Shown here one piece after another: positions 1 to 64,000 of a stretch of DNA of 64,000 nucleotides (position 1 is the first letter of the stretch; each line of letters opens with the position of its first letter). The stretch lies in assembly GCA_903871605.1 (NCBI GenBank), contig CAIQHF010000019.1, positions 62,001 through 126,000 of the forward strand, read 5' to 3'. The position numbers and the translations under genes were made by a program. Under the pieces are notes generated by a model. That model worked only from the letters and a program-made list of their open reading frames with translations. It did not search any database and was not told where the DNA came from. The stretch is from an uncultured Sphingomonadaceae bacterium. GTDB taxonomy: Bacteria > Pseudomonadota > Alphaproteobacteria > Sphingomonadales > Sphingomonadaceae.

Positions 1-2828
1 TCGTAGAGGATGCCGAGCACGATGTAGATCGTCACCAGCGCGGCAAGGATGAGCAGCGGCTGCTCGCCCTGCGACTGCTGATAGCTTGCCGCGGTGCCCG
101 AGAAGCTGCCGTGGACGCTCGTCGGCATCGCGATCTGCGCCTCGGTCTGCTCGATGATCGTCTTGGCCTGCGACAGCGAGGTGCCCGGCGCGAGGTCGAA
201 CGAGACGGTCGCCGAGACCTCGGTGCCGTCGTGATTGACGGTCGCGGCGGTCGGCGCCTGCGTAACGGTCGCGATGGCGGGCAGCGGCACCATCTGGTGC
301 GCGGTGGTGGCGAGCGCCGAGCCGGTCGAGGGATCGCGCAGGCCCGGATTGGTCGAGACCGCAGCGGTGCTCGTGCCGGTCGTCGCCGGGCTGCTGCCCG
401 CAGCGGAGGTGCCGGTGGTCGTGTTCGCGGTCGTCGCGCCCGACACCGCGGTGACCGCACCGCTCGCTGCCGCCGCGACCGCGTCCGTCGCGACCGAATT
501 GGCGGGTATCCGCACGTCCGGCAGGTTCGCCGGCCCGGTGGTCGCCGAGGCGGTCCAGCCCATGATGACGCTATATTGGTTGATGTCCTCGTAGATCGTC
601 GCGACGCTGCGCTGCCCGAACGCATCGTAGAGGGCATTGTCGACGTCGAGCGGCGAGATGCCGACGCGCGAGGCGGCATCGCGATCGATCGTGACATAGC
701 TCTCGACGCCATTCTCGGCGAGGTCGCTGTCGACATTCTTGAGCTTGGGATTGGCATTGAGCGCGTCGGTCAGCTTCTGCGACCAGAGCTTGAGATTGGC
801 GGTGCTGTCGGCGACCAGCGTATATTGATAGGTGCCGTTCGACTGCCGGCCACCGACGCGTAGATCCTGCACCGGCGACAGGAACAGGCGGATCCCGCTC
901 ACCGGCTGGAGATGCTTCTGCAGCCGGGCGATCACGTCGGTGCTGGTCAGCCCGTGGCGGTCGCCGACGGATTTCAGCGACATGAAGATGAATGCGCCGC
1001 CCGCGCGGCTGCCGCCGGTGAAGCCGACCACGCTCTGTACCGCGCGATCCTTGTGGATGATCCCGACGATCTGCTCGAGCTTGCCCTGCATCGACTGGAA
1101 GGACACGCTCTCGTCGGCGCGCACGCCGGCCATGATCAGCGGGCTTTCCTGTTGCGGGAAGAAGCCCTTGGGAACGACGATATAGAGATAGACGGTGAGC
1201 CCGATCACTGCGACGAGCAGGAAGATCACCACCGGCTTCATCGCCAGCGCCCAGTCGAGCGAGGCGGCATAGGTACGTTCGGCGCGCTGATAGCCGCGCT
1301 CGAGAAAGCGCGACACGCGGCCGGGCTGGCGCTCGCGCTCGGCCTGATCGGGGCGCAGGAACCACGCGCAGAGCATCGGCGTCATCGTCAGCGAGAGCAC
1401 CAGGCTGATCATCACCGCAACCGACAGCGTCACCGCGAACTCGCGGAACAGCCGGCCGACGATCCCGCCCATGAACAGCAGCGGAATGAACACCGCGACG
1501 AGGCTGATGCTGATCGACAGCACGGTGAAGCCGACCTCGGACGCGCCCTGCAGCGCCGCCTCGAGCCGCCCCATCCCCTGCTCGAGATGCCGCGTCGTAT
1601 TCTCGAGCACCACGATCGCGTCGTCGACGACGAAGCCCGTCGCCACCGTGATCGCCATCAGCGAGAGATTGTTGAGGCTGAACCCCAGCATGTACATCAC
1701 GCCGAACGTGCCGAGCAGCGAGACGATCGTCGCGACCGCCGGGATCATCGTCGAACGGACGTCGCGCAGGAAGGCGAAGACGACGATCACGACGAGGACC
1801 AGCGCAATCAGCACGGTGATCTCGATCTCCTTGATCGACGCGCGGATCGAACTGGTGCGATCGACCGCCACGGCGAGCTTGATGTCCGAGGGGATCTGCG
1901 CGGCGAGCGCGGGCAGCTCGGCATCGATCGCATCCGCCATCTTGATCAGATTGGCGCCCGGCTGCTGCGTGATGTTGACGATGATCGCGCGCTTGCCGTT
2001 GTAGAGCCCGAGCGTGCGCGTGTCGGCGACGCTGTCGGTCACCTCGGCGATGTCGCCGAGCCGCACCGCCGCATTGTTGCGCCACGCGATCACCAGCGGC
2101 CGGTAGTCCACCGCGGCGCGCCCGGCGGCATTGGTGTAGATCTGCCAGCTGCGCCCGTCGGCGCCCTGGAGGAGCCCCTTGGGGCGGTTGGCGTTGGCCG
2201 CCTCGATCGCGGCGCGGACGTCCTCCATCGCGATGCCGTAGCTGTTGAGCCGGTAGGGGTCGACGTTGACGCGCACCGCGGGCAGCGACCCGCCGCCGAC
2301 CTCGACGTCGCCCACGCCCTGGATCTGCGAGATGTGCTGCTGGACGATGTTCGAGACGGCATCGTAGATCTGCCCTGCGGTGCGCGTATCCGAGGTCAGC
2401 GCCAGCGTGATCACCGGCTGGCTCGCCGGGTTCATCTTGCGATAGGTCGGGTTCTGGCGGAGCGTCGCGGGAAGGTCGACGCGGCTGGCGTTGATCGCCG
2501 CCTGCACCTCGCGCGCGGCGCCGTCGATATCCTTCGAGAGATCGAATTGCAGCGTGATCCGCGTCGAGCCGAGACTGCTCTGCGAGCTCATCTCGGTGAC
2601 TCCCGAGATCGTCGACAGGCGGCGCTCGAGCGGCGTCGCGATGCTCTGCGCCATCACCTCGGGGCTTGCGCCGGCGAGCGTTCCGGTGACCGCGATCGTC
2701 GGGAAATCGACCTGCGGCAGCGGCGCCACCGGCAGCGACAGGAAGCCGCCGATCCCGGCGAGCGCCAACCCGATGGTCAGCAGGATCGTGGCGATCGGCC
2801 GCCGGATGAAAGGCGCCGAAAGGTTCAT
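1..2828 (-). CDS. RND efflux permease (MdtC/MdtB-like), C-terminus cut by left window edge
   Basis: Open minus-strand frame from ATG at 2828 to the window edge: MNLSAPFIRRPIATILLTIGLALAGIGGFLSLPVAPLPQVDFPTIAV...; typical HAE1/MdtBC motifs (ATPLERRLSTISGV, GFVVDDAIVVLENTTRHLE). It is missing from the ORF track because the frame has no stop inside the window. Confidence 0.93.
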   Translation of the reverse strand, partial: MNLSAPFIRRPIATILLTIGLALAGIGGFLSLPVAPLPQVDFPTIAVTGTLAGASPEVMAQSIATPLERRLSTISGVTEMSSQSSLGSTRITLQFDLSKDIDGAAREVQAAINASRVDLPATLRQNPTYRKMNPASQPVITLALTSDTRTAGQIYDAVSNIVQQHISQIQGVGDVEVGGGSLPAVRVNVDPYRLNSYGIAMEDVRAAIEAANANRPKGLLQGADGRSWQIYTNAAGRAAVDYRPLVIAWRNNAAVRLGDIAEVTDSVADTRTLGLYNGKRAIIVNITQQPGANLIKMADAIDAELPALAAQIPSDIKLAVAVDRTSSIRASIKEIEITVLIALVLVVIVVFAFLRDVRSTMIPAVATIVSLLGTFGVMYMLGFSLNNLSLMAITVATGFVVDDAIVVLENTTRHLEQGMGRLEAALQGASEVGFTVLSISISLVAVFIPLLFMGGIVGRLFREFAVTLSVAVMISLVLSLTMTPMLCAWFLRPDQAERERQPGRVSRFLERGYQRAERTYAASLDWALAMKPVVIFLLVAVIGLTVYLYIVVPKGFFPQQESPLIMAGVRADESVSFQSMQGKLEQIVGIIHKDRAVQSVVGFTGGSRAGGAFIFMSLKSVGDRHGLTSTDVIARLQKHLQPVSGIRLFLSPVQDLRVGGRQSNGTYQYTLVADSTANLKLWSQKLTDALNANPKLKNVDSDLAENGVESYVTIDRDAASRVGISPLDVDNALYDAFGQRSVATIYEDINQYSVIMGWTASATTGPANLPDVRIPANSVATDAVAAAASGAVTAVSGATTANTTTGTSAAGSSPATTGTSTAAVSTNPGLRDPSTGSALATTAHQMVPLPAIATVTQAPTAATVNHDGTEVSATVSFDLAPGTSLSQAKTIIEQTEAQIAMPTSVHGSFSGTAASYQQSQGEQPLLILAALVTIYIVLGILY

Positions 2829-2838
2829 GCCCGGCTCT

Positions 2839-5800
2839 TCATGCGCGCGCTTCCGGGCCGAGCGCGGCGGGCGCCGCACCGCCCCAGCCACGCCGCGCGA
2901 AGCGCTGCTGCGCACGATCGAACCACAGATAGATGATCGGCGTGGTGAACATGGTGAGCAGCTGGCTGACCAGCAGGCCGCCGAAGATCGCGATGCCGAG
3001 CGGCCGGCGCAGCTCGGCGCCCTCGCCGACGCCCAGCATCAGCGGCACCGCGGCGAACAACGCTGCGAGCGTGGTCATCAGGATCGGGCGGAAGCGCAGC
3101 ATCGCGGCCTGGCGGATCGCGTCGACGGGGGCCAGCCCCTCGTCGCGTTCGGCGGCGATCGCGAAGTCGATCATCATGATCGCGTTCTTCTTGACGATGC
3201 CGATCAGCAGCACGATCCCGATGATCCCGATGATGTCGAGGTCATGGCCGGTCACCCACAGCGCGAACAGCGCGCCGACCGCCGCCGACGGCAGCGTCGA
3301 GAGGATCGTCACCGGGTGGATGAAGCTCTCGTAGAGCACGCCGAGCACGATATAGACACAGACGACCGCGGCGAGGATCAGCCAGAGCTGGTTGTTGAGC
3401 GAGCTCGAGAAGGCGCCCGCTGCGCCGAGGAAGCTGATCGTCACGCCGCGCTTCAGATGCAGCGCGTCGACCTTGGCCTGCACGGCTTTCACCGCGGTGC
3501 CGAGCGAGACGCCGGGTGCGGTGTCGAAGCCGATCGTCGCCGCCGGGAACTGCGCGACATGCGTGATCGCGAGCGGCGACTTGCCCTCGGTGATCCTCGC
3601 CACCGCCGACAGCGGCGTCGCGCCGCCGGACGCGGCGAGGTGGAGCAGGCCGAGCGACTGCGGGCCGCTCGGCAGCCCGGGGGCCGCCTCGAGGATCACG
3701 CGATATTGCGTCGTCTCGGTGAAGATCGTCGAGACGATGCGCTGTCCGAATGCCGAATAGAGCGTGTCGTCGACGCTCGACGCGGTGATGTCGAGCCGCG
3801 CCGCCGCGTCGCGGTCGATCGCGATATTGGCGGACGAACCCTGCGCGCCCGCGTCGGTGGTGACGTTCGCGACCTTCGCGACCGATTGCAGCGCCGCGGC
3901 GATGCGCTGCGCCTCGCCGTTGACGTCGGCGGTGTTCGATCCCTCGACCGAGAAGCGATATTGCGTCGGGCCGCCCTCGGCGTCGATCGTGAGGTCCTGC
4001 GTCGGCTGCAGATAGAGCGTCAGCCCGGCGATATGGTCGACCGCGCGCTTGAGGCGGCGCATGATCGTCGCCTGGTTGGCGTGGCTGGTGTTGAGGTTGA
4101 TCAGCATCGTGCCCGAATTGAGCGATGCGTTGTTCGATCCATCGACGCCGACGAAGGACGATAGCGATGCGACGTCCGCGTCCTGCAGGATGACGTTCGC
4201 CGCCTGCGACTGCAGCGCCGCCATCCGGTCGTAGGAGACGCTCGTCGAGGCGACGATGCGCGCCTCGAGCTGACCGGTGTCCTGCGTCGGGAACAGACCC
4301 TTGGGGATGACCAGATAGAGCAGCACCGTCACCACCAGCGTCAGCACCGCGACGATCAGCGTGGCGGTGCGGCGCGCGAGCACGAAATCGAGCCCGCGCC
4401 CATAATGATGCTCGATCCGCGCGAACATCGCCGCCGAGCGTTGCGCAACGCGGCTCGGCTTCTCGTCCTCGGGACGCCTGAGCCAGCGCGCCGACAGCAT
4501 CGGCGTCAGCGTCAGCGACACCGCCGCCGAGATCAGGATCGTCACCGCCAGCGTGACCGCGAATTCGCGGAACAGGCGGCCGACGATGTCGCCCATGAAC
4601 AGCAGCGGGATCAGCACCGCGATCAGCGAGATCGTCAGCGAGATGATCGTGAAGCCGATCTCGGCGGCGCCCCTGAGCGCGGCCTCGAACGGCGCGATGC
4701 CGTCCTCGATATGGCGCTGAATATTCTCGATCATCACGATCGCATCGTCGACGACGAAGCCCGTCGCGATGGTCAGCGCCATCAGGCTGAGATTGTCGAG
4801 GCTGTAGCCGAGCAGATACATCACCCCGAAGGTGCCGACGAGGCTGATCGGCACCGCCAGCCCCGCCACCAGCGTCGCCCGCGCCGAATGGAGGAAGAAG
4901 AAGATCACCAGCACGACCAGCACCACCGCGAGCACCAGCTCGAACTCGACATCGTGGACCGAGGCGCGGATTCCGGTGGTGCGATCCGAGAGGATCTGCG
5001 CGTCGAGACCGGCGGGGAGGCTCTTGAGCAGCTCGGGCAGCTGCGTCTTGATCGAGTCGACCGTCTGGATGACGTTGGCGCCGGGTTGGCGCTGGACGTT
5101 GAGGATGATCGCCGGCGTCTTGTCGGCGAGCGCACCCAGCCGGGCGTTCTCGGCGCCCTCGACGACCTGCGCGACGTCGGAGAGCCGCACCGGCGCGTTG
5201 TTCTGATACGAGATGATCAGCTTCTTATAGTCGTCGACGCTCTCGAGCTGATCGTTGGCGTTGATCTGGTACGCGCGGTTGGCGCCGTCGAAACTGCCCT
5301 TGGCCGAATTGGCGTTGGCGTTGTCGATCGCGGTGCGCAGCTGAGCGAGGCTCAGCCCGTAGCTGGATAGCGCCTGCGTGTCGGCGCGGATCCGCATCGC
5401 GGGCTTCTGCCCGCCGGCGAGCGTGACGAGGCCGACGCCCGAGATCTGGCTGATCTTCTGCGCCAATCGCGTGTCGACGATCGACTGCACCTGGGTCAAC
5501 GGGATCGTCTTCGAGGTGACCGCGATCGTCAGCACCGGCGCATCGGCCGGGTTGATCTTGGCATAGACGGGCGGCGCGGGAAGATCGGCGGGCAGCAGCG
5601 CGGTCGAGGCGTTGATCGCGGCCTGGACCTCCTGTTCGGCAACGTCGAGGCTCGAGGTCAGCCCGAATTGCAGCGTCACGATCGAGGCACCCGCCGAACT
5701 GGTCGACGCCATGCGCGACAGGCCCGGCATCTCGCCGAACTGACGCTCGAGCGGCGCGGTCACCGTCTGGCTCATCACCTCGGGGCTGCCGCCGGGATAG

Positions 5801-5949
5801 AGCGTGGTCACCTGGATCGTCGGATAATCGACTTCGGGCAGCGCCGAGAGCGACAGCAGGTGGAAGCCCAGCAGCCCCGCCAGCACGATGGCGACCATGA
5901 CCAGCGCGGTGGCGACCGGCCGCAGGATGAAGATGCGCGAGGGGCTCAT
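2839..5949 (-). CDS. RND efflux permease (MdtB-like)
   Basis: MSPSRIFILRPVATALVMVAIVLAGLLGFHLLSLSALPEVDYPTIQV...; full-length RND. Start taken at the internal Met (5949). Confidence 0.94.
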   Translation of the reverse strand: MSPSRIFILRPVATALVMVAIVLAGLLGFHLLSLSALPEVDYPTIQVTTLYPGGSPEVMSQTVTAPLERQFGEMPGLSRMASTSSAGASIVTLQFGLTSSLDVAEQEVQAAINASTALLPADLPAPPVYAKINPADAPVLTIAVTSKTIPLTQVQSIVDTRLAQKISQISGVGLVTLAGGQKPAMRIRADTQALSSYGLSLAQLRTAIDNANANSAKGSFDGANRAYQINANDQLESVDDYKKLIISYQNNAPVRLSDVAQVVEGAENARLGALADKTPAIILNVQRQPGANVIQTVDSIKTQLPELLKSLPAGLDAQILSDRTTGIRASVHDVEFELVLAVVLVVLVIFFFLHSARATLVAGLAVPISLVGTFGVMYLLGYSLDNLSLMALTIATGFVVDDAIVMIENIQRHIEDGIAPFEAALRGAAEIGFTIISLTISLIAVLIPLLFMGDIVGRLFREFAVTLAVTILISAAVSLTLTPMLSARWLRRPEDEKPSRVAQRSAAMFARIEHHYGRGLDFVLARRTATLIVAVLTLVVTVLLYLVIPKGLFPTQDTGQLEARIVASTSVSYDRMAALQSQAANVILQDADVASLSSFVGVDGSNNASLNSGTMLINLNTSHANQATIMRRLKRAVDHIAGLTLYLQPTQDLTIDAEGGPTQYRFSVEGSNTADVNGEAQRIAAALQSVAKVANVTTDAGAQGSSANIAIDRDAAARLDITASSVDDTLYSAFGQRIVSTIFTETTQYRVILEAAPGLPSGPQSLGLLHLAASGGATPLSAVARITEGKSPLAITHVAQFPAATIGFDTAPGVSLGTAVKAVQAKVDALHLKRGVTISFLGAAGAFSSSLNNQLWLILAAVVCVYIVLGVLYESFIHPVTILSTLPSAAVGALFALWVTGHDLDIIGIIGIVLLIGIVKKNAIMMIDFAIAAERDEGLAPVDAIRQAAMLRFRPILMTTLAALFAAVPLMLGVGEGAELRRPLGIAIFGGLLVSQLLTMFTTPIIYLWFDRAQQRFARRGWGGAAPAALGPEARA

Positions 5950-5959
5950 GGTGAGGCGG

Positions 5960-7303
5960 TCAGCCCGCTCCGCCGCCACGATGGCGCTTGCCGCCGCCCT
6001 TGCCCGCGGCCGCGGGCTTGTCGCCCGGCAGCGACACCTTGGCGCCCTCGGTCAGCCGGTCGCCGCCATCGGTGATCACGGTGTCGCCGACCGCAAGGCC
6101 GTCGGTGATCTGCACCAAGTCGGCGGTCTGCACGCCGGTCTTGACCTTGCGCTCGGTGACGCTGCGATCGGGCTTGAGCAGCCAGACGAAGCTGCCGTCG
6201 GGTCCCGAGCGCACCGCCGAAGGCGACACCGTCACCGCGTTGCGGACCGTGTCGATCGTCAGCCGGACATTGACGAACTGGCTCGGATAGAGCTGGAAAT
6301 TGCCGTTTCCGAAGCGCGCCTTGCCCTTGATCGTGCCGGTGGTCGAATCGCCGCGGTTGTCGAGCGTCGAGAAGCGGCCGGTATCGAGCGTCGTCGTGCG
6401 CGTGCTGTCGAGCGCGATCGCGGGGATCTCGGCGCCCTGCGCGACGCGCTTCTGGATCGCCGGCGCCTGCTGCTGCGGGATCGCGAACTCGACGTCGATC
6501 GGCTGGAGCGTGGTCACCACCGCGACCCCCGTGGTCGTGCCCGACGCGATATAATTGCCGATGTCGACGACGCGAAGGCCGATCCGCCCCGCCACCGGCG
6601 AGACGATGTTGGTGTAGCCGAGGTTGATCTGCGCGGTCTGCACCTGGCCCTGATCGACCGCGATCGTGCCCTGCAGCTGGTTGACCAGCGCCGCTTGCGT
6701 ATCGACGTCCTGCCGCGCGATCGAATCCTGGCGGAGCAGCGTCTGGTCGCGGCTGAGCAGCAGACGGGCATTTTGGAGCTGCGCCTTGTCGCGGGCGAGC
6801 GCGCCCTGCGCCTGGAGCAGCAGCGCACGATAAGGCCGCGGATCGATGATCGCGAGCGTTTGTCCGCGGTGGACGAGCTGCCCTTCGCGAAACCGAATCT
6901 CGGTGATCGTGCCCGAAACCTGCGGGATCACCGTCACCGTCGCGGCGGGCGTCACCGTGCCGAGCGCCTCCGTCGTGATCGGCAGGTCGGCCGTCGCCGC
7001 CTTGGCGGTGCCGACCGTCGTCGGCTGGCTCGCGCCGCCGGGTCCGCCGCCGCCGCGACCGCCGCCGCCTGCGCCCTTATGACGGCCGCCACCCTGCCCG
7101 CCGCCGCTCGACGACGCGGCATGGCTCGACAGATACACGGCGAGCAGCACCAGCAACAGCAATCCGACGATTGCGCCGATCCACGAAAACAGCCTTGACC
7201 GGCCGCCGAAATGGCGGGGTTCATCTGCAATCCACTGCGCGGACGCCGGCTCGGGCGGCGCGGCCGAATGGCCGGCTGGAGGAGTCAGGTCGTCTTCGTG
7301 CAT
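5960..7303 (-). CDS. RND efflux periplasmic adaptor (MdtA-like)
   Basis: Single N-terminal TM, HlyD-type core (VTVIPQVSGTITEIRFREGQLVHRGQTLAIIDPRPY); directly upstream of two RND permeases in the same orientation. Confidence 0.93.
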   Translation of the reverse strand: MHEDDLTPPAGHSAAPPEPASAQWIADEPRHFGGRSRLFSWIGAIVGLLLLVLLAVYLSSHAASSSGGGQGGGRHKGAGGGGRGGGGPGGASQPTTVGTAKAATADLPITTEALGTVTPAATVTVIPQVSGTITEIRFREGQLVHRGQTLAIIDPRPYRALLLQAQGALARDKAQLQNARLLLSRDQTLLRQDSIARQDVDTQAALVNQLQGTIAVDQGQVQTAQINLGYTNIVSPVAGRIGLRVVDIGNYIASGTTTGVAVVTTLQPIDVEFAIPQQQAPAIQKRVAQGAEIPAIALDSTRTTTLDTGRFSTLDNRGDSTTGTIKGKARFGNGNFQLYPSQFVNVRLTIDTVRNAVTVSPSAVRSGPDGSFVWLLKPDRSVTERKVKTGVQTADLVQITDGLAVGDTVITDGGDRLTEGAKVSLPGDKPAAAGKGGGKRHRGGGAG

Positions 7304-7535
7304 GGTGGTCCCGCTATCGCTACGCGCGGCCCGTACCGGCGATGAGATACGCCCGTATGTCAAGCCTGCAACGCCGGCCCGTCTACATGGGCGGTTCCCA
7401 AAGCGGGCATGCGCGCCTATCTGGCGGATACTGCGGCCAGCCGGCGTTCAGACAGGCAGCCGATCGAGGGGACGCCGTCCACCACGAAAGCCTGCTATTG
7501 TCGATGTTCCCACCCCCACGCCGCGCCGGCGGTTC

Positions 7536-9086
7536 ATGCTGAGGCCGAGGCGGCGCGGCCTTGCTTCGGTCAATGCCGAGGTGCGCGACGGCATCGTCCC
7601 CGCCGCCGGCCGGCTCACGCAGACGCTCGACGAAGGTCCGCCCAAGTCGGGGCCGAGCTACCGCGTGATCGCGCTGATCATCGCCTGCGCCCTGTTCATG
7701 GAAAATCTCGACGCGACCGTGCTTGCCACCGCGCTGCCGACGATGGCGCACGATTTCGGCGTCCGCGCGCCCGCGATGAGCGTGGCGCTCACCTCCTATC
7801 TGCTCGCGCTTGCGGTGTTCATCCCCGCTTCGGGGACGTTCGCGGACCGGTTCGGATCGCGCACCGTATTCCGGTCGGCGATCCTGCTGTTCATGGCGGG
7901 CTCGCTCGCCTGCGGGATCGCGCCGACGCTCGGGCTGATCGTGCTCGCGCGCTTCGTGCAGGGAATCGGCGGCGCGATGATGATCCCGGTCGGGCGACTG
8001 GTGCTGCTCCGCTCGGTCGCCAAACGCGACATGGTGAATGCGATGTCGTGGCTGATCATGCCCGCGCTGATCGGCCCGATCGTCGGTCCACCGCTGGGCG
8101 GGTTCATCGTCACCTATCTCGACTGGCGCTGGATCTTCTACCTCAACCTGCCGATCGGCGTGATGGGGGTGCTGCTGGTCGGCAGGTTCATCCCCAATCT
8201 GCGCGAGGATCATGTCGCTCCCTTCGATCCGCTGGGCTTCGGCCTGAGCGGGCTGTCGCTCGGCTGCCTGCTGTTCGGATTCGAGATGACCAGCCGCGCC
8301 GGCGACGGGCGGCTCGCGATCGGGCTGATTGCGATCGGGCTGGTCAGCGGGCTGCTCTATATCCGCCATGCCCGCCGTCATGCCGAGCCGATCCTCGATC
8401 TCGCGCTGCTCCGCGACGACAATTTCCGGCTCTCGGTGATCGCGGGTTCGCTGACCCGGATCACGCAAGGCTCGCTGCCCTTCCTGCTGCCGCTGATGAT
8501 GCAGCTCGGCTTCGGCTATTCCGCCGCCAAGAGCGGTGCGATCACCGTCGCAACCGCAATGGGCTCGCTCGCCATGAAGGGATTCGCGCCGCGCATATTG
8601 CGGCGCTTCGGGTTCCGCAGCACGCTCGTGATCAACGGCCTGATCGGCAGCGCCGGCTATGCGATCTGCGGGATGTTTCGCCCGGCCTGGCCGCTCGCGG
8701 CGATCTTCGCGACGCTGGTCGCGTGCGGCTTCTTCATGTCGTTCCAGTTCACCGCCTACAACACGATCGCCTATGACGGCATCGACAAGCACCGGATGAG
8801 CGTCGCGACCAGCTTCTATTCAACCTTCCAGCAACTGATGCTGTCGCTCGGCATCTGCATCGCGGCGACCGCGCTACACGTCTCGATGCTGCTGCACCAT
8901 GTCGACAAGCCGCGCCTGGGGGATTTCAGCGCGGCCTTCCTGGTGGTCACCGCCATTTCCGCGCTGGCGACGGTGTGGAACCTGCGCTTCGCCGCCGACG
9001 CCGGCGCCGAGATCAGCGGCAGGTCGCCCAAAATCCCCGCCCAGCAACCGACACCCGAGCCCCACGAAAGCGTTGGAGGTCTTTGA
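7536..9086 (+). CDS. MFS transporter, DHA2/EmrB-QacA type
   Basis: MLRPRRRGLASVN...ENLDATVLATALPTMAHDFGV (motif D1-like), GTFADRFGSRTVFRSAI (motif A), many TM segments. Confidence 0.9.
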   Translation: MLRPRRRGLASVNAEVRDGIVPAAGRLTQTLDEGPPKSGPSYRVIALIIACALFMENLDATVLATALPTMAHDFGVRAPAMSVALTSYLLALAVFIPASGTFADRFGSRTVFRSAILLFMAGSLACGIAPTLGLIVLARFVQGIGGAMMIPVGRLVLLRSVAKRDMVNAMSWLIMPALIGPIVGPPLGGFIVTYLDWRWIFYLNLPIGVMGVLLVGRFIPNLREDHVAPFDPLGFGLSGLSLGCLLFGFEMTSRAGDGRLAIGLIAIGLVSGLLYIRHARRHAEPILDLALLRDDNFRLSVIAGSLTRITQGSLPFLLPLMMQLGFGYSAAKSGAITVATAMGSLAMKGFAPRILRRFGFRSTLVINGLIGSAGYAICGMFRPAWPLAAIFATLVACGFFMSFQFTAYNTIAYDGIDKHRMSVATSFYSTFQQLMLSLGICIAATALHVSMLLHHVDKPRLGDFSAAFLVVTAISALATVWNLRFAADAGAEISGRSPKIPAQQPTPEPHESVGGL

Positions 9087-9111
9087 CAGCGCGCATCGCG
9101 ACGCGTATCTG

Positions 9112-9125
9112 GTAACATATGTTAC
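9112..9125. promoter_or_regulatory. Perfect 14-bp palindrome GTAACATATGTTAC upstream of hppD; putative operator
   Basis: Exact self-reverse-complement, 20 bp upstream of the hppD start at 9146. Confidence 0.5.
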
Positions 9126-9145
9126 TTGATCGAAGGAGCCATGGC

Positions 9146-10207
9146 ATGGCGCAGGATGACAGCGATCCGTCCCCCAATCCGCTTGGCCTCGACGGCTTTG
9201 CCTTCTGCGAATTCACCTCCCCCGACCCGGCCGCGGTGGCGGCGCAGTTCGAGCAGCTCGGATTCGTCGCCGCGGCGCGCGTGGCGGACCGTGGGCTCAC
9301 GCTGTATCGCCAGGGGCGAATCGCGCTGATCCTCAACGCGGGCGCCGGACAGGCCGCCGACTTCCGCGCCGAGCACGGCCCGTCGGCCAACGGCATGGCG
9401 TTCCGCGTCGCCGATGCATCCGCCGCACACGCCGCGGCGATCGCGCGCGGTGCCACCGATGCCGCCACCGCCGACAGCGCGCTGCCCGGTGCGAGGGCGA
9501 TCACGGGGATCGGCGGCTCGCTGCTCTATCTGGTCGATGCCGATCCGTTCGCCGACTGGGAGGCCGTGCCCGGCTGGGAGCAGGCGGCGGCCGAGAACAA
9601 TGTCGGGCTCGATCTGCTCGACCACCTGACCCACAACGTCAAGCGCGGGCAGATGCGCGTCTGGTCGGCATTCTATGCGAAGCTGTTCGGCTTCGAGGAG
9701 CAGAAATATTTCGATATCAAGGGCAAGGCGACCGGGCTGTTCAGCCAGGCGATGATCGCCCCCGACAAGGCGATCCGCATCCCCTTGAACGAGAGCCAGG
9801 ACGATCACAGCCAGATCGAGGAATTCCTGCGCGACTATAATGGCGAGGGCATCCAGCATCTCGCGCTCACCACCGACGATATTTTCGCGACCGTCGAGAA
9901 GCTGCGCGCGCGCGGCGTCCGGCTGCAGGACACGATCGAGACCTATTACGAGCTGGTCGACAAGCGCGTGCCCGGGCATGGCGAGGATCTCGAGCGGCTG
10001 AAGCGCAACCGCATCCTGATCGACGGCGATATCGAGCAGGAGGGCATATTGCTGCAGATCTTCACCGAAAACATGCTGGGCCCGATCTTCTTCGAGATCA
10101 TCCAGCGCAAGGGCAATCAGGGCTTCGGCAACGGCAATTTCCAGGCGCTGTACGAATCGATCGAGCTCGACCAGATCCGCCGCGGCGTGATCACGGTGGA
10201 CGCCTAG
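9146..10207 (+). CDS. hppD: 4-hydroxyphenylpyruvate dioxygenase
   Basis: C-terminal motifs QHLALTTDDIFATVEKLRARGVRLQ and EGILLQIFTENMLGPIFFEIIQRKGNQGFGNGNFQALYESIE; GGAG upstream of the start; followed by hmgA. Confidence 0.95.
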   Translation: MAQDDSDPSPNPLGLDGFAFCEFTSPDPAAVAAQFEQLGFVAAARVADRGLTLYRQGRIALILNAGAGQAADFRAEHGPSANGMAFRVADASAAHAAAIARGATDAATADSALPGARAITGIGGSLLYLVDADPFADWEAVPGWEQAAAENNVGLDLLDHLTHNVKRGQMRVWSAFYAKLFGFEEQKYFDIKGKATGLFSQAMIAPDKAIRIPLNESQDDHSQIEEFLRDYNGEGIQHLALTTDDIFATVEKLRARGVRLQDTIETYYELVDKRVPGHGEDLERLKRNRILIDGDIEQEGILLQIFTENMLGPIFFEIIQRKGNQGFGNGNFQALYESIELDQIRRGVITVDA

Positions 10208-10216
10208 CGTCTGCTG

Positions 10217-10302
10217 TCGCCCCGGGCTTGATCCGGGGTCTCGCTTCTTCATTCTGGGGCAAGCGCAGCGGGACCCGCCACGGGGGCCGGGGTGACGACA
10301 GG
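10217..10302. repeat. Intergenic imperfect inverted repeat (REP-like)
   Basis: gtcgccccgggcttgatccggggtctcgct ... agcgggacccgccacgggggccggggtgac; right arm reverse complement resembles left arm. Sits between hppD and hmgA. Confidence 0.6.
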
Positions 10303-10309
10303 AGACGAC

Positions 10310-11599
10310 ATGGCCGACTACCTCACCGGTTTCGCCAACCATTTCGCGACCGAAGCCGTCGCCGGTGCACTCCCGGTCGGGCGCAACTCGCCGCAGCATG
10401 TCCCCTTCGGCCTCTATGCCGAGCAACTCTCCGGCACCGCATTCACCGCACCGCGCGCGGAGAACCGGCGCTCGTGGCTCTACCGCCTGCGACCCACTGC
10501 GGGCCACGCCGCCTTCGAACGCTATGCGCCCGATACGCTGATCCGCTCGGCACCGTTCGACGACGTCCCGCCCTCGCCCAACCGTCTGCGGTGGGATCCG
10601 CTGCCGCTACCGGAGACCGCGGTCGATTTTGTCGACGGGCTCACCACCTATGGCGGCAATGGCGACGTCGCGACCGGGACCGGCTGCGCGATCCATATCT
10701 ACGCCGCGACGCGATCGATGCGGCACCGCGTCTTCTTCTCGGCCGATGGCGAGTTGCTGATCGTCCCGCAGCTGGGGCGGCTGCGCCTGGTCACCGAATT
10801 TGGCGCGATCGACGTCGCCCCGCTGCAGATCGCGCTGATCCCGCGCGGCGTGCGCTTCTGTGTCGAGCTGGTCGACGGCACCGCGCGCGGCTATGTCTGC
10901 GAGAATTACGGCGCGCTTCTCGGCCTGCCCGATCTCGGCCCGATCGGCGCCAACGGCCTGGCCAATCCGCGCGACTTCGAGACGCCGGTCGCCGCCTATG
11001 AAGACATCGACGAGCCCACCGAAGTCATCCAGAAATTCCAGGGCAGCCTGTGGCGCGTGCTGCTCGATCATTCGCCGCTCGATGTCGTCGCCTGGCACGG
11101 CAATCTCGCGCCGTGCCGCTACGATCTCGGCCGCTTCAACACGATCAACACGGTCAGCTTCGATCACCCCGATCCATCGATCTTCACCGTGCTGACATCG
11201 CCATCGGACACGCCGGGCACCGCCAATATCGACTTCGTCATCTTCCCGCCGCGCTGGATGGTCGCCGAAGGCACCTTCCGCCCGCCCTGGTTCCACCGCA
11301 ACGTGATGAGCGAATATATGGGCCTGATCGAGGGCGCCTATGATGCCAAGGACGGCGGCTTTTCGCCCGGCGGGGCCTCGCTGCACAACCAGATGAACGG
11401 CCACGGCCCCGATCGTGCCAGCTACGACAAGGCGGTCTCCGCCGCGCTGGCGCCCCACAGGATCGAGAACACGATGGCGTTCATGTTCGAGACCCGCCAC
11501 GTCATCCGTCCGACACGCTGGGCGATGCAGACCCCGCTGTGTCAGCCCGATTACGACGACGCCTGGTCGGGTTTCGCCAAGGCGACGCTTCCACGGTGA
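10310..11599 (+). CDS. hmgA: Homogentisate 1,2-dioxygenase
   Basis: [49 protein letters not shown]...[35 protein letters not shown] upstream. Confidence 0.96.
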
Positions 11600-11952
11600 G
11601 CGAGCGGCTGAGCGCCACCCCGGCAGGCGTGACGCTCTGCCCGCTCGATGCGATTGCGGACGGCGCGGCGCGCAACTTCGTGCTCGAGATGCGCGCGGGG
11701 CGCTTCCATGGGTTCGTCGTGCGCGCCGGAACGAGCGTCCACGGCTATGTCGATCGCTGCCCGCACGCCGGCCTGCCGCTCGCGCGGACGCTCGACGACT
11801 ATCTGACCCCCGATGCCAGCCTGATCGCCTGCGGCTGGCACGGCGCGTTGTTCGAGGTCGCGAGCGGCGCCTGTGTCGGCGGCCCGTGCGTCGGCCGATC
11901 TTTGACCCCTTGGCCGGTCACGGTGCAGGACGGCCGGATCGTCACCGCCTGA
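11596..11952 (+). CDS. Rieske [2Fe-2S] domain protein
   Basis: Rieske ligands CPH...CGWH ([22 protein letters not shown]). Probable GTG start at 11596 overlapping the hmgA stop. Confidence 0.8.
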
Positions 11953-11979
11953 GCGGTCGAATCGCGGCGGGAGGCCAAA

Positions 11980-13209
11980 CTGGACAGCGGATACGATATT
12001 GCGATCGTCGGCGCGGGCGCGGCGGGAATCGGCGCGGCGCGACGGATCGCGCGCAGCGGCCGCAGCGTGGTGGTCCTCGAAGCCGCCACGCATGTCGGCG
12101 GGCGGGCGCATACCGTGGGCTTTGCGGGGATGGCGCTCGATCTCGGCTGCGGCTGGCTCCATTCGGGTGAGCGCAACCCCTGGACCGCGATCGCCGAGGC
12201 GGCGGGCTTCACCGTCGACCGATCCGAATCCGCCTGGCGCGAACAATATCGCGACCTGGGCTTTTCCAAGCCCGATCAGGCGGCCGCCTCCGACGCCTGG
12301 GAAGCCTTTCAGCAGCGTCTCCGGCACGATCCGCCGGCGAGCGACCGCGCCGCGGATGCGCTCCACCCCGGCGCACCGTGGAACGCCTATGCCGAGGCGC
12401 TGAGCGGCTACATCAACGGCGCCGGGCTCGATCGCCTCTCGGTCGCCGACTATCTCGCTTATGACGATGCCGCCAGCGAGACCAACTGGCGCGTCCGCGA
12501 GGGCTATGGTGCGCTGGTCGCGGCCAGTCTGCCCCCCGTTCCGCTCCATCTCGCAACCCCCGTCACCGCGATCGACCATCGCGGACGCGCGATCCGGCTC
12601 GAGACACGTGCCGGGGTGATCGAGGCTCGCGCCGCGATCGTCACCGTCTCGACCGCGATGCTTTCCGGCGGCGCGATCGTCTTCCGGCGCGCGATCGACG
12701 ACCATCTCCACGCCGCCTCGCGTCTGCCGCTGGGGCTCGCCGACAAGCTTTTCCTCGCGCTCGGCGACGGTCACGGGCTCGAGCCCGAGACGCATCTGAT
12801 CGGCAATCCGCGCGATGCCGCGACGGGCAGCTATTATCTCATGCCCTTCGGCCGGCCGGTGATCGAGGGCTTCTACGGCGGCGGCGGCGCCGCGATGCTC
12901 GAACGCGAGGGGCAGGCCGGCGCCTTCGCCTTCGCGATCGACGAACTGGCGGCGCTGTTCGGCAACGGCATCCGCGCCAGGCTCCGCCCGATCGCGGGAT
13001 CGGCGTGGTGCCGCACGGACCATGTCGGCGGCTCCTACAGCCATGCGCTGCCCGGCCACGCCGCCTGTCGCGCGACGCTCGCCGCGCCGATCGAAGACCG
13101 GCTGTTCTTCGCCGGAGAGGCGACGCATAGCACCGACTTCTCGACCGCCCACGGCGCTTACCAAAGCGGCGTCCGCGCGGCCGAGCAGGCGCTGGAGGCT
13201 CTCGCATGA
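11980..13209 (+). CDS. FAD-dependent amine oxidase (flavin monoamine oxidase family)
   Basis: IAIVGAGAAGIGAARRIARSGRSVVVLEAATHVGGRAHT dinucleotide-binding motif; C-terminal FAGEATHSTDFSTAHGAYQSGVRAAEQAL. The Rossmann motif lies upstream of the first ATG/GTG/TTG in frame, so a CTG start at 11980 is proposed. Confidence 0.82.
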   Translation: MDSGYDIAIVGAGAAGIGAARRIARSGRSVVVLEAATHVGGRAHTVGFAGMALDLGCGWLHSGERNPWTAIAEAAGFTVDRSESAWREQYRDLGFSKPDQAAASDAWEAFQQRLRHDPPASDRAADALHPGAPWNAYAEALSGYINGAGLDRLSVADYLAYDDAASETNWRVREGYGALVAASLPPVPLHLATPVTAIDHRGRAIRLETRAGVIEARAAIVTVSTAMLSGGAIVFRRAIDDHLHAASRLPLGLADKLFLALGDGHGLEPETHLIGNPRDAATGSYYLMPFGRPVIEGFYGGGGAAMLEREGQAGAFAFAIDELAALFGNGIRARLRPIAGSAWCRTDHVGGSYSHALPGHAACRATLAAPIEDRLFFAGEATHSTDFSTAHGAYQSGVRAAEQALEALA

Positions 13210-14609
13210 CATCGATCCGTTTCGGCCGTCGCACGTTGCTCGGCGCCACGCTCGCGCTGGCCGCGGCGCCGGCCTTCGCGCGAGACGCGGACGACACCGA
13301 CTGGCACGCGCTCGGCGACGATGTCCGCGCGGAGATGCGCTGGGCATGGGGCCAGTATCGCGACCGCGCCTTCGGGCTCGACCAGATCAGGCCGATCAGC
13401 GGCGGCGCCGAATGTTTTCCGCTCAAGGCCCATCATCTCGGCCTCACGCTGATCGAGGCGATGGACACATTGTGGGTGATGGGGCTCGACGCCGAATTCG
13501 CCGACGCGCTCGCCTGGACGAAGACGCATCTCGATTTCGCGATCGACGGCGAGGTCTCGGTGTTCGAGACATCGATCCGCATCGTCGGCGGGCTGCTTTC
13601 GGCGCATCATGCCTGCGGCGATCCGCTGCTGCTGGCCAAGGCGCGCGACATGGCGGACAGGCTGCTGCCTGCCTTCGCGACGCCGACCGGCATGCCGTAT
13701 CGCTTCGTCAATCTGAAGACCGGCGCGGTGCGCGATGCCGCGACCAACCCCGCCGAGGTCGGCACATTCCTGCCCGAATGGGGCACGCTCAGCCGGCTGA
13801 CCGGCGATCCGCGCTACCACGACACCACCAAACGCGCGGCGGTCGCGCTGTTCGACCGGCGCTCGACGCTCGACCTGCTCGCCGACACGATCGACGCCAC
13901 GACCGGCCGGTGGCTCGGTCGCCGCGCCAGCGTGGGTTCGGGCGCCGACAGCTATTACGAATATCTCTGGGACGCATGGCAATTGCTCGGCGATGCCGAT
14001 TGCAAGCGGATGTACGATGTCTGCACCGCCGCGATCCTGCGCCATCAGCAGGACGAGCGTTACGGAGAGCTGTGGATCGCCGATGTCGATTTCGAGACCG
14101 GCGCCCGCGTCTCGACCGAGCAGGACGAGCTTGCGGCCTTCTATGGCGGGCTGCTCGCGCAGGGCGGCGCACGCGAGGCCGGCGCCGCCTATACGCGATC
14201 CTGGGCGGGCGTGCAGCATCGCTTCGGCATTCTCCCCGAGAGCTTCGACTATGCCGCGGCGAGGCCGACCAGCGTCACCAATGCGTTGCGCCCCGAACTC
14301 GCCGACGCGGCGTTCAACCTCTGGCTGCTCGATCGCGCACCCGAATGGCGGAGGATCGGACGCGATCATTTCCACGCGATGAAGCGCTGGAACCGCGCCC
14401 GCTACGGTTATGCCGACATCGCCGACGTCACGGCGCGACCGATGCTGCAGGCGGATCACTGCCCGGCCTATTGGTGGTCCGAGCAGATGAAATATTATTA
14501 TCTGCTGTTTTCGGACACGCCGCGTTTCGACTATGCCGACAATTATCTGTCGACCGAAGGCAATGTGCTGCGCGGCTTGCGACGCCCCCTCGCGCCGGCG
14601 ATTGGCTAG
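13206..14609 (+). CDS. Glycoside hydrolase family 47-like (class I alpha-1,2-mannosidase) with N-terminal export signal
   Basis: RRTLLGATLALAAAPAFA signal; LTLIEAMDTLWVMGLDAEFADAL, VFETSIRIVGGLLSAHHACGDPLLLAKARDMADRLLPAFATPTGMPYRFVNL match the GH47 pattern. ATGA overlap with upstream gene. Confidence 0.85.
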   Translation: MTSIRFGRRTLLGATLALAAAPAFARDADDTDWHALGDDVRAEMRWAWGQYRDRAFGLDQIRPISGGAECFPLKAHHLGLTLIEAMDTLWVMGLDAEFADALAWTKTHLDFAIDGEVSVFETSIRIVGGLLSAHHACGDPLLLAKARDMADRLLPAFATPTGMPYRFVNLKTGAVRDAATNPAEVGTFLPEWGTLSRLTGDPRYHDTTKRAAVALFDRRSTLDLLADTIDATTGRWLGRRASVGSGADSYYEYLWDAWQLLGDADCKRMYDVCTAAILRHQQDERYGELWIADVDFETGARVSTEQDELAAFYGGLLAQGGAREAGAAYTRSWAGVQHRFGILPESFDYAAARPTSVTNALRPELADAAFNLWLLDRAPEWRRIGRDHFHAMKRWNRARYGYADIADVTARPMLQADHCPAYWWSEQMKYYYLLFSDTPRFDYADNYLSTEGNVLRGLRRPLAPAIG

Positions 14610-14726
14610 GCGCTCCGCGCAATTCTCTGCTAGGGATGATGCCGCCCGCCGGAGTATCCCGCCATCGCCCATGTCCCGATCGGCATTCACCGCGCGCACG
14701 CCACGCTGCGTGACGCGGCCTGGTTC

Positions 14727-15296
14727 ATGGGTTCGACCGAGCAGCGGCGGGCGGCGCAATCGGCCGCGCCGAGCAAGGTGCTGGGCAATGCTTTGCGCGA
14801 GCTCGACCGCTTCCTTAGCGTGCTGATCGACGAGGTCGCCGCCGCAACCGGCATCGACGACGCAGCACTCGCAAGGCTGCGCACGCGCCGCAACACCGCC
14901 AACAAGCTGCGCTGGCTGCTCGGCAAGCTCGGCCAGGCCAGCCCCGATCATCTGCGGCTGCGCGCGCTCGGCCGCGCGCGCGATTGCTTCTTCCACTGCG
15001 GCGGCTGGGTGCGCCGTGCCGACCACCGAGCAGGCGCGTCGATGACGACGGGCTGGTGGGCGCGGTCGCCGACCGGAGCGCCGGCACTGCAAACCTTCCC
15101 GATCGGCGGACGACTGCGGATCGACAGCATCGATATCGACGATATCTGTCGCTTTTACGATCGGATCGCGGGCGATCTCGTCGCATCGTCGCGGGCTTTT
15201 CGCGCCCGCCGCCATGTGTCGCCGCGCAACTCGGTTGCATTTTCGCGCAATAAGGCCCATAACAGCGTGGCTATCGTCGCCTGCGACGGATTGTGA
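14727..15296 (+). CDS. Hypothetical protein (189 aa) with an RDxxxH motif
   Basis: Continuous ORF; no recognised family. Contains RARDCFFH. The frame is open back to 14640 without a canonical start, so the N-terminus is uncertain. Confidence 0.5.
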   Translation: MGSTEQRRAAQSAAPSKVLGNALRELDRFLSVLIDEVAAATGIDDAALARLRTRRNTANKLRWLLGKLGQASPDHLRLRALGRARDCFFHCGGWVRRADHRAGASMTTGWWARSPTGAPALQTFPIGGRLRIDSIDIDDICRFYDRIAGDLVASSRAFRARRHVSPRNSVAFSRNKAHNSVAIVACDGL

Positions 15297-15339
15297 CGCC
15301 CTCAGCGGTATCGTTTTCCCTTTCTCGCTTCTTGGCCCT

Positions 15340-15355
15340 GCAGGCGAGTGCCTGC
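15340..15355 (+). promoter_or_regulatory. Short perfect hairpin in the cold-shock gene 5' leader
   Basis: GCAGGC-GAGT-GCCTGC, 30 nt before the ATG at 15385. Confidence 0.35.
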
Positions 15356-15384
15356 GGGTACTCTGCTCGCGAAAGGGCTTCTCC

Positions 15385-15591
15385 ATGCCGATCGGCACCG
15401 TCAAATTCTTCAATTCCGACAAGGGCTATGGCTTCATCGCGGCCGAAGACGGCTCGGGCGACAGCTTCGTGCACATCACCGCGGTCGAGCGCGCCGGCAT
15501 GGCGACGCTCAACAAGGACCAGCGCGTGTCCTACGAGCTCGAGACCGACCGTCGCGGCAAGATGTCCGCCGTCAATCTCCAGTCGGCCTGA
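15385..15591 (+). CDS. Cold-shock domain protein (CspA family)
   Basis: MPIGTVKFFNSDKGYGFIAAEDGSGDSFVHITAVERAG; RNP motifs KGYGFI and SFVHI. Confidence 0.95.
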   Translation: MPIGTVKFFNSDKGYGFIAAEDGSGDSFVHITAVERAGMATLNKDQRVSYELETDRRGKMSAVNLQSA

Positions 15592-15597
15592 TCGTTC

Positions 15598-15861
15598 ATG
15601 GCCAAGGAAGAACCGATGACCTTCGAGGGCCGGATCGACGAGATCCTGCCCGACGGTCGCTTCCGGGTCTGCCTCGATAATGATCACAAGATCATCGCCT
15701 ATACGGCGGGGAGGATGCGGCGTGGCCGTATCCGCTCCGTCGTGGGCGATGCCGTCCGCGTCGAGATGACACCCTATGATCTCGACAAGGGCCGGATCGT
15801 CTATCGCGAGCGCACCCCCGGTGCGCCGGGCACGCCCTTCGCCAGGAACAAGCGGCGCTAG
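15598..15861 (+). CDS. infA: Translation initiation factor IF-1 (divergent, C-terminally extended)
   Basis: [87 protein letters not shown]. Confidence 0.9.
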
Positions 15862-15910
15862 CGCCACTCCACCACACACACGCGCGGCGTCGCCGCGCTC
15901 AAGGATATCG

Positions 15911-16048
15911 ATGTTCTCTCAATCGCTGACTAAACTCGCTTCTACCCTGTCGTCTTCCCGTTCGCCGCGTACCCCATCGGCCACACCGGCCACCGTCGCC
16001 CTGTCGCGCAGCGACTGGCAGCGGATCGTCGCCGAGATGCTCGACTGA
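15911..16048 (+). CDS. Small hypothetical protein (45 aa)
   Basis: MFSQSLTKLASTLSSSRSPRTPSATPATVALSRSDWQRIVAEMLD; followed by a strong stem-loop. Confidence 0.45.
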   Translation: MFSQSLTKLASTLSSSRSPRTPSATPATVALSRSDWQRIVAEMLD

Positions 16049-16057
16049 TCGCGCCTT

Positions 16058-16087
16058 CTCCGCCCGCGCCAAACGCGACGGGCGGAG
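16058..16087 (+). terminator. Putative intrinsic terminator-like stem-loop
   Basis: CTCCGCCCG-cgccaaacgcga-CGGGCGGAG, 9-bp perfect stem just after the small ORF; only a short T run follows. Confidence 0.5.
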
Positions 16088-16149
16088 CGACTTTCGGGCG
16101 GTAAGGCCGTTCTCCCATCACCGCCCTCGGGCCTCACGGAGACGCTCCC

Positions 16150-16608
16150 ATGCTCGACCCCTTCACCACCTGGCGCCGCATGCTCGGCGCTGCCGCGAGC
16201 GTCGCCACGACCGGGCACCGCGTCTCCGAGACGCTCACCGCCGCGCAGGAGGTGGTCGCACGGCGCACCACCATGATGCAGTCGCCACTGACCGCGGACT
16301 ATGCCGAACTCGGTCGCATGATCCCCGAGAAGCTTGCCGCCTTTTCGAGCGCCGGCGCTGCCGTCGCGAGCGAATGGTGGGCGATGCAGGCCGAATGCCT
16401 CGCCGAAGCCCAGCATGCCGCTGCGATAGCGATGCGCGGGCGGGCGCCCAGCCTCGACGAATGGACGTCGCTTGCGTCGCGCAACGCGTCGCATGCGCTG
16501 CGGATGATCGAGCGCGGCGCCGCGCTCGGCGCGTCTGCCGTCGCACCGATCCATCGCAGCGCGACCGGCAATGCACGGCGGTTGCGCCGGAAGACCGCGC
16601 CCGTCTGA
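16150..16608 (+). CDS. Phasin-like hypothetical protein
   Basis: MLDPFTTWRRMLGAAASVATTGHRVSETLTAAQEVVARR...EKLAAFSSAGAAVASEWWAMQAECLAEAQ; helical, phasin-like composition. Confidence 0.55.
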   Translation: MLDPFTTWRRMLGAAASVATTGHRVSETLTAAQEVVARRTTMMQSPLTADYAELGRMIPEKLAAFSSAGAAVASEWWAMQAECLAEAQHAAAIAMRGRAPSLDEWTSLASRNASHALRMIERGAALGASAVAPIHRSATGNARRLRRKTAPV

Positions 16609-16618
16609 TCGTCCAGGA

Positions 16619-18907
16619 TCAGGCTCTGATCCGCACCGGAACCGACTTGGCTGCGGGCACATGGCTCTGTTCGGCATGATGATCGAGCGACATCAGCACG
16701 TTGCACTCGGGATAATAGGCGCCGAGACAGCCTTCGGGGATGCTGTAGGGCATCACGATAAGCCCCTCGCGGGCGCGCCGCATGCCATCCTGCGCGTCGC
16801 TTTCGAGCGCGACGATCTGGCCTTCGCTCAGGCCCGCTTTGGCGATGTCGTTCGCGTTCATGAACAGCACGTCGCGGGTATTCCGCACGCCGCGGAAGCG
16901 GTCGTGATAGCCGTAGATCGTCGTGTTGAACTGATCGTTCGACCGCAGCGTCATCAACCGGTATCGACCCTCGGCATCGTCGAACCCGGTGGCGCATAAT
17001 CCGGTCGGCGCCAGAAACTCGGCCTTGCCGCTCGGCGTCAGCCAGACGCGTCCGGCCGCCTTGTTGCCCTTCCAGAAGCCGCCGGGCTCGAACATGCGCC
17101 GGTTGAAATCCTTGAACGGCTCGGGATAGGTCCGTTCGATCGCGTCGCGGATCGTCGCATAGTCGGCGACCCAGCCCGTCCAGTCGACCGCGGGATTGGC
17201 CGGCAGCAGACGCACGGCGATGCCCGCTACGATCGCAGGCTCCGAACGCAGATGCGGGCTGGCGGGCTCGGCCTTGCCGCGTGAACCGTGGATGCAGCCG
17301 GTCGAATCCTCCACCGAGACCGCTTGCGGGCCGGACGCCTGCACGTCGCGCTCGATCCGCCCCAGGCAGGGCAGCAAATAGGTGACCGCCCCGGCGAAGA
17401 GATGATTGCGGTTGAGCTTGGTGGCGATCTGCACCGACAGCCGCAGCCGTGGCCATGCCTCTTCCATCGCCGCCGTCTCGGGCACCGCGCGCAGGAAATT
17501 GCCGCCCAGCGCGACGAATGCGCGGACGCTCCCGTCGATCACGCCGCGGCAGCTCTCGACCGTATCCAACCCCTTTTCGCGCGGGCAGTGGAAACCATAT
17601 TGCGCCTCGATCCGCTCGACCGGGACGAGTTCGGTCTTCTCGGTGATCCCGACGGTGCGCTGACCCTGGACGTTCGAATGGCCGCGGACCGGCGTCGGCC
17701 CGGCACCGGGCTTGCCGATGTTGCCGCGCATCAGCAGCAGGTTGACGATCATGCGGACATTCTCGACACCCTTGACGTGCTGCGTGATCCCCATGCCGTA
17801 GATCGCCATCACCGCCGTCGCCTTGGCATAGAGCCGGGCGGACTCCTCGATCTCGGCGCGCGCCAGCCCCGATTCGCGCGTGATGTCGAGCCAGTCGGCG
17901 GCGCGGACCGCCGCGACGAATGCGTCGAAGCCGGTCGTATGCTCGGCAATGAAGGCATGATCGAGCACGCCTTCGCGCCCATTCGCCAACGCAGCATCGT
18001 CCCACTCGACGAGGCATTTGGCGATTCCCATCATCGCGCCGAGATCGCCGCCCGCGCGGAGCTGATGATATTGCGTCGAGATACGCGTTTCGCCGAGCGT
18101 CGCCATCTCGAGCGGGTTCTGCGGATCGGTGAAGCGCTCGAGCCCGCGCTCGCGCAGCGGATTGAAGGTGACGATCTCGACCCCGCGCTTTCGGCACGCG
18201 CGCAGATCGTGCAGCATCCGCGGCGCGTTCGATCCGACATTCTGCCCGAAGAAGAGGATCATGTCGGTATGCTCGAAATCCTCGAGCCGGGTCGTGCCGA
18301 CGGGCACGCCGATCGCCGCCTTCAGCCCGACCGAGGTCGATTCGTGGCACATGTTCGAGCTGTCGGGGAGGTTCTGGTTGCCGTACATCCGCGCCATCAG
18401 CGCATACATGTACGACGCCTCGAGGCTGGTGCGGCCCGAGGAATAGAACACCACCGATCGGGGATCGAGCGGCTGCAGCTCGCGGGCGATCTCGTCGAAT
18501 GCATCCTCCCACCCGCAGGCGACATATTTGTCGGTCGCGGGATCGTAGCGCAGCGGCTGTGTCAGCCGGCCATGTTGCTCGAGCTCGTAATCCGTCCAGC
18601 CGCGCAATTCGGTGAGCGTATGCTCGGCGAAGAATTCGGGCGTGGTGCGGTAGCTGGTGAGCTCCCACGCAGTCGCCTTCGCGCCCTCCTCGCAGAATTC
18701 GGCAGGATGGGGCTTGGCGGGCTTGGGCCAGGCGCAGCTGACGCACTGGAAACCGTCGGGCTTGTTCTGGCGGACGAGCTCGCGATAGCCCTCCGCCGGG
18801 ATCTTCTCGCGCGGCAGTATCTCGGCAAGCGAGCGCACCGAGCCCCAGCCCCCCGCGGGGCCGGCAAACGGGCTGAGGTCTGGCGAATCGGATTTCTGTT
18901 CGGTCAT
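16619..18907 (-). CDS. Molybdopterin oxidoreductase, FdhF/YdeP-like alpha subunit
   Basis: MTEQKSDSPDLSPFAGPAGGWGSVRSLAEILPREK...; CVSCAWPKP, YSSGRTSLEASYMYALMARMYGNQNLPDSSNMCHESTSVGLKAAIGVPVGT, ILFFGQNVGSNAPRMLHDL. Confidence 0.88.
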   Translation of the reverse strand: MTEQKSDSPDLSPFAGPAGGWGSVRSLAEILPREKIPAEGYRELVRQNKPDGFQCVSCAWPKPAKPHPAEFCEEGAKATAWELTSYRTTPEFFAEHTLTELRGWTDYELEQHGRLTQPLRYDPATDKYVACGWEDAFDEIARELQPLDPRSVVFYSSGRTSLEASYMYALMARMYGNQNLPDSSNMCHESTSVGLKAAIGVPVGTTRLEDFEHTDMILFFGQNVGSNAPRMLHDLRACRKRGVEIVTFNPLRERGLERFTDPQNPLEMATLGETRISTQYHQLRAGGDLGAMMGIAKCLVEWDDAALANGREGVLDHAFIAEHTTGFDAFVAAVRAADWLDITRESGLARAEIEESARLYAKATAVMAIYGMGITQHVKGVENVRMIVNLLLMRGNIGKPGAGPTPVRGHSNVQGQRTVGITEKTELVPVERIEAQYGFHCPREKGLDTVESCRGVIDGSVRAFVALGGNFLRAVPETAAMEEAWPRLRLSVQIATKLNRNHLFAGAVTYLLPCLGRIERDVQASGPQAVSVEDSTGCIHGSRGKAEPASPHLRSEPAIVAGIAVRLLPANPAVDWTGWVADYATIRDAIERTYPEPFKDFNRRMFEPGGFWKGNKAAGRVWLTPSGKAEFLAPTGLCATGFDDAEGRYRLMTLRSNDQFNTTIYGYHDRFRGVRNTRDVLFMNANDIAKAGLSEGQIVALESDAQDGMRRAREGLIVMPYSIPEGCLGAYYPECNVLMSLDHHAEQSHVPAAKSVPVRIRA

Positions 18908-18996
18908 GTCCGTCCCCTTCACCGATCGAACGCGCCGCTTGCCACGAGGATGCGCCGCGGCGGGCGACTTTCTCGAGATCATGCTATGCCCGGCAG

Positions 18997-19626
18997 ATGC
19001 GCCGACCGCTCCGCCTTAGCCGCAGAACGCTGATCAGCGCGGCGGCGCCGGCATTGTTGAGCGTCGCATCGTCGCAAGCGCGATCCGCGCAACGGGGACT
19101 CGCCGCCGCCGCGCCGATGGTGAACCCCTGGCTGGTCGACCGCGCACTCGACTCGCTCGCACGGCACAATCCGCTCGTCTGGTCGCGCGACGTCGTGGCG
19201 ATCGTCGACTTCGGCCTGCCCTCGTCGGTGCCACGTTTCCACCTGGTCGATATCCTCGCGGGCAGGACGACCAGCCTGCGCGTCACGCACGGCAAGGGTT
19301 CGGACCCCGATCATACCGGTCTGCTGCAAAGCTTCTCGAACGCCGCAGGCTCGATGGCGACATCCGAAGGCGCCTATCTCACCGGCGACACCTATGTCGG
19401 CGTCCACGGCCTGTCGCGTCGCCTGACCGGGCTCGATTCGACCAACGATGCGGCGGAAGCCCGGGCAATCGTGATCCATGCGGCATGGTATGCCGATCCC
19501 GCGCTGATCGCGACGCAGGGCAAGCTCGGCCGCAGCGACGGCTGCTTCGCCGTCGGCGAGCAGGACATCGCGCTGCTGCTCGCGCGGCTCGGTCCCGGGC
19601 GGCTGATCTTTGCCGGACGCGCATGA
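18997..19626 (+). CDS. Murein L,D-transpeptidase catalytic-domain family protein
   Basis: N-terminal signal; IVIHAAWYADPALIATQGKLGRSDGCFAVGEQD carries the H...SxGC-type catalytic arrangement. Confidence 0.78.
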   Translation: MRRPLRLSRRTLISAAAPALLSVASSQARSAQRGLAAAAPMVNPWLVDRALDSLARHNPLVWSRDVVAIVDFGLPSSVPRFHLVDILAGRTTSLRVTHGKGSDPDHTGLLQSFSNAAGSMATSEGAYLTGDTYVGVHGLSRRLTGLDSTNDAAEARAIVIHAAWYADPALIATQGKLGRSDGCFAVGEQDIALLLARLGPGRLIFAGRA

Positions 19627-19717
19627 CGCATCCGCTGCGCGCCGCGCGCGTTGTCGGCTTGACAAGCCACCGCGCCCCGCGCGCCTATCGACCATCCTTC
19701 CGACCATTGGAGAGACG

Positions 19718-21013
19718 ATGAGCAAGCCCGCCCTACTGACCTCGTCGGGTCTGCATCTTCGCCCCGATCCGGCGCGCACGGTGATCCGGCCTTTCGATCT
19801 CGCCTATCCCGACGCCTTCCGGAACGACGCGCATCCGCGGATGGAGCAGATCGTCGACCGCGTGCTGTCGCTCGACGCCGCGAGCCTTGCCGATGAGCAT
19901 CGCGCGATCATCGCATCGCTCGACGAACGCCATCGCGACGTCGAGGGCCTGCTGAAGCGCCGGTTCGAGCAGGTTCGCGCGCAGGTGCCGCAGGCGGAAT
20001 CGCTGTCGGACGAGGCCAGGCTGGTCGTCGCGGCCTATTTCAGCGAGGAATATTCGTTCGAGGCGGCGGCGCTGTTCAATCCCAGCATGGTCGCGCGCGC
20101 CGATCAGACCGGCACCGCCCCCGGCGAGATCCGCTTCTTCCTGTCGCTACGGGGAATCGGCGAGGGGCATGTCTCGTCGGTCACCTTCCGCACCGGGACG
20201 TGGAGCGCCGCCAACGGCTTTGCGATCGACAATCCCAGTTCGCAGGCGGTGTCGCCACTGATCGAGACCTGCGCGAAGGGGGAAGAAACCGGCGTCACGC
20301 ACATCGTCTGCGAAGGCAGCCGCGACGTCTCGGAAAGCGTGCTGTTCCCGGTGACGCCGAGCCAGCGCCAGGGCATCGAGGATCTCCGCCTCGTCCGCTT
20401 CGTCGAGGACGACGGATCGGTCCATATCCTCGGCACCTATACCGCCTTCGACGGACGCGACGCGCGATCGGAGTTGCTGCGCGCGACGGGTTTCCGCAAT
20501 TTCGCGATGACGCCGCTCAAAGGATCGGCCGCCTCCGCCAAGGGCATGGCGCTGTTCCCGCGCCGGATCGACGGACGCTATTTCATGCTGGGCCGGCAGG
20601 ATAATGAAAGCATCTGGCTGCTCTCGTCGGACGACCTCTACAGCTGGGATGGCGGCGCCAAGCTGGTCTCGCCGCGCTACCCCTGGGAGTTCGTCCAGAT
20701 GGGCAATTGCGGCGCCCCGATCGAAATCGACGAGGGCTGGCTCGTGCTCACCCACGGCGTCGGCATGGTTCGCAACTATTGCATGGGCGCGTGCCTGCTC
20801 GACAAGGCCGATCCCTCCAAGCTTCTTGCGCGCACGGTCGAGCCGATCCTGCGGCCGAGCCCGCAGGAGCGCGACGGCTATGTCCCCAACGTCGTCTATA
20901 GCTGTGGCGCAATGGTACACGACCGGACGCTGTTGCTGCCCTACGGCGTCGCCGACAATTTCGCGACCTTCGCGAGCGGCTCGGTCGACGATCTGCTCCA
21001 GTCGATGGCATGA
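19718..21013 (+). CDS. Glycosidase, GH130-like (beta-mannoside phosphorylase/mannosidase family)
   Basis: EEYSFEAAALFNPSMVARADQ, RFFLSLRGIGEGHVSSVTFRTG, GNCGAPIEIDEGWLVLTHGVG. Confidence 0.8.
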   Translation: MSKPALLTSSGLHLRPDPARTVIRPFDLAYPDAFRNDAHPRMEQIVDRVLSLDAASLADEHRAIIASLDERHRDVEGLLKRRFEQVRAQVPQAESLSDEARLVVAAYFSEEYSFEAAALFNPSMVARADQTGTAPGEIRFFLSLRGIGEGHVSSVTFRTGTWSAANGFAIDNPSSQAVSPLIETCAKGEETGVTHIVCEGSRDVSESVLFPVTPSQRQGIEDLRLVRFVEDDGSVHILGTYTAFDGRDARSELLRATGFRNFAMTPLKGSAASAKGMALFPRRIDGRYFMLGRQDNESIWLLSSDDLYSWDGGAKLVSPRYPWEFVQMGNCGAPIEIDEGWLVLTHGVGMVRNYCMGACLLDKADPSKLLARTVEPILRPSPQERDGYVPNVVYSCGAMVHDRTLLLPYGVADNFATFASGSVDDLLQSMA

Positions 21014-21900
21014 CGCGCGCGCCGCGGCGCCCGCGCCGGCGCCATATCGATCTCGGCAGCTTCGAGGCGGTCAAGATCGGCGGCCCCGGCGCCTTCGTCG
21101 ATCTCTACTACGCGCTGATGGAGATACGCTGGCCGGCGTTCTTCGCGCTGGTGTCGGCCGCTTTCGTGCTCGTCAATCTGCTCTTCGGGCTGCTCTATGC
21201 GGCCCTCCCCGGTGCGATCGCCAATATGACGCCGGGATCGATCGCCGACGGATTCTTCTTCTCGGTCGAGACGCTGGGGACGGTCGGCTATGGTAATATG
21301 GCGCCGGCGACGCGGCTGGGCCATTCGATCGCCGCCACCGAAATCCTGCTCGGCCTGTTCTTCTCCGCGACGATGACGGGGCTGATCTTCGCGCGCTTCG
21401 CACGCCCCCGCGACAGCGTCCTGTTCAGCCGCGTCGCGGTGATCAGCGAGGTCGGCGACCAGCTGATGCTGATGGTTCGTCTCGCCTCGATCCGCGCGCG
21501 TCCGCTCGCCGACGTCAGCGCGCAGATGTCGTGGCTCGAGCGGATCGAGCTTGCCGACGGCCGCGTCTTCAGGCGGCTCAACGACCTGCCGCTGGTCCGC
21601 GCGCAGAACCCCGCGCTCGCGCTCGCCTGGACGTTGGTCCACGTCATCGAGCCCGGCTCGCCGATGCTTGCAGCGCTCAAGGGGACCGATCGTTTCCAGC
21701 TCACCGTAACGGTGGGCGGGATCGACACGCTGCTCGCCAGCCAGACGCTCGGCGGCCACAGCTATCGTCGCGAGGATATCCGCCTGGCGCATGACTTCGA
21801 GGACGTCATCCTCGACGAGGATGGCATCATCCACCTCGATCTCTCTAAACTCCACGACGTTCGACCGAGCGCCGCCCGCGCGCAGGAGCCGCCCGCTTAG
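21010..21900 (+). CDS. Inward-rectifier K+ channel (KirBac-like)
   Basis: Pore/selectivity filter FFFSVETLGTVGYGNMAP, two TM segments and a C-terminal cytoplasmic Kir domain. Confidence 0.92.
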   Translation: MTRAPRRPRRRHIDLGSFEAVKIGGPGAFVDLYYALMEIRWPAFFALVSAAFVLVNLLFGLLYAALPGAIANMTPGSIADGFFFSVETLGTVGYGNMAPATRLGHSIAATEILLGLFFSATMTGLIFARFARPRDSVLFSRVAVISEVGDQLMLMVRLASIRARPLADVSAQMSWLERIELADGRVFRRLNDLPLVRAQNPALALAWTLVHVIEPGSPMLAALKGTDRFQLTVTVGGIDTLLASQTLGGHSYRREDIRLAHDFEDVILDEDGIIHLDLSKLHDVRPSAARAQEPPA

Positions 21901-22002
21901 AGGCCTTGCTTTCCACGCGGAACCGCGGCACGCTCACTTCCGACACGCGAAAACGGAAACGCAGAGTTCCGGACCGCGTCGATCGATCGAGAGGATGACG
22001 AT

Positions 22003-22125
22003 ATGGCTGACAAGATTTTCGGTGCCGTGGGCTGCAACAAGAGCGAGCTCAAGCTGGTCAAGCGCCAGCCGGCGACGGCCGCCACCAGCCTGCCCGGCAA
22101 CGCCGACACGCGCACCACGCGTTGA
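22003..22125 (+). CDS. Small hypothetical protein (40 aa)
   Basis: MADKIFGAVGCNKSELKLVKRQPATAATSLPGNADTRTTR; purine-rich upstream sequence; below the ORF-track size cutoff. Confidence 0.4.
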   Translation: MADKIFGAVGCNKSELKLVKRQPATAATSLPGNADTRTTR

Positions 22126-22295
22126 TCCGGGCGGCGCACGCCGCCTGACGCGCGCCGGCCGCGTGCTCGGGCCGCTCCGGTTGCCGGGGCGACTGAACGG
22201 TGTCCGGCGCGTCGCCGCCCGCCGTAATCGCCGCGCCGGAACCCAGGCCCATACCGATTGTTTCGTACCGGCAATCAACGGCTTGGGAGTGGCAC

Positions 22296-22451
22296 GTGCT
22301 CGGCACCATCCTCATCATCATCCTGATCCTCGCCCTGGTCGGTGCCCTGCCGACCTGGGGACACAGCCGCAGCTGGGGCTATGGCCCATCGGGCGGCCTC
22401 GGGTTGATCGTGATCATCCTGATCATACTGGTGTTGCTCGGCCGTCTCTGA
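22296..22451 (+). CDS. DUF3309-like small membrane protein
   Basis: (V/M)LGTILIIILILALVGALPTWGHSRSWGYGPSGGLGLIVIILIILVLLGRL; GTG start with GGGAG upstream. Confidence 0.8.
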   Translation: MLGTILIIILILALVGALPTWGHSRSWGYGPSGGLGLIVIILIILVLLGRL

Positions 22452-22482
22452 GCCGCACGCGTATGGCGGCTGGCGTGCAGCA

Positions 22483-22911
22483 TCAGGCGATCTGCGCCCA
22501 GCCTCCGGCCTCGTCCTGGCGCCAGTAGCGCGGCTCGACGCCGTCGCGGCCCCGGAGCGCGCGCCACGCGGCGCGCGCAGGCTCGATCGAGCGGTCGTCG
22601 AAGAAGTGGAACGCGCGCTCGAACCCAGTGGCCGCGTCGCGCCATTCGCCATCCACGAGCGCGACATGGCGAGCGGCATTGACGGGGTCGATCGAGGCTG
22701 CGATCAGCACCGGCTGGTCCGCGCCTTCGCGGCCGTGCGGCAGGAAGTCGTCGGCCGACACCGTCCATAATGCCTCGTCGAGCGCTGCCGCCTGCGCCTC
22801 GTCGCCGGTCACCACCAGCAGCCGCCCGCCCCCGGCGAGGACGCGCGTCGCGATCCGCACGAGCACGCTGGCGAGCGGATCGCGGCCGAGCTGGTAGAAA
22901 TCGACCTGCAT
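22483..22911 (-). CDS. holC: DNA polymerase III chi subunit
   Basis: MQVDFYQLGRDPLASVLVRIATRVLAGGGRLLVVTGDEAQAAALDEALWTVSADDFLPHG. Confidence 0.9.
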   Translation of the reverse strand: MQVDFYQLGRDPLASVLVRIATRVLAGGGRLLVVTGDEAQAAALDEALWTVSADDFLPHGREGADQPVLIAASIDPVNAARHVALVDGEWRDAATGFERAFHFFDDRSIEPARAAWRALRGRDGVEPRYWRQDEAGGWAQIA

Positions 22912-22929
22912 CGCCCGCGATCGCCCTTA

Positions 22930-24399
22930 TCAGCCTTCGATCGTGTCCGCGACGAACCGGTCGAGCAGCCGCACGCCGTAGCCGGTCGCGCCCTTGTCCC
23001 ACGTCGCGCCGGCCTTGGCCGACCAGGCCATGCCCGCGATATCGAGATGCGCCCACAGCACGCCGTCTTCGACATAGCGCTTGATGAACTGCGCGGCGGT
23101 GATCGATCCCGCCTGGCGGGGCCCGACATTCTTCATGTCGGCGATCGGCGAGTCGATCAGCTTGTCATAGGCGTCGGACAGCGGGAACCGCCACAGCTTG
23201 TCGCCGACGCCGAGGCCCGCCGCCGTGAGCTGACCGGCGAGCGCGTCGTCGTTCGAGAACAGACCGCCATATTCGTGGCCGAGCGCCACGATCATCGCAC
23301 CCGTCAGCGTCGCGAGATCGACGATCGTCTTGACGCCGTGCGTGCGCTGAACCCAGGTGATCGCATCGCACAGCACGAGACGCCCCTCAGCGTCGGTGTT
23401 GATGACCTCGATCGTCTTGCCCGACATCGAGGTGACGACGTCGCCGGGGCGCTGCGCATTGCCGTCGGGCATGTTCTCGACGAGGCCGCAGACACCGATG
23501 ATGTTCGCCTTCGCCTTGCGACCAGCGAGCGCGAGCATCGCGCCCGCGACCGCGCCGGCGCCGCCCATGTCCCACTTCATGTCTTCCATGCCCGCGGCGG
23601 GCTTGATCGAGATGCCGCCGGTATCGAAGGTGACGCCCTTGCCGACGAACGCGATCGGATCGACGTCCGCCCCCTTCCAGCGCAGCACCAGTAGCTGCGC
23701 CTCGCGTCGCGAGCCCTGCGCCACGCCGAGCAATGCGCCCATGCCGAGCTTGGCCATCTCCGCCTCGCCGAGCACCTCGATCTCGACGCCGGCCGCGGTC
23801 AACGGGCCGCGCACGCGCTCGACGAAGCTTGCCGGATAGATGATGTTGGCGGGCTCGGTGACGAGCTCGCGGGTCAGCAAGATGCCCTCGGCGATCGCCT
23901 TCAGCGGCGCCCAGGCCGCCTCGGCGCCGGCTTCGGCACCGACGATCACGATATCGGTGAGGCTGGGCCTCTGGCTCGGCTTGAGCGTGGTCCGGTAGCG
24001 ATCGTAGCGCCAGTTGCGCAGCACCGCACCGAATGCGATCCGCGCCGCGCGCTCTGCCGTCGTGCGATGGCCGGTCAGGTCGACGACCAGCACCGTCTCG
24101 CCCGAGACCTGCAGCTTGGCGGCGAGCGCCCCGCCCGCCCCCTCATAGGCGGAGTCGGTCGTCCCCGCGCCAAGCCCGGCGAGCAGGATGCGGCGAGACT
24201 CGCCGCCGTCGATCGCGAACAGCTCGACCACCGATCCGGCCTCGCCCTCGAAGCGCGTGGCCGCGGCGGCGCGGCGGACCAACTCGACGGCGTCGGCCGG
24301 GAGCGCGGCCAGGCGGCCCGCATCGGCGACGCCCGAGGCAAGCGGCAAAGCGAGCGCATAGGCGCCGGTGGGCCGGCGGTCGGCGAAACGCACGTTCAT
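22930..24399 (-). CDS. pepA: Leucyl aminopeptidase
   Basis: Signature NTDAEGRLVLCDA; GKGVTFDTGGISIKPAAGMEDMKWDMGGAG. Confidence 0.96.
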   Translation of the reverse strand: MNVRFADRRPTGAYALALPLASGVADAGRLAALPADAVELVRRAAAATRFEGEAGSVVELFAIDGGESRRILLAGLGAGTTDSAYEGAGGALAAKLQVSGETVLVVDLTGHRTTAERAARIAFGAVLRNWRYDRYRTTLKPSQRPSLTDIVIVGAEAGAEAAWAPLKAIAEGILLTRELVTEPANIIYPASFVERVRGPLTAAGVEIEVLGEAEMAKLGMGALLGVAQGSRREAQLLVLRWKGADVDPIAFVGKGVTFDTGGISIKPAAGMEDMKWDMGGAGAVAGAMLALAGRKAKANIIGVCGLVENMPDGNAQRPGDVVTSMSGKTIEVINTDAEGRLVLCDAITWVQRTHGVKTIVDLATLTGAMIVALGHEYGGLFSNDDALAGQLTAAGLGVGDKLWRFPLSDAYDKLIDSPIADMKNVGPRQAGSITAAQFIKRYVEDGVLWAHLDIAGMAWSAKAGATWDKGATGYGVRLLDRFVADTIEG

Positions 24400-24575
24400 C
24401 GGATTCTGAAGCCTCCATCGCGAGCGCCGGAAGGCGCCGTGCCGCGCATATGGCAAGCCCGGCGCGTGCGCGCCAGCCCTTCACTCGTCGCTTCTCGCGC
24501 CGGGGGAGATTGCGGAGCCGGCGCGGCAATGCGATAGCCCCGCCAAAGCGCTGCCGAACGGGCACCGGGGGACGA

Positions 24576-26945
24576 GTGGATTTCAGCAGCCTCAGACTGA
24601 CGACGCATCGCCATGGACTGGCCACCGCGCTGCCGATCGTGCTCGCGCTGTTCGCTTCGCCGGCGGCGGCGCAGTCGACGCCCAACGCCGGCGCGCCGCC
24701 CCAGCCGGCGCAGCCCGCACAAGCCGGCATGGCGGCCGCCGACTCCGGATTCGGCGCGGGCGACGACGGCCGCCCCGCGCTCGTCGCGCCGCCGACCCCC
24801 AATCTCACCGTATCGGGGATCGACAAGCCGCTCGGCGACAACGAGGCCGCCTTCACCGCCAATGCGCTCGACTACGACTATAAGGCGCATCAGGTGGTCG
24901 CGACCGGCGACGTCCGCATGGTCCGCCAAGGCAACCGCCTGCGCGCCGACAAGGTGGTGTGGAACCGCGATACCGACGAGGTCCACGCGATCGGCAATGT
25001 CGCGATCGCCAATCCGCAGGGCGACGTCTCCTATGGCGACGACGTCGTGCTGACCAACTCGATGAAGGACGGCGTCGTCGAGGACATGCTGCTCGTGCTC
25101 GAAAATGGCGGGCGGATGGCAGCCACCAAGGGGGTGCGCAAGGACGGCGTCTATACGCTGACCAAGGCGTCCTACACGCCGTGCGACGTCACCACGAGCA
25201 AGGGCTGCCCGAAGAACCCGATCTGGAAGATCACCGCGGCACGCGTCGTCTATGATCCGGGCAAGCACCGGTTGTCCTATCGCGACGCGCGGCTGACCTT
25301 CCTCGGCATCCCGATCCTGTGGCTGCCGATCTTCTCGCATCCCGACGGATCGGACCAGGGCGGCTCGTCGGGCCTGCTCGTTCCCAACGTCAGCTACAAC
25401 AAGCGCAACGGCCTGCTCGTCGCGACGCCTTATTATATCCGGTTCGCCCCCAATCGCGATCTTACGGTCACGCCCTATCTCTACACCGCGGTCGCGCCGA
25501 TGCTCGAGGCGGAATATCGCTCGCTCGGCCCGCGGGGCGCGTGGCGCGTCCAGGGCTATCTGACCGACAGCACGCAGGCGGCCAACGACACGACGGCGGG
25601 ATCGCGCAACGTGCGCGGCTATCTCGAGGCCAACGGCACGTTCCAGCTGGGCGCCGACTGGACGCTCAGCGCATCGCTGCGCGCGGTGACCGACAAGACC
25701 TTCCTGCAGCGCTACGACCTCCAATATGACGACCGTCTGCGATCGACCGTGGAAGCCGAGCGGATCGACGACGACAGCTATCTCTCGATCGCCGGCTGGG
25801 AATTCGAGACGCTGGTGCCGGGTGCCAAGCAGTCCGCCGAGCCGATCGCGATCCCTGCGATCGACTATCGCCGGCGGATCCCCGAATCCCTGCTTGGCGG
25901 CACCTTTACCGTCGAGGGCAACACGCTCGGCATCACACGCACGCAGGGCGAGGACATGCAGCGTGCCTTCGCCAGCGCGCAGTGGGAGAAATGGCTGCTC
26001 ACCCCGCTCGGCCAGCAGGTGACCTTCACCGCGCTCGGCCGCGGCGACCTGTATCACAGCTCGGACAATGCCAGCACCAGCACGGTGATCTATCAGGGCC
26101 AGCCCGGCTGGCAGACGCGCGCGATCGCGGCCGCCGCGGTCGACGTCCGCTGGCCGTTCGTCGGCGAGTTTCTCGGCGGCACGCAGACGCTCACGCCGCG
26201 CGTCCAGGTGGTCGCCTCGCCGCACACCAAGAATCTCGTCATCCCCAACGAGGATTCGCGCGCGATCGATCTCGACGACACCAATCTCTTCGCGATCAAC
26301 CGTTTCCCCGGCTATGATCGGTGGGAGGACGGCACGCGGGTCACCTTCGGCGCCGAATATACGCTCGACGTGCCGCACTTCTCGCTGCAGTCGCAGATCG
26401 GCGAAAGCTATCGGCTGAGCAACCGCTCGTCGATACTGCCCGACGGCACGGGCCTGTCCGACAAGCTCTCCGACATCGTCGCGCGCGCGACGGTGCGCTA
26501 TGGCAGCTTCGTCAGCGTAACCGAGCGCATCCGTGTCGATCACACCAATTTCGCGGTGCGCAGCAACGAGCTCGATGCGACGCTGGGTAGCCAGCAGACC
26601 TATCTCGAAGTCGGCTATCTCGATCTCAACCGCCACATCAGCCCGACGATCGAGGATCTGCGCGACCATCAGGAGGTGCGGCTCGGCGCCCGCCTCGCGA
26701 TCGGCAAGCGCTGGTCGCTGTTCGGATCGACGACGCTCGATCTCACCGGCAACAAGAATGATCCGACGCTCGATTCCGAGTTCAACCAGGATGTCGGCCC
26801 GGTCCAGTCGCGCATCGGGATCGACTATTCGGACGACTGCTTCGAGTTTAGCGTCAACTGGCGCCGCGACTATACCTCGATCGGCGACGCGCAGCGCGGC
26901 AGCACCATCCAGTTCCGGCTGGCGTTCAAGAACCTCGGCCGCTAA
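24576..26945 (+). CDS. lptD: LPS assembly protein LptD
   Basis: GTG start, signal peptide, OstA-like N-domain (ANALDYDYKAHQVVATGDVRMVRQGNRLRADKVVWNRDT), beta-barrel C-domain; followed by surA-pdxA-rsmA. Confidence 0.94.
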   Translation: MDFSSLRLTTHRHGLATALPIVLALFASPAAAQSTPNAGAPPQPAQPAQAGMAAADSGFGAGDDGRPALVAPPTPNLTVSGIDKPLGDNEAAFTANALDYDYKAHQVVATGDVRMVRQGNRLRADKVVWNRDTDEVHAIGNVAIANPQGDVSYGDDVVLTNSMKDGVVEDMLLVLENGGRMAATKGVRKDGVYTLTKASYTPCDVTTSKGCPKNPIWKITAARVVYDPGKHRLSYRDARLTFLGIPILWLPIFSHPDGSDQGGSSGLLVPNVSYNKRNGLLVATPYYIRFAPNRDLTVTPYLYTAVAPMLEAEYRSLGPRGAWRVQGYLTDSTQAANDTTAGSRNVRGYLEANGTFQLGADWTLSASLRAVTDKTFLQRYDLQYDDRLRSTVEAERIDDDSYLSIAGWEFETLVPGAKQSAEPIAIPAIDYRRRIPESLLGGTFTVEGNTLGITRTQGEDMQRAFASAQWEKWLLTPLGQQVTFTALGRGDLYHSSDNASTSTVIYQGQPGWQTRAIAAAAVDVRWPFVGEFLGGTQTLTPRVQVVASPHTKNLVIPNEDSRAIDLDDTNLFAINRFPGYDRWEDGTRVTFGAEYTLDVPHFSLQSQIGESYRLSNRSSILPDGTGLSDKLSDIVARATVRYGSFVSVTERIRVDHTNFAVRSNELDATLGSQQTYLEVGYLDLNRHISPTIEDLRDHQEVRLGARLAIGKRWSLFGSTTLDLTGNKNDPTLDSEFNQDVGPVQSRIGIDYSDDCFEFSVNWRRDYTSIGDAQRGSTIQFRLAFKNLGR

Positions 26946-27062
26946 AGCCTGCATTCATCGAGGACATGCGAGAGGCCAGCCGAATGCCGCAGCGATGGCG
27001 GCAACGGGGCACGACGCGGGCGGAACACTGAGGAAAGCGTGATTTCCATATCATCGACGATC

Positions 27063-28427
27063 ATGAAGCCGCGCCGAGCAGCGCTATGTCTGGCAACCGC
27101 GCTGGCGATCGGCCTCGCCGGCCACGCAATCGCGCAGAGCGATAGCCAGGGGCCGGATACGGGCGGCGCAGATGCCGGCGCGATCGACACCCCGCTCAAT
27201 CTGCCCAACGACGTCACGGTGTTCGGCAAGTTCGATCCGACGATCCGCAAGGCGACCGCGATCGTCAACGGCTTCATCATCACCGATACCGATGTCGACC
27301 AGCGGCTCAACCTCGTGCTCGCCGCCAATGCGCAGCAGGTCAGCGCCGAGGAGCGCGATCGCCTCCGCCTGCAGGTGCTGCGCAACCTGATCGACGAGAC
27401 GCTCGAGATCCAGGAAGCCAAGTCGAACGACGTCACCGTCCCGAGCGCCGATATCGATACGACCTTCGCGCGCGTCGGCGGCCAGTTCAAATACACGCCC
27501 GACCAGTTCGCCACCTTCCTCAAGTCCAAGGGCGCATCGGCAGCGACGATGCGGCGCCAGATCGAAGGGGAGCTCGCCTGGCAGCGGCTGCTCGACCGCA
27601 AGGTCCAGCCGTTCGTCAATGTCGGCGACGACGAGGTCAAGCAGGTGATCGCGCGGCTCAACGCGTCGAAGGGCACCAAGGAATATCATGTCGGCGAGAT
27701 CTTCCTCTCGGCGACGCCGGCGACCGATGCCGCGGTCCATGCCAATGCCGACAAGATCATGGACCAGATCCGCAAGGGCGGCAGCTTCGTCGCCTATGCG
27801 CGGCAATATTCGGAAGCCTCGACCGGCGCCGTCGGCGGCGATCTCGGCTGGGTCCACGCCGCCCAGCTTCCCGACGCGATCGCGCAGATGCTGCCGCAGA
27901 TGCAGCCCGGCACGGTGGCGCCGCCGGTCGCGGTGCCCGGCGGTTATTCGATCATCGCGGTGCAGGACGTCCGTCAGGTGCTCACCGCCGATCCGCGCGA
28001 CGCGTTGCTCAGCCTCAAGCAGGTGACGATGACCTTCCCCAAGGGCACGACGCAGGCGACCGCCTCGCCGCGCGTTGCCGCCTTCGCCGAGGCCACGCAG
28101 AAGATGGCGGGCTGCGGCGCGGTCAAGGACGTCGCCGCCAAGTTCGACGCGGAAGTCGTCGAGAACGACAATATCAAGATCCGCGACCTGCCGCCGCAGT
28201 TGCAGAACCAGATGACCGCGCTCTCGCTCGGCCAGTCGACCAGTCCGTTCGGTTCGGTCGAGGATGGCGTGCGCGTGCTCGTGCTGTGCGGCCGCGACGA
28301 TCCGCAGACGTCCGATGCGCCGTCGTTCGATGCGATCTACAACCAGATGGAGCAGGCGCGCGTCGACCAGCGCGCACGGCGCTATCTGCGCGATCTGCGC
28401 CGTGACGCGGTGATCGAATACCGATGA
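27063..28427 (+). CDS. surA: SurA-like periplasmic peptidylprolyl isomerase/chaperone
   Basis: Signal peptide; SurA N-domain and PPIC rotamase domain ([16 protein letters not shown]...[26 protein letters not shown]). Start may be 27039. Confidence 0.92.
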
Positions 28428-29425
28428 GCACCGCGCTCCAGCCGATCGCCGTTTCGATCGGCGATCCGGCCGGAATTGGCCCGGAGGTGTTGGCCAAGGC
28501 GTGGCAGCAGCGGCGCGAGCAGCGCCTCTCGCCCTTCTTCGCGATCGGCGACAGGCGCTCGATCGCCGCGGTGTGGGACGGCCCGCTGCGCAAGATCGGC
28601 GCGCCCGACGAGGCGCGCGCGTGCTTCGACGAAGCGCTGCCGATCATGGAGGTCGAGGACGCCGGCGAGATCGCACCCGGCGCGCCCAACATGCCGGGCG
28701 CGCGCTGCGCGATCGCCAGCCTCGAGATCGCGGTCGGCCTCGCGCGCGAGAATGCGGTCTCGGCGATCGTCACCGGCCCCGTCGCCAAGGCGGCGCTCTA
28801 TGCCGCGGGCTTCACCCATTCGGGACAGACCGAGTTCGTCGCCGAACGCTGCGGCGTCGCCCCCGGCAATGTCGCGATGATGCTCGCGGGCCCGACGCTG
28901 CGCACCGTCTGCATCACCACGCACGTGCCGCTAGCCGAGGTATCCGCGCTGCTCAGCGTCGAGCTCGTCGTAGCGCGGGCACGCGTCGCGGCGAAGGGGC
29001 TGCAGCGCGATTTCGGGATCGAGATGCCGCGTCTCGCGCTTGCCGGCTTCAACCCTCATGCCGGCGAAGGCGGGGCGCTCGGCCGCGAGGAGATCGACAT
29101 CCTGCTCCCCGCGCTCGAGCAGCTCCGCGAGGACGGCATCGACATCGTCGGGCCGCTCGCCGCCGACACGATGTTTCACCCGCGCGCGCGCGCGCGCTAC
29201 GACGCGGCGCTGTGCACCTATCACGACCAGGCGCTGATTCCGCTCAAGACGCTGCACTTCGACGAGGGCGTCAACATGACGCTGGGGCTCCCGATCATCC
29301 GCGTCGCGCCCGATCACGGTACCGCCTTCGAGATCGCCGGCGAGAACCGGGCCGAGCCCGGCGCGACGATCGCGGCGATCCGCATGGCCGGAGAGTGCGC
29401 CGAGCGCCGCGCGCGCTCCGCGTGA
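28424..29425 (+). CDS. pdxA: 4-hydroxythreonine-4-phosphate dehydrogenase
   Basis: [58 protein letters not shown]. Confidence 0.96.
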
Positions 29426-29430
29426 CGTCG

Positions 29431-30249
29431 ATGGCCGACCTGCCCCCGCTGCGCGAGGTGATCGCGCGGCACGGGCTGGCGGCCTCCAAGGCGCTCGGCC
29501 AGAATTTCCTGCTCGATCCGCAGCTGCTCGATCGCATCGCGCGCGTCGCGGGCGATCTCCAGGGCCAGCGCGTCTATGAGGTCGGCCCCGGCCCCGGCGG
29601 GCTGACGCGCGCGCTGCTCAGGGCGGGGGCCGACGTCGTCGCGGTCGAGCGCGACCGCCGCTGCCTGCCCGCGCTGGCCGAGCTTGCCGAGGCGGCCGAC
29701 GGCCGGCTGCGCGTGATCGAGGGCGACGCGATGGCGGTCGATGCCGCCGCCGAAGCGGGCCGCGGCGCGCACATCGTCGCCAACCTGCCCTATAATGTCG
29801 GCACCGCGCTGCTCGTCCGCTGGCTAGAGCCCGAGGCGTGGCCGCCCTGGTGGTCCTCGCTCAGCCTGATGTTTCAGAAGGAGGTCGCCGAGCGGATCGT
29901 CGCGCGGCCCGGCAGCGATCATTTCGGCCGGTTGTCGGTGCTCGCGCAGTGGCGCAGCCGCGCCACGATCGCGCTAAACGTCCACCGCTCGGCGTTCGTG
30001 CCGCCGCCCAAGGTGATGTCGGCGGTGGTGCATATCGTGCCGGGCGCGATGCCCGCGGGCGTCGATCCCGCGACACTGTCCGCGCTCACCGCCGCCGCGT
30101 TCGGACAGCGCCGCAAGATGCTGCGTCAGAGCCTCAAGGCGATGCCGGGCGCGCTCGACGCGCTGGCGACGCTGCGGATTGCAAGCGACCGGCGCCCCGA
30201 GACGCTATCGGTCGACGAGTTCGTCGCGGTGGCGAAAACGCTGTCCTGA
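29431..30249 (+). CDS. rsmA: 16S rRNA (adenine1518-N6/adenine1519-N6)-dimethyltransferase
   Basis: [47 protein letters not shown]. Alternative GTG start at 29422. Confidence 0.96.
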
Positions 30250-30256
30250 CCGCTCG

Positions 30257-30347
30257 CTGGCGAAAGCCGGCCCCGGCCCCGGGCATGGGGCGCGCGCATC
30301 GTTTGATCAAATGCGTGGAGCCTGGGCCCCGGCTTGCGCCGGGGAAC
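30257..30347. repeat. REP-like inverted repeat (GGCGAAAGCCGG family)
   Basis: ctggcgaaagccggccccgg ... cctgggccccggcttgcgccgggg; related to the element at 42441-42512. Confidence 0.6.
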
Positions 30348-30355
30348 CGAGGCGA

Positions 30356-30895
30356 TCAGTTCTTGCCCGTATTGGGCACCGCGGACTTCTCCTGTCCCTT
30401 CGGCGGCACCTTGTCGGTCACCTGCGCGGTCTGGACGAGCGGCGGCGGCCCCTTGGCGATCGCGGCGGCAAGCGTCGTCGACGCCGGGCAGTCGCCCTTG
30501 CAGAGCGTCTTGATCCGCGCGAGATTCTCCTTGGCCCGATCGACCGCACCGCGCTGGACCAGCGCCTCGCCCTCGCCGCTGAGCGCGCCCACATCATTGG
30601 GCTCCAGCAGCAAGGCATCCTTGTAATAGGCGATCGCCTTGCCGGGCAGCGCCTGCGCCTGCGCGACCCGTCCGAGCATGACGAAGGCTGCGCGATTGCG
30701 CGGATCGGCGGCGAGCGCCGTTTCGAGCGCATCGTTCGCGGCCGCGTAGTTGCCCGCCGCAAGCGCCGCCTCGCCGCGCTTTTCAAAACTGAGCGAGGTC
30801 GGGTTGATCTGGTCGTCGGGCTTCTGGCCGAAGCTGCCGCTCGAGACCGCGAGAAGACCCATCGAGCAGGCGGCAGCGGCGGGCAGGAAACGCAT
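30356..30895 (-). CDS. Tetratricopeptide-repeat exported protein
   Basis: MRFLPAAAACSMGLLAVSSGSFG signal; TPR-like helical repeats (GNYAAANDALETALAADPRNRAAFVMLGRVAQAQALPGKAIAYYKDALLLEPND). Confidence 0.8.
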   Translation of the reverse strand: MRFLPAAAACSMGLLAVSSGSFGQKPDDQINPTSLSFEKRGEAALAAGNYAAANDALETALAADPRNRAAFVMLGRVAQAQALPGKAIAYYKDALLLEPNDVGALSGEGEALVQRGAVDRAKENLARIKTLCKGDCPASTTLAAAIAKGPPPLVQTAQVTDKVPPKGQEKSAVPNTGKN

Positions 30896-30927
30896 CAGCT
30901 TCTCCGAATATCGTGTTGCCGCCCGGT

Positions 30928-32085
30928 CTAGCACGGCGCCTTGAGCCTCGCGACGAAAAACCCGTCGGTGCCGTCGTCGATCGGGGTGAGCCGCAGCCCC
31001 GGGCCGTGCGCGCGCCCAGCGGGCAGGACGATCGGCTCGGCGGCCCAGTCGGGATGACGCGCGAGGAAGCCGGCGACCTGCCCCGCCCCCTCCTCGTCGA
31101 GCAGCGAGCAGACGATGTGGACCAGCGTGCCGCCCGGCCTGACCAGCGCCGCTGCGACATCGAGCAGCCGCGCCTGCAGCGCCACCAGGCGCTCGATCCG
31201 CGCACGCGTCAGCCGCCAACGCGCCTCGGGGTTGCGCCGCCAGGTGCCGGTGCCCGAGCAGGGCGCGTCGACGACGACGAGATCGGCTGCCGCGAGGCAA
31301 TCGGCGAACGCCTCGGCCTCGCGACTGCCGTCGAGCAGCCGCGGCTCGACGATGGTGACGCCGGCGCGCGTCGCGCGCGGCGTGAGGCGCGTGAGACGCG
31401 CGCGATCGGTATCGCTGGCGATGATCCGCCCGCGATCCTCCATCGCCGCAGCAAGCCCCAGCGTCTTGCCGCCCGCGCCCGCGCAAAGGTCGATCACCGT
31501 CATCCCGGCCTTGGCACCACAAGCCAGCGTGACGAGCTGGCTGCCCTCGTCCTGCACCTCGATCGCGCCCGCTTCCCACTCCGGCAGCGGCTCGACCTGC
31601 GTGCCCTCCGGCAGGCGCAGCCCGTCTGGGGCATGCGGCGTCGGATGCGCGCCCTCGATATGGATGTCGGCGCGCACCGCCTTGAGCCGGTTGACGCGCA
31701 GATCGAGCGGGGCGCGGTCGGCAAGCCCGAACCCGGTTAGCCGGTCGGCAAGCCAGCCGGGCATCTCGGCGGCGGGGGCGCTCTGCTCGTCGGCGGCGAT
31801 CGGCGCCGGGCCGTGATTGACTCCGTCGAAGGCGGCGGCGAGCTCGGGCCGATCGGACGCCAGCCCGACCAAAGCCGCGCGCCCGCTGTCCGGCCGTTCG
31901 CCGGCGCGGCGGATCGCCGCATAGACCAGCTCGCGCACCGCGCGACGGTCCTTCGATCCGGCGTAGCGACGCGTCTTGAAGTAGCGCTGGACGATCGTGT
32001 CGGCGGCAGCGCCCGCGTCGCGCGCGGCGCGGACGACCTCGTCGAGGATGTCGATCGCGGCCTGTGCGCGGGCTTGTGGAGTCAT
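30928..32085 (-). CDS. rsmB: 16S rRNA (cytosine967-C5)-methyltransferase (RsmB family)
   Basis: NusB-like N-domain; VIDLCAGAGGKTLGLAAAM; VVVDAPCSGTGTWRRNPEARWRL. Confidence 0.9.
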   Translation of the reverse strand: MTPQARAQAAIDILDEVVRAARDAGAAADTIVQRYFKTRRYAGSKDRRAVRELVYAAIRRAGERPDSGRAALVGLASDRPELAAAFDGVNHGPAPIAADEQSAPAAEMPGWLADRLTGFGLADRAPLDLRVNRLKAVRADIHIEGAHPTPHAPDGLRLPEGTQVEPLPEWEAGAIEVQDEGSQLVTLACGAKAGMTVIDLCAGAGGKTLGLAAAMEDRGRIIASDTDRARLTRLTPRATRAGVTIVEPRLLDGSREAEAFADCLAAADLVVVDAPCSGTGTWRRNPEARWRLTRARIERLVALQARLLDVAAALVRPGGTLVHIVCSLLDEEGAGQVAGFLARHPDWAAEPIVLPAGRAHGPGLRLTPIDDGTDGFFVARLKAPC

Positions 32086-32133
32086 CGCGTCAAACCTTGC
32101 CAGAAGAAACCCGTTCGACCTGCGTGAACGATT

Positions 32134-32257
32134 GGGGGTGGCGCCCCGCCCAACCCCGTTCGTCCTGAGCGCAGTCGAAGGACGGGCTGCGAACGCCGCG
32201 CTCGGCAATATGCACTTCGACTGCGCTCAGGGCGAACGGTGGGTGGGGGCGGTGCCC
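32134..32257. repeat. Long inverted repeat (GTTCGTCCTGAGCGCAGTCGAAG family)
   Basis: Left arm ggtggcgccccgcccaaccccgttcgtcctgagcgcagtcgaaggac; reverse complement of right arm ggcaccgcccccacccaccgttcgccctgagcgcagtcgaagtg. Confidence 0.8.
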
Positions 32258-32276
32258 CTCCCAGCCGCCGCGCCCA

Positions 32277-33872
<1,596 letters not shown>

Positions 33873-33896
33873 CTAGTCCTGACACCGGGAGACTGC

Positions 33897-34865
33897 ATGA
33901 CGATCGACCGCCGCGCCCTGCTCGGCACGCTGGCGGCAACCGCCGCCGCGCCGCGCCCGGCGTCGTCCGGCAAACCCGCGCAGCCCGCGGCACCCGCTGC
34001 CGAAGCGGTTGCGCTCTGGCCCGGCGCGGCGCCGGGATCGCCGGCCGCGCTGCCGCAGCCGACGCTTCAGAAGGCGGGCGCGCCGGGCCGCAACGACTAT
34101 CATCTGCGCGGCGTCGCGGCACCGACGATGTTCGTCTATCGCCCCGTCTCGCCCAGCGGCGCGGCGCTGATCGTGATGCCCGGCGGCGGCTATGCCTATC
34201 TCTCGATGGAGAATGAGGGCAGCAACGTCGCCCGTTTCTACACGGCCCAAGGCTATACCGTGTTCGTGCTGAGCTACCGCTTGCCGGGCGAAGGCTGGAC
34301 CAACCGCGCCGACGCGCCGATCCAGGATGCGTTGCGCGCGATCCGGATCGTCCGCGCCCGCGCCGGGGCGTTCAAGATCGATCCGGCGCGCGTCGGCATC
34401 CTCGGCTTCTCGGCTGGCGGCCATGTCGCCGCCAGTCTCGCGACGGACCATGCGACGCCGCTCTACGACCCGGTCGATGCCGCCGACCGGCAGCCAGCCA
34501 AGCCCGCCTTCGTCGGGCTGCTCTACGCGGTGACGACGATGCGCCCGTTCGAGACGCATTCGGTGTCGCGCGCCAATCTGCTCGGCCCCGATCCCGACGC
34601 CGCGCTGGTCGCGCGCCGCTCGCCGCTGCTCCACGTCGGCAAGGACACGCCGCCCTGCTTCGTCGTCGCCGCACTCGACGACGGAACCGTGCCGCCGCAG
34701 TGCAGCGTCGATTGGTTGAGCGCCTGCCGCGCCGCCGCCGTGCCCGCCGAGGCGCATCTGTTCGAACGCGGCGGCCACGGCTTCGGCATGCGCTTGCCCG
34801 ACAGCGCGCCAGGATCGCTCTGGCCCGATCTCTTCCGTCGCTGGGCATCGCGCCACGGCGGGTGA
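33897..34865 (+). CDS. Exported alpha/beta hydrolase (acetyl-esterase/lipase-like)
   Basis: [18 protein letters not shown] signal; [18 protein letters not shown] oxyanion region; [14 protein letters not shown] nucleophile elbow. Confidence 0.85.
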
Positions 34866-34932
34866 CCGGCCGCGAAACAATCCGCATCGAGACGCCCTTC
34901 CCCATCCGGCTCGCGCTCTGCTAGGCGGAGGC

Positions 34933-35637
34933 ATGCCCGCCTCGATTGCCCTCGTCGACGACGACCGCAACATCCTGACCTCGGTGTCGATCGCGCTCCA
35001 GGCCGAAGGCTTTTCGGTGCGCATCTATTCGGACGGCGAGGCGGCGCTGCGCGCCTTTGCCGAGAACGCGCCCGATCTGGTCGTGCTCGACATCAAGATG
35101 CCGCGGCTCGACGGCATGGAAGTGCTGCGCCGGCTGCGCGAGAAGAGCCAGATCCCGGTGATCTTCCTTACCAGCAAGGACGACGAGCTCGACGAGGCGC
35201 TCGGGCTCGCGATGGGCGCCGACGACTATATCGCCAAGCCCTTTTCGCTGCGTCTGCTGACCGCGCGCATCCGCGCGATCCTGCGCCGCACCGAGGCGCG
35301 CGCAATGCCCGTATCGGACGAGAAGCCGCCGGCCGAACCGCTCGTACGCGGCCGCCTCGACATGGATCCCGCACGCCACAAGGTGCGGTGGGACGGCCAG
35401 GAGGTGGTGCTCACGGTCAGCGAGTTCATGATTCTCGAGGCGCTGGCGCAGCGCCCCGGCTTCGTGAAGTCGCGCGACCAGTTGATGGACGCCGCCTATC
35501 ACGACGACGTCTATGTCGACGACCGCACCATCGACAGCCACATCAAGCGGCTGCGGCGCAAATTCCGCCAGGTCGACAAGGACTTCAAGGCGATCGAGAC
35601 ACTCTACGGCGTTGGATATCGTTTTGGCGAAGAGTGA
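34933..35637 (+). CDS. chvI: OmpR-family response regulator, ChvI-like
   Basis: [78 protein letters not shown]-terminal winged helix. Confidence 0.93.
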
Positions 35638-37207
35638 TCGCCCGCTCGACAAATGGACCACCCCCGGCGACCGGCCGCTGAACTGGTCGGCGCGCTGGTC
35701 GCTGACCAGCCGGATCCTCGCGGTCAACATCTTCGCGCTCGCGATGCTCGCCGGCAGCTTCTTCTACCTCGACAGCTATCGCGCGCGGGTCTCCGAAGAG
35801 CGCACCGGGCAGACCGAGAACGATGTCCGGATGATCGGGCGCGCGATCGCGGTGGTGCCCGCCGGTGCGCGGCAGGCGCTCGCCGCGCAGATGGCCGGCA
35901 TCGATGGCGCGCGGCTGCGGGTTTACGATCCGGCGGGCGCGCCGATCCTCGACAGCTGGCGCGCGGGGCCGATCACCTATCAGCTCCGCGACCCGGACAC
36001 CGAGCCGTGGAAGAAGCATGTCGCGCGCTTCATGGATCGCGCGTTCGACCATATCGTCGGTGCCGACCCGATCCCCGAATTCGTCGAGCCCGCCGTCGAC
36101 GACCGCCAGGCGTGGCCCGAGGCGCAGGCCGCCACGACCAGGCCCGGCGTGGTGGTGTCGAGCCATCGCCGCGCCCCCGATCGCACGCCGGTGCTCTCCG
36201 CCGCGCTCGATCTGCCCGGCATCGGAACGATGCTGATCACCAACAATGTCCGCGACATCACGCGCATCGTCCGCGCCGAACGCTTCGCCATCGGCCTGGT
36301 CGTCGGCGGCGTGCTACTCGTCTCGGTGCTGCTCTCGCTGTTCCTCGCGCGGACCATCGCCCGCCCGCTGCGCCATCTCGCGATCGCCGCGCACCGCGTG
36401 CGGCTCGGGCGCGCGCGCGAGGTGGTGGTGCCCCGCCTGCCCTCGCGCCGCGACGAGATCGGCATGCTGGCGCGCGCGCTGTCGGACATGAGCCAGGCGC
36501 TGCGCCGCCGGATCGACGCGGTCGAGGCGTTTGCCGCCGATGTGTCGCACGAGCTCAAGAATCCGCTGGCCTCGCTGCGTTCGGCGATCGACAGCCTCAC
36601 CATCGTCAAGGACGAGGCGCTGCAGGCGCGGCTGCTCGACATCGTGCGCGACGACGTGATGCGGCTCGATCGGCTGATCACCGACGTCGCCGAAATCTCG
36701 CGGCTCGACGGTGAACTCTCGCGCGCACGCTTCGAGCCGGTCGATCTGGGTCCGCTGATCGAGGGGCTGCTCAAGGCACGCGAGGAGCGCGGCCGCAATG
36801 GCGAGGTTCGCATCGCCTTCGCGCGCCCCTATATGGATACCGCGGTCGTCTATGGCGACGGATCGAGGCTCGCGAGGATGATCGAGAATCTGGTGGACAA
36901 TGCCGTCTCCTTTTCGCCGCCCGGCGGTCTCGTCGAGGTCAGCGCGGTCGGCATCGAGGATATCGTGCTGGTCGGGATCGAGGACGAGGGTCCAGGCATT
37001 CCCGGCGCCAAGCGCGACACCATCTTCCGCCGCTTCCACACCGATCGCCCCGACGACGACCAGCCCGATCGCCACAGCGGCCTCGGCCTCGCCATCGCGA
37101 AGGCCATCGCCGACGGGCATGACGGCACGATCGAGGTGCGCGATCGCAGCGATGGGCGCAGCGGCGCCTATTTCCTGATCACGCTGCCGCGGCCGCCCAA
37201 GCCATGA
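35612..37207 (+). CDS. chvG: Sensor histidine kinase, ChvG-like
   Basis: Two TM segments, [25 protein letters not shown]-box, [14 protein letters not shown]. Overlaps chvI; start codon (TTG 35612 or nearby) uncertain. Confidence 0.9.
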
Positions 37208-37629
37208 CCGAATTGTCGTCGGACACCATTCACGCCTCCTGCGTCGCGATCGACGGGCGCGCGGTGCTGCTCGCCGGCCGATCCGGCGTCGGCAAGTCGG
37301 ATCTCGCGCTGCGCCTGATCGATCGCGGCGCGACGCTGGTCTCGGACGACTATACGCAGCTCGTCCGGCGCGGCGACACGCTGCGCGCGGCCCCGCCTGG
37401 GACGATCGCGGGCCGCATCGAGGTGCGCGGCGTCGGCATCGTCGAGATGCGCCATGTCGCCGACGTCGCGGTCGCACTGCTGATCGAGCTCGATGCGCCG
37501 CTCGCCCGGATGCCCGAGTTCGCCACGCGACGGCTGGCGGGGATCGACGTGCCGGTGGCCGCGCTCGCGCCGCTCGAGGCATCGGCGCCGCTCAAGATCG
37601 AGTTGCTGCTCGCGGCGCTGCCCGCATGA
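37204..37629 (+). CDS. hprK: HPr kinase/phosphorylase C-terminal-domain protein
   Basis: VLLAGRSGVGKSDLALRLIDRGATLVSDDYTQL (Walker A); only the catalytic domain is present, as is typical in alphaproteobacteria. Confidence 0.9.
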   Translation: MTELSSDTIHASCVAIDGRAVLLAGRSGVGKSDLALRLIDRGATLVSDDYTQLVRRGDTLRAAPPGTIAGRIEVRGVGIVEMRHVADVAVALLIELDAPLARMPEFATRRLAGIDVPVAALAPLEASAPLKIELLLAALPA

Positions 37630-38507
37630 GCGGCGAGGCGGGCCCGCGCCGCCTTTTGCTCGTCACCGGCATGTCGGGCGCGGGCAAGTCGACCGCGGTA
37701 CGCACGCTCGAGGATCTCGGCTGGGAGGTCGTCGACAATCTGCCGCTGATGCTGCTCGACCGCTTCCTCGACGCGCCCGTCGCACCCGGTGCAGAAAGCG
37801 GCGATCGTCCGCTCGCGGTCGTCATCGATTCGCGCACGCGCGGCTTCGATCCGCAGCGCATCGTCGCGCGGCTGGCAAGGCTGCGCGAGCATGGCGACGA
37901 TGTCGGGCTGCTGTTCCTCGAATGCCAGGGCGCCGAACTCGTCCGTCGTTTCTCCGAGACGCGGCGGCGCCACCCGCTCGCGCTCGACCGCCCGGCCGAA
38001 GACGGCATCGCACAGGAACGCGAGCTGCTCGGGCCGCTGCGCCGCGCGGCGGATCATCTGATCGACACCACCGACAGCAGCGCGAACACGCTCCAGCAGG
38101 AACTCCGCTCCCGATTCGCGATCCACGATACCGGCGCGACGCTGGCGATCATGTCGTTCGGCTTTGCGCGCGGCGTGCCACGCAACGCCGATCTCGTGCT
38201 CGACATGCGCTTCCTGCGCAATCCGCACTGGGACCAGACATTGCGCCCGATGACCGGGCTAGACGCGCCCGTCGCGGACTATGTCGCCGAGGATCCGGCC
38301 TATCCGCAGGCGATCGAGCGGATCGAGGGGCTGCTCGAGCTGCTCCTCCCGCGCTATGCCGCCGAGGGCAAGAGCTATGTCACGGTTGCCTTCGGCTGCA
38401 CCGGCGGCAAGCATCGCTCGGTCCATGTCGCCGAAACCATCGCGGCGCGGTTGCGCGCCCGCGGTTTTTCGCCCACCATCGTCCATCGCGATCTGGCCCG
38501 CACATAG
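37626..38507 (+). CDS. rapZ: RNase adapter RapZ
   Basis: LLVTGMSGAGKSTAVRTLEDLGWEVVDNLPL; SFGFARGVPRNADLVLDMRFLRNPHW; VAFGCTGGKHRSVHVAE. Confidence 0.95.
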   Translation: MSGEAGPRRLLLVTGMSGAGKSTAVRTLEDLGWEVVDNLPLMLLDRFLDAPVAPGAESGDRPLAVVIDSRTRGFDPQRIVARLARLREHGDDVGLLFLECQGAELVRRFSETRRRHPLALDRPAEDGIAQERELLGPLRRAADHLIDTTDSSANTLQQELRSRFAIHDTGATLAIMSFGFARGVPRNADLVLDMRFLRNPHWDQTLRPMTGLDAPVADYVAEDPAYPQAIERIEGLLELLLPRYAAEGKSYVTVAFGCTGGKHRSVHVAETIAARLRARGFSPTIVHRDLART

Positions 38508-38565
38508 GATGGCCGGGCGCGAGGAGAAGGATGCCGACGGAGAGAGGCCTAATTCGGGTGGATCG

Positions 38566-38973
38566 ATGATCGGTTTGGTGCTGGTGACGCATGGACGTCT
38601 GGCGGCGGAATTCGTCACCGCGATGGAGCATGTCGTGGGGCCGCAGGAGTCGGTCGTCCCGATCTGCATCGGCCCGGAGGATGACATGGAAGGTCGACGC
38701 AACGACATTGCCGCCGCGATCACGGCGGTCGATACCGGCGACGGGGTGATCCTGCTCACCGATCTGTTCGGCGGCACGCCGTCCAATCTCGCCATCTCGC
38801 TGATGAAGGCCGATCGGATCGAGGTGATCGCGGGGATCAACCTGCCGATGCTGATCCGGCTCGCCAGCGCGCGCCGCACGATGAAGATCAAGGCCGCGGT
38901 CGCCGCCGCGCGCGACGCGGGACGCAAATATATCTCTGTCGCCTCCGACCTGCTCGGCGAGGCAGCGGCGTGA
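38566..38973 (+). CDS. PTS EIIA (mannose-type) protein
   Basis: IGLVLVTHGRLAAEFVTAMEHVVG; VILLTDLFGGTPSNLAISLM. Confidence 0.92.
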   Translation: MIGLVLVTHGRLAAEFVTAMEHVVGPQESVVPICIGPEDDMEGRRNDIAAAITAVDTGDGVILLTDLFGGTPSNLAISLMKADRIEVIAGINLPMLIRLASARRTMKIKAAVAAARDAGRKYISVASDLLGEAAA

Positions 38974-39263
38974 CCGACACGCCCCCTTCGGCGGAGCAGC
39001 TCAGCCAGATCGTCCAGATCACCAACAAGCGCGGGCTTCATGCGCGCGCCAGCGCCAAGTTCGTGACGCTCGCCGCGGGCCAGCCCTGCGCGGTCGAGGT
39101 CGAGAAGGAAGGATCGAAGGTCGCGGGCACCTCGATCATGGGGCTGATGATGCTCGGCGCGGCGATGGGCGACCATGTCACGATCAGCACCGCGGGCGAC
39201 GGCGCCGAAGAGGCGCTGACGCTGCTCGTCGAGCTCGTCGAGAACAAGTTCGGCGAGGAATAG
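38970..39263 (+). CDS. Phosphocarrier HPr
   Basis: ITNKRGLHARASAKFVTLAAGQ; TSIMGLMMLGAAMGDHV. Confidence 0.94.
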   Translation: MTDTPPSAEQLSQIVQITNKRGLHARASAKFVTLAAGQPCAVEVEKEGSKVAGTSIMGLMMLGAAMGDHVTISTAGDGAEEALTLLVELVENKFGEE

Positions 39264-39276
39264 ACCGACCATCCCA

Positions 39277-39349
39277 CCCCGTTCGTGTCGAGCGTAGTCG
39301 AGACACCGTTCCCCGCCTCGCGTCCCTCGACTTCGCTCGGGACGAACGG
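39277..39349. repeat. REP-like inverted repeat (GTTCGT...GTCGAG family)
   Basis: ccccgttcgtgtcgagcgtagtcgagac / gtccctcgacttcgctcgggacgaacgg. Confidence 0.75.
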
Positions 39350-39361
39350 ATAGAGTCGATC

Positions 39362-40162
39362 ATGCCCCGCGAGATCACCGCCTTCTCCAACCCGCTCGTC
39401 AAGCGCGTCCGCAACCTGCGCGACAAGCGCCATCGCCGCGACGAAGGGCTGTTCATCGCCGAGGGGCTGCGCATCCTGGCCGAAGCCGAAGAGGCGGGCC
39501 GGCTGCCGCTGTGGGTGTTCTACACCGCCGAGATGCGGCATCACCCGCTCGTGCTGCGCCTCGCAGCGGCGTGCGAGGCGGCCGGCGGCGAGGCGATCGA
39601 GACCAATGTCGACATCCTCCACAAGCTCTCGGGCAAGGACAATCCGCAGACCGTGCTTGGCGTCTATGCCGAGTTCGACACCGCGCTCGAGCGGATCGAC
39701 CGCGCCACCGCCGACATCTGGATCGTCGCCCAATCGCTACGTGATCCCGGCAATCTCGGTACGATCCTGCGCACCGGCGACGCGGTCGGCGCGGGCGGGC
39801 TGATCCTCGTCGACGATTGCGTCGATCCCTTTTCGGTCGAGGCGGTGCGCGCCTCGATGGGGGCGTTGTTCACGCAAGCCATCGCACAGGCGAGCTGGAC
39901 CGACTTCCTCGCCTGGCTGCGGTCGGGGCCGGGCTCGCTGGTCGCGCTCAGCCTGCGCACCGAGATCGACTATCGCGCGCCCCGCTACCCCTCGCCCACC
40001 TTCCTGCTCGTCGGCAACGAAGCCAGAGGCTTGCCCGCGGAATACGAAGATGCCTGCGACCTGCGCGTCAAGCTGCCGATGCGCGGCAAGGCCGACAGCC
40101 TCAACGCCGCGGTCGCGACCGCGGTGATGGCGTATCAGGTCGCCGGGCAGCTGACGGAATAG
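39362..40162 (+). CDS. TrmH/SpoU-family RNA 2'-O-methyltransferase
   Basis: IVAQSLRDPGNLGTILRTGDAVGAGGLILVDDCVDPFSVEAVRASMGALF; LLVGNEARGLPAEYEDACDLRVKLPMRGKADSLNAAVATAVMAYQ. Confidence 0.94.
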   Translation: MPREITAFSNPLVKRVRNLRDKRHRRDEGLFIAEGLRILAEAEEAGRLPLWVFYTAEMRHHPLVLRLAAACEAAGGEAIETNVDILHKLSGKDNPQTVLGVYAEFDTALERIDRATADIWIVAQSLRDPGNLGTILRTGDAVGAGGLILVDDCVDPFSVEAVRASMGALFTQAIAQASWTDFLAWLRSGPGSLVALSLRTEIDYRAPRYPSPTFLLVGNEARGLPAEYEDACDLRVKLPMRGKADSLNAAVATAVMAYQVAGQLTE

Positions 40163-40171
40163 ACCAGCTTG

Positions 40172-40251
40172 TGTGCTCCTGCGAAGGCAGGAGCCCAGAG
40201 CCTCAAGCGCTGCGCCCGCTTCACCTGGGCTCCCGCCTACGCGGGAGCACA
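40172..40251. repeat. REP-like double-hairpin inverted repeat
   Basis: GTGCTCCTGCGAAGGCAGGAGCCCAG ... CTGGGCTCCCGCCTACGCGGGAGCAC. Confidence 0.85.
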
Positions 40252-40273
40252 AAGCTGTTGCCTTGGTCGAATA

Positions 40274-41689
40274 TCACACGGACCGATCCACCTCGTCCGC
40301 CACCGGCGGCGCCAGCAGCGCATCCGATCCGCCCCGCGCCAGCGCCTCGACGGGCAAGACGTCCTCGATCTCGCGCCCGCCGGTCTCGATGTTGAGATCG
40401 CGGAACTTGCGGCCGGTGCTCACCAGATTGCGATCGAACGAGCCGACGAACTTGTTGTAATTCTCGACCGCTGAATTGAGTCCGCCGCCGACGCGCTTGA
40501 GATGCCCCGCCGCAACCGCCAGCCGCTCGTACATCTCCTTGCCGAGCGCACCGATCCGCTGCGCCTCCTTGGCCAGCTTCTCCTGCCGCCACACCGCCGA
40601 GACGGTGCGCGCGATCGCGACGAGGTTGGTCGGCGTCGACAGCAGCACGCGGCGCTCGAACGCATAGTCCCACAGCGTCGGATCGCTTTCGAGCGCGGCG
40701 GCGAGGAAATGCTCGCCCGGCACGAACATGATGACATAATCGGGCGCGTCGGCGAACTGGCTCCAATAAGCCTTGGCCGACAGCGCGGTGACATGCGCCT
40801 TCATCGCTCCGGCATGCTGCGCGAGAAAGCGTGCGCGCTCGCCCTCGTCGCCCGCCCCATAAGCGTCCTGATAGGCATTGAGCGACACCTTCGCGTCGAC
40901 CACCAGCGAGCGCTGCCCGCCGGGCACGCGGATCACCGCGTCGGGGCGCATCCGCCCGTCCTCGGTGGTGACCGAGACCTCCATCGCGAAATCGGTATGT
41001 TCGGCGAGGCCGCAGGTCTCGAGCACGTTGCGCAGCTGCTGCTCGCCCCAGCGTCCGCGCGCCTTGGGCGCCGCACGCAGCGCGTTGACCAGCTTGGCGG
41101 CCTCGCCGCGCACCGCCTCCTGCCCGTCGCGCATCGCCGAGATCAGCCCGGTAAGGTTGCCGTACGCCTCGCTGCGATCCTTCTCGACCTTGCCGACGCT
41201 CTCCTCATAGCGTTTGAGCGTGGTCTCGACCGGGCTGAGCAGCGCCTTCAATCGCTCGCCACTCTTCTCGTCGGCCTGCTGGAAACGCTGGTCGGCACGC
41301 TCGAGAAACGCCTTCTGCGCCTCGCCGAGCAGCTTGCCGCCGATCTCGCTGAACTGCGCGGAGAGCGCCTCGCGGTTCCTGCGCAGCTCGTCGATCTGTG
41401 CCGCCATCGCGGCTTCGCGCTGCTCCGCCCCCGCACGTTCGGCGGCGAGGTCGCGCAATGCCGCGTCGCGTTCGCGGGTGACCTCGTCGAGCGTCGCGCG
41501 GAGCAGCGGCGCGGCGCTGGCGCGCTCTTCGGCGGTGGCGCGGGCGGTCTCGGCGGCGCGCGAGCGTTCGTCGAGCCGGTCGCGCTCGGCCTTGAGCGCC
41601 GCGGTGGTGCGCGAGGCCGACAGCCAGCCGAGCAGCAGGCCGATGACCAGCGCGACGCAGGCGATCAGGATGGCGACGATCGGTTGCAC
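40274..41689 (-). CDS. rmuC: DNA recombination protein RmuC
   Basis: N-terminal TM, long coiled coil, then KARGRWGEQQLRNVLETCGLAEHTDF...RPDAVIRVPGGQRSLVVDAKVSLNAYQDA. Confidence 0.94.
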   Translation of the reverse strand: MQPIVAILIACVALVIGLLLGWLSASRTTAALKAERDRLDERSRAAETARATAEERASAAPLLRATLDEVTRERDAALRDLAAERAGAEQREAAMAAQIDELRRNREALSAQFSEIGGKLLGEAQKAFLERADQRFQQADEKSGERLKALLSPVETTLKRYEESVGKVEKDRSEAYGNLTGLISAMRDGQEAVRGEAAKLVNALRAAPKARGRWGEQQLRNVLETCGLAEHTDFAMEVSVTTEDGRMRPDAVIRVPGGQRSLVVDAKVSLNAYQDAYGAGDEGERARFLAQHAGAMKAHVTALSAKAYWSQFADAPDYVIMFVPGEHFLAAALESDPTLWDYAFERRVLLSTPTNLVAIARTVSAVWRQEKLAKEAQRIGALGKEMYERLAVAAGHLKRVGGGLNSAVENYNKFVGSFDRNLVSTGRKFRDLNIETGGREIEDVLPVEALARGGSDALLAPPVADEVDRSV

Positions 41690-41759
41690 GCACTGGCCCC
41701 TCTAAGAACGAAGGGCGAACGTATCAGGCGGTGTCCAACATCGCAACTGCTCTACCCTC

Positions 41760-41836
41760 GTGCTCCTGCGAAAGCAGGAGCCCAGAGCAACGGGCGGTGC
41801 GCTCGCTTCACCTGGGCTCCTGCCTACGCAGGAGCA
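41760..41836. repeat. REP-like double-hairpin inverted repeat
   Basis: GTGCTCCTGCGAAAGCAGGAGCCCAG ... CTGGGCTCCTGCCTACGCAGGAGCAC. Confidence 0.85.
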
Positions 41837-41847
41837 CCGCCATGTCG

Positions 41848-42369
41848 CTACGCGGCGTGCTTCTGCCGCCGCATCTTCTCGAGCTTCTTGAGCAGCATGT
41901 CGCGCTTCATCCGCGACAGATGATCGGTGAACACGATCCCATCGAGATGATCGACCTCGTGCTGGAGCGCGGTTGCGAGCAGACCGTCGATCCGCTCGTC
42001 ATGTGCGGCGCCGTCGCGATCAAGCCACTTGGCGCGGATCGAGCGCGGCCGCACCACGTCGGCATATTGGTCGGGGATCGACAGGCAGCCCTCCTGATAG
42101 ACATTCTCGTCTTCGGAAGGCTCCGAAAATTCGGGATTGATGAAGACGCGTGGGTTCTTCACGCCCTCCTCTTCCTCCTGCAGGTCGATCACCAGCAAGC
42201 GCTTGGCGACGCCGACCTGGATCGCGGCGAGCCCGATGCCGGGTGCGTCGTACATCGTCTCGAACATGTCGTCGATCAGCCGCTGGAGCGCGTCGTCGAA
42301 CGTCTCGACGGGCGTCGAGATGGTGCGCAGGCGCGGATCGGGAATCTCGATGATGGGTAGGATCGCCAT
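41848..42369 (-). CDS. def: Peptide deformylase
   Basis: GIGLAAIQVG, EGCLSIPD, LQHEVDHLDGIVFTD motifs. Confidence 0.97.
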   Translation of the reverse strand: MAILPIIEIPDPRLRTISTPVETFDDALQRLIDDMFETMYDAPGIGLAAIQVGVAKRLLVIDLQEEEEGVKNPRVFINPEFSEPSEDENVYQEGCLSIPDQYADVVRPRSIRAKWLDRDGAAHDERIDGLLATALQHEVDHLDGIVFTDHLSRMKRDMLLKKLEKMRRQKHAA

Positions 42370-42440
42370 GGCTGTCAGCTATGATCGACGGGGGTTTTCG
42401 TCAAGCGAAGCGCTTCGATCAGCATGATCGGCCGATCCGT

Positions 42441-42512
42441 TCCCCGGCGAAAGCCGGGGCCCAGAGCCACAAGCGCAACGTTCGCAACCCTGGGCCCCGG
42501 CTTTCGCCGGAA
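42441..42512. repeat. REP-like double-hairpin inverted repeat
   Basis: TTCCCCGGCGAAAGCCGGGGCCCAG ... CTGGGCCCCGGCTTTCGCCGGAA. Confidence 0.85.
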
Positions 42513-42522
42513 AACTGTTCGG

Positions 42523-43119
42523 CTATTCGATCGGAAGCCGCGCCCGGAGCGCCTGCGCAAGCGTCCCCTCGTCGAGATAGTCGAGCTCGCCGCCGACCGG
42601 CAGGCCGTGCGCCAGCCGGGTCAGCCGCACCGGGAACCCCTCGAGCCGCTCGGCGATGTAGTGTGCCGTGGTCTGTCCCTCGAGCGTCGCGTTGGTGGCG
42701 AGCACGACCTCGTCGATCCCGCCCGCCGCGATCCGCCCGACCAGCCGGTCGACGCTGAGATCCTCAGGACGCACGCCGTCGAGCGCGGACAACCGGCCGC
42801 CGAGCACATGGTAGCGCCCGGGAAACAGCCGCGAGCGATCGAGTGCCCACAGATCGGCGACCTCCTCGACCACGCAGAGCGAGCGCTGGTCGCGGCGGGG
42901 ATCGGTGCAGATCGCACACGGATCGACCGTGTCGACATTGCCGCAGACATGACAATTGGACAGCCGCTGCTCGACCAGTTCGAGCGCGCGCAGCAGCGGC
43001 GCCAGCGCGGTCTCGCGGCGCTTGAGCAGGTGCAGCACGGCGCGGCGCGCGGAGCGCGGGCCCAATCCGGGAAGGCGGGCCAGCGCCTGCGTCAGGGCTT
43101 CGATTTCGGGAGATGCCAT
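42523..43119 (-). CDS. recR: Recombination protein RecR
   Basis: [20 protein letters not shown]; zinc finger [16 protein letters not shown]; Toprim [14 protein letters not shown]. Confidence 0.96.
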
Positions 43120-43174
43120 GGTCGAGGGATGATATGGGCTCGCCCGGTCACTTGCCAAGCGTCCAGGAAAAACG

Positions 43175-44080
43175 ATGCGCATCGCCTTCATGGGAACCCC
43201 CGATTTCGCCGTCCCGACGCTCGATGCGCTGGTCGCGGCGGGGCACGATGTCGTCGCGGTCTATACGCAGCCGCCGCGTCCGGCGGGGCGCGGCAAGGCG
43301 ATGATGCCCTCGTCGGTGCAGAAGCGCGCCGAGTCGCTGGGCATTGCGGTGCGCGCGCCGGCAAGCCTGCGCGACGCGAACGAACAGGCCGCCTTCGCCG
43401 CGCTCGATCTCGATGTCGCCGTGGTCGCCGCCTATGGGCTGATCCTCCCCGAGCCGATCCTCGCCGCGCCGCGGCTGGGCTGCCTTAACGTCCATGCCTC
43501 GCTGCTGCCGCGCTGGCGCGGCGCGGCGCCGGTGCAGCGCGCGATCCTTGCGGGCGACGTCGAGACCGGGGTCGCGATCATGCAGATGGAACGCGGGCTC
43601 GATACCGGCGCGGTGCGGCTCGAGGGCCGCGCCCGCGTCGACAGCAAGACCGCGGGCGCGCTCACCATCGAGCTCGCGCAGATCGGCGCGCGACTGATGG
43701 TGGAGTTTCTGGCCGATCCCGACGCCTATCCACCCGTCGCGCAGGCCAAGGAGGGCGTCACCTACGCCGCCAAGATCGAGAAGGGCGAGGCACGGATCGA
43801 CTTTGCCCAGAGTGCCGCGCGGGTCGAATGCCATGTCCGCGCGTTCAATCCGGTCCCCGGCGCTTTTTTCGAGCTCGGCGGCGAGCGCATCCAGATTCTC
43901 GCGGTCACGATCGAGGACGGCGTCGGCGCACCGGGCGAGGTGATCGACGAGCGGCTCGGCATCGCATGTGGCGAAGGTGTCGTGCGACCGCTGCTCGTCA
44001 AGCGCGCGGGGCGCGGCACGATGCCGACGCCCGATCTGCTGCGCGGCTTCGCCATCCCCAAGGGAACGCGGCTGGCGTGA
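43175..44080 (+). CDS. fmt: Methionyl-tRNA formyltransferase
   Basis: [61 protein letters not shown]. Confidence 0.97.
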
Positions 44081-44829
44081 CCCGCTTCCGGCTGACGGTC
44101 GAATATGACGGCCGCCCGTTCATGGGCTGGCAGCGCCAGGCGCACGGGCCGAGCGTCCAGCAGACGATCGAGCGGGCGGTGACGCTCGTCACCGGCGAGA
44201 CCGCCGCGGTCCATGCCGCGGGGCGCACCGATGCGGGAGTCCATGCGACCGGCATGACGGCGCATGTCGATATCGACAAGCCGATCACCCCCTATCGGCT
44301 GATGGAGGCGCTCAACGCGCGGACACGGCCGCATCCGGTCGCGATCCTCGATTGCGCTGCAGTGCCCGACGACTGGCATGCGCGCTTCTCGTGCATCGGC
44401 CGGCGCTATCGCTACCGCATCGTCGAACGGCGCGCGCCGCTGACCTTCGACGACGGCCGGGCCTGGCGCCTGCCTCCGCCGCTCGATGCCGATGCGATGG
44501 ACGCGGCGGCGCAGCGGCTGGTCGGCCTCCACGACTTCACCACCTTCCGATCGGCGCATTGCCAGTCGGCGAGCCCGGTCAAGACGCTCGATCGGCTCGC
44601 CGTGCGCCGTGTGGCAGGCGGGATCGAGATCGAGGCGGCGGCGCGTTCCTTCCTCCACCATCAGGTGCGATCGATGGTCGGCTGCCTGGCGCTGGTCGGC
44701 CGCGGCAGATGGTCCGCGGACGACCTCGCCGACGCGCTCGCGGCGAAGGATCGCGCCGCGTTGGGGCTCAACGCGCCGCCCGACGGGCTCTTTTTCGTCG
44801 AGGCGGTCTATCCTGACGCGGCAGCCTGA
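44077..44829 (+). CDS. truA: tRNA pseudouridine(38-40) synthase
   Basis: [48 protein letters not shown] start overlapping fmt stop. Confidence 0.96.
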
Positions 44830-44954
44830 TCGCGCGCAGCGGCGACCTGGGCTCAATATATGCCGAGGCGCGAGCGGCGTACCCCACGCCTCTCGGATTG
44901 CCTGAGCATCGTCGCCCCCTTGCGCGCGGATTGCCGCCGGTGATCGCCGCGGCC

Positions 44955-44971
44955 CTATGCAAATCCTATGC
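44955..44971 (+). promoter_or_regulatory. Direct repeat CTATGC-AAATC-CTATGC upstream of porin-kdp; putative OmpR-family regulator site
   Basis: Two CTATGC half-sites with 11-bp period in noncoding DNA, about 100 bp upstream of the porin start. Confidence 0.45.
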
Positions 44972-45070
44972 GGATCAACCGCTTCCGATCTCGAATTTCT
45001 ATGGCGGAGGCGCCTAATGCGCTGTCCTCGCAGGTAGGACGACCGGTTCCCGGCGTGCGACCAGCGCCAC

Positions 45071-45916
45071 ATGGGGACAATGATGACCAGCCTTCCTATA
45101 CTGCTTTCGACGTGCGCGTTGCTCGCCGCGACCGCCGCGACGCCGGTCCTGGCACAGGACGCCGCCGACCAGACGGTCGACGCTTCGGCAGCGCCCGCCG
45201 CGCCGGCGTCGGACTTCACGATCACCGGCAGCGCCGGGATATGGTCGCAATATCGGTTCCGCGGCATCTCGCAGTCGGACAACAAGCCCGTCGTCCAGGG
45301 CGCGTTCACGGTCACGCACGCGTCGGGCTTCTATGTCTCGACCTGGGGCTCGAGCGCGAGCGCCAACGACGCCGTCAATCTCGGCGGTACCGAGATCGAC
45401 GTTTATGGCGGCTACAGCCACAGCTTCGCCAAGAGCGGCGTTACGGTCGATGCCGGGCTTTACGGCTATATCTATCCGGGCAGCCAGCGTGCCGTCGGGA
45501 TCAGCGAGAATTATTTCGAAGTCTATGGCGACGTCAGCAAGACATTAGGACCGGTCACCGCCAAGGCGGGCGTCAACTTCGCGCCAAACCAATCCTATTT
45601 CAAGGATTTCCGGACCGCGACGCGCCACAATTCCTATGTGTATGGCGAGCTCGGCCTGGCGCTCCCCAATTCGCCCGTCTCGCTGCACAGCCATGTCGGT
45701 CATACCGGCGGCGGGTTCGACTACGCCGGCACCGACTATGTCGATTACACGGTCGGCGCTACGTACAAATACAAGGCGCTCGCCTTCGACTTATCCGTCA
45801 CGGGTACGAACATCTCGAAGTCGGACACGCGCCCCTTCGATTTGGCGCTCGACACGAGCGACTTCCATCGCGCCGCCAAGACGGTGCTGGTGGGATCGGT
45901 CAGCGCGAGCTTCTGA
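45071..45916 (+). CDS. TorF-family putative porin
   Basis: Signal peptide; TITGSAGIWSQYRFRGISQSDNKPVVQGAFTVTHASGFYVSTWGSS. Start may be 45080 or 45083. Confidence 0.87.
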   Translation: MGTMMTSLPILLSTCALLAATAATPVLAQDAADQTVDASAAPAAPASDFTITGSAGIWSQYRFRGISQSDNKPVVQGAFTVTHASGFYVSTWGSSASANDAVNLGGTEIDVYGGYSHSFAKSGVTVDAGLYGYIYPGSQRAVGISENYFEVYGDVSKTLGPVTAKAGVNFAPNQSYFKDFRTATRHNSYVYGELGLALPNSPVSLHSHVGHTGGGFDYAGTDYVDYTVGATYKYKALAFDLSVTGTNISKSDTRPFDLALDTSDFHRAAKTVLVGSVSASF

Positions 45917-45975
45917 TGTCGCCCGTCATCCATAGCGCCGCTGTGCCGCGTACCGCCTCTTAAGGGAGCCCATCG

Positions 45976-46059
45976 ATGCAGGACATCATCTGGATCGCAA
46001 TCATGCTCGGGCTGCTGGCGGCGACGCTCGCCTATGTCAGCCTGTGCGACAACAGCTGA
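45976..46059 (+). CDS. Small membrane peptide (27 aa) at head of kdp operon
   Basis: MQDIIWIAIMLGLLAATLAYVSLCDNS; GGGAG upstream; positioned just before kdpF. Confidence 0.6.
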   Translation: MQDIIWIAIMLGLLAATLAYVSLCDNS

Positions 46060-46069
46060 GGAGCCGGCC

Positions 46070-46159
46070 ATGAACCTCGACCTTTGGCTGGCGGCGATCA
46101 CCGCGCTCGGCCTTCTGATCTATCTCGTCGCGGTGCTGCTGCGCCCCGAACGCTTCTGA
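46070..46159 (+). CDS. kdpF: K+-transporting ATPase KdpF subunit
   Basis: MNLDLWLAAITALGLLIYLVAVLLRPERF, 29 aa, single TM, directly before kdpA. Confidence 0.85.
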   Translation: MNLDLWLAAITALGLLIYLVAVLLRPERF

Positions 46160-46171
46160 GAGGAGCGACAC

Positions 46172-47875
46172 ATGACACTCCAGGGATGGCTGCTCATCCT
46201 CGCCTTCGTCGGGCTTCTGCTCGCGCTCACCAAACCCATGGGGCTGTGGCTCCACGCGCTTTACGAGGGCCGGCGCACGCCGCTGCACGGCGTGCTCGGC
46301 CCCATCGAGCGCGGCTTCTACAAGGTCTCCGGCGTCGATCCCACCGAGGAGATGGGGTGGAAGCGCTACGCGGTCCACATGCTCGTGTTCAACGCGGTGC
46401 TGATGCTCTTCACCTATGCGGTGCTGCGCCTGCAGGCGGTGCTGCCGCTCAATCCCAACGCATTCGCGGCGCTGCCCCAGCATCTCGCCGCGAATACCGC
46501 GATCAGCTTCACCACCAACACCAACTGGCAAAGCTATTCGGGCGAGTCGACGATGTCGAACCTCAGCCAGATGCTCGGCCTGACCATCCACAATTTCATG
46601 AGCGCCGCGACGGGCATCGCGCTCGCCTTCGCCTTCTTCCGCGGCTTCGCGCGGCGCGAGAGCCGCACGATCGGCAATTTCTGGGCGGACTGCACGCGCA
46701 TCACGCTCTATCTGCTGCTGCCCATCTCGATCGTCTATGCGCTCTATCTGGTCGCCTCGGGCGTGCCGCAAACGCTCGCGGGATCGGTCGACGTAACGAC
46801 GCTCGAGGGCGCCAAGCAGACGCTCATCCTCGGACCCGTCGCGAGCCAGGAGGCGATCAAGATGCTCGGCACCAATGGCGGCGGCTTCTTCAACGCCAAT
46901 TCGGCGCACCCGTTCGAAAATCCTTCGGCCGCGACCAATTTCGTCCAGATGATCTCGATCTTCCTGATCGGCTTCGGCCTGACCTGGACGTTCGGCAAGG
47001 CGGTCGGCAACACCCGCCAGGGCTGGGCGATCCTGTCGGCGATGATCATGATCTTCCTTGTCGGCGTCGCCGTCTGCTATTGGCAGGAGGCGTCGGGCAA
47101 CCCGATCGTCCACCATCTCGGCGTTGTCGGCGCCAACATGGAGGGCAAGGAGGTGCGCTTCGGCGCGGCCGCCTCGGCGCTGTTCGCCGCGGTCACCACC
47201 GCGGCGTCGTGCGGCGCGGTCAATGCGATGCACGACAGCTTCACCGCACTCGGCGGCATGATCCCGCTGATCAACATCCAGCTGGGTGAGGTCGTCGTCG
47301 GTGGCGTCGGCGCGGGCGTGTACGGCTTCCTGCTGTTCGCGATCCTCGCGGTGTTCGTGGCGGGCCTGATGGTCGGCCGCACCCCCGAATATGTCGGCAA
47401 GAAGATCGAGGGCCGCGAGGTCAAGCTCGCGGTGCTGGCGATCGCGGTGCTGCCGCTGATCATCCTCGGCTTCACCGCGGTCAGCGCAGTGGTGGGCGCC
47501 GGGCTGGCAGGGCCGCTCAACAAGGGTCCGCACGGCTTCACCGAGATCCTCTACGCCTTCACCAGCGCGGTCGGGAACAATGGTTCGGCGTTCGCCGGGC
47601 TGACCGCGAGCACGCCCTATTACGACTCGATGCTGGGCGTCGCGATGTGGATCGGCCGCTTCTTCATCATCGTGCCGATGCTCGCCATCGCGGGGTCGCT
47701 CGCGGCGAAGAAATACACCCCCGAGACCGCCGGCTCCTTTCCGACGACAGGCGTGCTGTGGGTCGGCCTGCTGGTCGGCATCGTGCTGATCCTGGGTGGT
47801 CTCACCTTCCTGCCGAGCCTCGCGCTCGGCCCCATCGCCGATCATCTCGCGATGATCGCCGGCAAAACCTTCTGA
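46172..47875 (+). CDS. kdpA: K+-transporting ATPase subunit A
   Basis: [70 protein letters not shown]. Confidence 0.98.
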
Positions 47876-47886
47876 GGACGACGCTG

Positions 47887-49917
47887 ATGGCGCGCACCGC
47901 AACCAAATCGCTGTTCACCGCCGAGCTGATAATGCCCGCGGTCGGCGACAGCTTTCGCAAGCTCAACCCCAAGGAGCTGATCCGCAATCCGGTGATGTTC
48001 ACGACCGGCGTCGTCGCGACCCTGATGACGGCGCTGCTCGTCATCGGACAGGACGGGCTCGGCGTCGGCTTCAAGCTCCAGCTCGTCGTCTGGTTATGGC
48101 TGACGGTGCTGTTCGGCACCTTCGCCGAGGCGCTCGCCGAAGGCCGCGGCAAGGCGCAGGCGGCCTCGCTGCGCGCCACCAAAGCCGAGCTCACGGCAAA
48201 GCGCGTCAAAGGCGACGGCACCGAGGACGTCTCCGCCAGTGCGCTCCGGGTCGGCGACATCGTCCATGTCCGGACCGGCGAGCTGATCCCATCCGATGGC
48301 GACGTCGTCTGGGGTGTCGCTTCGGTCAACGAAGCCGCGATCACCGGCGAAAGCGCCCCGGTGATCCGCGAGGCGGGCGGCGACCGCTCCGCCGTCACCG
48401 CGGGCACGCGCGTCATCTCGGACGAGATCAAGGTCCGGGTCAGCGTCAATCCCGGGCAGGGCTTCCTCGATCGCATGATCGCGCTCGTCGAGGGCGCCGA
48501 GCGCCAGAAGACGCCCAATGAGATCGCGCTGACCATATTGCTCGTCGGGCTGACGATCATCTTCCTGATCGCGGTCGGCACGATTCCCGGCTTCGCGTCC
48601 TATGCGGGCGGGTCGGTGCCCGTCGCGATGCTGGCCGCGCTGCTGATCACGCTGATTCCCACAACCATCGCGGCTTTGCTCTCGGCGATCGGCATAGCGG
48701 GCATGGACCGGCTGGTGCGCTTCAACGTGCTCGCCAAATCGGGTCGCGCGGTCGAGGCCGCGGGCGACATCGACACGCTGCTGCTCGACAAGACCGGCAC
48801 GATCACGATCGGCGACCGCCAGGCGACCGAATTCCGCCCGGTGACCGGCGTCACCCCCGCCGAGCTCGCCGAGGCGGCGCTGCTCGCGAGCCTCGCCGAC
48901 GAGACCCCCGAGGGTCGATCGATCGTGCTGCTCGCGCGCGAGACATTCGGTGTCAGCCATGCGCAGCTGCCGACGGGCGCCGAGATCATCCCGTTCACCG
49001 CGCAGACGCGCATCTCGGGGGTGAGGATCGGCGAGATGCTGATCCAGAAGGGCGCGGTCGATTCGGTGTTCCGCGCCAATCCCGGATCGGGGGACGGCGC
49101 GGCCGCGCAGGATCTGCGCCGCGCCACCGACGATATCGGCCGTGCCGGCGGCACCCCGCTCGCGGTCGCGCGCGACGGCCGGCTGCTCGGCGCGATCTAT
49201 CTCAAGGACATCGTCAAGGCAGGCATCCGCGAGCGCTTCGGCGAGCTGCGCCGGATGGGCATCCGCACGGTGATGATCACCGGCGACAATCCGCTCACCG
49301 CCGCGGCGATCGCCGCAGAGGCCGGCGTCGACGATTTCCTCGCGCAGGCGACCCCCGAGGACAAGCTCGCGCTGATCCGCAAGGAACAGCAGGGCGGCAA
49401 GCTGGTCGCGATGTGCGGCGACGGCACCAACGACGCACCCGCGCTCGCGCAGGCCGACGTCGGGGTCGCGATGAACACCGGCACGCAGGCGGCGCGCGAG
49501 GCGGGCAACATGGTCGATCTCGACAGCGACCCGACCAAGCTGATCGAGGTGGTGGGCCTGGGCAAGCAGCTGCTGATGACGCGCGGCGCGCTCACCACCT
49601 TCTCGGTCTCGAACGACGTCGCCAAATATTTCGCGATCATCCCGGCGATGTTCGTCGTGCTCTATCCAGGGCTCGCGGTGCTCAACGTGATGCATCTGGC
49701 GACGCCGCAGTCGGCGATCCTGTCGGCGATCATCTTCAACGCGCTGATCATCCCGCTGCTGGTGCCGCTGGCGCTCAAGGGGGTGAAATACCGACCGATC
49801 GGCGCCGGGCCGCTGCTCCGCCGCAATCTCGCGGTCTACGGGCTCGGCGGGATCATCGCGCCGTTCGTCGGCATCAAACTCATCGATCTGGCCGTCACCG
49901 GCCTCGGTCTCGCCTGA
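47887..49917 (+). CDS. kdpB: K+-transporting ATPase subunit B (P-type)
   Basis: [13 protein letters not shown] phosphorylation motif; [20 protein letters not shown]. Confidence 0.98.
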
Positions 49918-49928
49918 GGACAAACGAC

Positions 49929-50519
49929 ATGAGCAACGACATCACCGCCTCGCTCCGCCCCGCACTGGTCATGACCGGGCTGTTCGCCGCACTGCTGGGA
50001 ATCGGCTATCCGCTGGCGATGACGGGTATCGCGCAGGCGCTCTTCCCGCACCAGGCCAATGGCAGCCTGGTCGTGGAGAATGGCAGGCCGATCGGATCCG
50101 AGCTGATCGGCCAAGGCTTTGCGAGCCCCCGATATTTCCATCCGCGACCGTCTGCGGCCGGCAAGGGCTATGACGGCACGGCCTCGTCGGGCTCCAATTT
50201 CGGCCCCACCTCGCAACCGCTGGTCGACCGCATCAAGGGCGACATCGCCAATCTCAAACCGGCGGCGGCGGGCCGGCCGATACCCGCGGATCTCGTCACC
50301 GCCTCGGCCTCGGGTCTCGATCCCGACATCAGCCCCGCCGCGGCGCTCTATCAGGTGGCGCAGATCGCCAGGGTGCGCGGCATTCCCGAGGCGCGGCTGA
50401 CGCAACTGGTGAACGCGTCGGTCGAGACACCGATGCTGCCCTTCCTCGGCGATCCGCACGTCAACGTGTTCTCGCTCAACCGCCAGCTCGACGCGCTCGC
50501 CGCGCCGATCGAGCACTGA
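49929..50519 (+). CDS. kdpC: K+-transporting ATPase subunit C
   Basis: LRPALVMTGLFAALLGIGYPLAMTGIAQALFPHQANGSLV; GQGFASPRYFHPRPSAAGKGYDGTASSGSNFGPTS. Confidence 0.97.
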   Translation: MSNDITASLRPALVMTGLFAALLGIGYPLAMTGIAQALFPHQANGSLVVENGRPIGSELIGQGFASPRYFHPRPSAAGKGYDGTASSGSNFGPTSQPLVDRIKGDIANLKPAAAGRPIPADLVTASASGLDPDISPAAALYQVAQIARVRGIPEARLTQLVNASVETPMLPFLGDPHVNVFSLNRQLDALAAPIEH

Positions 50520-50548
50520 TCCGCGCGGCACGACGACATAACCGCCCC

Positions 50549-50583
50549 GGGGCTCCCCGCACGCGTGTGTGCAGGGGAGCCCC
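50549..50583 (+). terminator. Stem-loop downstream of kdpC
   Basis: GGGGCTCCCC-gcacgcgtgtgtgca-GGGGAGCCCC, 10-bp perfect stem 30 bp after the kdpC stop; no clear T tract. Confidence 0.65.
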
Positions 50584-50627
50584 GTTGCGTCCGGGCCCTC
50601 TTCTCACTCCCCATCCCGCCCCAAATT

Positions 50628-50644
50628 CTATGCCATTCCTACGC
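50628..50644 (+). promoter_or_regulatory. Direct repeat CTATGC-CATTC-CTACGC; same architecture as the site at 44955
   Basis: 11-bp spaced half-sites in noncoding DNA, about 80 bp upstream of the ORF at 50723. Confidence 0.4.
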
Positions 50645-50722
50645 GCGGCGCCTGCGGCGCGTCTCGAATTCATATGCGCGACCGCATAGCTCGACGTCGC
50701 ATTATCAAATCCGGATCGCGAC

Positions 50723-51016
50723 GTGGACTGGCAGAGACTCCCCGCAAGCCGTTGGGGATTACGGCAATTGGGCGCGCTTTGCCTCATCGGCGCCTATTCG
50801 GCGACGCGGCATCTCGTCGCGCTCGCGGCGAACCATGCCGGCGACCCGCCGCCGCCGCGCGCCTATCTGCTCGGGTTGATCGCATTCGTCTGCGGCAGCG
50901 CCGGTTGCGCGCTGCTGGTCCATGGTCACCACCTGTTCGACCCGGTCGACGTCGCCGATCGCTGGAAGCCCCGGCCGCGCACGCCGGACGAGCCGCCGGA
51001 CGACCATGCAATTTGA
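50723..51016 (+). CDS. Small membrane hypothetical protein (97 aa)
   Basis: GTG start; two predicted hydrophobic segments (LGALCLIGAYSATRHLVALAA; LLGLIAFVCGSAGCALLVHG). Confidence 0.55.
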   Translation: MDWQRLPASRWGLRQLGALCLIGAYSATRHLVALAANHAGDPPPPRAYLLGLIAFVCGSAGCALLVHGHHLFDPVDVADRWKPRPRTPDEPPDDHAI

Positions 51017-51100
51017 CGGTCCGAGCCCCGGTTGGATCGCCGCGAGCGCGCGCGTGGAAACGCTTTGACAGAATCGAGCCTGCGCGGCAGGGCGCGAGCT

Positions 51101-51118
51101 TCGGCGGAGCTCCGCCGA
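51101..51118. promoter_or_regulatory. 18-bp perfect palindrome TCGGCGGAGCTCCGCCGA
   Basis: Exact self-reverse-complement in the noncoding region upstream of the ABC permease gene. Confidence 0.4.
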
Positions 51119-51249
51119 TCCTTGAGAGAAGTCACATAAACGATGCCAAGCGACAGTAGTCGACAGCCTGTGCCACCGAGGGCCTCCGTCCGGGACTGAT
51201 CGCATCGGTCTCGCCACGGGCGCCGGCGGTGGCGTTGCCGAGGTGAGAC

Positions 51250-52995
51250 ATGAGAGAATTGAGCTTTTCCGCGCGCGCGGTGCGGCCCTTCTCGCGCATC
51301 CTGCGCGTGACGCCGCCCAACATGGCCGACCTGATCGCGTTCGTGCTGCTCGCCGGCACCGCCGTACTGGTTATCCGCGGCGCGGTCGGCGTCGCCGAGC
51401 CGCTGTCGAGACTGTCGATCACCCCGGTCGCGCTCGATCCCTGGAACCTGCCCTGGTACGCGCTGCGCACGACGCTGCGCATGTTCGCCGCGTTGTTCGC
51501 CTCGCTGGTCTTCACGCTGGTCGTCGCCACGATGGCGGCACGCAGCAGGCGCGCCGAGCAGATCATCGTGCCCGCGCTCGACATCCTCCAGTCGGTCCCG
51601 ATCCTCGGCTTTCTGACCTTCACCGTCACCTTCTTCATGCACCTCTTTCCGGGCGAGCAACTCGGCGTCGAATGCGCGGCGGTGTTCGCGATCTTCACCA
51701 GCCAGGCCTGGAACATGGCGTTCAGCTTCTACCAGTCGCTGCGCTCGGTGCCGTCCGATCTCGAGGAGGTGTCGCGCGGCTTCGGGCTGTCGCCGATGCG
51801 GCGCTTCCTGCGGCTCGAATTACCCTTCGCGATTCCGGGGCTTGTCTGGAACGCGATGATGTCGATGTCCGGAGGCTGGTTCTTCGTCGTGGCGTCAGAG
51901 GCGATCACCGTCGGCAAGACCAGCGTCGCGCTGCCCGGGATCGGATCGTGGCTGGCGCTCGCGATCGCGCGGCAGGATGCGCATGCCGTCGCCTGGGCGG
52001 TGGGCGCGATGGGGGTACTGATCCTGCTCTACGACCAGCTCTTCTTCCGCCCGATCGTCGCCTGGGCGGACCGCTACCGCTTCGAGCAGACCGCCAGCGC
52101 CGAGCAGCCGGGCTCCTGGGCCTATGATCTCTTCCGCCGCACGCGGATGCTCAAGCTGCTGATGGGGCCGCTGCTCGGTGTCGGCCGCCTGCTGATGATG
52201 CTCGACGGCCCGGTGCGTGCCAAAGCCGCCAGACGCAGCGGCGAGCCGAGCCGGATCGGCGAGACTGCCTGGAAGCTGATCGTCGCGGTGCTGCTCGTCG
52301 CGGCGGCCTGGCTGATCGTCGACTATGTCGGGCGCACGCTGAGCTGGCGCGATGCGCTGACCGCGGTCGGCTATGCCTGCCTGACGCTGCTGCGCGTGAT
52401 CGTGTTGATCGCCGTGGCGAGCCTGATCTGGGTACCTGTCGGCGTGTGGATCGGGCTGCGGCCGCGATGGGCCGAGCGGCTGCAACCCGTCGCGCAGTTC
52501 CTCGCCGCCTTCCCCGCCAACGTGCTCTTCCCCTTCGCGGTGCTGGCGATCGTGCGCTGGCATGTGAGCCCGGGCATCTGGCTGTCGCCGCTGATGGTGC
52601 TCGGCACGCAATGGTACATATTGTTCAACGTCATCGCCGGCGCGAGCGTGATCCCGACCGACATGCGCGAGGCGGCCTCGATGTTCGGGGTGAAGGGCTG
52701 GCAATGGTGGCGCAGCGTCGCGCTGCCCGCGATCTTCCCTTATTACGTCACGGGCGCGCTGACCGCCTCGGGCGGATCGTGGAACGCGAGCATCGTCGCC
52801 GAGGCAGTATCCTGGGGAAACCGCCACCTCGAGGCGGCGGGGCTCGGCTCGTACATCGCCGATGCGACGGTGGCGGGCGACTATCCGCGCGTCGCGCTCG
52901 GCATCGCGACGATGTCGCTGTTCGTGATCGCCTTCAACCGGCTGGTGTGGCGCCCGATGTACGCCTTCGCCGAACGCCGTCTCCGCCTCGCCTGA
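51250..52995 (+). CDS. ABC transporter permease with two tandem permease domains (nitrate/sulfonate/bicarbonate-like)
   Basis: Two BPD_transp-like EAA loops (EEVSRGFGLSPMRRFLRLELPFAIPGL; REAASMFGVKGWQWWRSVALPAIFPYY) in one polypeptide. Confidence 0.88.
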   Translation: MRELSFSARAVRPFSRILRVTPPNMADLIAFVLLAGTAVLVIRGAVGVAEPLSRLSITPVALDPWNLPWYALRTTLRMFAALFASLVFTLVVATMAARSRRAEQIIVPALDILQSVPILGFLTFTVTFFMHLFPGEQLGVECAAVFAIFTSQAWNMAFSFYQSLRSVPSDLEEVSRGFGLSPMRRFLRLELPFAIPGLVWNAMMSMSGGWFFVVASEAITVGKTSVALPGIGSWLALAIARQDAHAVAWAVGAMGVLILLYDQLFFRPIVAWADRYRFEQTASAEQPGSWAYDLFRRTRMLKLLMGPLLGVGRLLMMLDGPVRAKAARRSGEPSRIGETAWKLIVAVLLVAAAWLIVDYVGRTLSWRDALTAVGYACLTLLRVIVLIAVASLIWVPVGVWIGLRPRWAERLQPVAQFLAAFPANVLFPFAVLAIVRWHVSPGIWLSPLMVLGTQWYILFNVIAGASVIPTDMREAASMFGVKGWQWWRSVALPAIFPYYVTGALTASGGSWNASIVAEAVSWGNRHLEAAGLGSYIADATVAGDYPRVALGIATMSLFVIAFNRLVWRPMYAFAERRLRLA

Positions 52996-53019
52996 CCTGC
53001 CAAGACCGGAGTTGCATCC

Positions 53020-54333
53020 ATGGCCACCACCGCCACCGCCGTCTCTTCCCGCCCGCTCGTCGAGGTCGAGGCCGTCAGCCACAGCTACGGCCGGTCCGGC
53101 GCGACGGGCCAGGTGCTCGACAATGTCCACCTCACGCTCGTCGAGGACGAGATCGTCGGTCTGCTCGGCCGGTCGGGATCGGGCAAGTCGACGCTGCTGC
53201 GCTCGATCGCCGGGCTGATCCGGCCGAGCGAGGGCGAGGTACGCCTGATGCCCGACGCGGCCGGCACGCCGCCCAGCGTCTCGATGGTGTTCCAGACCTT
53301 CGCGCTATTCCCCTGGCTGACCGTGCTCCAGAATGTCGAGCTCGGGCTCGAGGCGCAGCGTGTGCCGCCCGCCGAGCGCCGCACGCGCGCGCTCGCGGCG
53401 ATCGACCTGATCGGGCTCGACGGCTTCGAGAACGCCTATCCCAAGGAGCTGTCCGGCGGGATGCGCCAGCGCGTCGGGCTCGCCCGCGCGATCGTGGTCA
53501 ATCCCTCGCTTCTGCTGATGGACGAGCCCTTCTCCGCGCTCGACGTGCTCACCGCCGAGACGTTGCGCACCGACCTGCTCGATCTCTGGGCGGAAAAACG
53601 GATGCCGATCAAGTCGATCCTGATCGTCACGCACAATATCGAGGAGGCCGTGCTGATGTGCGACCGCATCCTCGTCTTCTCGTCCAATCCGGGCCGCGTC
53701 GCCGCCGAGATCGTCGTCGACCTGCCGCAGCCGCGCGACCGGCTCGATCCGCCGTTCCGCGCGCTGGTCGACGACATCTATGCGCAGATGACCGCGCGGA
53801 CGGTCGCGACGCCCAGCCGCGACGGCACACCCGCCGGCGCGACGCTCGCGACCGCGCTGCCGATCGTCTCGACCAACGCGATGGCCGGGCTGATCGAGGA
53901 GGTCGACGCAGCGCCGTTCGACGGCACCGCGAGCATGGCGGAGCTGGCGGATTCGCTCCAGCTCGAGATCGACCAGCTCTTCCCGATCGCCGAGGCGCTG
54001 CAGCTGATGCGCTTCGCCGACCTGGCCGGCGGCGATGTCCGCCTCACCGCCTCGTCGCGCCAATATGCCAGCGCCGACGTCGATCAGCGCAAGGCTATCT
54101 TCGCGCAGGCGCTGCTCGCGCACGTGCCGCTCGCGCAGCATATCCGCCGTATCCTCGACGATCGCGCGAGCCATGCCGCGCCCGCGCGCCGCTTCCGTGA
54201 CGAACTCGAGGATCATATGTCCGAGGATTATGCCGACGAGACGCTACGCGCGGTGACGCATTGGGGCCGCTATGCCGAGGTCTTCGCCTATGACGAGGAC
54301 CGCGATCTGTTCAGCCTCGACAATCCGACCTGA
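53020..54333 (+). CDS. ABC transporter ATP-binding protein with C-terminal AAA-associated domain
   Basis: Walker A GRSGSGKSTLLRSIAG, signature LSGGMRQRVGLARAI, LLMDEPFSALD; about 190 extra C-terminal residues. Confidence 0.92.
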   Translation: MATTATAVSSRPLVEVEAVSHSYGRSGATGQVLDNVHLTLVEDEIVGLLGRSGSGKSTLLRSIAGLIRPSEGEVRLMPDAAGTPPSVSMVFQTFALFPWLTVLQNVELGLEAQRVPPAERRTRALAAIDLIGLDGFENAYPKELSGGMRQRVGLARAIVVNPSLLLMDEPFSALDVLTAETLRTDLLDLWAEKRMPIKSILIVTHNIEEAVLMCDRILVFSSNPGRVAAEIVVDLPQPRDRLDPPFRALVDDIYAQMTARTVATPSRDGTPAGATLATALPIVSTNAMAGLIEEVDAAPFDGTASMAELADSLQLEIDQLFPIAEALQLMRFADLAGGDVRLTASSRQYASADVDQRKAIFAQALLAHVPLAQHIRRILDDRASHAAPARRFRDELEDHMSEDYADETLRAVTHWGRYAEVFAYDEDRDLFSLDNPT

Positions 54334-54462
54334 TCGCAAACCCGTGCGACCGCGCCACGAAAGAATACGCAAGCGTAACTTGCTCCGTCCGCCATCCTCG
54401 TGTCTTTTCGCGCCTTTCCCGCGTGCCGCCCGATCGGTGGCCGGCCGGCCAAGGGGGTGTGG

Positions 54463-55731
54463 ATGACATTCGGTGAGCGCTTCCGCTCCGTCGCGCTCTT
54501 CGAGAAGCTCGGACCCGGCCTGATCACCGGCGCCGCCGACGACGATCCCAGCGGCATCGCCACCTATTCGCAGGCGGGCGCCCAATTCGGCTTCGGCCTG
54601 CTCTGGACGATGGTGCTGACCTATCCGCTGATGAGCGCGATCCAGCTGATCAGCGCGCATATCGGCCGCGTGACCGGCTGCGGCCTCGCCAAGAACATGG
54701 GCGACGTCCTGTGGCGGCCTCTCGTCACCGCGCTTGTCGCGATGCTGTTCGTCGCCAACACGATCAACATCGGCGCCGATCTCGCAGCGATGGGCGAGGC
54801 CGGCGAGCTCGCGCTCGGATCGGGCGCGCACGCCTTCACAATCGGCTTCGCGCTGCTGTCGCTCGGGCTGCAGCTGTTCATCCCGTATCGGCGCTACGCG
54901 CATCTGCTCAAATGGCTGACGCTGACGCTGCTGGCCTATGTCGCCGTCCTGGTCATGATCCACCTTGACTGGCGCGCGATCGCGATCGGCCTGGTCGTGC
55001 CCAGGCTCGAGGGCGCGGCTGCGGTCACCACGATCGTCGCGATCTTCGGGACGACGATCAGCCCCTATCTCTTTTTCTGGCAAAGCGCGCAGGAGGTCGA
55101 GGATGTTGCGCAGGACCCCGAGGCCGAGGCGCTGGTCAAGGCGCCCGATCAGGCCGATGCCGCCTTCGGCCGGATGCGGTTCGATACGTTCATGGGCATG
55201 GCGATCTCGAATTTCGTCGCGGTGGCGATCATCGTCGCGACCGCCGCGACGATCCACACCGCGGGCGGCACGACGATCAACACCGCTGCCGACGCCGCGC
55301 GCGCGCTCGAGCCGCTTGCCGGAAAATTCGCTTTCCTGCTGCTCAGCCTCGGCATCATCGGGACGGGTCTGCTGGCGGTACCCGTGCTCGCCGGGTCCGC
55401 CGCCTTCGCGGTCGGCGAGGCGCATGGCTGGACATGCGGCCTCGAGCATCGGCCGCAGGAGGCGGTGGGCTTCTACACCGTGATCACGCTGGCGACGCTG
55501 CTGGGCATCGCGATCGACTGGTCGCCGCTCGATCCGATCAAGGCGCTGTTCTGGAGCGCAGTGATCAACGGCGTCGTTGCGGTTCCGATCATGGCTGCGA
55601 TGATGATCGTCGTCACGCGCAAGAGCGCGATGGGCAAGTTCGTCGCTTCGCCGCTGCTCGTCGTCTCGGGCTGGATCGCCACCGCCGTCATGGCCGCCGC
55701 CGCCGTCGCGATGTTCGTGCTGCCGGGTTGA
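54463..55731 (+). CDS. NRAMP-family transporter (divergent, DPSG motif)
   Basis: LGPGLITGAADDDPSGIATYSQAGAQFGFGLLWTMVLTYPLM; TM6-like GTTISPYLFFWQSAQEVED. Confidence 0.85.
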   Translation: MTFGERFRSVALFEKLGPGLITGAADDDPSGIATYSQAGAQFGFGLLWTMVLTYPLMSAIQLISAHIGRVTGCGLAKNMGDVLWRPLVTALVAMLFVANTINIGADLAAMGEAGELALGSGAHAFTIGFALLSLGLQLFIPYRRYAHLLKWLTLTLLAYVAVLVMIHLDWRAIAIGLVVPRLEGAAAVTTIVAIFGTTISPYLFFWQSAQEVEDVAQDPEAEALVKAPDQADAAFGRMRFDTFMGMAISNFVAVAIIVATAATIHTAGGTTINTAADAARALEPLAGKFAFLLLSLGIIGTGLLAVPVLAGSAAFAVGEAHGWTCGLEHRPQEAVGFYTVITLATLLGIAIDWSPLDPIKALFWSAVINGVVAVPIMAAMMIVVTRKSAMGKFVASPLLVVSGWIATAVMAAAAVAMFVLPG

Positions 55732-55765
55732 GCGTCACCGTGTGTGCGGGCTGGCGGCCGAGCCG

Positions 55766-56662
55766 TCAGGCGCCGAGCGCGGCGGTGGTGTCGTCGAAGA
55801 GCGCGTCGACCGACAGGCGGTGCGGGATGATCTTCTGGTCGAGCGCCCAGTCGATTGCGAGCTCGATGCCCTTGCGATTGGCCTCGAGCCCGATCGGCGG
55901 ATAGATCGCCGGCACGCCGCCGTCGGTCGCCGCGCGGCTTTCGACGAGCATGCGGTGGATTTCGCCGACGATGTCGGGCCGTTCGCGTGACAGCGTCTCG
56001 TGGACCACGAACATGTGGTTGATCGGCACCACGCCCTCGCGCGCGAACCAGTCCTTGGCCGCCTCGAAGGGCTCGGGGACGAGATAGGCGACGCGCGGAT
56101 CCTTGGGCAGGTCGACGCCCTGCAGCGTCGCGGTCAACTCACCGTCGAGCATCATCTGGCCGATATCCGAGCCCTTGGGCAGCCGCTCGGTGTTGGCGGG
56201 ATCGGTATATTCGAGCAGATGCCCCTCGCCGACGGTGCACCAGGTCACCTTGTCGAGATCGACGCCATATTCGTGGCGCAGGATGCCGCGGATCCACAGC
56301 CCGGTGGTCTGCGCATAGCTGCGCACGCCGACGCGCTTGCCCTCGATGTCGCGGGGCTTGAGATCGGGGAACAGCTCCTTGTTGAAACCCGCGCAATGAT
56401 GCTGGAAGCGGCCGTTGACCGGGATCGGCAGCGCGACATAAGGCTTGCCGTAGCATTTCGCCTGCAACAGCGTGACGATCGCGAGCTCGCCGCAATCATA
56501 GGCATTCTCGCGCAGCATCGCCTTGAAGCCGTTGTGCGCCTGGTCGGGCCCGCAAATGTCGAGCGTGACGATGTCCGAGCGCACCCGGCCGTCGCGGATC
56601 GCCTTGGTGACGGGATAGTCGGCGAGATTGGTCTTGAGCGTCGTGGTCGTGGTGGTGGCCAT
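55766..56662 (-). CDS. 4,5-dihydroxyphthalate decarboxylase-like / SBP-fold protein (Pht5-like)
   Basis: RENAYDCGELAIVTLLQAKCYGKPYVALPIPVNGRFQHHCAGFN; DIEGKRVGVRSYAQTTGLWIRGILRHEYGVDLDKVTW; no signal peptide. C-terminus resembles the partial ORF at 63551. Confidence 0.75.
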   Translation of the reverse strand: MATTTTTTLKTNLADYPVTKAIRDGRVRSDIVTLDICGPDQAHNGFKAMLRENAYDCGELAIVTLLQAKCYGKPYVALPIPVNGRFQHHCAGFNKELFPDLKPRDIEGKRVGVRSYAQTTGLWIRGILRHEYGVDLDKVTWCTVGEGHLLEYTDPANTERLPKGSDIGQMMLDGELTATLQGVDLPKDPRVAYLVPEPFEAAKDWFAREGVVPINHMFVVHETLSRERPDIVGEIHRMLVESRAATDGGVPAIYPPIGLEANRKGIELAIDWALDQKIIPHRLSVDALFDDTTAALGA

Positions 56663-56675
56663 GCCCCCAGCTCCT

Positions 56676-58226
56676 TCAGTAGAGTTTGACTTCGATCAGC
56701 ACCGGGCCCTCGGCGTCGACCGAGCGGACCATCGCGGCGTGGAAATCCTCGGCGCTGTCGACGCTCACCGACGGCACGCCCATGCTCTTGGCCATCGCGC
56801 ACCAGTCGATCGTCGGGCGATCGATGTCGATCATCGCCATCGCCTGCGGCCCCGGCGTCTGCCCGGCGCCCATGTTGGTATATTCGGCCTTGAGGATCGC
56901 ATATTGGTTGTTGGCGAAGATGATCGTCGTGATCGGCAATCCTTCGCGCGCGTGCGTCCACAGCGATTGGATCGTGTACATCGCCGACCCGTCGCCGACC
57001 ATGCAGAAGGTCCGCCGGTCGGGGCAGGCGAGCGAGGCGCCGGTGGCGACGGGGGTGCCGTAGCCGATCGAGCCGCCCATGTTGTTGATCAGGTCGTGCG
57101 GCCTGGCGCCCATGGTGAACCCCATCGACTGGCGCCCGGTGGTGAGCGATTCATCGACGAGGATGCAATTGTCGGGGAGCGCCGCGGCGAGCGCATAGGC
57201 GATGCTCTCCGGGGTCAGCGCGCCCGAGGGGGCCGGGGTCTCGACCCGCGCTTGCACCAGGCCCTGCACGCCGCCGAGCCCGAGCGCGTCGACGAGCATC
57301 TCCAGCCCCGCGACGCTGTCCTCGTCGGTCTCGACCAGCGGATGGACGATCGCCTCGGGTCCCTTGAGCAGGCTCGGCTTGTCGGGATAGCTGAAGAAGG
57401 CCACCGGCTCCTTGGTCTCCAGCGTCACGATGTGCCTGAAGCTGTTGAGGAAGGCCTGCGCCTGCGGCACCGCATAGGGGATGCGCTCGAGCGGCGTGCG
57501 CCCTGCCCCACGCTCGATCCGCGCGGTGAAGAATTGCGAGCCGAGCCGCGCACCGGTGCCCGCCGCGATCTTGCCGGCGAGTTCGAGCGCACGGCCCCGC
57601 GTCGCCTTGTTGCCGAGGATGATCAGCACCGGCTCGCCCGAGCGCAGCACGCGCGCGACCTGGTCGACGCGCGCCGGATCGGGGGCGGCGGGTGTCTTGG
57701 CGAGGCCCTTGGGCACCACGACGTCGCCCGCCTCCTTCCAGGCGGTATCGCCCGGCAGGATCAGCGTCGCGATCTGCCCGGGATGCTCGGAGGCCTTGGC
57801 GACAGCATTGGCGGTGTCCCAGGCGATCGTCTTCGAGCTTTCGGCGCGGCGCACCCAGTGGCTCAAGGGTCGCGCGAGGCCCTCGATGTCCGAGGTCAGC
57901 GGTGGATCATATTTGAGGTGGCTCGCCGAATGCTCGCCGACGATGTTGACCATCCCCGAACTGGCGCGCTTGGCATTGTGGATGTTGGCGAGACCGTTGG
58001 CGAGCCCCGGCCCGAGGTGGAGCAGCGTCGACGCCGGCGTGTCGCGCATCCGGTACCAGCCGTCGGCAGCGCCCGTGCACACCCCCTCGAACAGGCAGAG
58101 CACGCTCTTCATCCGCGGATTCTCGAGCGCGGAGAGGAAGTGCATCTCCGACGTGCCGGGATTGGCGAAACAGATGTCGACGCCCTGGTCGACGAGCGTG
58201 GTGACGAGGCTTTCGGCGCCGTTCAT
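56676..58226 (-). CDS. TPP-dependent enzyme, acetolactate synthase/benzoylformate decarboxylase-like
   Basis: ICFANPGTSEMHFLSAL; GDGSAMYTIQSLWTHAREGLPITTIIFANNQYAILK (TPP-binding GDG...N). Confidence 0.9.
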   Translation of the reverse strand: MNGAESLVTTLVDQGVDICFANPGTSEMHFLSALENPRMKSVLCLFEGVCTGAADGWYRMRDTPASTLLHLGPGLANGLANIHNAKRASSGMVNIVGEHSASHLKYDPPLTSDIEGLARPLSHWVRRAESSKTIAWDTANAVAKASEHPGQIATLILPGDTAWKEAGDVVVPKGLAKTPAAPDPARVDQVARVLRSGEPVLIILGNKATRGRALELAGKIAAGTGARLGSQFFTARIERGAGRTPLERIPYAVPQAQAFLNSFRHIVTLETKEPVAFFSYPDKPSLLKGPEAIVHPLVETDEDSVAGLEMLVDALGLGGVQGLVQARVETPAPSGALTPESIAYALAAALPDNCILVDESLTTGRQSMGFTMGARPHDLINNMGGSIGYGTPVATGASLACPDRRTFCMVGDGSAMYTIQSLWTHAREGLPITTIIFANNQYAILKAEYTNMGAGQTPGPQAMAMIDIDRPTIDWCAMAKSMGVPSVSVDSAEDFHAAMVRSVDAEGPVLIEVKLY

Positions 58227-58228
58227 GG

Positions 58229-59083
58229 TCAGTATCCCGCCAGTTCGCGGCCCTGGCCGACGACGCCGTAGCTGCGCGACGGGGCCGACATCAGGAATTT
58301 ATAGCCTTCGCCGAGCAGCCGCTCGACATTCTTGGCGCCGGTATGCGGGTTGCCGACCACGACCTTGTGCTTGTGGCAGGTCTCGACGATCCGGCGCATG
58401 GCACCCATCACCTCGGGATGCTCGTACTGGCGCGCGTAGCCGAGCGCCTGGCTGAGATCGCCCTCGCCGATCAGGCAGAAGCCGATGCCCGGGACGTTGG
58501 CGAGCATGTCGTCGAGATTCTCGATCGCCTCGGGGCTCTCGATCATCAGCCCGACGAGCAACTCGCCGTGCGGCGCGAGCGGCCAGACGTCGGCCTTGGC
58601 GTAATAGTCGGGCTGGCTGAGGCCCCAATAGCGCGCCGCCGTCGCCGGACCGTCGCCGCGCACCCCCTTGGGCTCGTACAGCGCCGCGCCGGTCGGCTTG
58701 GCGTAGCGGCACGAGGCAACCGCATTATACGCCTGCGCGGCGGTCGCCACATGCGGGGTGATCACGCCGTAGACGCCGCGATCGAGCACCTGCTTTGCCT
58801 GGAACTGGTTCATCTCGACGCCGTTCGCCGGGATCCGCGCGATCGGCGTGACCGACGGCGCGACCGATCCGGTCTCTGCGATCTTCTTGCGATTGAGCAT
58901 GTACTGCAGCGCGTCGCCGAGCGCCGCGACATCATAGGGGTTGTGCTCCATCTCGAACACGATGCCGTCATAGGGCGCGTCGGTCATTTCCTGTGCGGCG
59001 AGCTTCTCGACCTTGGAGAAGCAGGTGAAGGCGGGCTTGCCCGCTTCCCAGGCGCGGATGATGCCGTTGAGACGTTCGCTCAT
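58229..59083 (-). CDS. HpcH/HpaI-family aldolase
   Basis: YDGIVFEMEHNPYDVAALGDAL; GVYGVITPHVATAAQAYNAVASCRY; LVGLMIESPEAIENLDDMLANVPGIGFCLIGEGDLSQALGY. Confidence 0.88.
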   Translation of the reverse strand: MSERLNGIIRAWEAGKPAFTCFSKVEKLAAQEMTDAPYDGIVFEMEHNPYDVAALGDALQYMLNRKKIAETGSVAPSVTPIARIPANGVEMNQFQAKQVLDRGVYGVITPHVATAAQAYNAVASCRYAKPTGAALYEPKGVRGDGPATAARYWGLSQPDYYAKADVWPLAPHGELLVGLMIESPEAIENLDDMLANVPGIGFCLIGEGDLSQALGYARQYEHPEVMGAMRRIVETCHKHKVVVGNPHTGAKNVERLLGEGYKFLMSAPSRSYGVVGQGRELAGY

Positions 59084-60102
59084 TCTGCTGCTTCCTTGCG
59101 TGCTGCTTCCTCGGGGGCCCAATACATGAAGCCCATGCCCTCGCCGGTGCCCGCGGCGGTGCGCCAGCAGGGGATGTAGTCGACCAGCGTCATCTCGGCG
59201 CCGGTGTGCTGCAGCGCCATCATCACGATGCTGTAGATCTTCACCTCGGAGGTGCCCGACTGATAATAGCCGTCTGGTATCGCGGCGAGGCCGTCGTAAT
59301 CATAGGCGGCGAGCTTGCCCATCACGTCGCGGTCGAACTGCTCGTCGTTGACGAAGTGTGACAGCCCGCCCGACGCGACCACCGCGACGCGGACGTCCTC
59401 GGGCCACGCCTCGATCGCGTCGCGCAGCACGCGGCCGAATGCGATACAGCGCTTCATCGACGGCTGGGTCGGCGGGTAGAAGAGGTTCATCAGCACGGGC
59501 ACGTGCGGCGGCGGCGCGTCGCCCATGATCTGGTGATAGACGAAGCTGTAGGCGTGCGGGACCACCGGATAGTCGGGCTTCATCCCCTGCCGCTGCGCCA
59601 TCCAGACATTCTCGGGCCAGGACTGCAGGTCGTTGAGATCGAAGCCTTCCTTCTGGAAAGCCTGGATCAGATAGGTGGCGAGCGCGGGATAGGCCTTGTG
59701 GACGACATGATGGTCGGGCGCATAGACGGGCCGCTGCGGCGGTCCGTTGTGGACCTCCTCGCCGGTGTAGATGGTGATCGACGGCGATTGATCGGGCCAG
59801 ATCTCCTTCTGGTCCTTGCCGAGGATGATCGCGACGTCGACATTGGCGCGCTTATAGGCCGCCGCCATCTCGTCGAGCGCGACGCGGCATTTTCGCGCGC
59901 GCGTGGTGCGCTCCTCGAGCGTCAGGAACGGCGCGAACGCGGCGCCGCGCTCCGCCTCCAGCGCATCGTAGGTCCAGGTCCTGTTGCGATACCAGAGCTC
60001 GGGATTCTTGCGGTCGCGCTCGCCATTGGTGAGCCAGTCCTCGGGCGCCTGCCCGAGCATGCCCGAATGCGGCACCGCCATCCCGAATACGATCTGCGCC
60101 AT
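59080..60102 (-). CDS. Class III extradiol dioxygenase (LigB superfamily)
   Basis: MAQIVFGMAVPHSGMLGQAPEDW (His12-type metal ligand), VDVAIILGKDQKEIW, VAVVASGGLSHFVNDEQFDRDV. Confidence 0.88.
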   Translation of the reverse strand: MAQIVFGMAVPHSGMLGQAPEDWLTNGERDRKNPELWYRNRTWTYDALEAERGAAFAPFLTLEERTTRARKCRVALDEMAAAYKRANVDVAIILGKDQKEIWPDQSPSITIYTGEEVHNGPPQRPVYAPDHHVVHKAYPALATYLIQAFQKEGFDLNDLQSWPENVWMAQRQGMKPDYPVVPHAYSFVYHQIMGDAPPPHVPVLMNLFYPPTQPSMKRCIAFGRVLRDAIEAWPEDVRVAVVASGGLSHFVNDEQFDRDVMGKLAAYDYDGLAAIPDGYYQSGTSEVKIYSIVMMALQHTGAEMTLVDYIPCWRTAAGTGEGMGFMYWAPEEAARKEAAE

Positions 60103-60174
60103 GTCTCAATTCTCCTGCCCGCCAGGGCATTGGGGTGCCGGCCTACTCTGCGCGCGCACGCTGCCGCCTATCCA

Positions 60175-61494
60175 TTATGCGTCGGCGGATATTGCTTCCT
60201 GCGCCTCGCCGGGCACCCTCGGCGCCCATTTGCGCTGCAACAATATCAGCGTCGAGGCGGCGCCGATCAGCAGGAAGACGAAGATCACCAGCATCGGCAG
60301 GTCGTAATTATTGTTGCTGATCTGGAGCAGCCAGCCGGTCAGCGCGCCCGCCACGCCGCCTGCCAGGCTGGTCGCGACCTGCTGCACGCCCGTCACAATC
60401 CCGACCGCCTGCTTGGGGATCAGCGTCAGCCGGCACAGCGCGAGGCTGTTGGCGGTGGTCAGCCCCAGGAAGGACAGCGAGAAGATGTTCCAGAACAGCG
60501 CGGTCGACAAAGACTGCGCATGAACGCCGAGCAGCACGGTGCAGGCGCCGAGGAAGCCCGCGATCACGAAGCTCTTGCGCACCACGACGGGATCGCCGCC
60601 GCGCTGGATCAGCTTGTCCGCCGCCCAGCCCGCCGCAACCGCGACCAGCGCGATGCCGGCGAAGCTGAAGAAGGTGTAGAGCCCCGACCCCTTCAGCGAC
60701 AGATGCCGCTGATTGTGCAGATAGTCGGGCATCCACTGCATGCAGAAGAAGGTGAAATAGCCGTAGCAGAAGTTGATGATCATCGCGCCCCACACGACCG
60801 GGCTCGTGAGGATGCTTCCGAAGGTGACCGTCGAGGCCCCTCTGCGCATCACCACGCGCGCCTCGCCCGAGGGAAGATCATTGGGCACGACCGCGACCCA
60901 CGCCGCGACCCAGACCAACCCGATCGCGCCGGTGACCAGAAACATCGCCTGCCATCCGTAATTGGTGATCAGCCACGGTGCGGCGAGCGCACCGATCGCC
61001 GGGCCGAACTTGTTACCCATCGTGAAGATGCCGACCGCCGTGCCGCTCTGCCCCTCCGCGAAATTATGGCGGATCCAGCGGTAACTGGCGGGCATCACCA
61101 CCGCCTCGGCCGCACCGACGATCAGCCGCATCATCAGCAGCGCGCCGATCGAACCGACCAGCCCGATCGCCGCCATCGCCGCGCACCAGAGCAGAAAGAT
61201 GATCGCATAGGGCCATTTTACCCCATAGCGATCGACCAGCCAGCCCGTCCCCATCTGCATCAGCCCATAGGACCAGAAGAACACCGAATTGACCCAGCCG
61301 CGATCGACGCTCGACAGCTTGAAATGCGCGACGAACGGCCCGTAGGCCAGCGCCGACCCCGTGCTCGCCCGATCCGAGAAGGCGATCATCACGCCGATCG
61401 CGAGCAGGAACAGGATTCCCCACCGCGCGAAGGCATGCGGCCTGGCGATGCTCGTCGCGGCATGCGGATCGAATGCCGTATCCACTAGCGCCAT
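60175..61494 (-). CDS. MFS transporter (anion:cation symporter-like)
   Basis: FSDRASTGSALAYGPFVAHFKLSSVDRGWVNSVFFWSYGLMQMGTGWLVDRYGVKWPYAIIFLLW; 12-TM-like pattern. Confidence 0.9.
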   Translation of the reverse strand: MALVDTAFDPHAATSIARPHAFARWGILFLLAIGVMIAFSDRASTGSALAYGPFVAHFKLSSVDRGWVNSVFFWSYGLMQMGTGWLVDRYGVKWPYAIIFLLWCAAMAAIGLVGSIGALLMMRLIVGAAEAVVMPASYRWIRHNFAEGQSGTAVGIFTMGNKFGPAIGALAAPWLITNYGWQAMFLVTGAIGLVWVAAWVAVVPNDLPSGEARVVMRRGASTVTFGSILTSPVVWGAMIINFCYGYFTFFCMQWMPDYLHNQRHLSLKGSGLYTFFSFAGIALVAVAAGWAADKLIQRGGDPVVVRKSFVIAGFLGACTVLLGVHAQSLSTALFWNIFSLSFLGLTTANSLALCRLTLIPKQAVGIVTGVQQVATSLAGGVAGALTGWLLQISNNNYDLPMLVIFVFLLIGAASTLILLQRKWAPRVPGEAQEAISADA

Positions 61495-61522
61495 GGGCTC
61501 GTCTTTCCGGTCATGTCGTTGA

Positions 61523-62377
61523 TCACTCCGCAAGCGACGGATACAGATGTTGCGCGGTGCCGTGGAAGATCCACTCGAGATCGTCGGACGAAAGCGTTGC
61601 GAGCCGGCTCTTGGCGGTCGCGAGTATCTCCGACAGCGTACCCGGCGAGGTCGGGAAGTTCGATCCCCACGCCATCCGCCTGGCGCCGAAGGCCTCGACC
61701 AGTCTGGGGAACAGCGTCTCGGGAGTAGCCGCGCCCTTTTTGGAATCGCCCATGATCCGCGGGGTGAGCTTGAGATAGATATTCTCGATCGGCGCCAGAT
61801 CGAACAGGCTCTGCGCCGCCGCATAGGGCGGACCGTCGGTGACGTCCGGCCGCCCGAGATGATCGAGGATGATCGCGACGTCGGGGAAGCGCCTGGCCAG
61901 CGCGGTCACCTGCGGCAGCCCGACCGGGCCGGTCTGGATGCACATCGACAGGCCGAGTTCGCCGCACACGTCCCAGGCGGGGAAGGATTTCGGATCGTCG
62001 AGCTCGCTCGCATCGAACTCCTTGGTGCTGCCGCCGGTGAACAGCCGGAGGCCGCCCAGTCCCTTGGCGACCCAGTCGCGGATCACGTCCGGCGCGTCGA
62101 GCTGGAGCACGTCGACCGAGCCCACCGCCAGCAGGCGCTCAGGGTAGCGCGTGCAGGCATCGACGACATAGCTGTTGTCGAAGCCATAGGTGGTCGAGCT
62201 GTGGACGACGGCGGCCTTAGCGACGCCGGCCTCGTCCATCGCCGCGATCAGGCTCTCGACCGTGCTCGGCCGCTCCTGCGACCAGTCCGATCGTTTTCCG
62301 AACAGCGGCGCCGGCGGATAGGCGCGCTCGTCGTCCGAAATGACGTGCGGGTGGATGTCGACATAGTGAGACGGCAT
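61523..62377 (-). CDS. Amidohydrolase 2 family, similar in kind to 2-pyrone-4,6-dicarboxylate lactonase (LigI-like)
   Basis: DIHPHVISDD metal-binding start, FPDVAIILDHLGRPDVTDG, RMAWGSNFPTSPG C-terminal motif. Confidence 0.78.
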   Translation of the reverse strand: MPSHYVDIHPHVISDDERAYPPAPLFGKRSDWSQERPSTVESLIAAMDEAGVAKAAVVHSSTTYGFDNSYVVDACTRYPERLLAVGSVDVLQLDAPDVIRDWVAKGLGGLRLFTGGSTKEFDASELDDPKSFPAWDVCGELGLSMCIQTGPVGLPQVTALARRFPDVAIILDHLGRPDVTDGPPYAAAQSLFDLAPIENIYLKLTPRIMGDSKKGAATPETLFPRLVEAFGARRMAWGSNFPTSPGTLSEILATAKSRLATLSSDDLEWIFHGTAQHLYPSLAE

Positions 62378-62499
62378 GCGAGTCTATCCCCTCTTGCCCG
62401 GCGACGGCGCGGGTCTCGTTCGGCCCCGCCATCCTCCCTGCCGATGCGCGCGGGAATTTGATCTTGTGCCGCGAGCCATAAGATCGGCGACCTTGGGTC

Positions 62500-63525
62500 T
62501 CAGCGACCCTGCTGCTTGAGCAGCGCGTCGAGGCGCGGATAGACGCGCCGCGCATTGCCCTCGAAGATCTTGGCCTTGTCGGCCGCGCCAAGCGGCAGCG
62601 CATCGACATAGCGCTTGGTGTCGTCGAAATATTCGCCGGTGTTCGGATCGCGCCCGCGCACCGCGCCGATCATCTCGGAGCCGAACAGCACATTGTCGGT
62701 TGGGATCACCTTGGTCAGCAGCTCGACGCCGGGCAGATGATAGACGCAGGTGTCGAAGAAGATGTTGTCGAGCAGGCCCTCGAGCGGGCGGTCCATCATC
62801 TCGAGGCTCATGCCGCGATAGCGACCCCAATGATAGGGCACCGCGCCGCCGCCGTGCGGGATGACCAGCCGCAGCGTCGGGAAATCCTTGAACAGGTTCG
62901 ACTGCAGGATCTGCATGAACACCGAGGTATCGGCATTGAGATAATGCGCCCCGGTGCCGTGGAAATTGGGATTGCACGAGGCGGCGACGTGCACCATGCC
63001 GGGCACGTCGAGCTCGCACAACGCCTCGAACAGCGGATACCATTCGCGATCGGTGAAGGGCTTGCCGGTCCAATAGCCGCCGGTCGGATCGGGATTGATG
63101 TTGCAGCCGACGAAGCCGAGCTGCTCGACGCAGCGCCTGAGCTCGGGCACGGAGTTGGCGGGCGGCGCGCCCGGCGACTGCGGCAGCTGGCAGACCGGCA
63201 CGAAATTGTCCGGATAGAGTTCGGCGACGCGCTTGACGTTGTCGTTCGACACCTCGGCCCATTCGAGGCTGGTGCGCTCGTTGCCGAGATGATGCGACAT
63301 CAATCCTGCGATCGGCGAGAACAGCGTGACGTCGCTGCCGCGCTCCTGCTGGAGCTTGAGCTGGCCGCCCTCGATCCCCTCGCGGATCTGGTCGTCGGTC
63401 AGGATCGCGCCGTCGCTCCGCTTGGGCGCATTGGCGGGATCGTTGGCGGAATCGACCTGCTTCGTCCGCCAATCCCGGAAGGACTTGGGAACGGTGGTGA
63501 AGTGGCCGTGGCAATCGATGATCAT
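62500..63525 (-). CDS. ligJ: 4-oxalomesaconate hydratase-like amidohydrolase
   Basis: MIIDCHGHFTTVPKSFRDWR; ELRRCVEQLGFVGCNINPDPTGGYW; LRLVIPHGGGAVPYHWGRYRGM; NVLFGSEMIGAVRGRDPNTGEYFDDTKRYVDAL resemble LigJ as recalled from Sphingobium SYK-6. Confidence 0.85.
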   Translation of the reverse strand: MIIDCHGHFTTVPKSFRDWRTKQVDSANDPANAPKRSDGAILTDDQIREGIEGGQLKLQQERGSDVTLFSPIAGLMSHHLGNERTSLEWAEVSNDNVKRVAELYPDNFVPVCQLPQSPGAPPANSVPELRRCVEQLGFVGCNINPDPTGGYWTGKPFTDREWYPLFEALCELDVPGMVHVAASCNPNFHGTGAHYLNADTSVFMQILQSNLFKDFPTLRLVIPHGGGAVPYHWGRYRGMSLEMMDRPLEGLLDNIFFDTCVYHLPGVELLTKVIPTDNVLFGSEMIGAVRGRDPNTGEYFDDTKRYVDALPLGAADKAKIFEGNARRVYPRLDALLKQQGR

Positions 63526-63550
63526 GTCGGTAATCCTGGCAAAGGAGCAA

Positions 63551-64000
63551 TCAGGCGGGCTGGCGCGCCGCGACCGTCTCGGGATCGACGAAAAGTTCGT
63601 CCATCGTCATGCGGCGCGGGGTGAGGCCCTGCTCGAACGCGGTCTTCTCGAGCGCCTCGATCGTCGGGCGATTGGCCTCGATACCGTAGGGCAGCGGATC
63701 GGCGCCCACGATCGCCTGCAGCGCGCGATATTTGTCCGCGCCCGCGCCGGTCGCCTCGCCCGCGTTGAGCTTGGCGACCCATTCGTCCTTGGCGCGAGTG
63801 AACGCATCGTTGAGCGACTTGGCGACCCAGGGATGCTCGGCAAGCACCGCATCCTTGACGACGATCGTGCCGTGCATCGGATAGACGCCGGTGCGCTTGT
63901 AATAGTCGGCCTCGGCCTCGGCGGCATTGGGAATGAGATCGGGATAGTCCGCCTCGACCTCCTGCCACCCCCCCGTCGGCGCTCCGGTCCGGCCGATGCC
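63551..64000 (-). CDS. 4,5-dihydroxyphthalate decarboxylase-like protein, N-terminus cut by right edge
   Basis: Open frame to the edge: GIGRTGAPTGGWQEVEADYPDLIPNAAEAEADYYKRTGVYPMHGTIVVKDAVLAEHPWVAKSLNDAF...; C-terminus LPYGIEANRPTIEALEKTAFEQGLTPRRMTMDELFVDP. Confidence 0.75.
   Translation of the reverse strand, partial: GIGRTGAPTGGWQEVEADYPDLIPNAAEAEADYYKRTGVYPMHGTIVVKDAVLAEHPWVAKSLNDAFTRAKDEWVAKLNAGEATGAGADKYRALQAIVGADPLPYGIEANRPTIEALEKTAFEQGLTPRRMTMDELFVDPETVAARQPA

Follow-up and report, generated by a model that had tools for sequence, protein, structure and literature searches.

Which aromatic compound does this locus break down, and what do two decarboxylase-like proteins, encoded at either end of a compact set of ring-cleavage genes, contribute to the process? 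The window analyzed here is a stretch of 64,000 nucleotides, near the end of which eight minus-strand genes had been read, from sequence alone, as a self-contained catabolic operon. On recheck of the window, all eight genes, their coordinates, an ATGA overlap, and the small gaps between them were reproduced, and the catabolic reading was supported. In transcriptional order, the genes are as follows.

63551 to beyond 64000, minus strand: PhtA, a Pht5-like protein (3' part only; the gene is cut by the window end)
62500-63525, minus strand: LigJ, 4-oxalomesaconate / 2-keto-4-carboxy-3-hexenedioate hydratase (475 bits to 2gwg, 457 bits to 6dwv/6dxq)
61523-62377, minus strand: LigI-like PF04909 amidohydrolase with Asn240 for the catalytic Asp (35 bits to PDC hydrolase)
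60175-61494, minus strand: MFS transporter (PF07690)
59080-60102, minus strand: LigZ-branch class III extradiol dioxygenase of the LigB family (PF02900)
58229-59083, minus strand: HpcH/HpaI-type class II pyruvate aldolase (PF03328)
56676-58226, minus strand: TPP-dependent enzyme of the NF005760 family (721 bits)
55766-56662, minus strand: PhtB, a second Pht5-like protein forming its own clade in the tree (77 bits to 9jp7)

From PhtA to PhtB, the intergenic gaps are 25, 122, 28, 72, -4, 2, and 13 bp, the negative value being the ATGA overlap at the junction of the dioxygenase and aldolase genes. In the assembly, PhtA runs on outside the window as far as about position 64543 (L004:2543), with a TTG start preceded by GGAGG, and a divergent LysR gene follows beyond that start. 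Pfam agrees with the family calls for six genes, and the Pht5-like pair has a relative of solved structure (9jp7). As had been proposed, the operon lacks a LigC-type dehydrogenase; none was recognized within it, in the 10 kb upstream, or among the downstream genes. An Rfam search of the window gave zero matches.

Comparison of 80 homologous loci from Sphingomonadales, Caulobacter, Nitrospirillum, and Burkholderiales found the six-gene set of PhtA, LigJ, LigI-like protein, dioxygenase, aldolase, and PhtB in 62 of them, with identical order in 60, which excludes a chance arrangement. This is a real eight-gene operon, whose order is common to at least 60 other genomes, and its enzymes are 64–94% identical among the order-conserved loci. 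The other two genes are less constant: the MFS slot is variable, and in Acidovorax a protein annotated as TTT substrate-binding takes its place; the TPP gene, absent from 12 of the 62 operons, is dispensable. All 10 tested genomes with an incomplete dioxygenase locus have orthologues of PhtA, LigJ, and the aldolase somewhere in the genome. That solo dioxygenase copies are a different paralogue was rejected, as they are interspersed with operonic copies in the tree and their hosts hold the remaining set. Degradation of a plant-type aromatic acid is very probably what the operon is for.

The sequence-only reading had named DesB and DesZ as comparators for the dioxygenase, but the enzyme falls in the LigZ branch, known from the biaryl DDVA route; enzymes of this branch act on biaryls. 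Membership was judged via a Polymorphobacter dioxygenase that adjoins a 545-bit LigY, in place of LigZ from SYK-6; the two proteins are 40% identical and have an invariant DQ motif in common. Against the gallate dioxygenase model, the operon enzyme scores 44 bits (cut-off 412), and it is therefore not of the DesB/GalA type. Its metal and base positions are H12, Q98, E286, and H249. In 28 of 28 aligned homologues, Gln98 lies at the place of the His in the DesB NDH motif, while H12 and E286 are retained, so that by alignment the site departs from the canonical 2-His-1-Glu iron site of the LigB superfamily, with Gln for one ligand His. The predicted structure model of the dioxygenase has a pLDDT of 81.8.

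Could the operon encode a LigX-LigZ-LigY-type route for biaryl lignin dimers? Beyond the shared branch with a dioxygenase adjoining true LigY, a LigXa-domain Rieske protein is encoded within the Novosphingobium flavum operon. We regard this as highly improbable, since the operon amidohydrolase is LigJ (475 bits) and not LigY (184 bits), and the Rieske gene occurs at only that one locus. The operon also differs from the DDVA pathway in having an HpaI-type aldolase instead of RraA-type aldolases, and in its Pht5-like pair.

The same sequence-only reading had the dioxygenase opening gallate or 3-O-methylgallate, LigI hydrolyzing PDC, and LigJ and the HpaI-type enzyme completing the route, with the Pht5-like proteins unassigned. 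PDC hydrolysis by the LigI-like protein is doubtful because Asn occupies the position of the catalytic Asp of PDC hydrolases (D248 in LigI). Asn240 aligns with the Asp of 2ffi and 4dlf; it is invariant in a 19-row alignment and conserved in a 59-row alignment of orthologues. Gallate is not the obvious substrate either, because DesB (on contig C43), GalD-like, LigK-like, and second LigJ genes make up a canonical gallate locus elsewhere in the same genome. Some features do suit a gallate-type route: a LigJ unaccompanied by LigC is in keeping with a trihydroxy substrate, the operon LysR is distantly related (33%) to that of the gallate locus, and in N. rosa, Nitrospirillum, and Paraburkholderia SG-MS1 the dioxygenase has DesA/LigM-like O-demethylases as neighbors. 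These neighbors hint at a methoxylated precursor, and an O-methylated compound is possible in some hosts. However, DesA/LigM matches were found in only 11 of 44 hosts and not in this genome; LigM/DesA was accordingly rejected as an obligatory partner. A gallate route would also leave two conserved Pht5-like proteins without a job. With the LigZ-branch dioxygenase, the Asn substitution, and the separate locus all against it, we consider this route unlikely. Relative to the gallate pathway (DesB/GalA, GalD, GalB/LigJ, GalC/LigK), the operon is alike in being a LigC-free set feeding LigJ, and differs in dioxygenase branch and aldolase. As to whether the operon is self-contained, a GalD/LigU-like gene is present elsewhere in the genome in 42 of the 44 hosts, but Sphingomonas kyeonggiensis had no DesB/LigB-like and no GalD/LigU-like match at the cut-offs used.

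LigJ matches proven OMA hydratases over its full length, in agreement with the original call, and the aldolase contains the PF03328 domain of HpaI-type enzymes, with a catalytic His/Arg/Glu/Asp set that looks retained in a by-eye comparison with E. coli HpaI. Both look bona fide at the sequence level. The NF005760 family of the TPP enzyme carries the name acetolactate synthase large subunit.

For the Pht5-like proteins, a role in uptake had been suggested. PhtA aligns with 4,5-dihydroxyphthalate decarboxylase (9jp7) over residues 10–331 at 163 bits, vs. 15 bits for the best binding protein, and no signal peptide was seen in the PhtA or PhtB sequence; a function as uptake binding proteins was rejected on these grounds. 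PhtA is a full-length, cytoplasmic member of the Pht5 family. PhtA and PhtB form two separate clades that co-occur in all contexts examined, accompanied by the same LigJ and aldolase. One such context is a sister operon with the order aldolase-PhtA-PhtB-VOC protein-LigJ-SDR-FAH, present in Burkholderia WSM2230, Paraburkholderia SG-MS1, and Caballeronia grimmiae. Read by eye, its VOC protein has an H/H/E pattern like that of type I extradiol enzymes. The sister operon has no LigI-like gene, and a nearby LigI-like relative has the ordinary Asp. In Paracoccus, the four core genes (PhtA, PhtB, LigJ, and aldolase) are present, and the annotation of the region viewed lists no dioxygenase. Because this core accompanies different ring-opening steps, we place it downstream of ring opening, where PhtA, PhtB, LigJ, and the aldolase would constitute a re-usable lower module.

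Pht5 itself works ahead of ring cleavage, and PhtA and PhtB could therefore also act there, genuinely decarboxylating hydroxylated o-phthalate-like acids, with the dioxygenase then opening the ring of the product. An example substrate, offered as a guess, is 3,4,5-trihydroxyphthalate, with ellagic acid or hexahydroxydiphenate as a possible source. The full-length decarboxylase match of PhtA and the biaryl substrates of the LigZ branch are consistent with this, as are a tannase-like gene (family recognized by eye) adjoining the gallate locus and exported lactonase-family proteins near the operon in 41 of the 87 loci compared. However, PhtA and PhtB also recur without a LigZ-branch dioxygenase, and the enzyme present is LigJ, not the C-C hydrolase LigY that a biaryl would call for. 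We think it improbable, about on a par with the gallate route.

Our preferred reading, to which we give a probability of roughly 0.5, is that the operon takes an aromatic acid of the catechol or pyrogallol type from import through ring cleavage to full degradation, with PhtA and PhtB acting after ring opening. The MFS protein would import the acid, and the LigZ-branch dioxygenase would open its ring. Together with the LigI-like protein, the Pht5-like pair may convert the ring-fission polycarboxylate to the LigJ substrate by decarboxylation and/or a double-bond shift, filling the role of LigI and LigU in the protocatechuate 4,5-pathway. LigJ would add water, and the HpaI-type aldolase, in place of LigK, would yield pyruvate and oxaloacetate or a close analogue; the TPP enzyme may provide an optional side step. 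We infer the step order, the PhtA/PhtB role, the products, and the substrate from the observed gene content, order, conservation, families, active-site substitutions, and recurrence of the core in other contexts. Weighing against this reading are the action of Pht5 itself ahead of ring cleavage, the absence of the LigI-like gene from the sister operon, the ordinary Asp of the LigI-like relative near it, and the presence in nearly every host of a LigU/GalD-like gene, which may make a LigU substitute superfluous.

Among known systems, protocatechuate 4,5-cleavage (LigABCIUJK of Sphingobium SYK-6) has the LigJ hydratase and the presumed end products pyruvate and oxaloacetate in common with the operon, which lacks LigC, LigU, and a LigI with the catalytic Asp, and instead has an HpaI-type aldolase rather than LigK, two Pht5-like proteins, and the LigZ-branch dioxygenase. 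The phthalate 4,5-pathway (Pht3-Pht4-Pht5) resembles it in Pht5-family proteins and in an MFS or annotated TTT binding protein as transporter; the operon, however, has neither a Rieske phthalate dioxygenase nor a cis-diol dehydrogenase, and its two divergent Pht5 paralogues are about 30% from authentic Pht5. In the literature searched for this gene combination, no description matches the operon, and the two decarboxylase-like proteins seem to be without a published explanation. Two candidate counterparts were set aside: the Herbaspirillum naringenin fde operon has no gene-level match in the literature descriptions examined, and the published description of the berberine demethylenation cluster includes no ring-cleavage genes.

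More tentatively, and with less confidence than in the pathway itself, we suggest that PhtA and PhtB constitute a novel, obligate Pht5-fold pair that acts on ring-fission acids and not on intact aromatics, that with LigJ and the HpaI-type aldolase they form a transferable lower module for at least three ring-opening chemistries, and that the LigZ branch cleaves rings with Gln replacing one of two iron-binding His. The operon is tightly conserved in many soil, plant-associated, and opportunistic bacteria, in which its current annotation is piecemeal and misleading (protocatechuate 3,4-dioxygenase, acetolactate synthase, ABC binding proteins). If true, our proposal would give these organisms a modular way of channeling aromatic acids into central metabolism, the Pht5 fold a new role, and the class III dioxygenases an unusual iron site.

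The operon, on the minus strand from position 55766 to the end of the window (G000:C19:62001-126000, from the 4.28 Mb source assembly), is real, widely conserved and apparently undescribed so far; no published account was found among open-licence PubMed Central papers. Its eight genes encode PhtA, LigJ, a LigI-like protein, an MFS transporter, a dioxygenase, an aldolase, a TPP enzyme and PhtB, and the single strand, positions, gaps and ATGA overlap claimed from sequence alone were all reproduced in the window. PhtA extends beyond the window end to a TTG start at about position 64543. Next to it come a LysR gene in divergent orientation and then genes for a TonB receptor, an alpha/beta hydrolase and a PEBP-carboxylesterase. 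The opposite flank carries an NRAMP gene and an ABC transporter, both on the other strand. Neither flank showed a recognisable LigC-like dehydrogenase.

A profile search with the dioxygenase (85,462 species genomes, one scan) returned 80 loci. PhtA, LigJ, the LigI-like protein, the dioxygenase, the aldolase and PhtB are all present within the fetched stretch in 62 of these, collinear in 60 of the 62; the TPP gene is absent from 12 of the 62, and the transporter slot differs between loci. The remaining loci are mostly truncated contigs, interrupted sets, or MFS-dioxygenase pairs separate from the other genes, and all 10 genomes tested among them encode PhtA, LigJ and the aldolase at some place in the genome. 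In the dioxygenase tree, operonic and solo copies are intermixed and Comamonadaceae are nested beside Alphaproteobacteria, as horizontal transfer would predict.

LigJ matches solved 4-oxalomesaconate hydratases at 475 and 457 bits, and the aldolase is of the HpcH/HpaI family. The LigI-like protein matches 2-pyrone-4,6-dicarboxylate (PDC) hydrolases weakly (35 bits), and the Asn of its WGSN motif, conserved in its family including the Paracoccus homologue (53% identity), aligns with an Asp of 2ffi and 4dlf. LigI mutants altered at that Asp have reportedly lost activity; PDB chain 4dia, which has Asn at the same position, is presumably the D248N variant. PDC hydrolysis, the role proposed in the sequence-only reading, is therefore doubtful for this protein.

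As a LigB-family protein the dioxygenase is remote (Pfam score 55 bits); its AlphaFold model is good (mean pLDDT 81.8, pTM 0.87). Relatives at 30–42% identity often adjoin LigJ/LigY-related amidohydrolases, some also RraA-type aldolases, and the neighbor in Polymorphobacter is LigY itself (545 bits). From these neighbors we place the enzyme in a putative LigZ branch, defined through LigY-adjacent relatives. Across this LigZ-like branch of class III dioxygenases, Gln occupies the second iron-ligand His position (the DesB NDH histidine) in all 28 aligned members (window 59080-60102 plus 27 homologues); H12, E286 and His249, the presumed base, are conserved. Two sphingomonads also carry a canonical LigB-type dioxygenase near the operon (L041:15207-16043, NF009901, 380 bits; L053:17970-18806).

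PhtA matches 4,5-dihydroxyphthalate decarboxylase (9jp7) from end to end at 163 bits, PhtB more weakly at 77 bits; no signal peptide is visible in either sequence. They form two clades, PhtA grouping with the authentic Pht5 of Polaromonas CJ2, yet apart from that protein. Their genes recur with LigJ and the aldolase in a sister operon:

L131:6149-12601, also L132 and L137 (stretches of related genomes): PhtA/PhtB/LigJ/aldolase core with VOC protein, FAH hydrolase and SDR

In Burkholderia WSM2230, Paraburkholderia SG-MS1 and Caballeronia grimmiae the set reads aldolase, PhtA, PhtB, VOC protein, LigJ, SDR, FAH hydrolase (aldolase 52%, PhtA about 42–44%, PhtB about 38–40% and LigJ 59% identity in the first two). 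By eye, H/H/E residues in the VOC protein are arranged as in type I extradiol enzymes. Paracoccus methylovorus encodes PhtA (64%), PhtB (34%), the LigI-like protein (53%), LigJ (59%) and the aldolase (52%) with a flavin-dependent oxidoreductase and flavin reductase, and no ring-cleaving dioxygenase is annotated within the 32 kb seen; this core lies on mobilizable plasmid p2 (L136, L140). P. denitrificans has PhtA, PhtB, LigJ and the aldolase. These varied contexts suggest that the four genes follow different ring-opening chemistry, the main reason why we infer that PhtA and PhtB would act after ring opening.

DesA/LigM-like tetrahydrofolate O-demethylases, with MetF-, PurU- and FolD-like genes (C1 genes recognised by eye), adjoin second dioxygenase copies in Novosphingobium rosa and Paraburkholderia SG-MS1, and Nitrospirillum iridis has an O-demethylase set beside its dioxygenase. 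The N. rosa island (about 50 kb; L051, L134, L135) combines the complete operon with another MFS-dioxygenase pair, C1-folate genes and three homologues of LigM/DesA. Three loci have a VanA-like Rieske gene alongside, and the Novosphingobium flavum operon encloses a LigXa-domain Rieske gene. DesA/LigM is present in only 11 of 44 hosts and was not found in the source genome, so methoxylated precursors appear optional. Genes that recur in the vicinity of the operon encode exported propellers (lactonase-family and TolB-like), porins, TonB receptors, and regulators of the AraC or LysR type; TolB-like (L109:14471-16399) and PF10282 lactonase (L096:4226-5416) beta-propellers each occur in 41 of 87 loci compared. 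DesB/LigB-like genes occur in 41 of the 44 hosts, and the source genome has a separate canonical gallate locus with a tannase-like gene:

L005 (G000:C43:66001-86000): gallate/protocatechuate island with DesB, TonB receptor, AraC, tannase-like, GalD-like, LigK-like, LysR and second LigJ (59% to the window's LigJ), then beta-ketoadipate genes

Possible, though unproven, substrates are ellagic acid and related tannin/lignin acids. The operon belongs to the protocatechuate-4,5/gallate type of pathway, as a new variant. The sequence-only scheme, a gallate/3-O-methylgallate route, leaves unexplained at least three of its features: the Pht5-like pair, the Asn-type LigI relative and the Gln-type dioxygenase.
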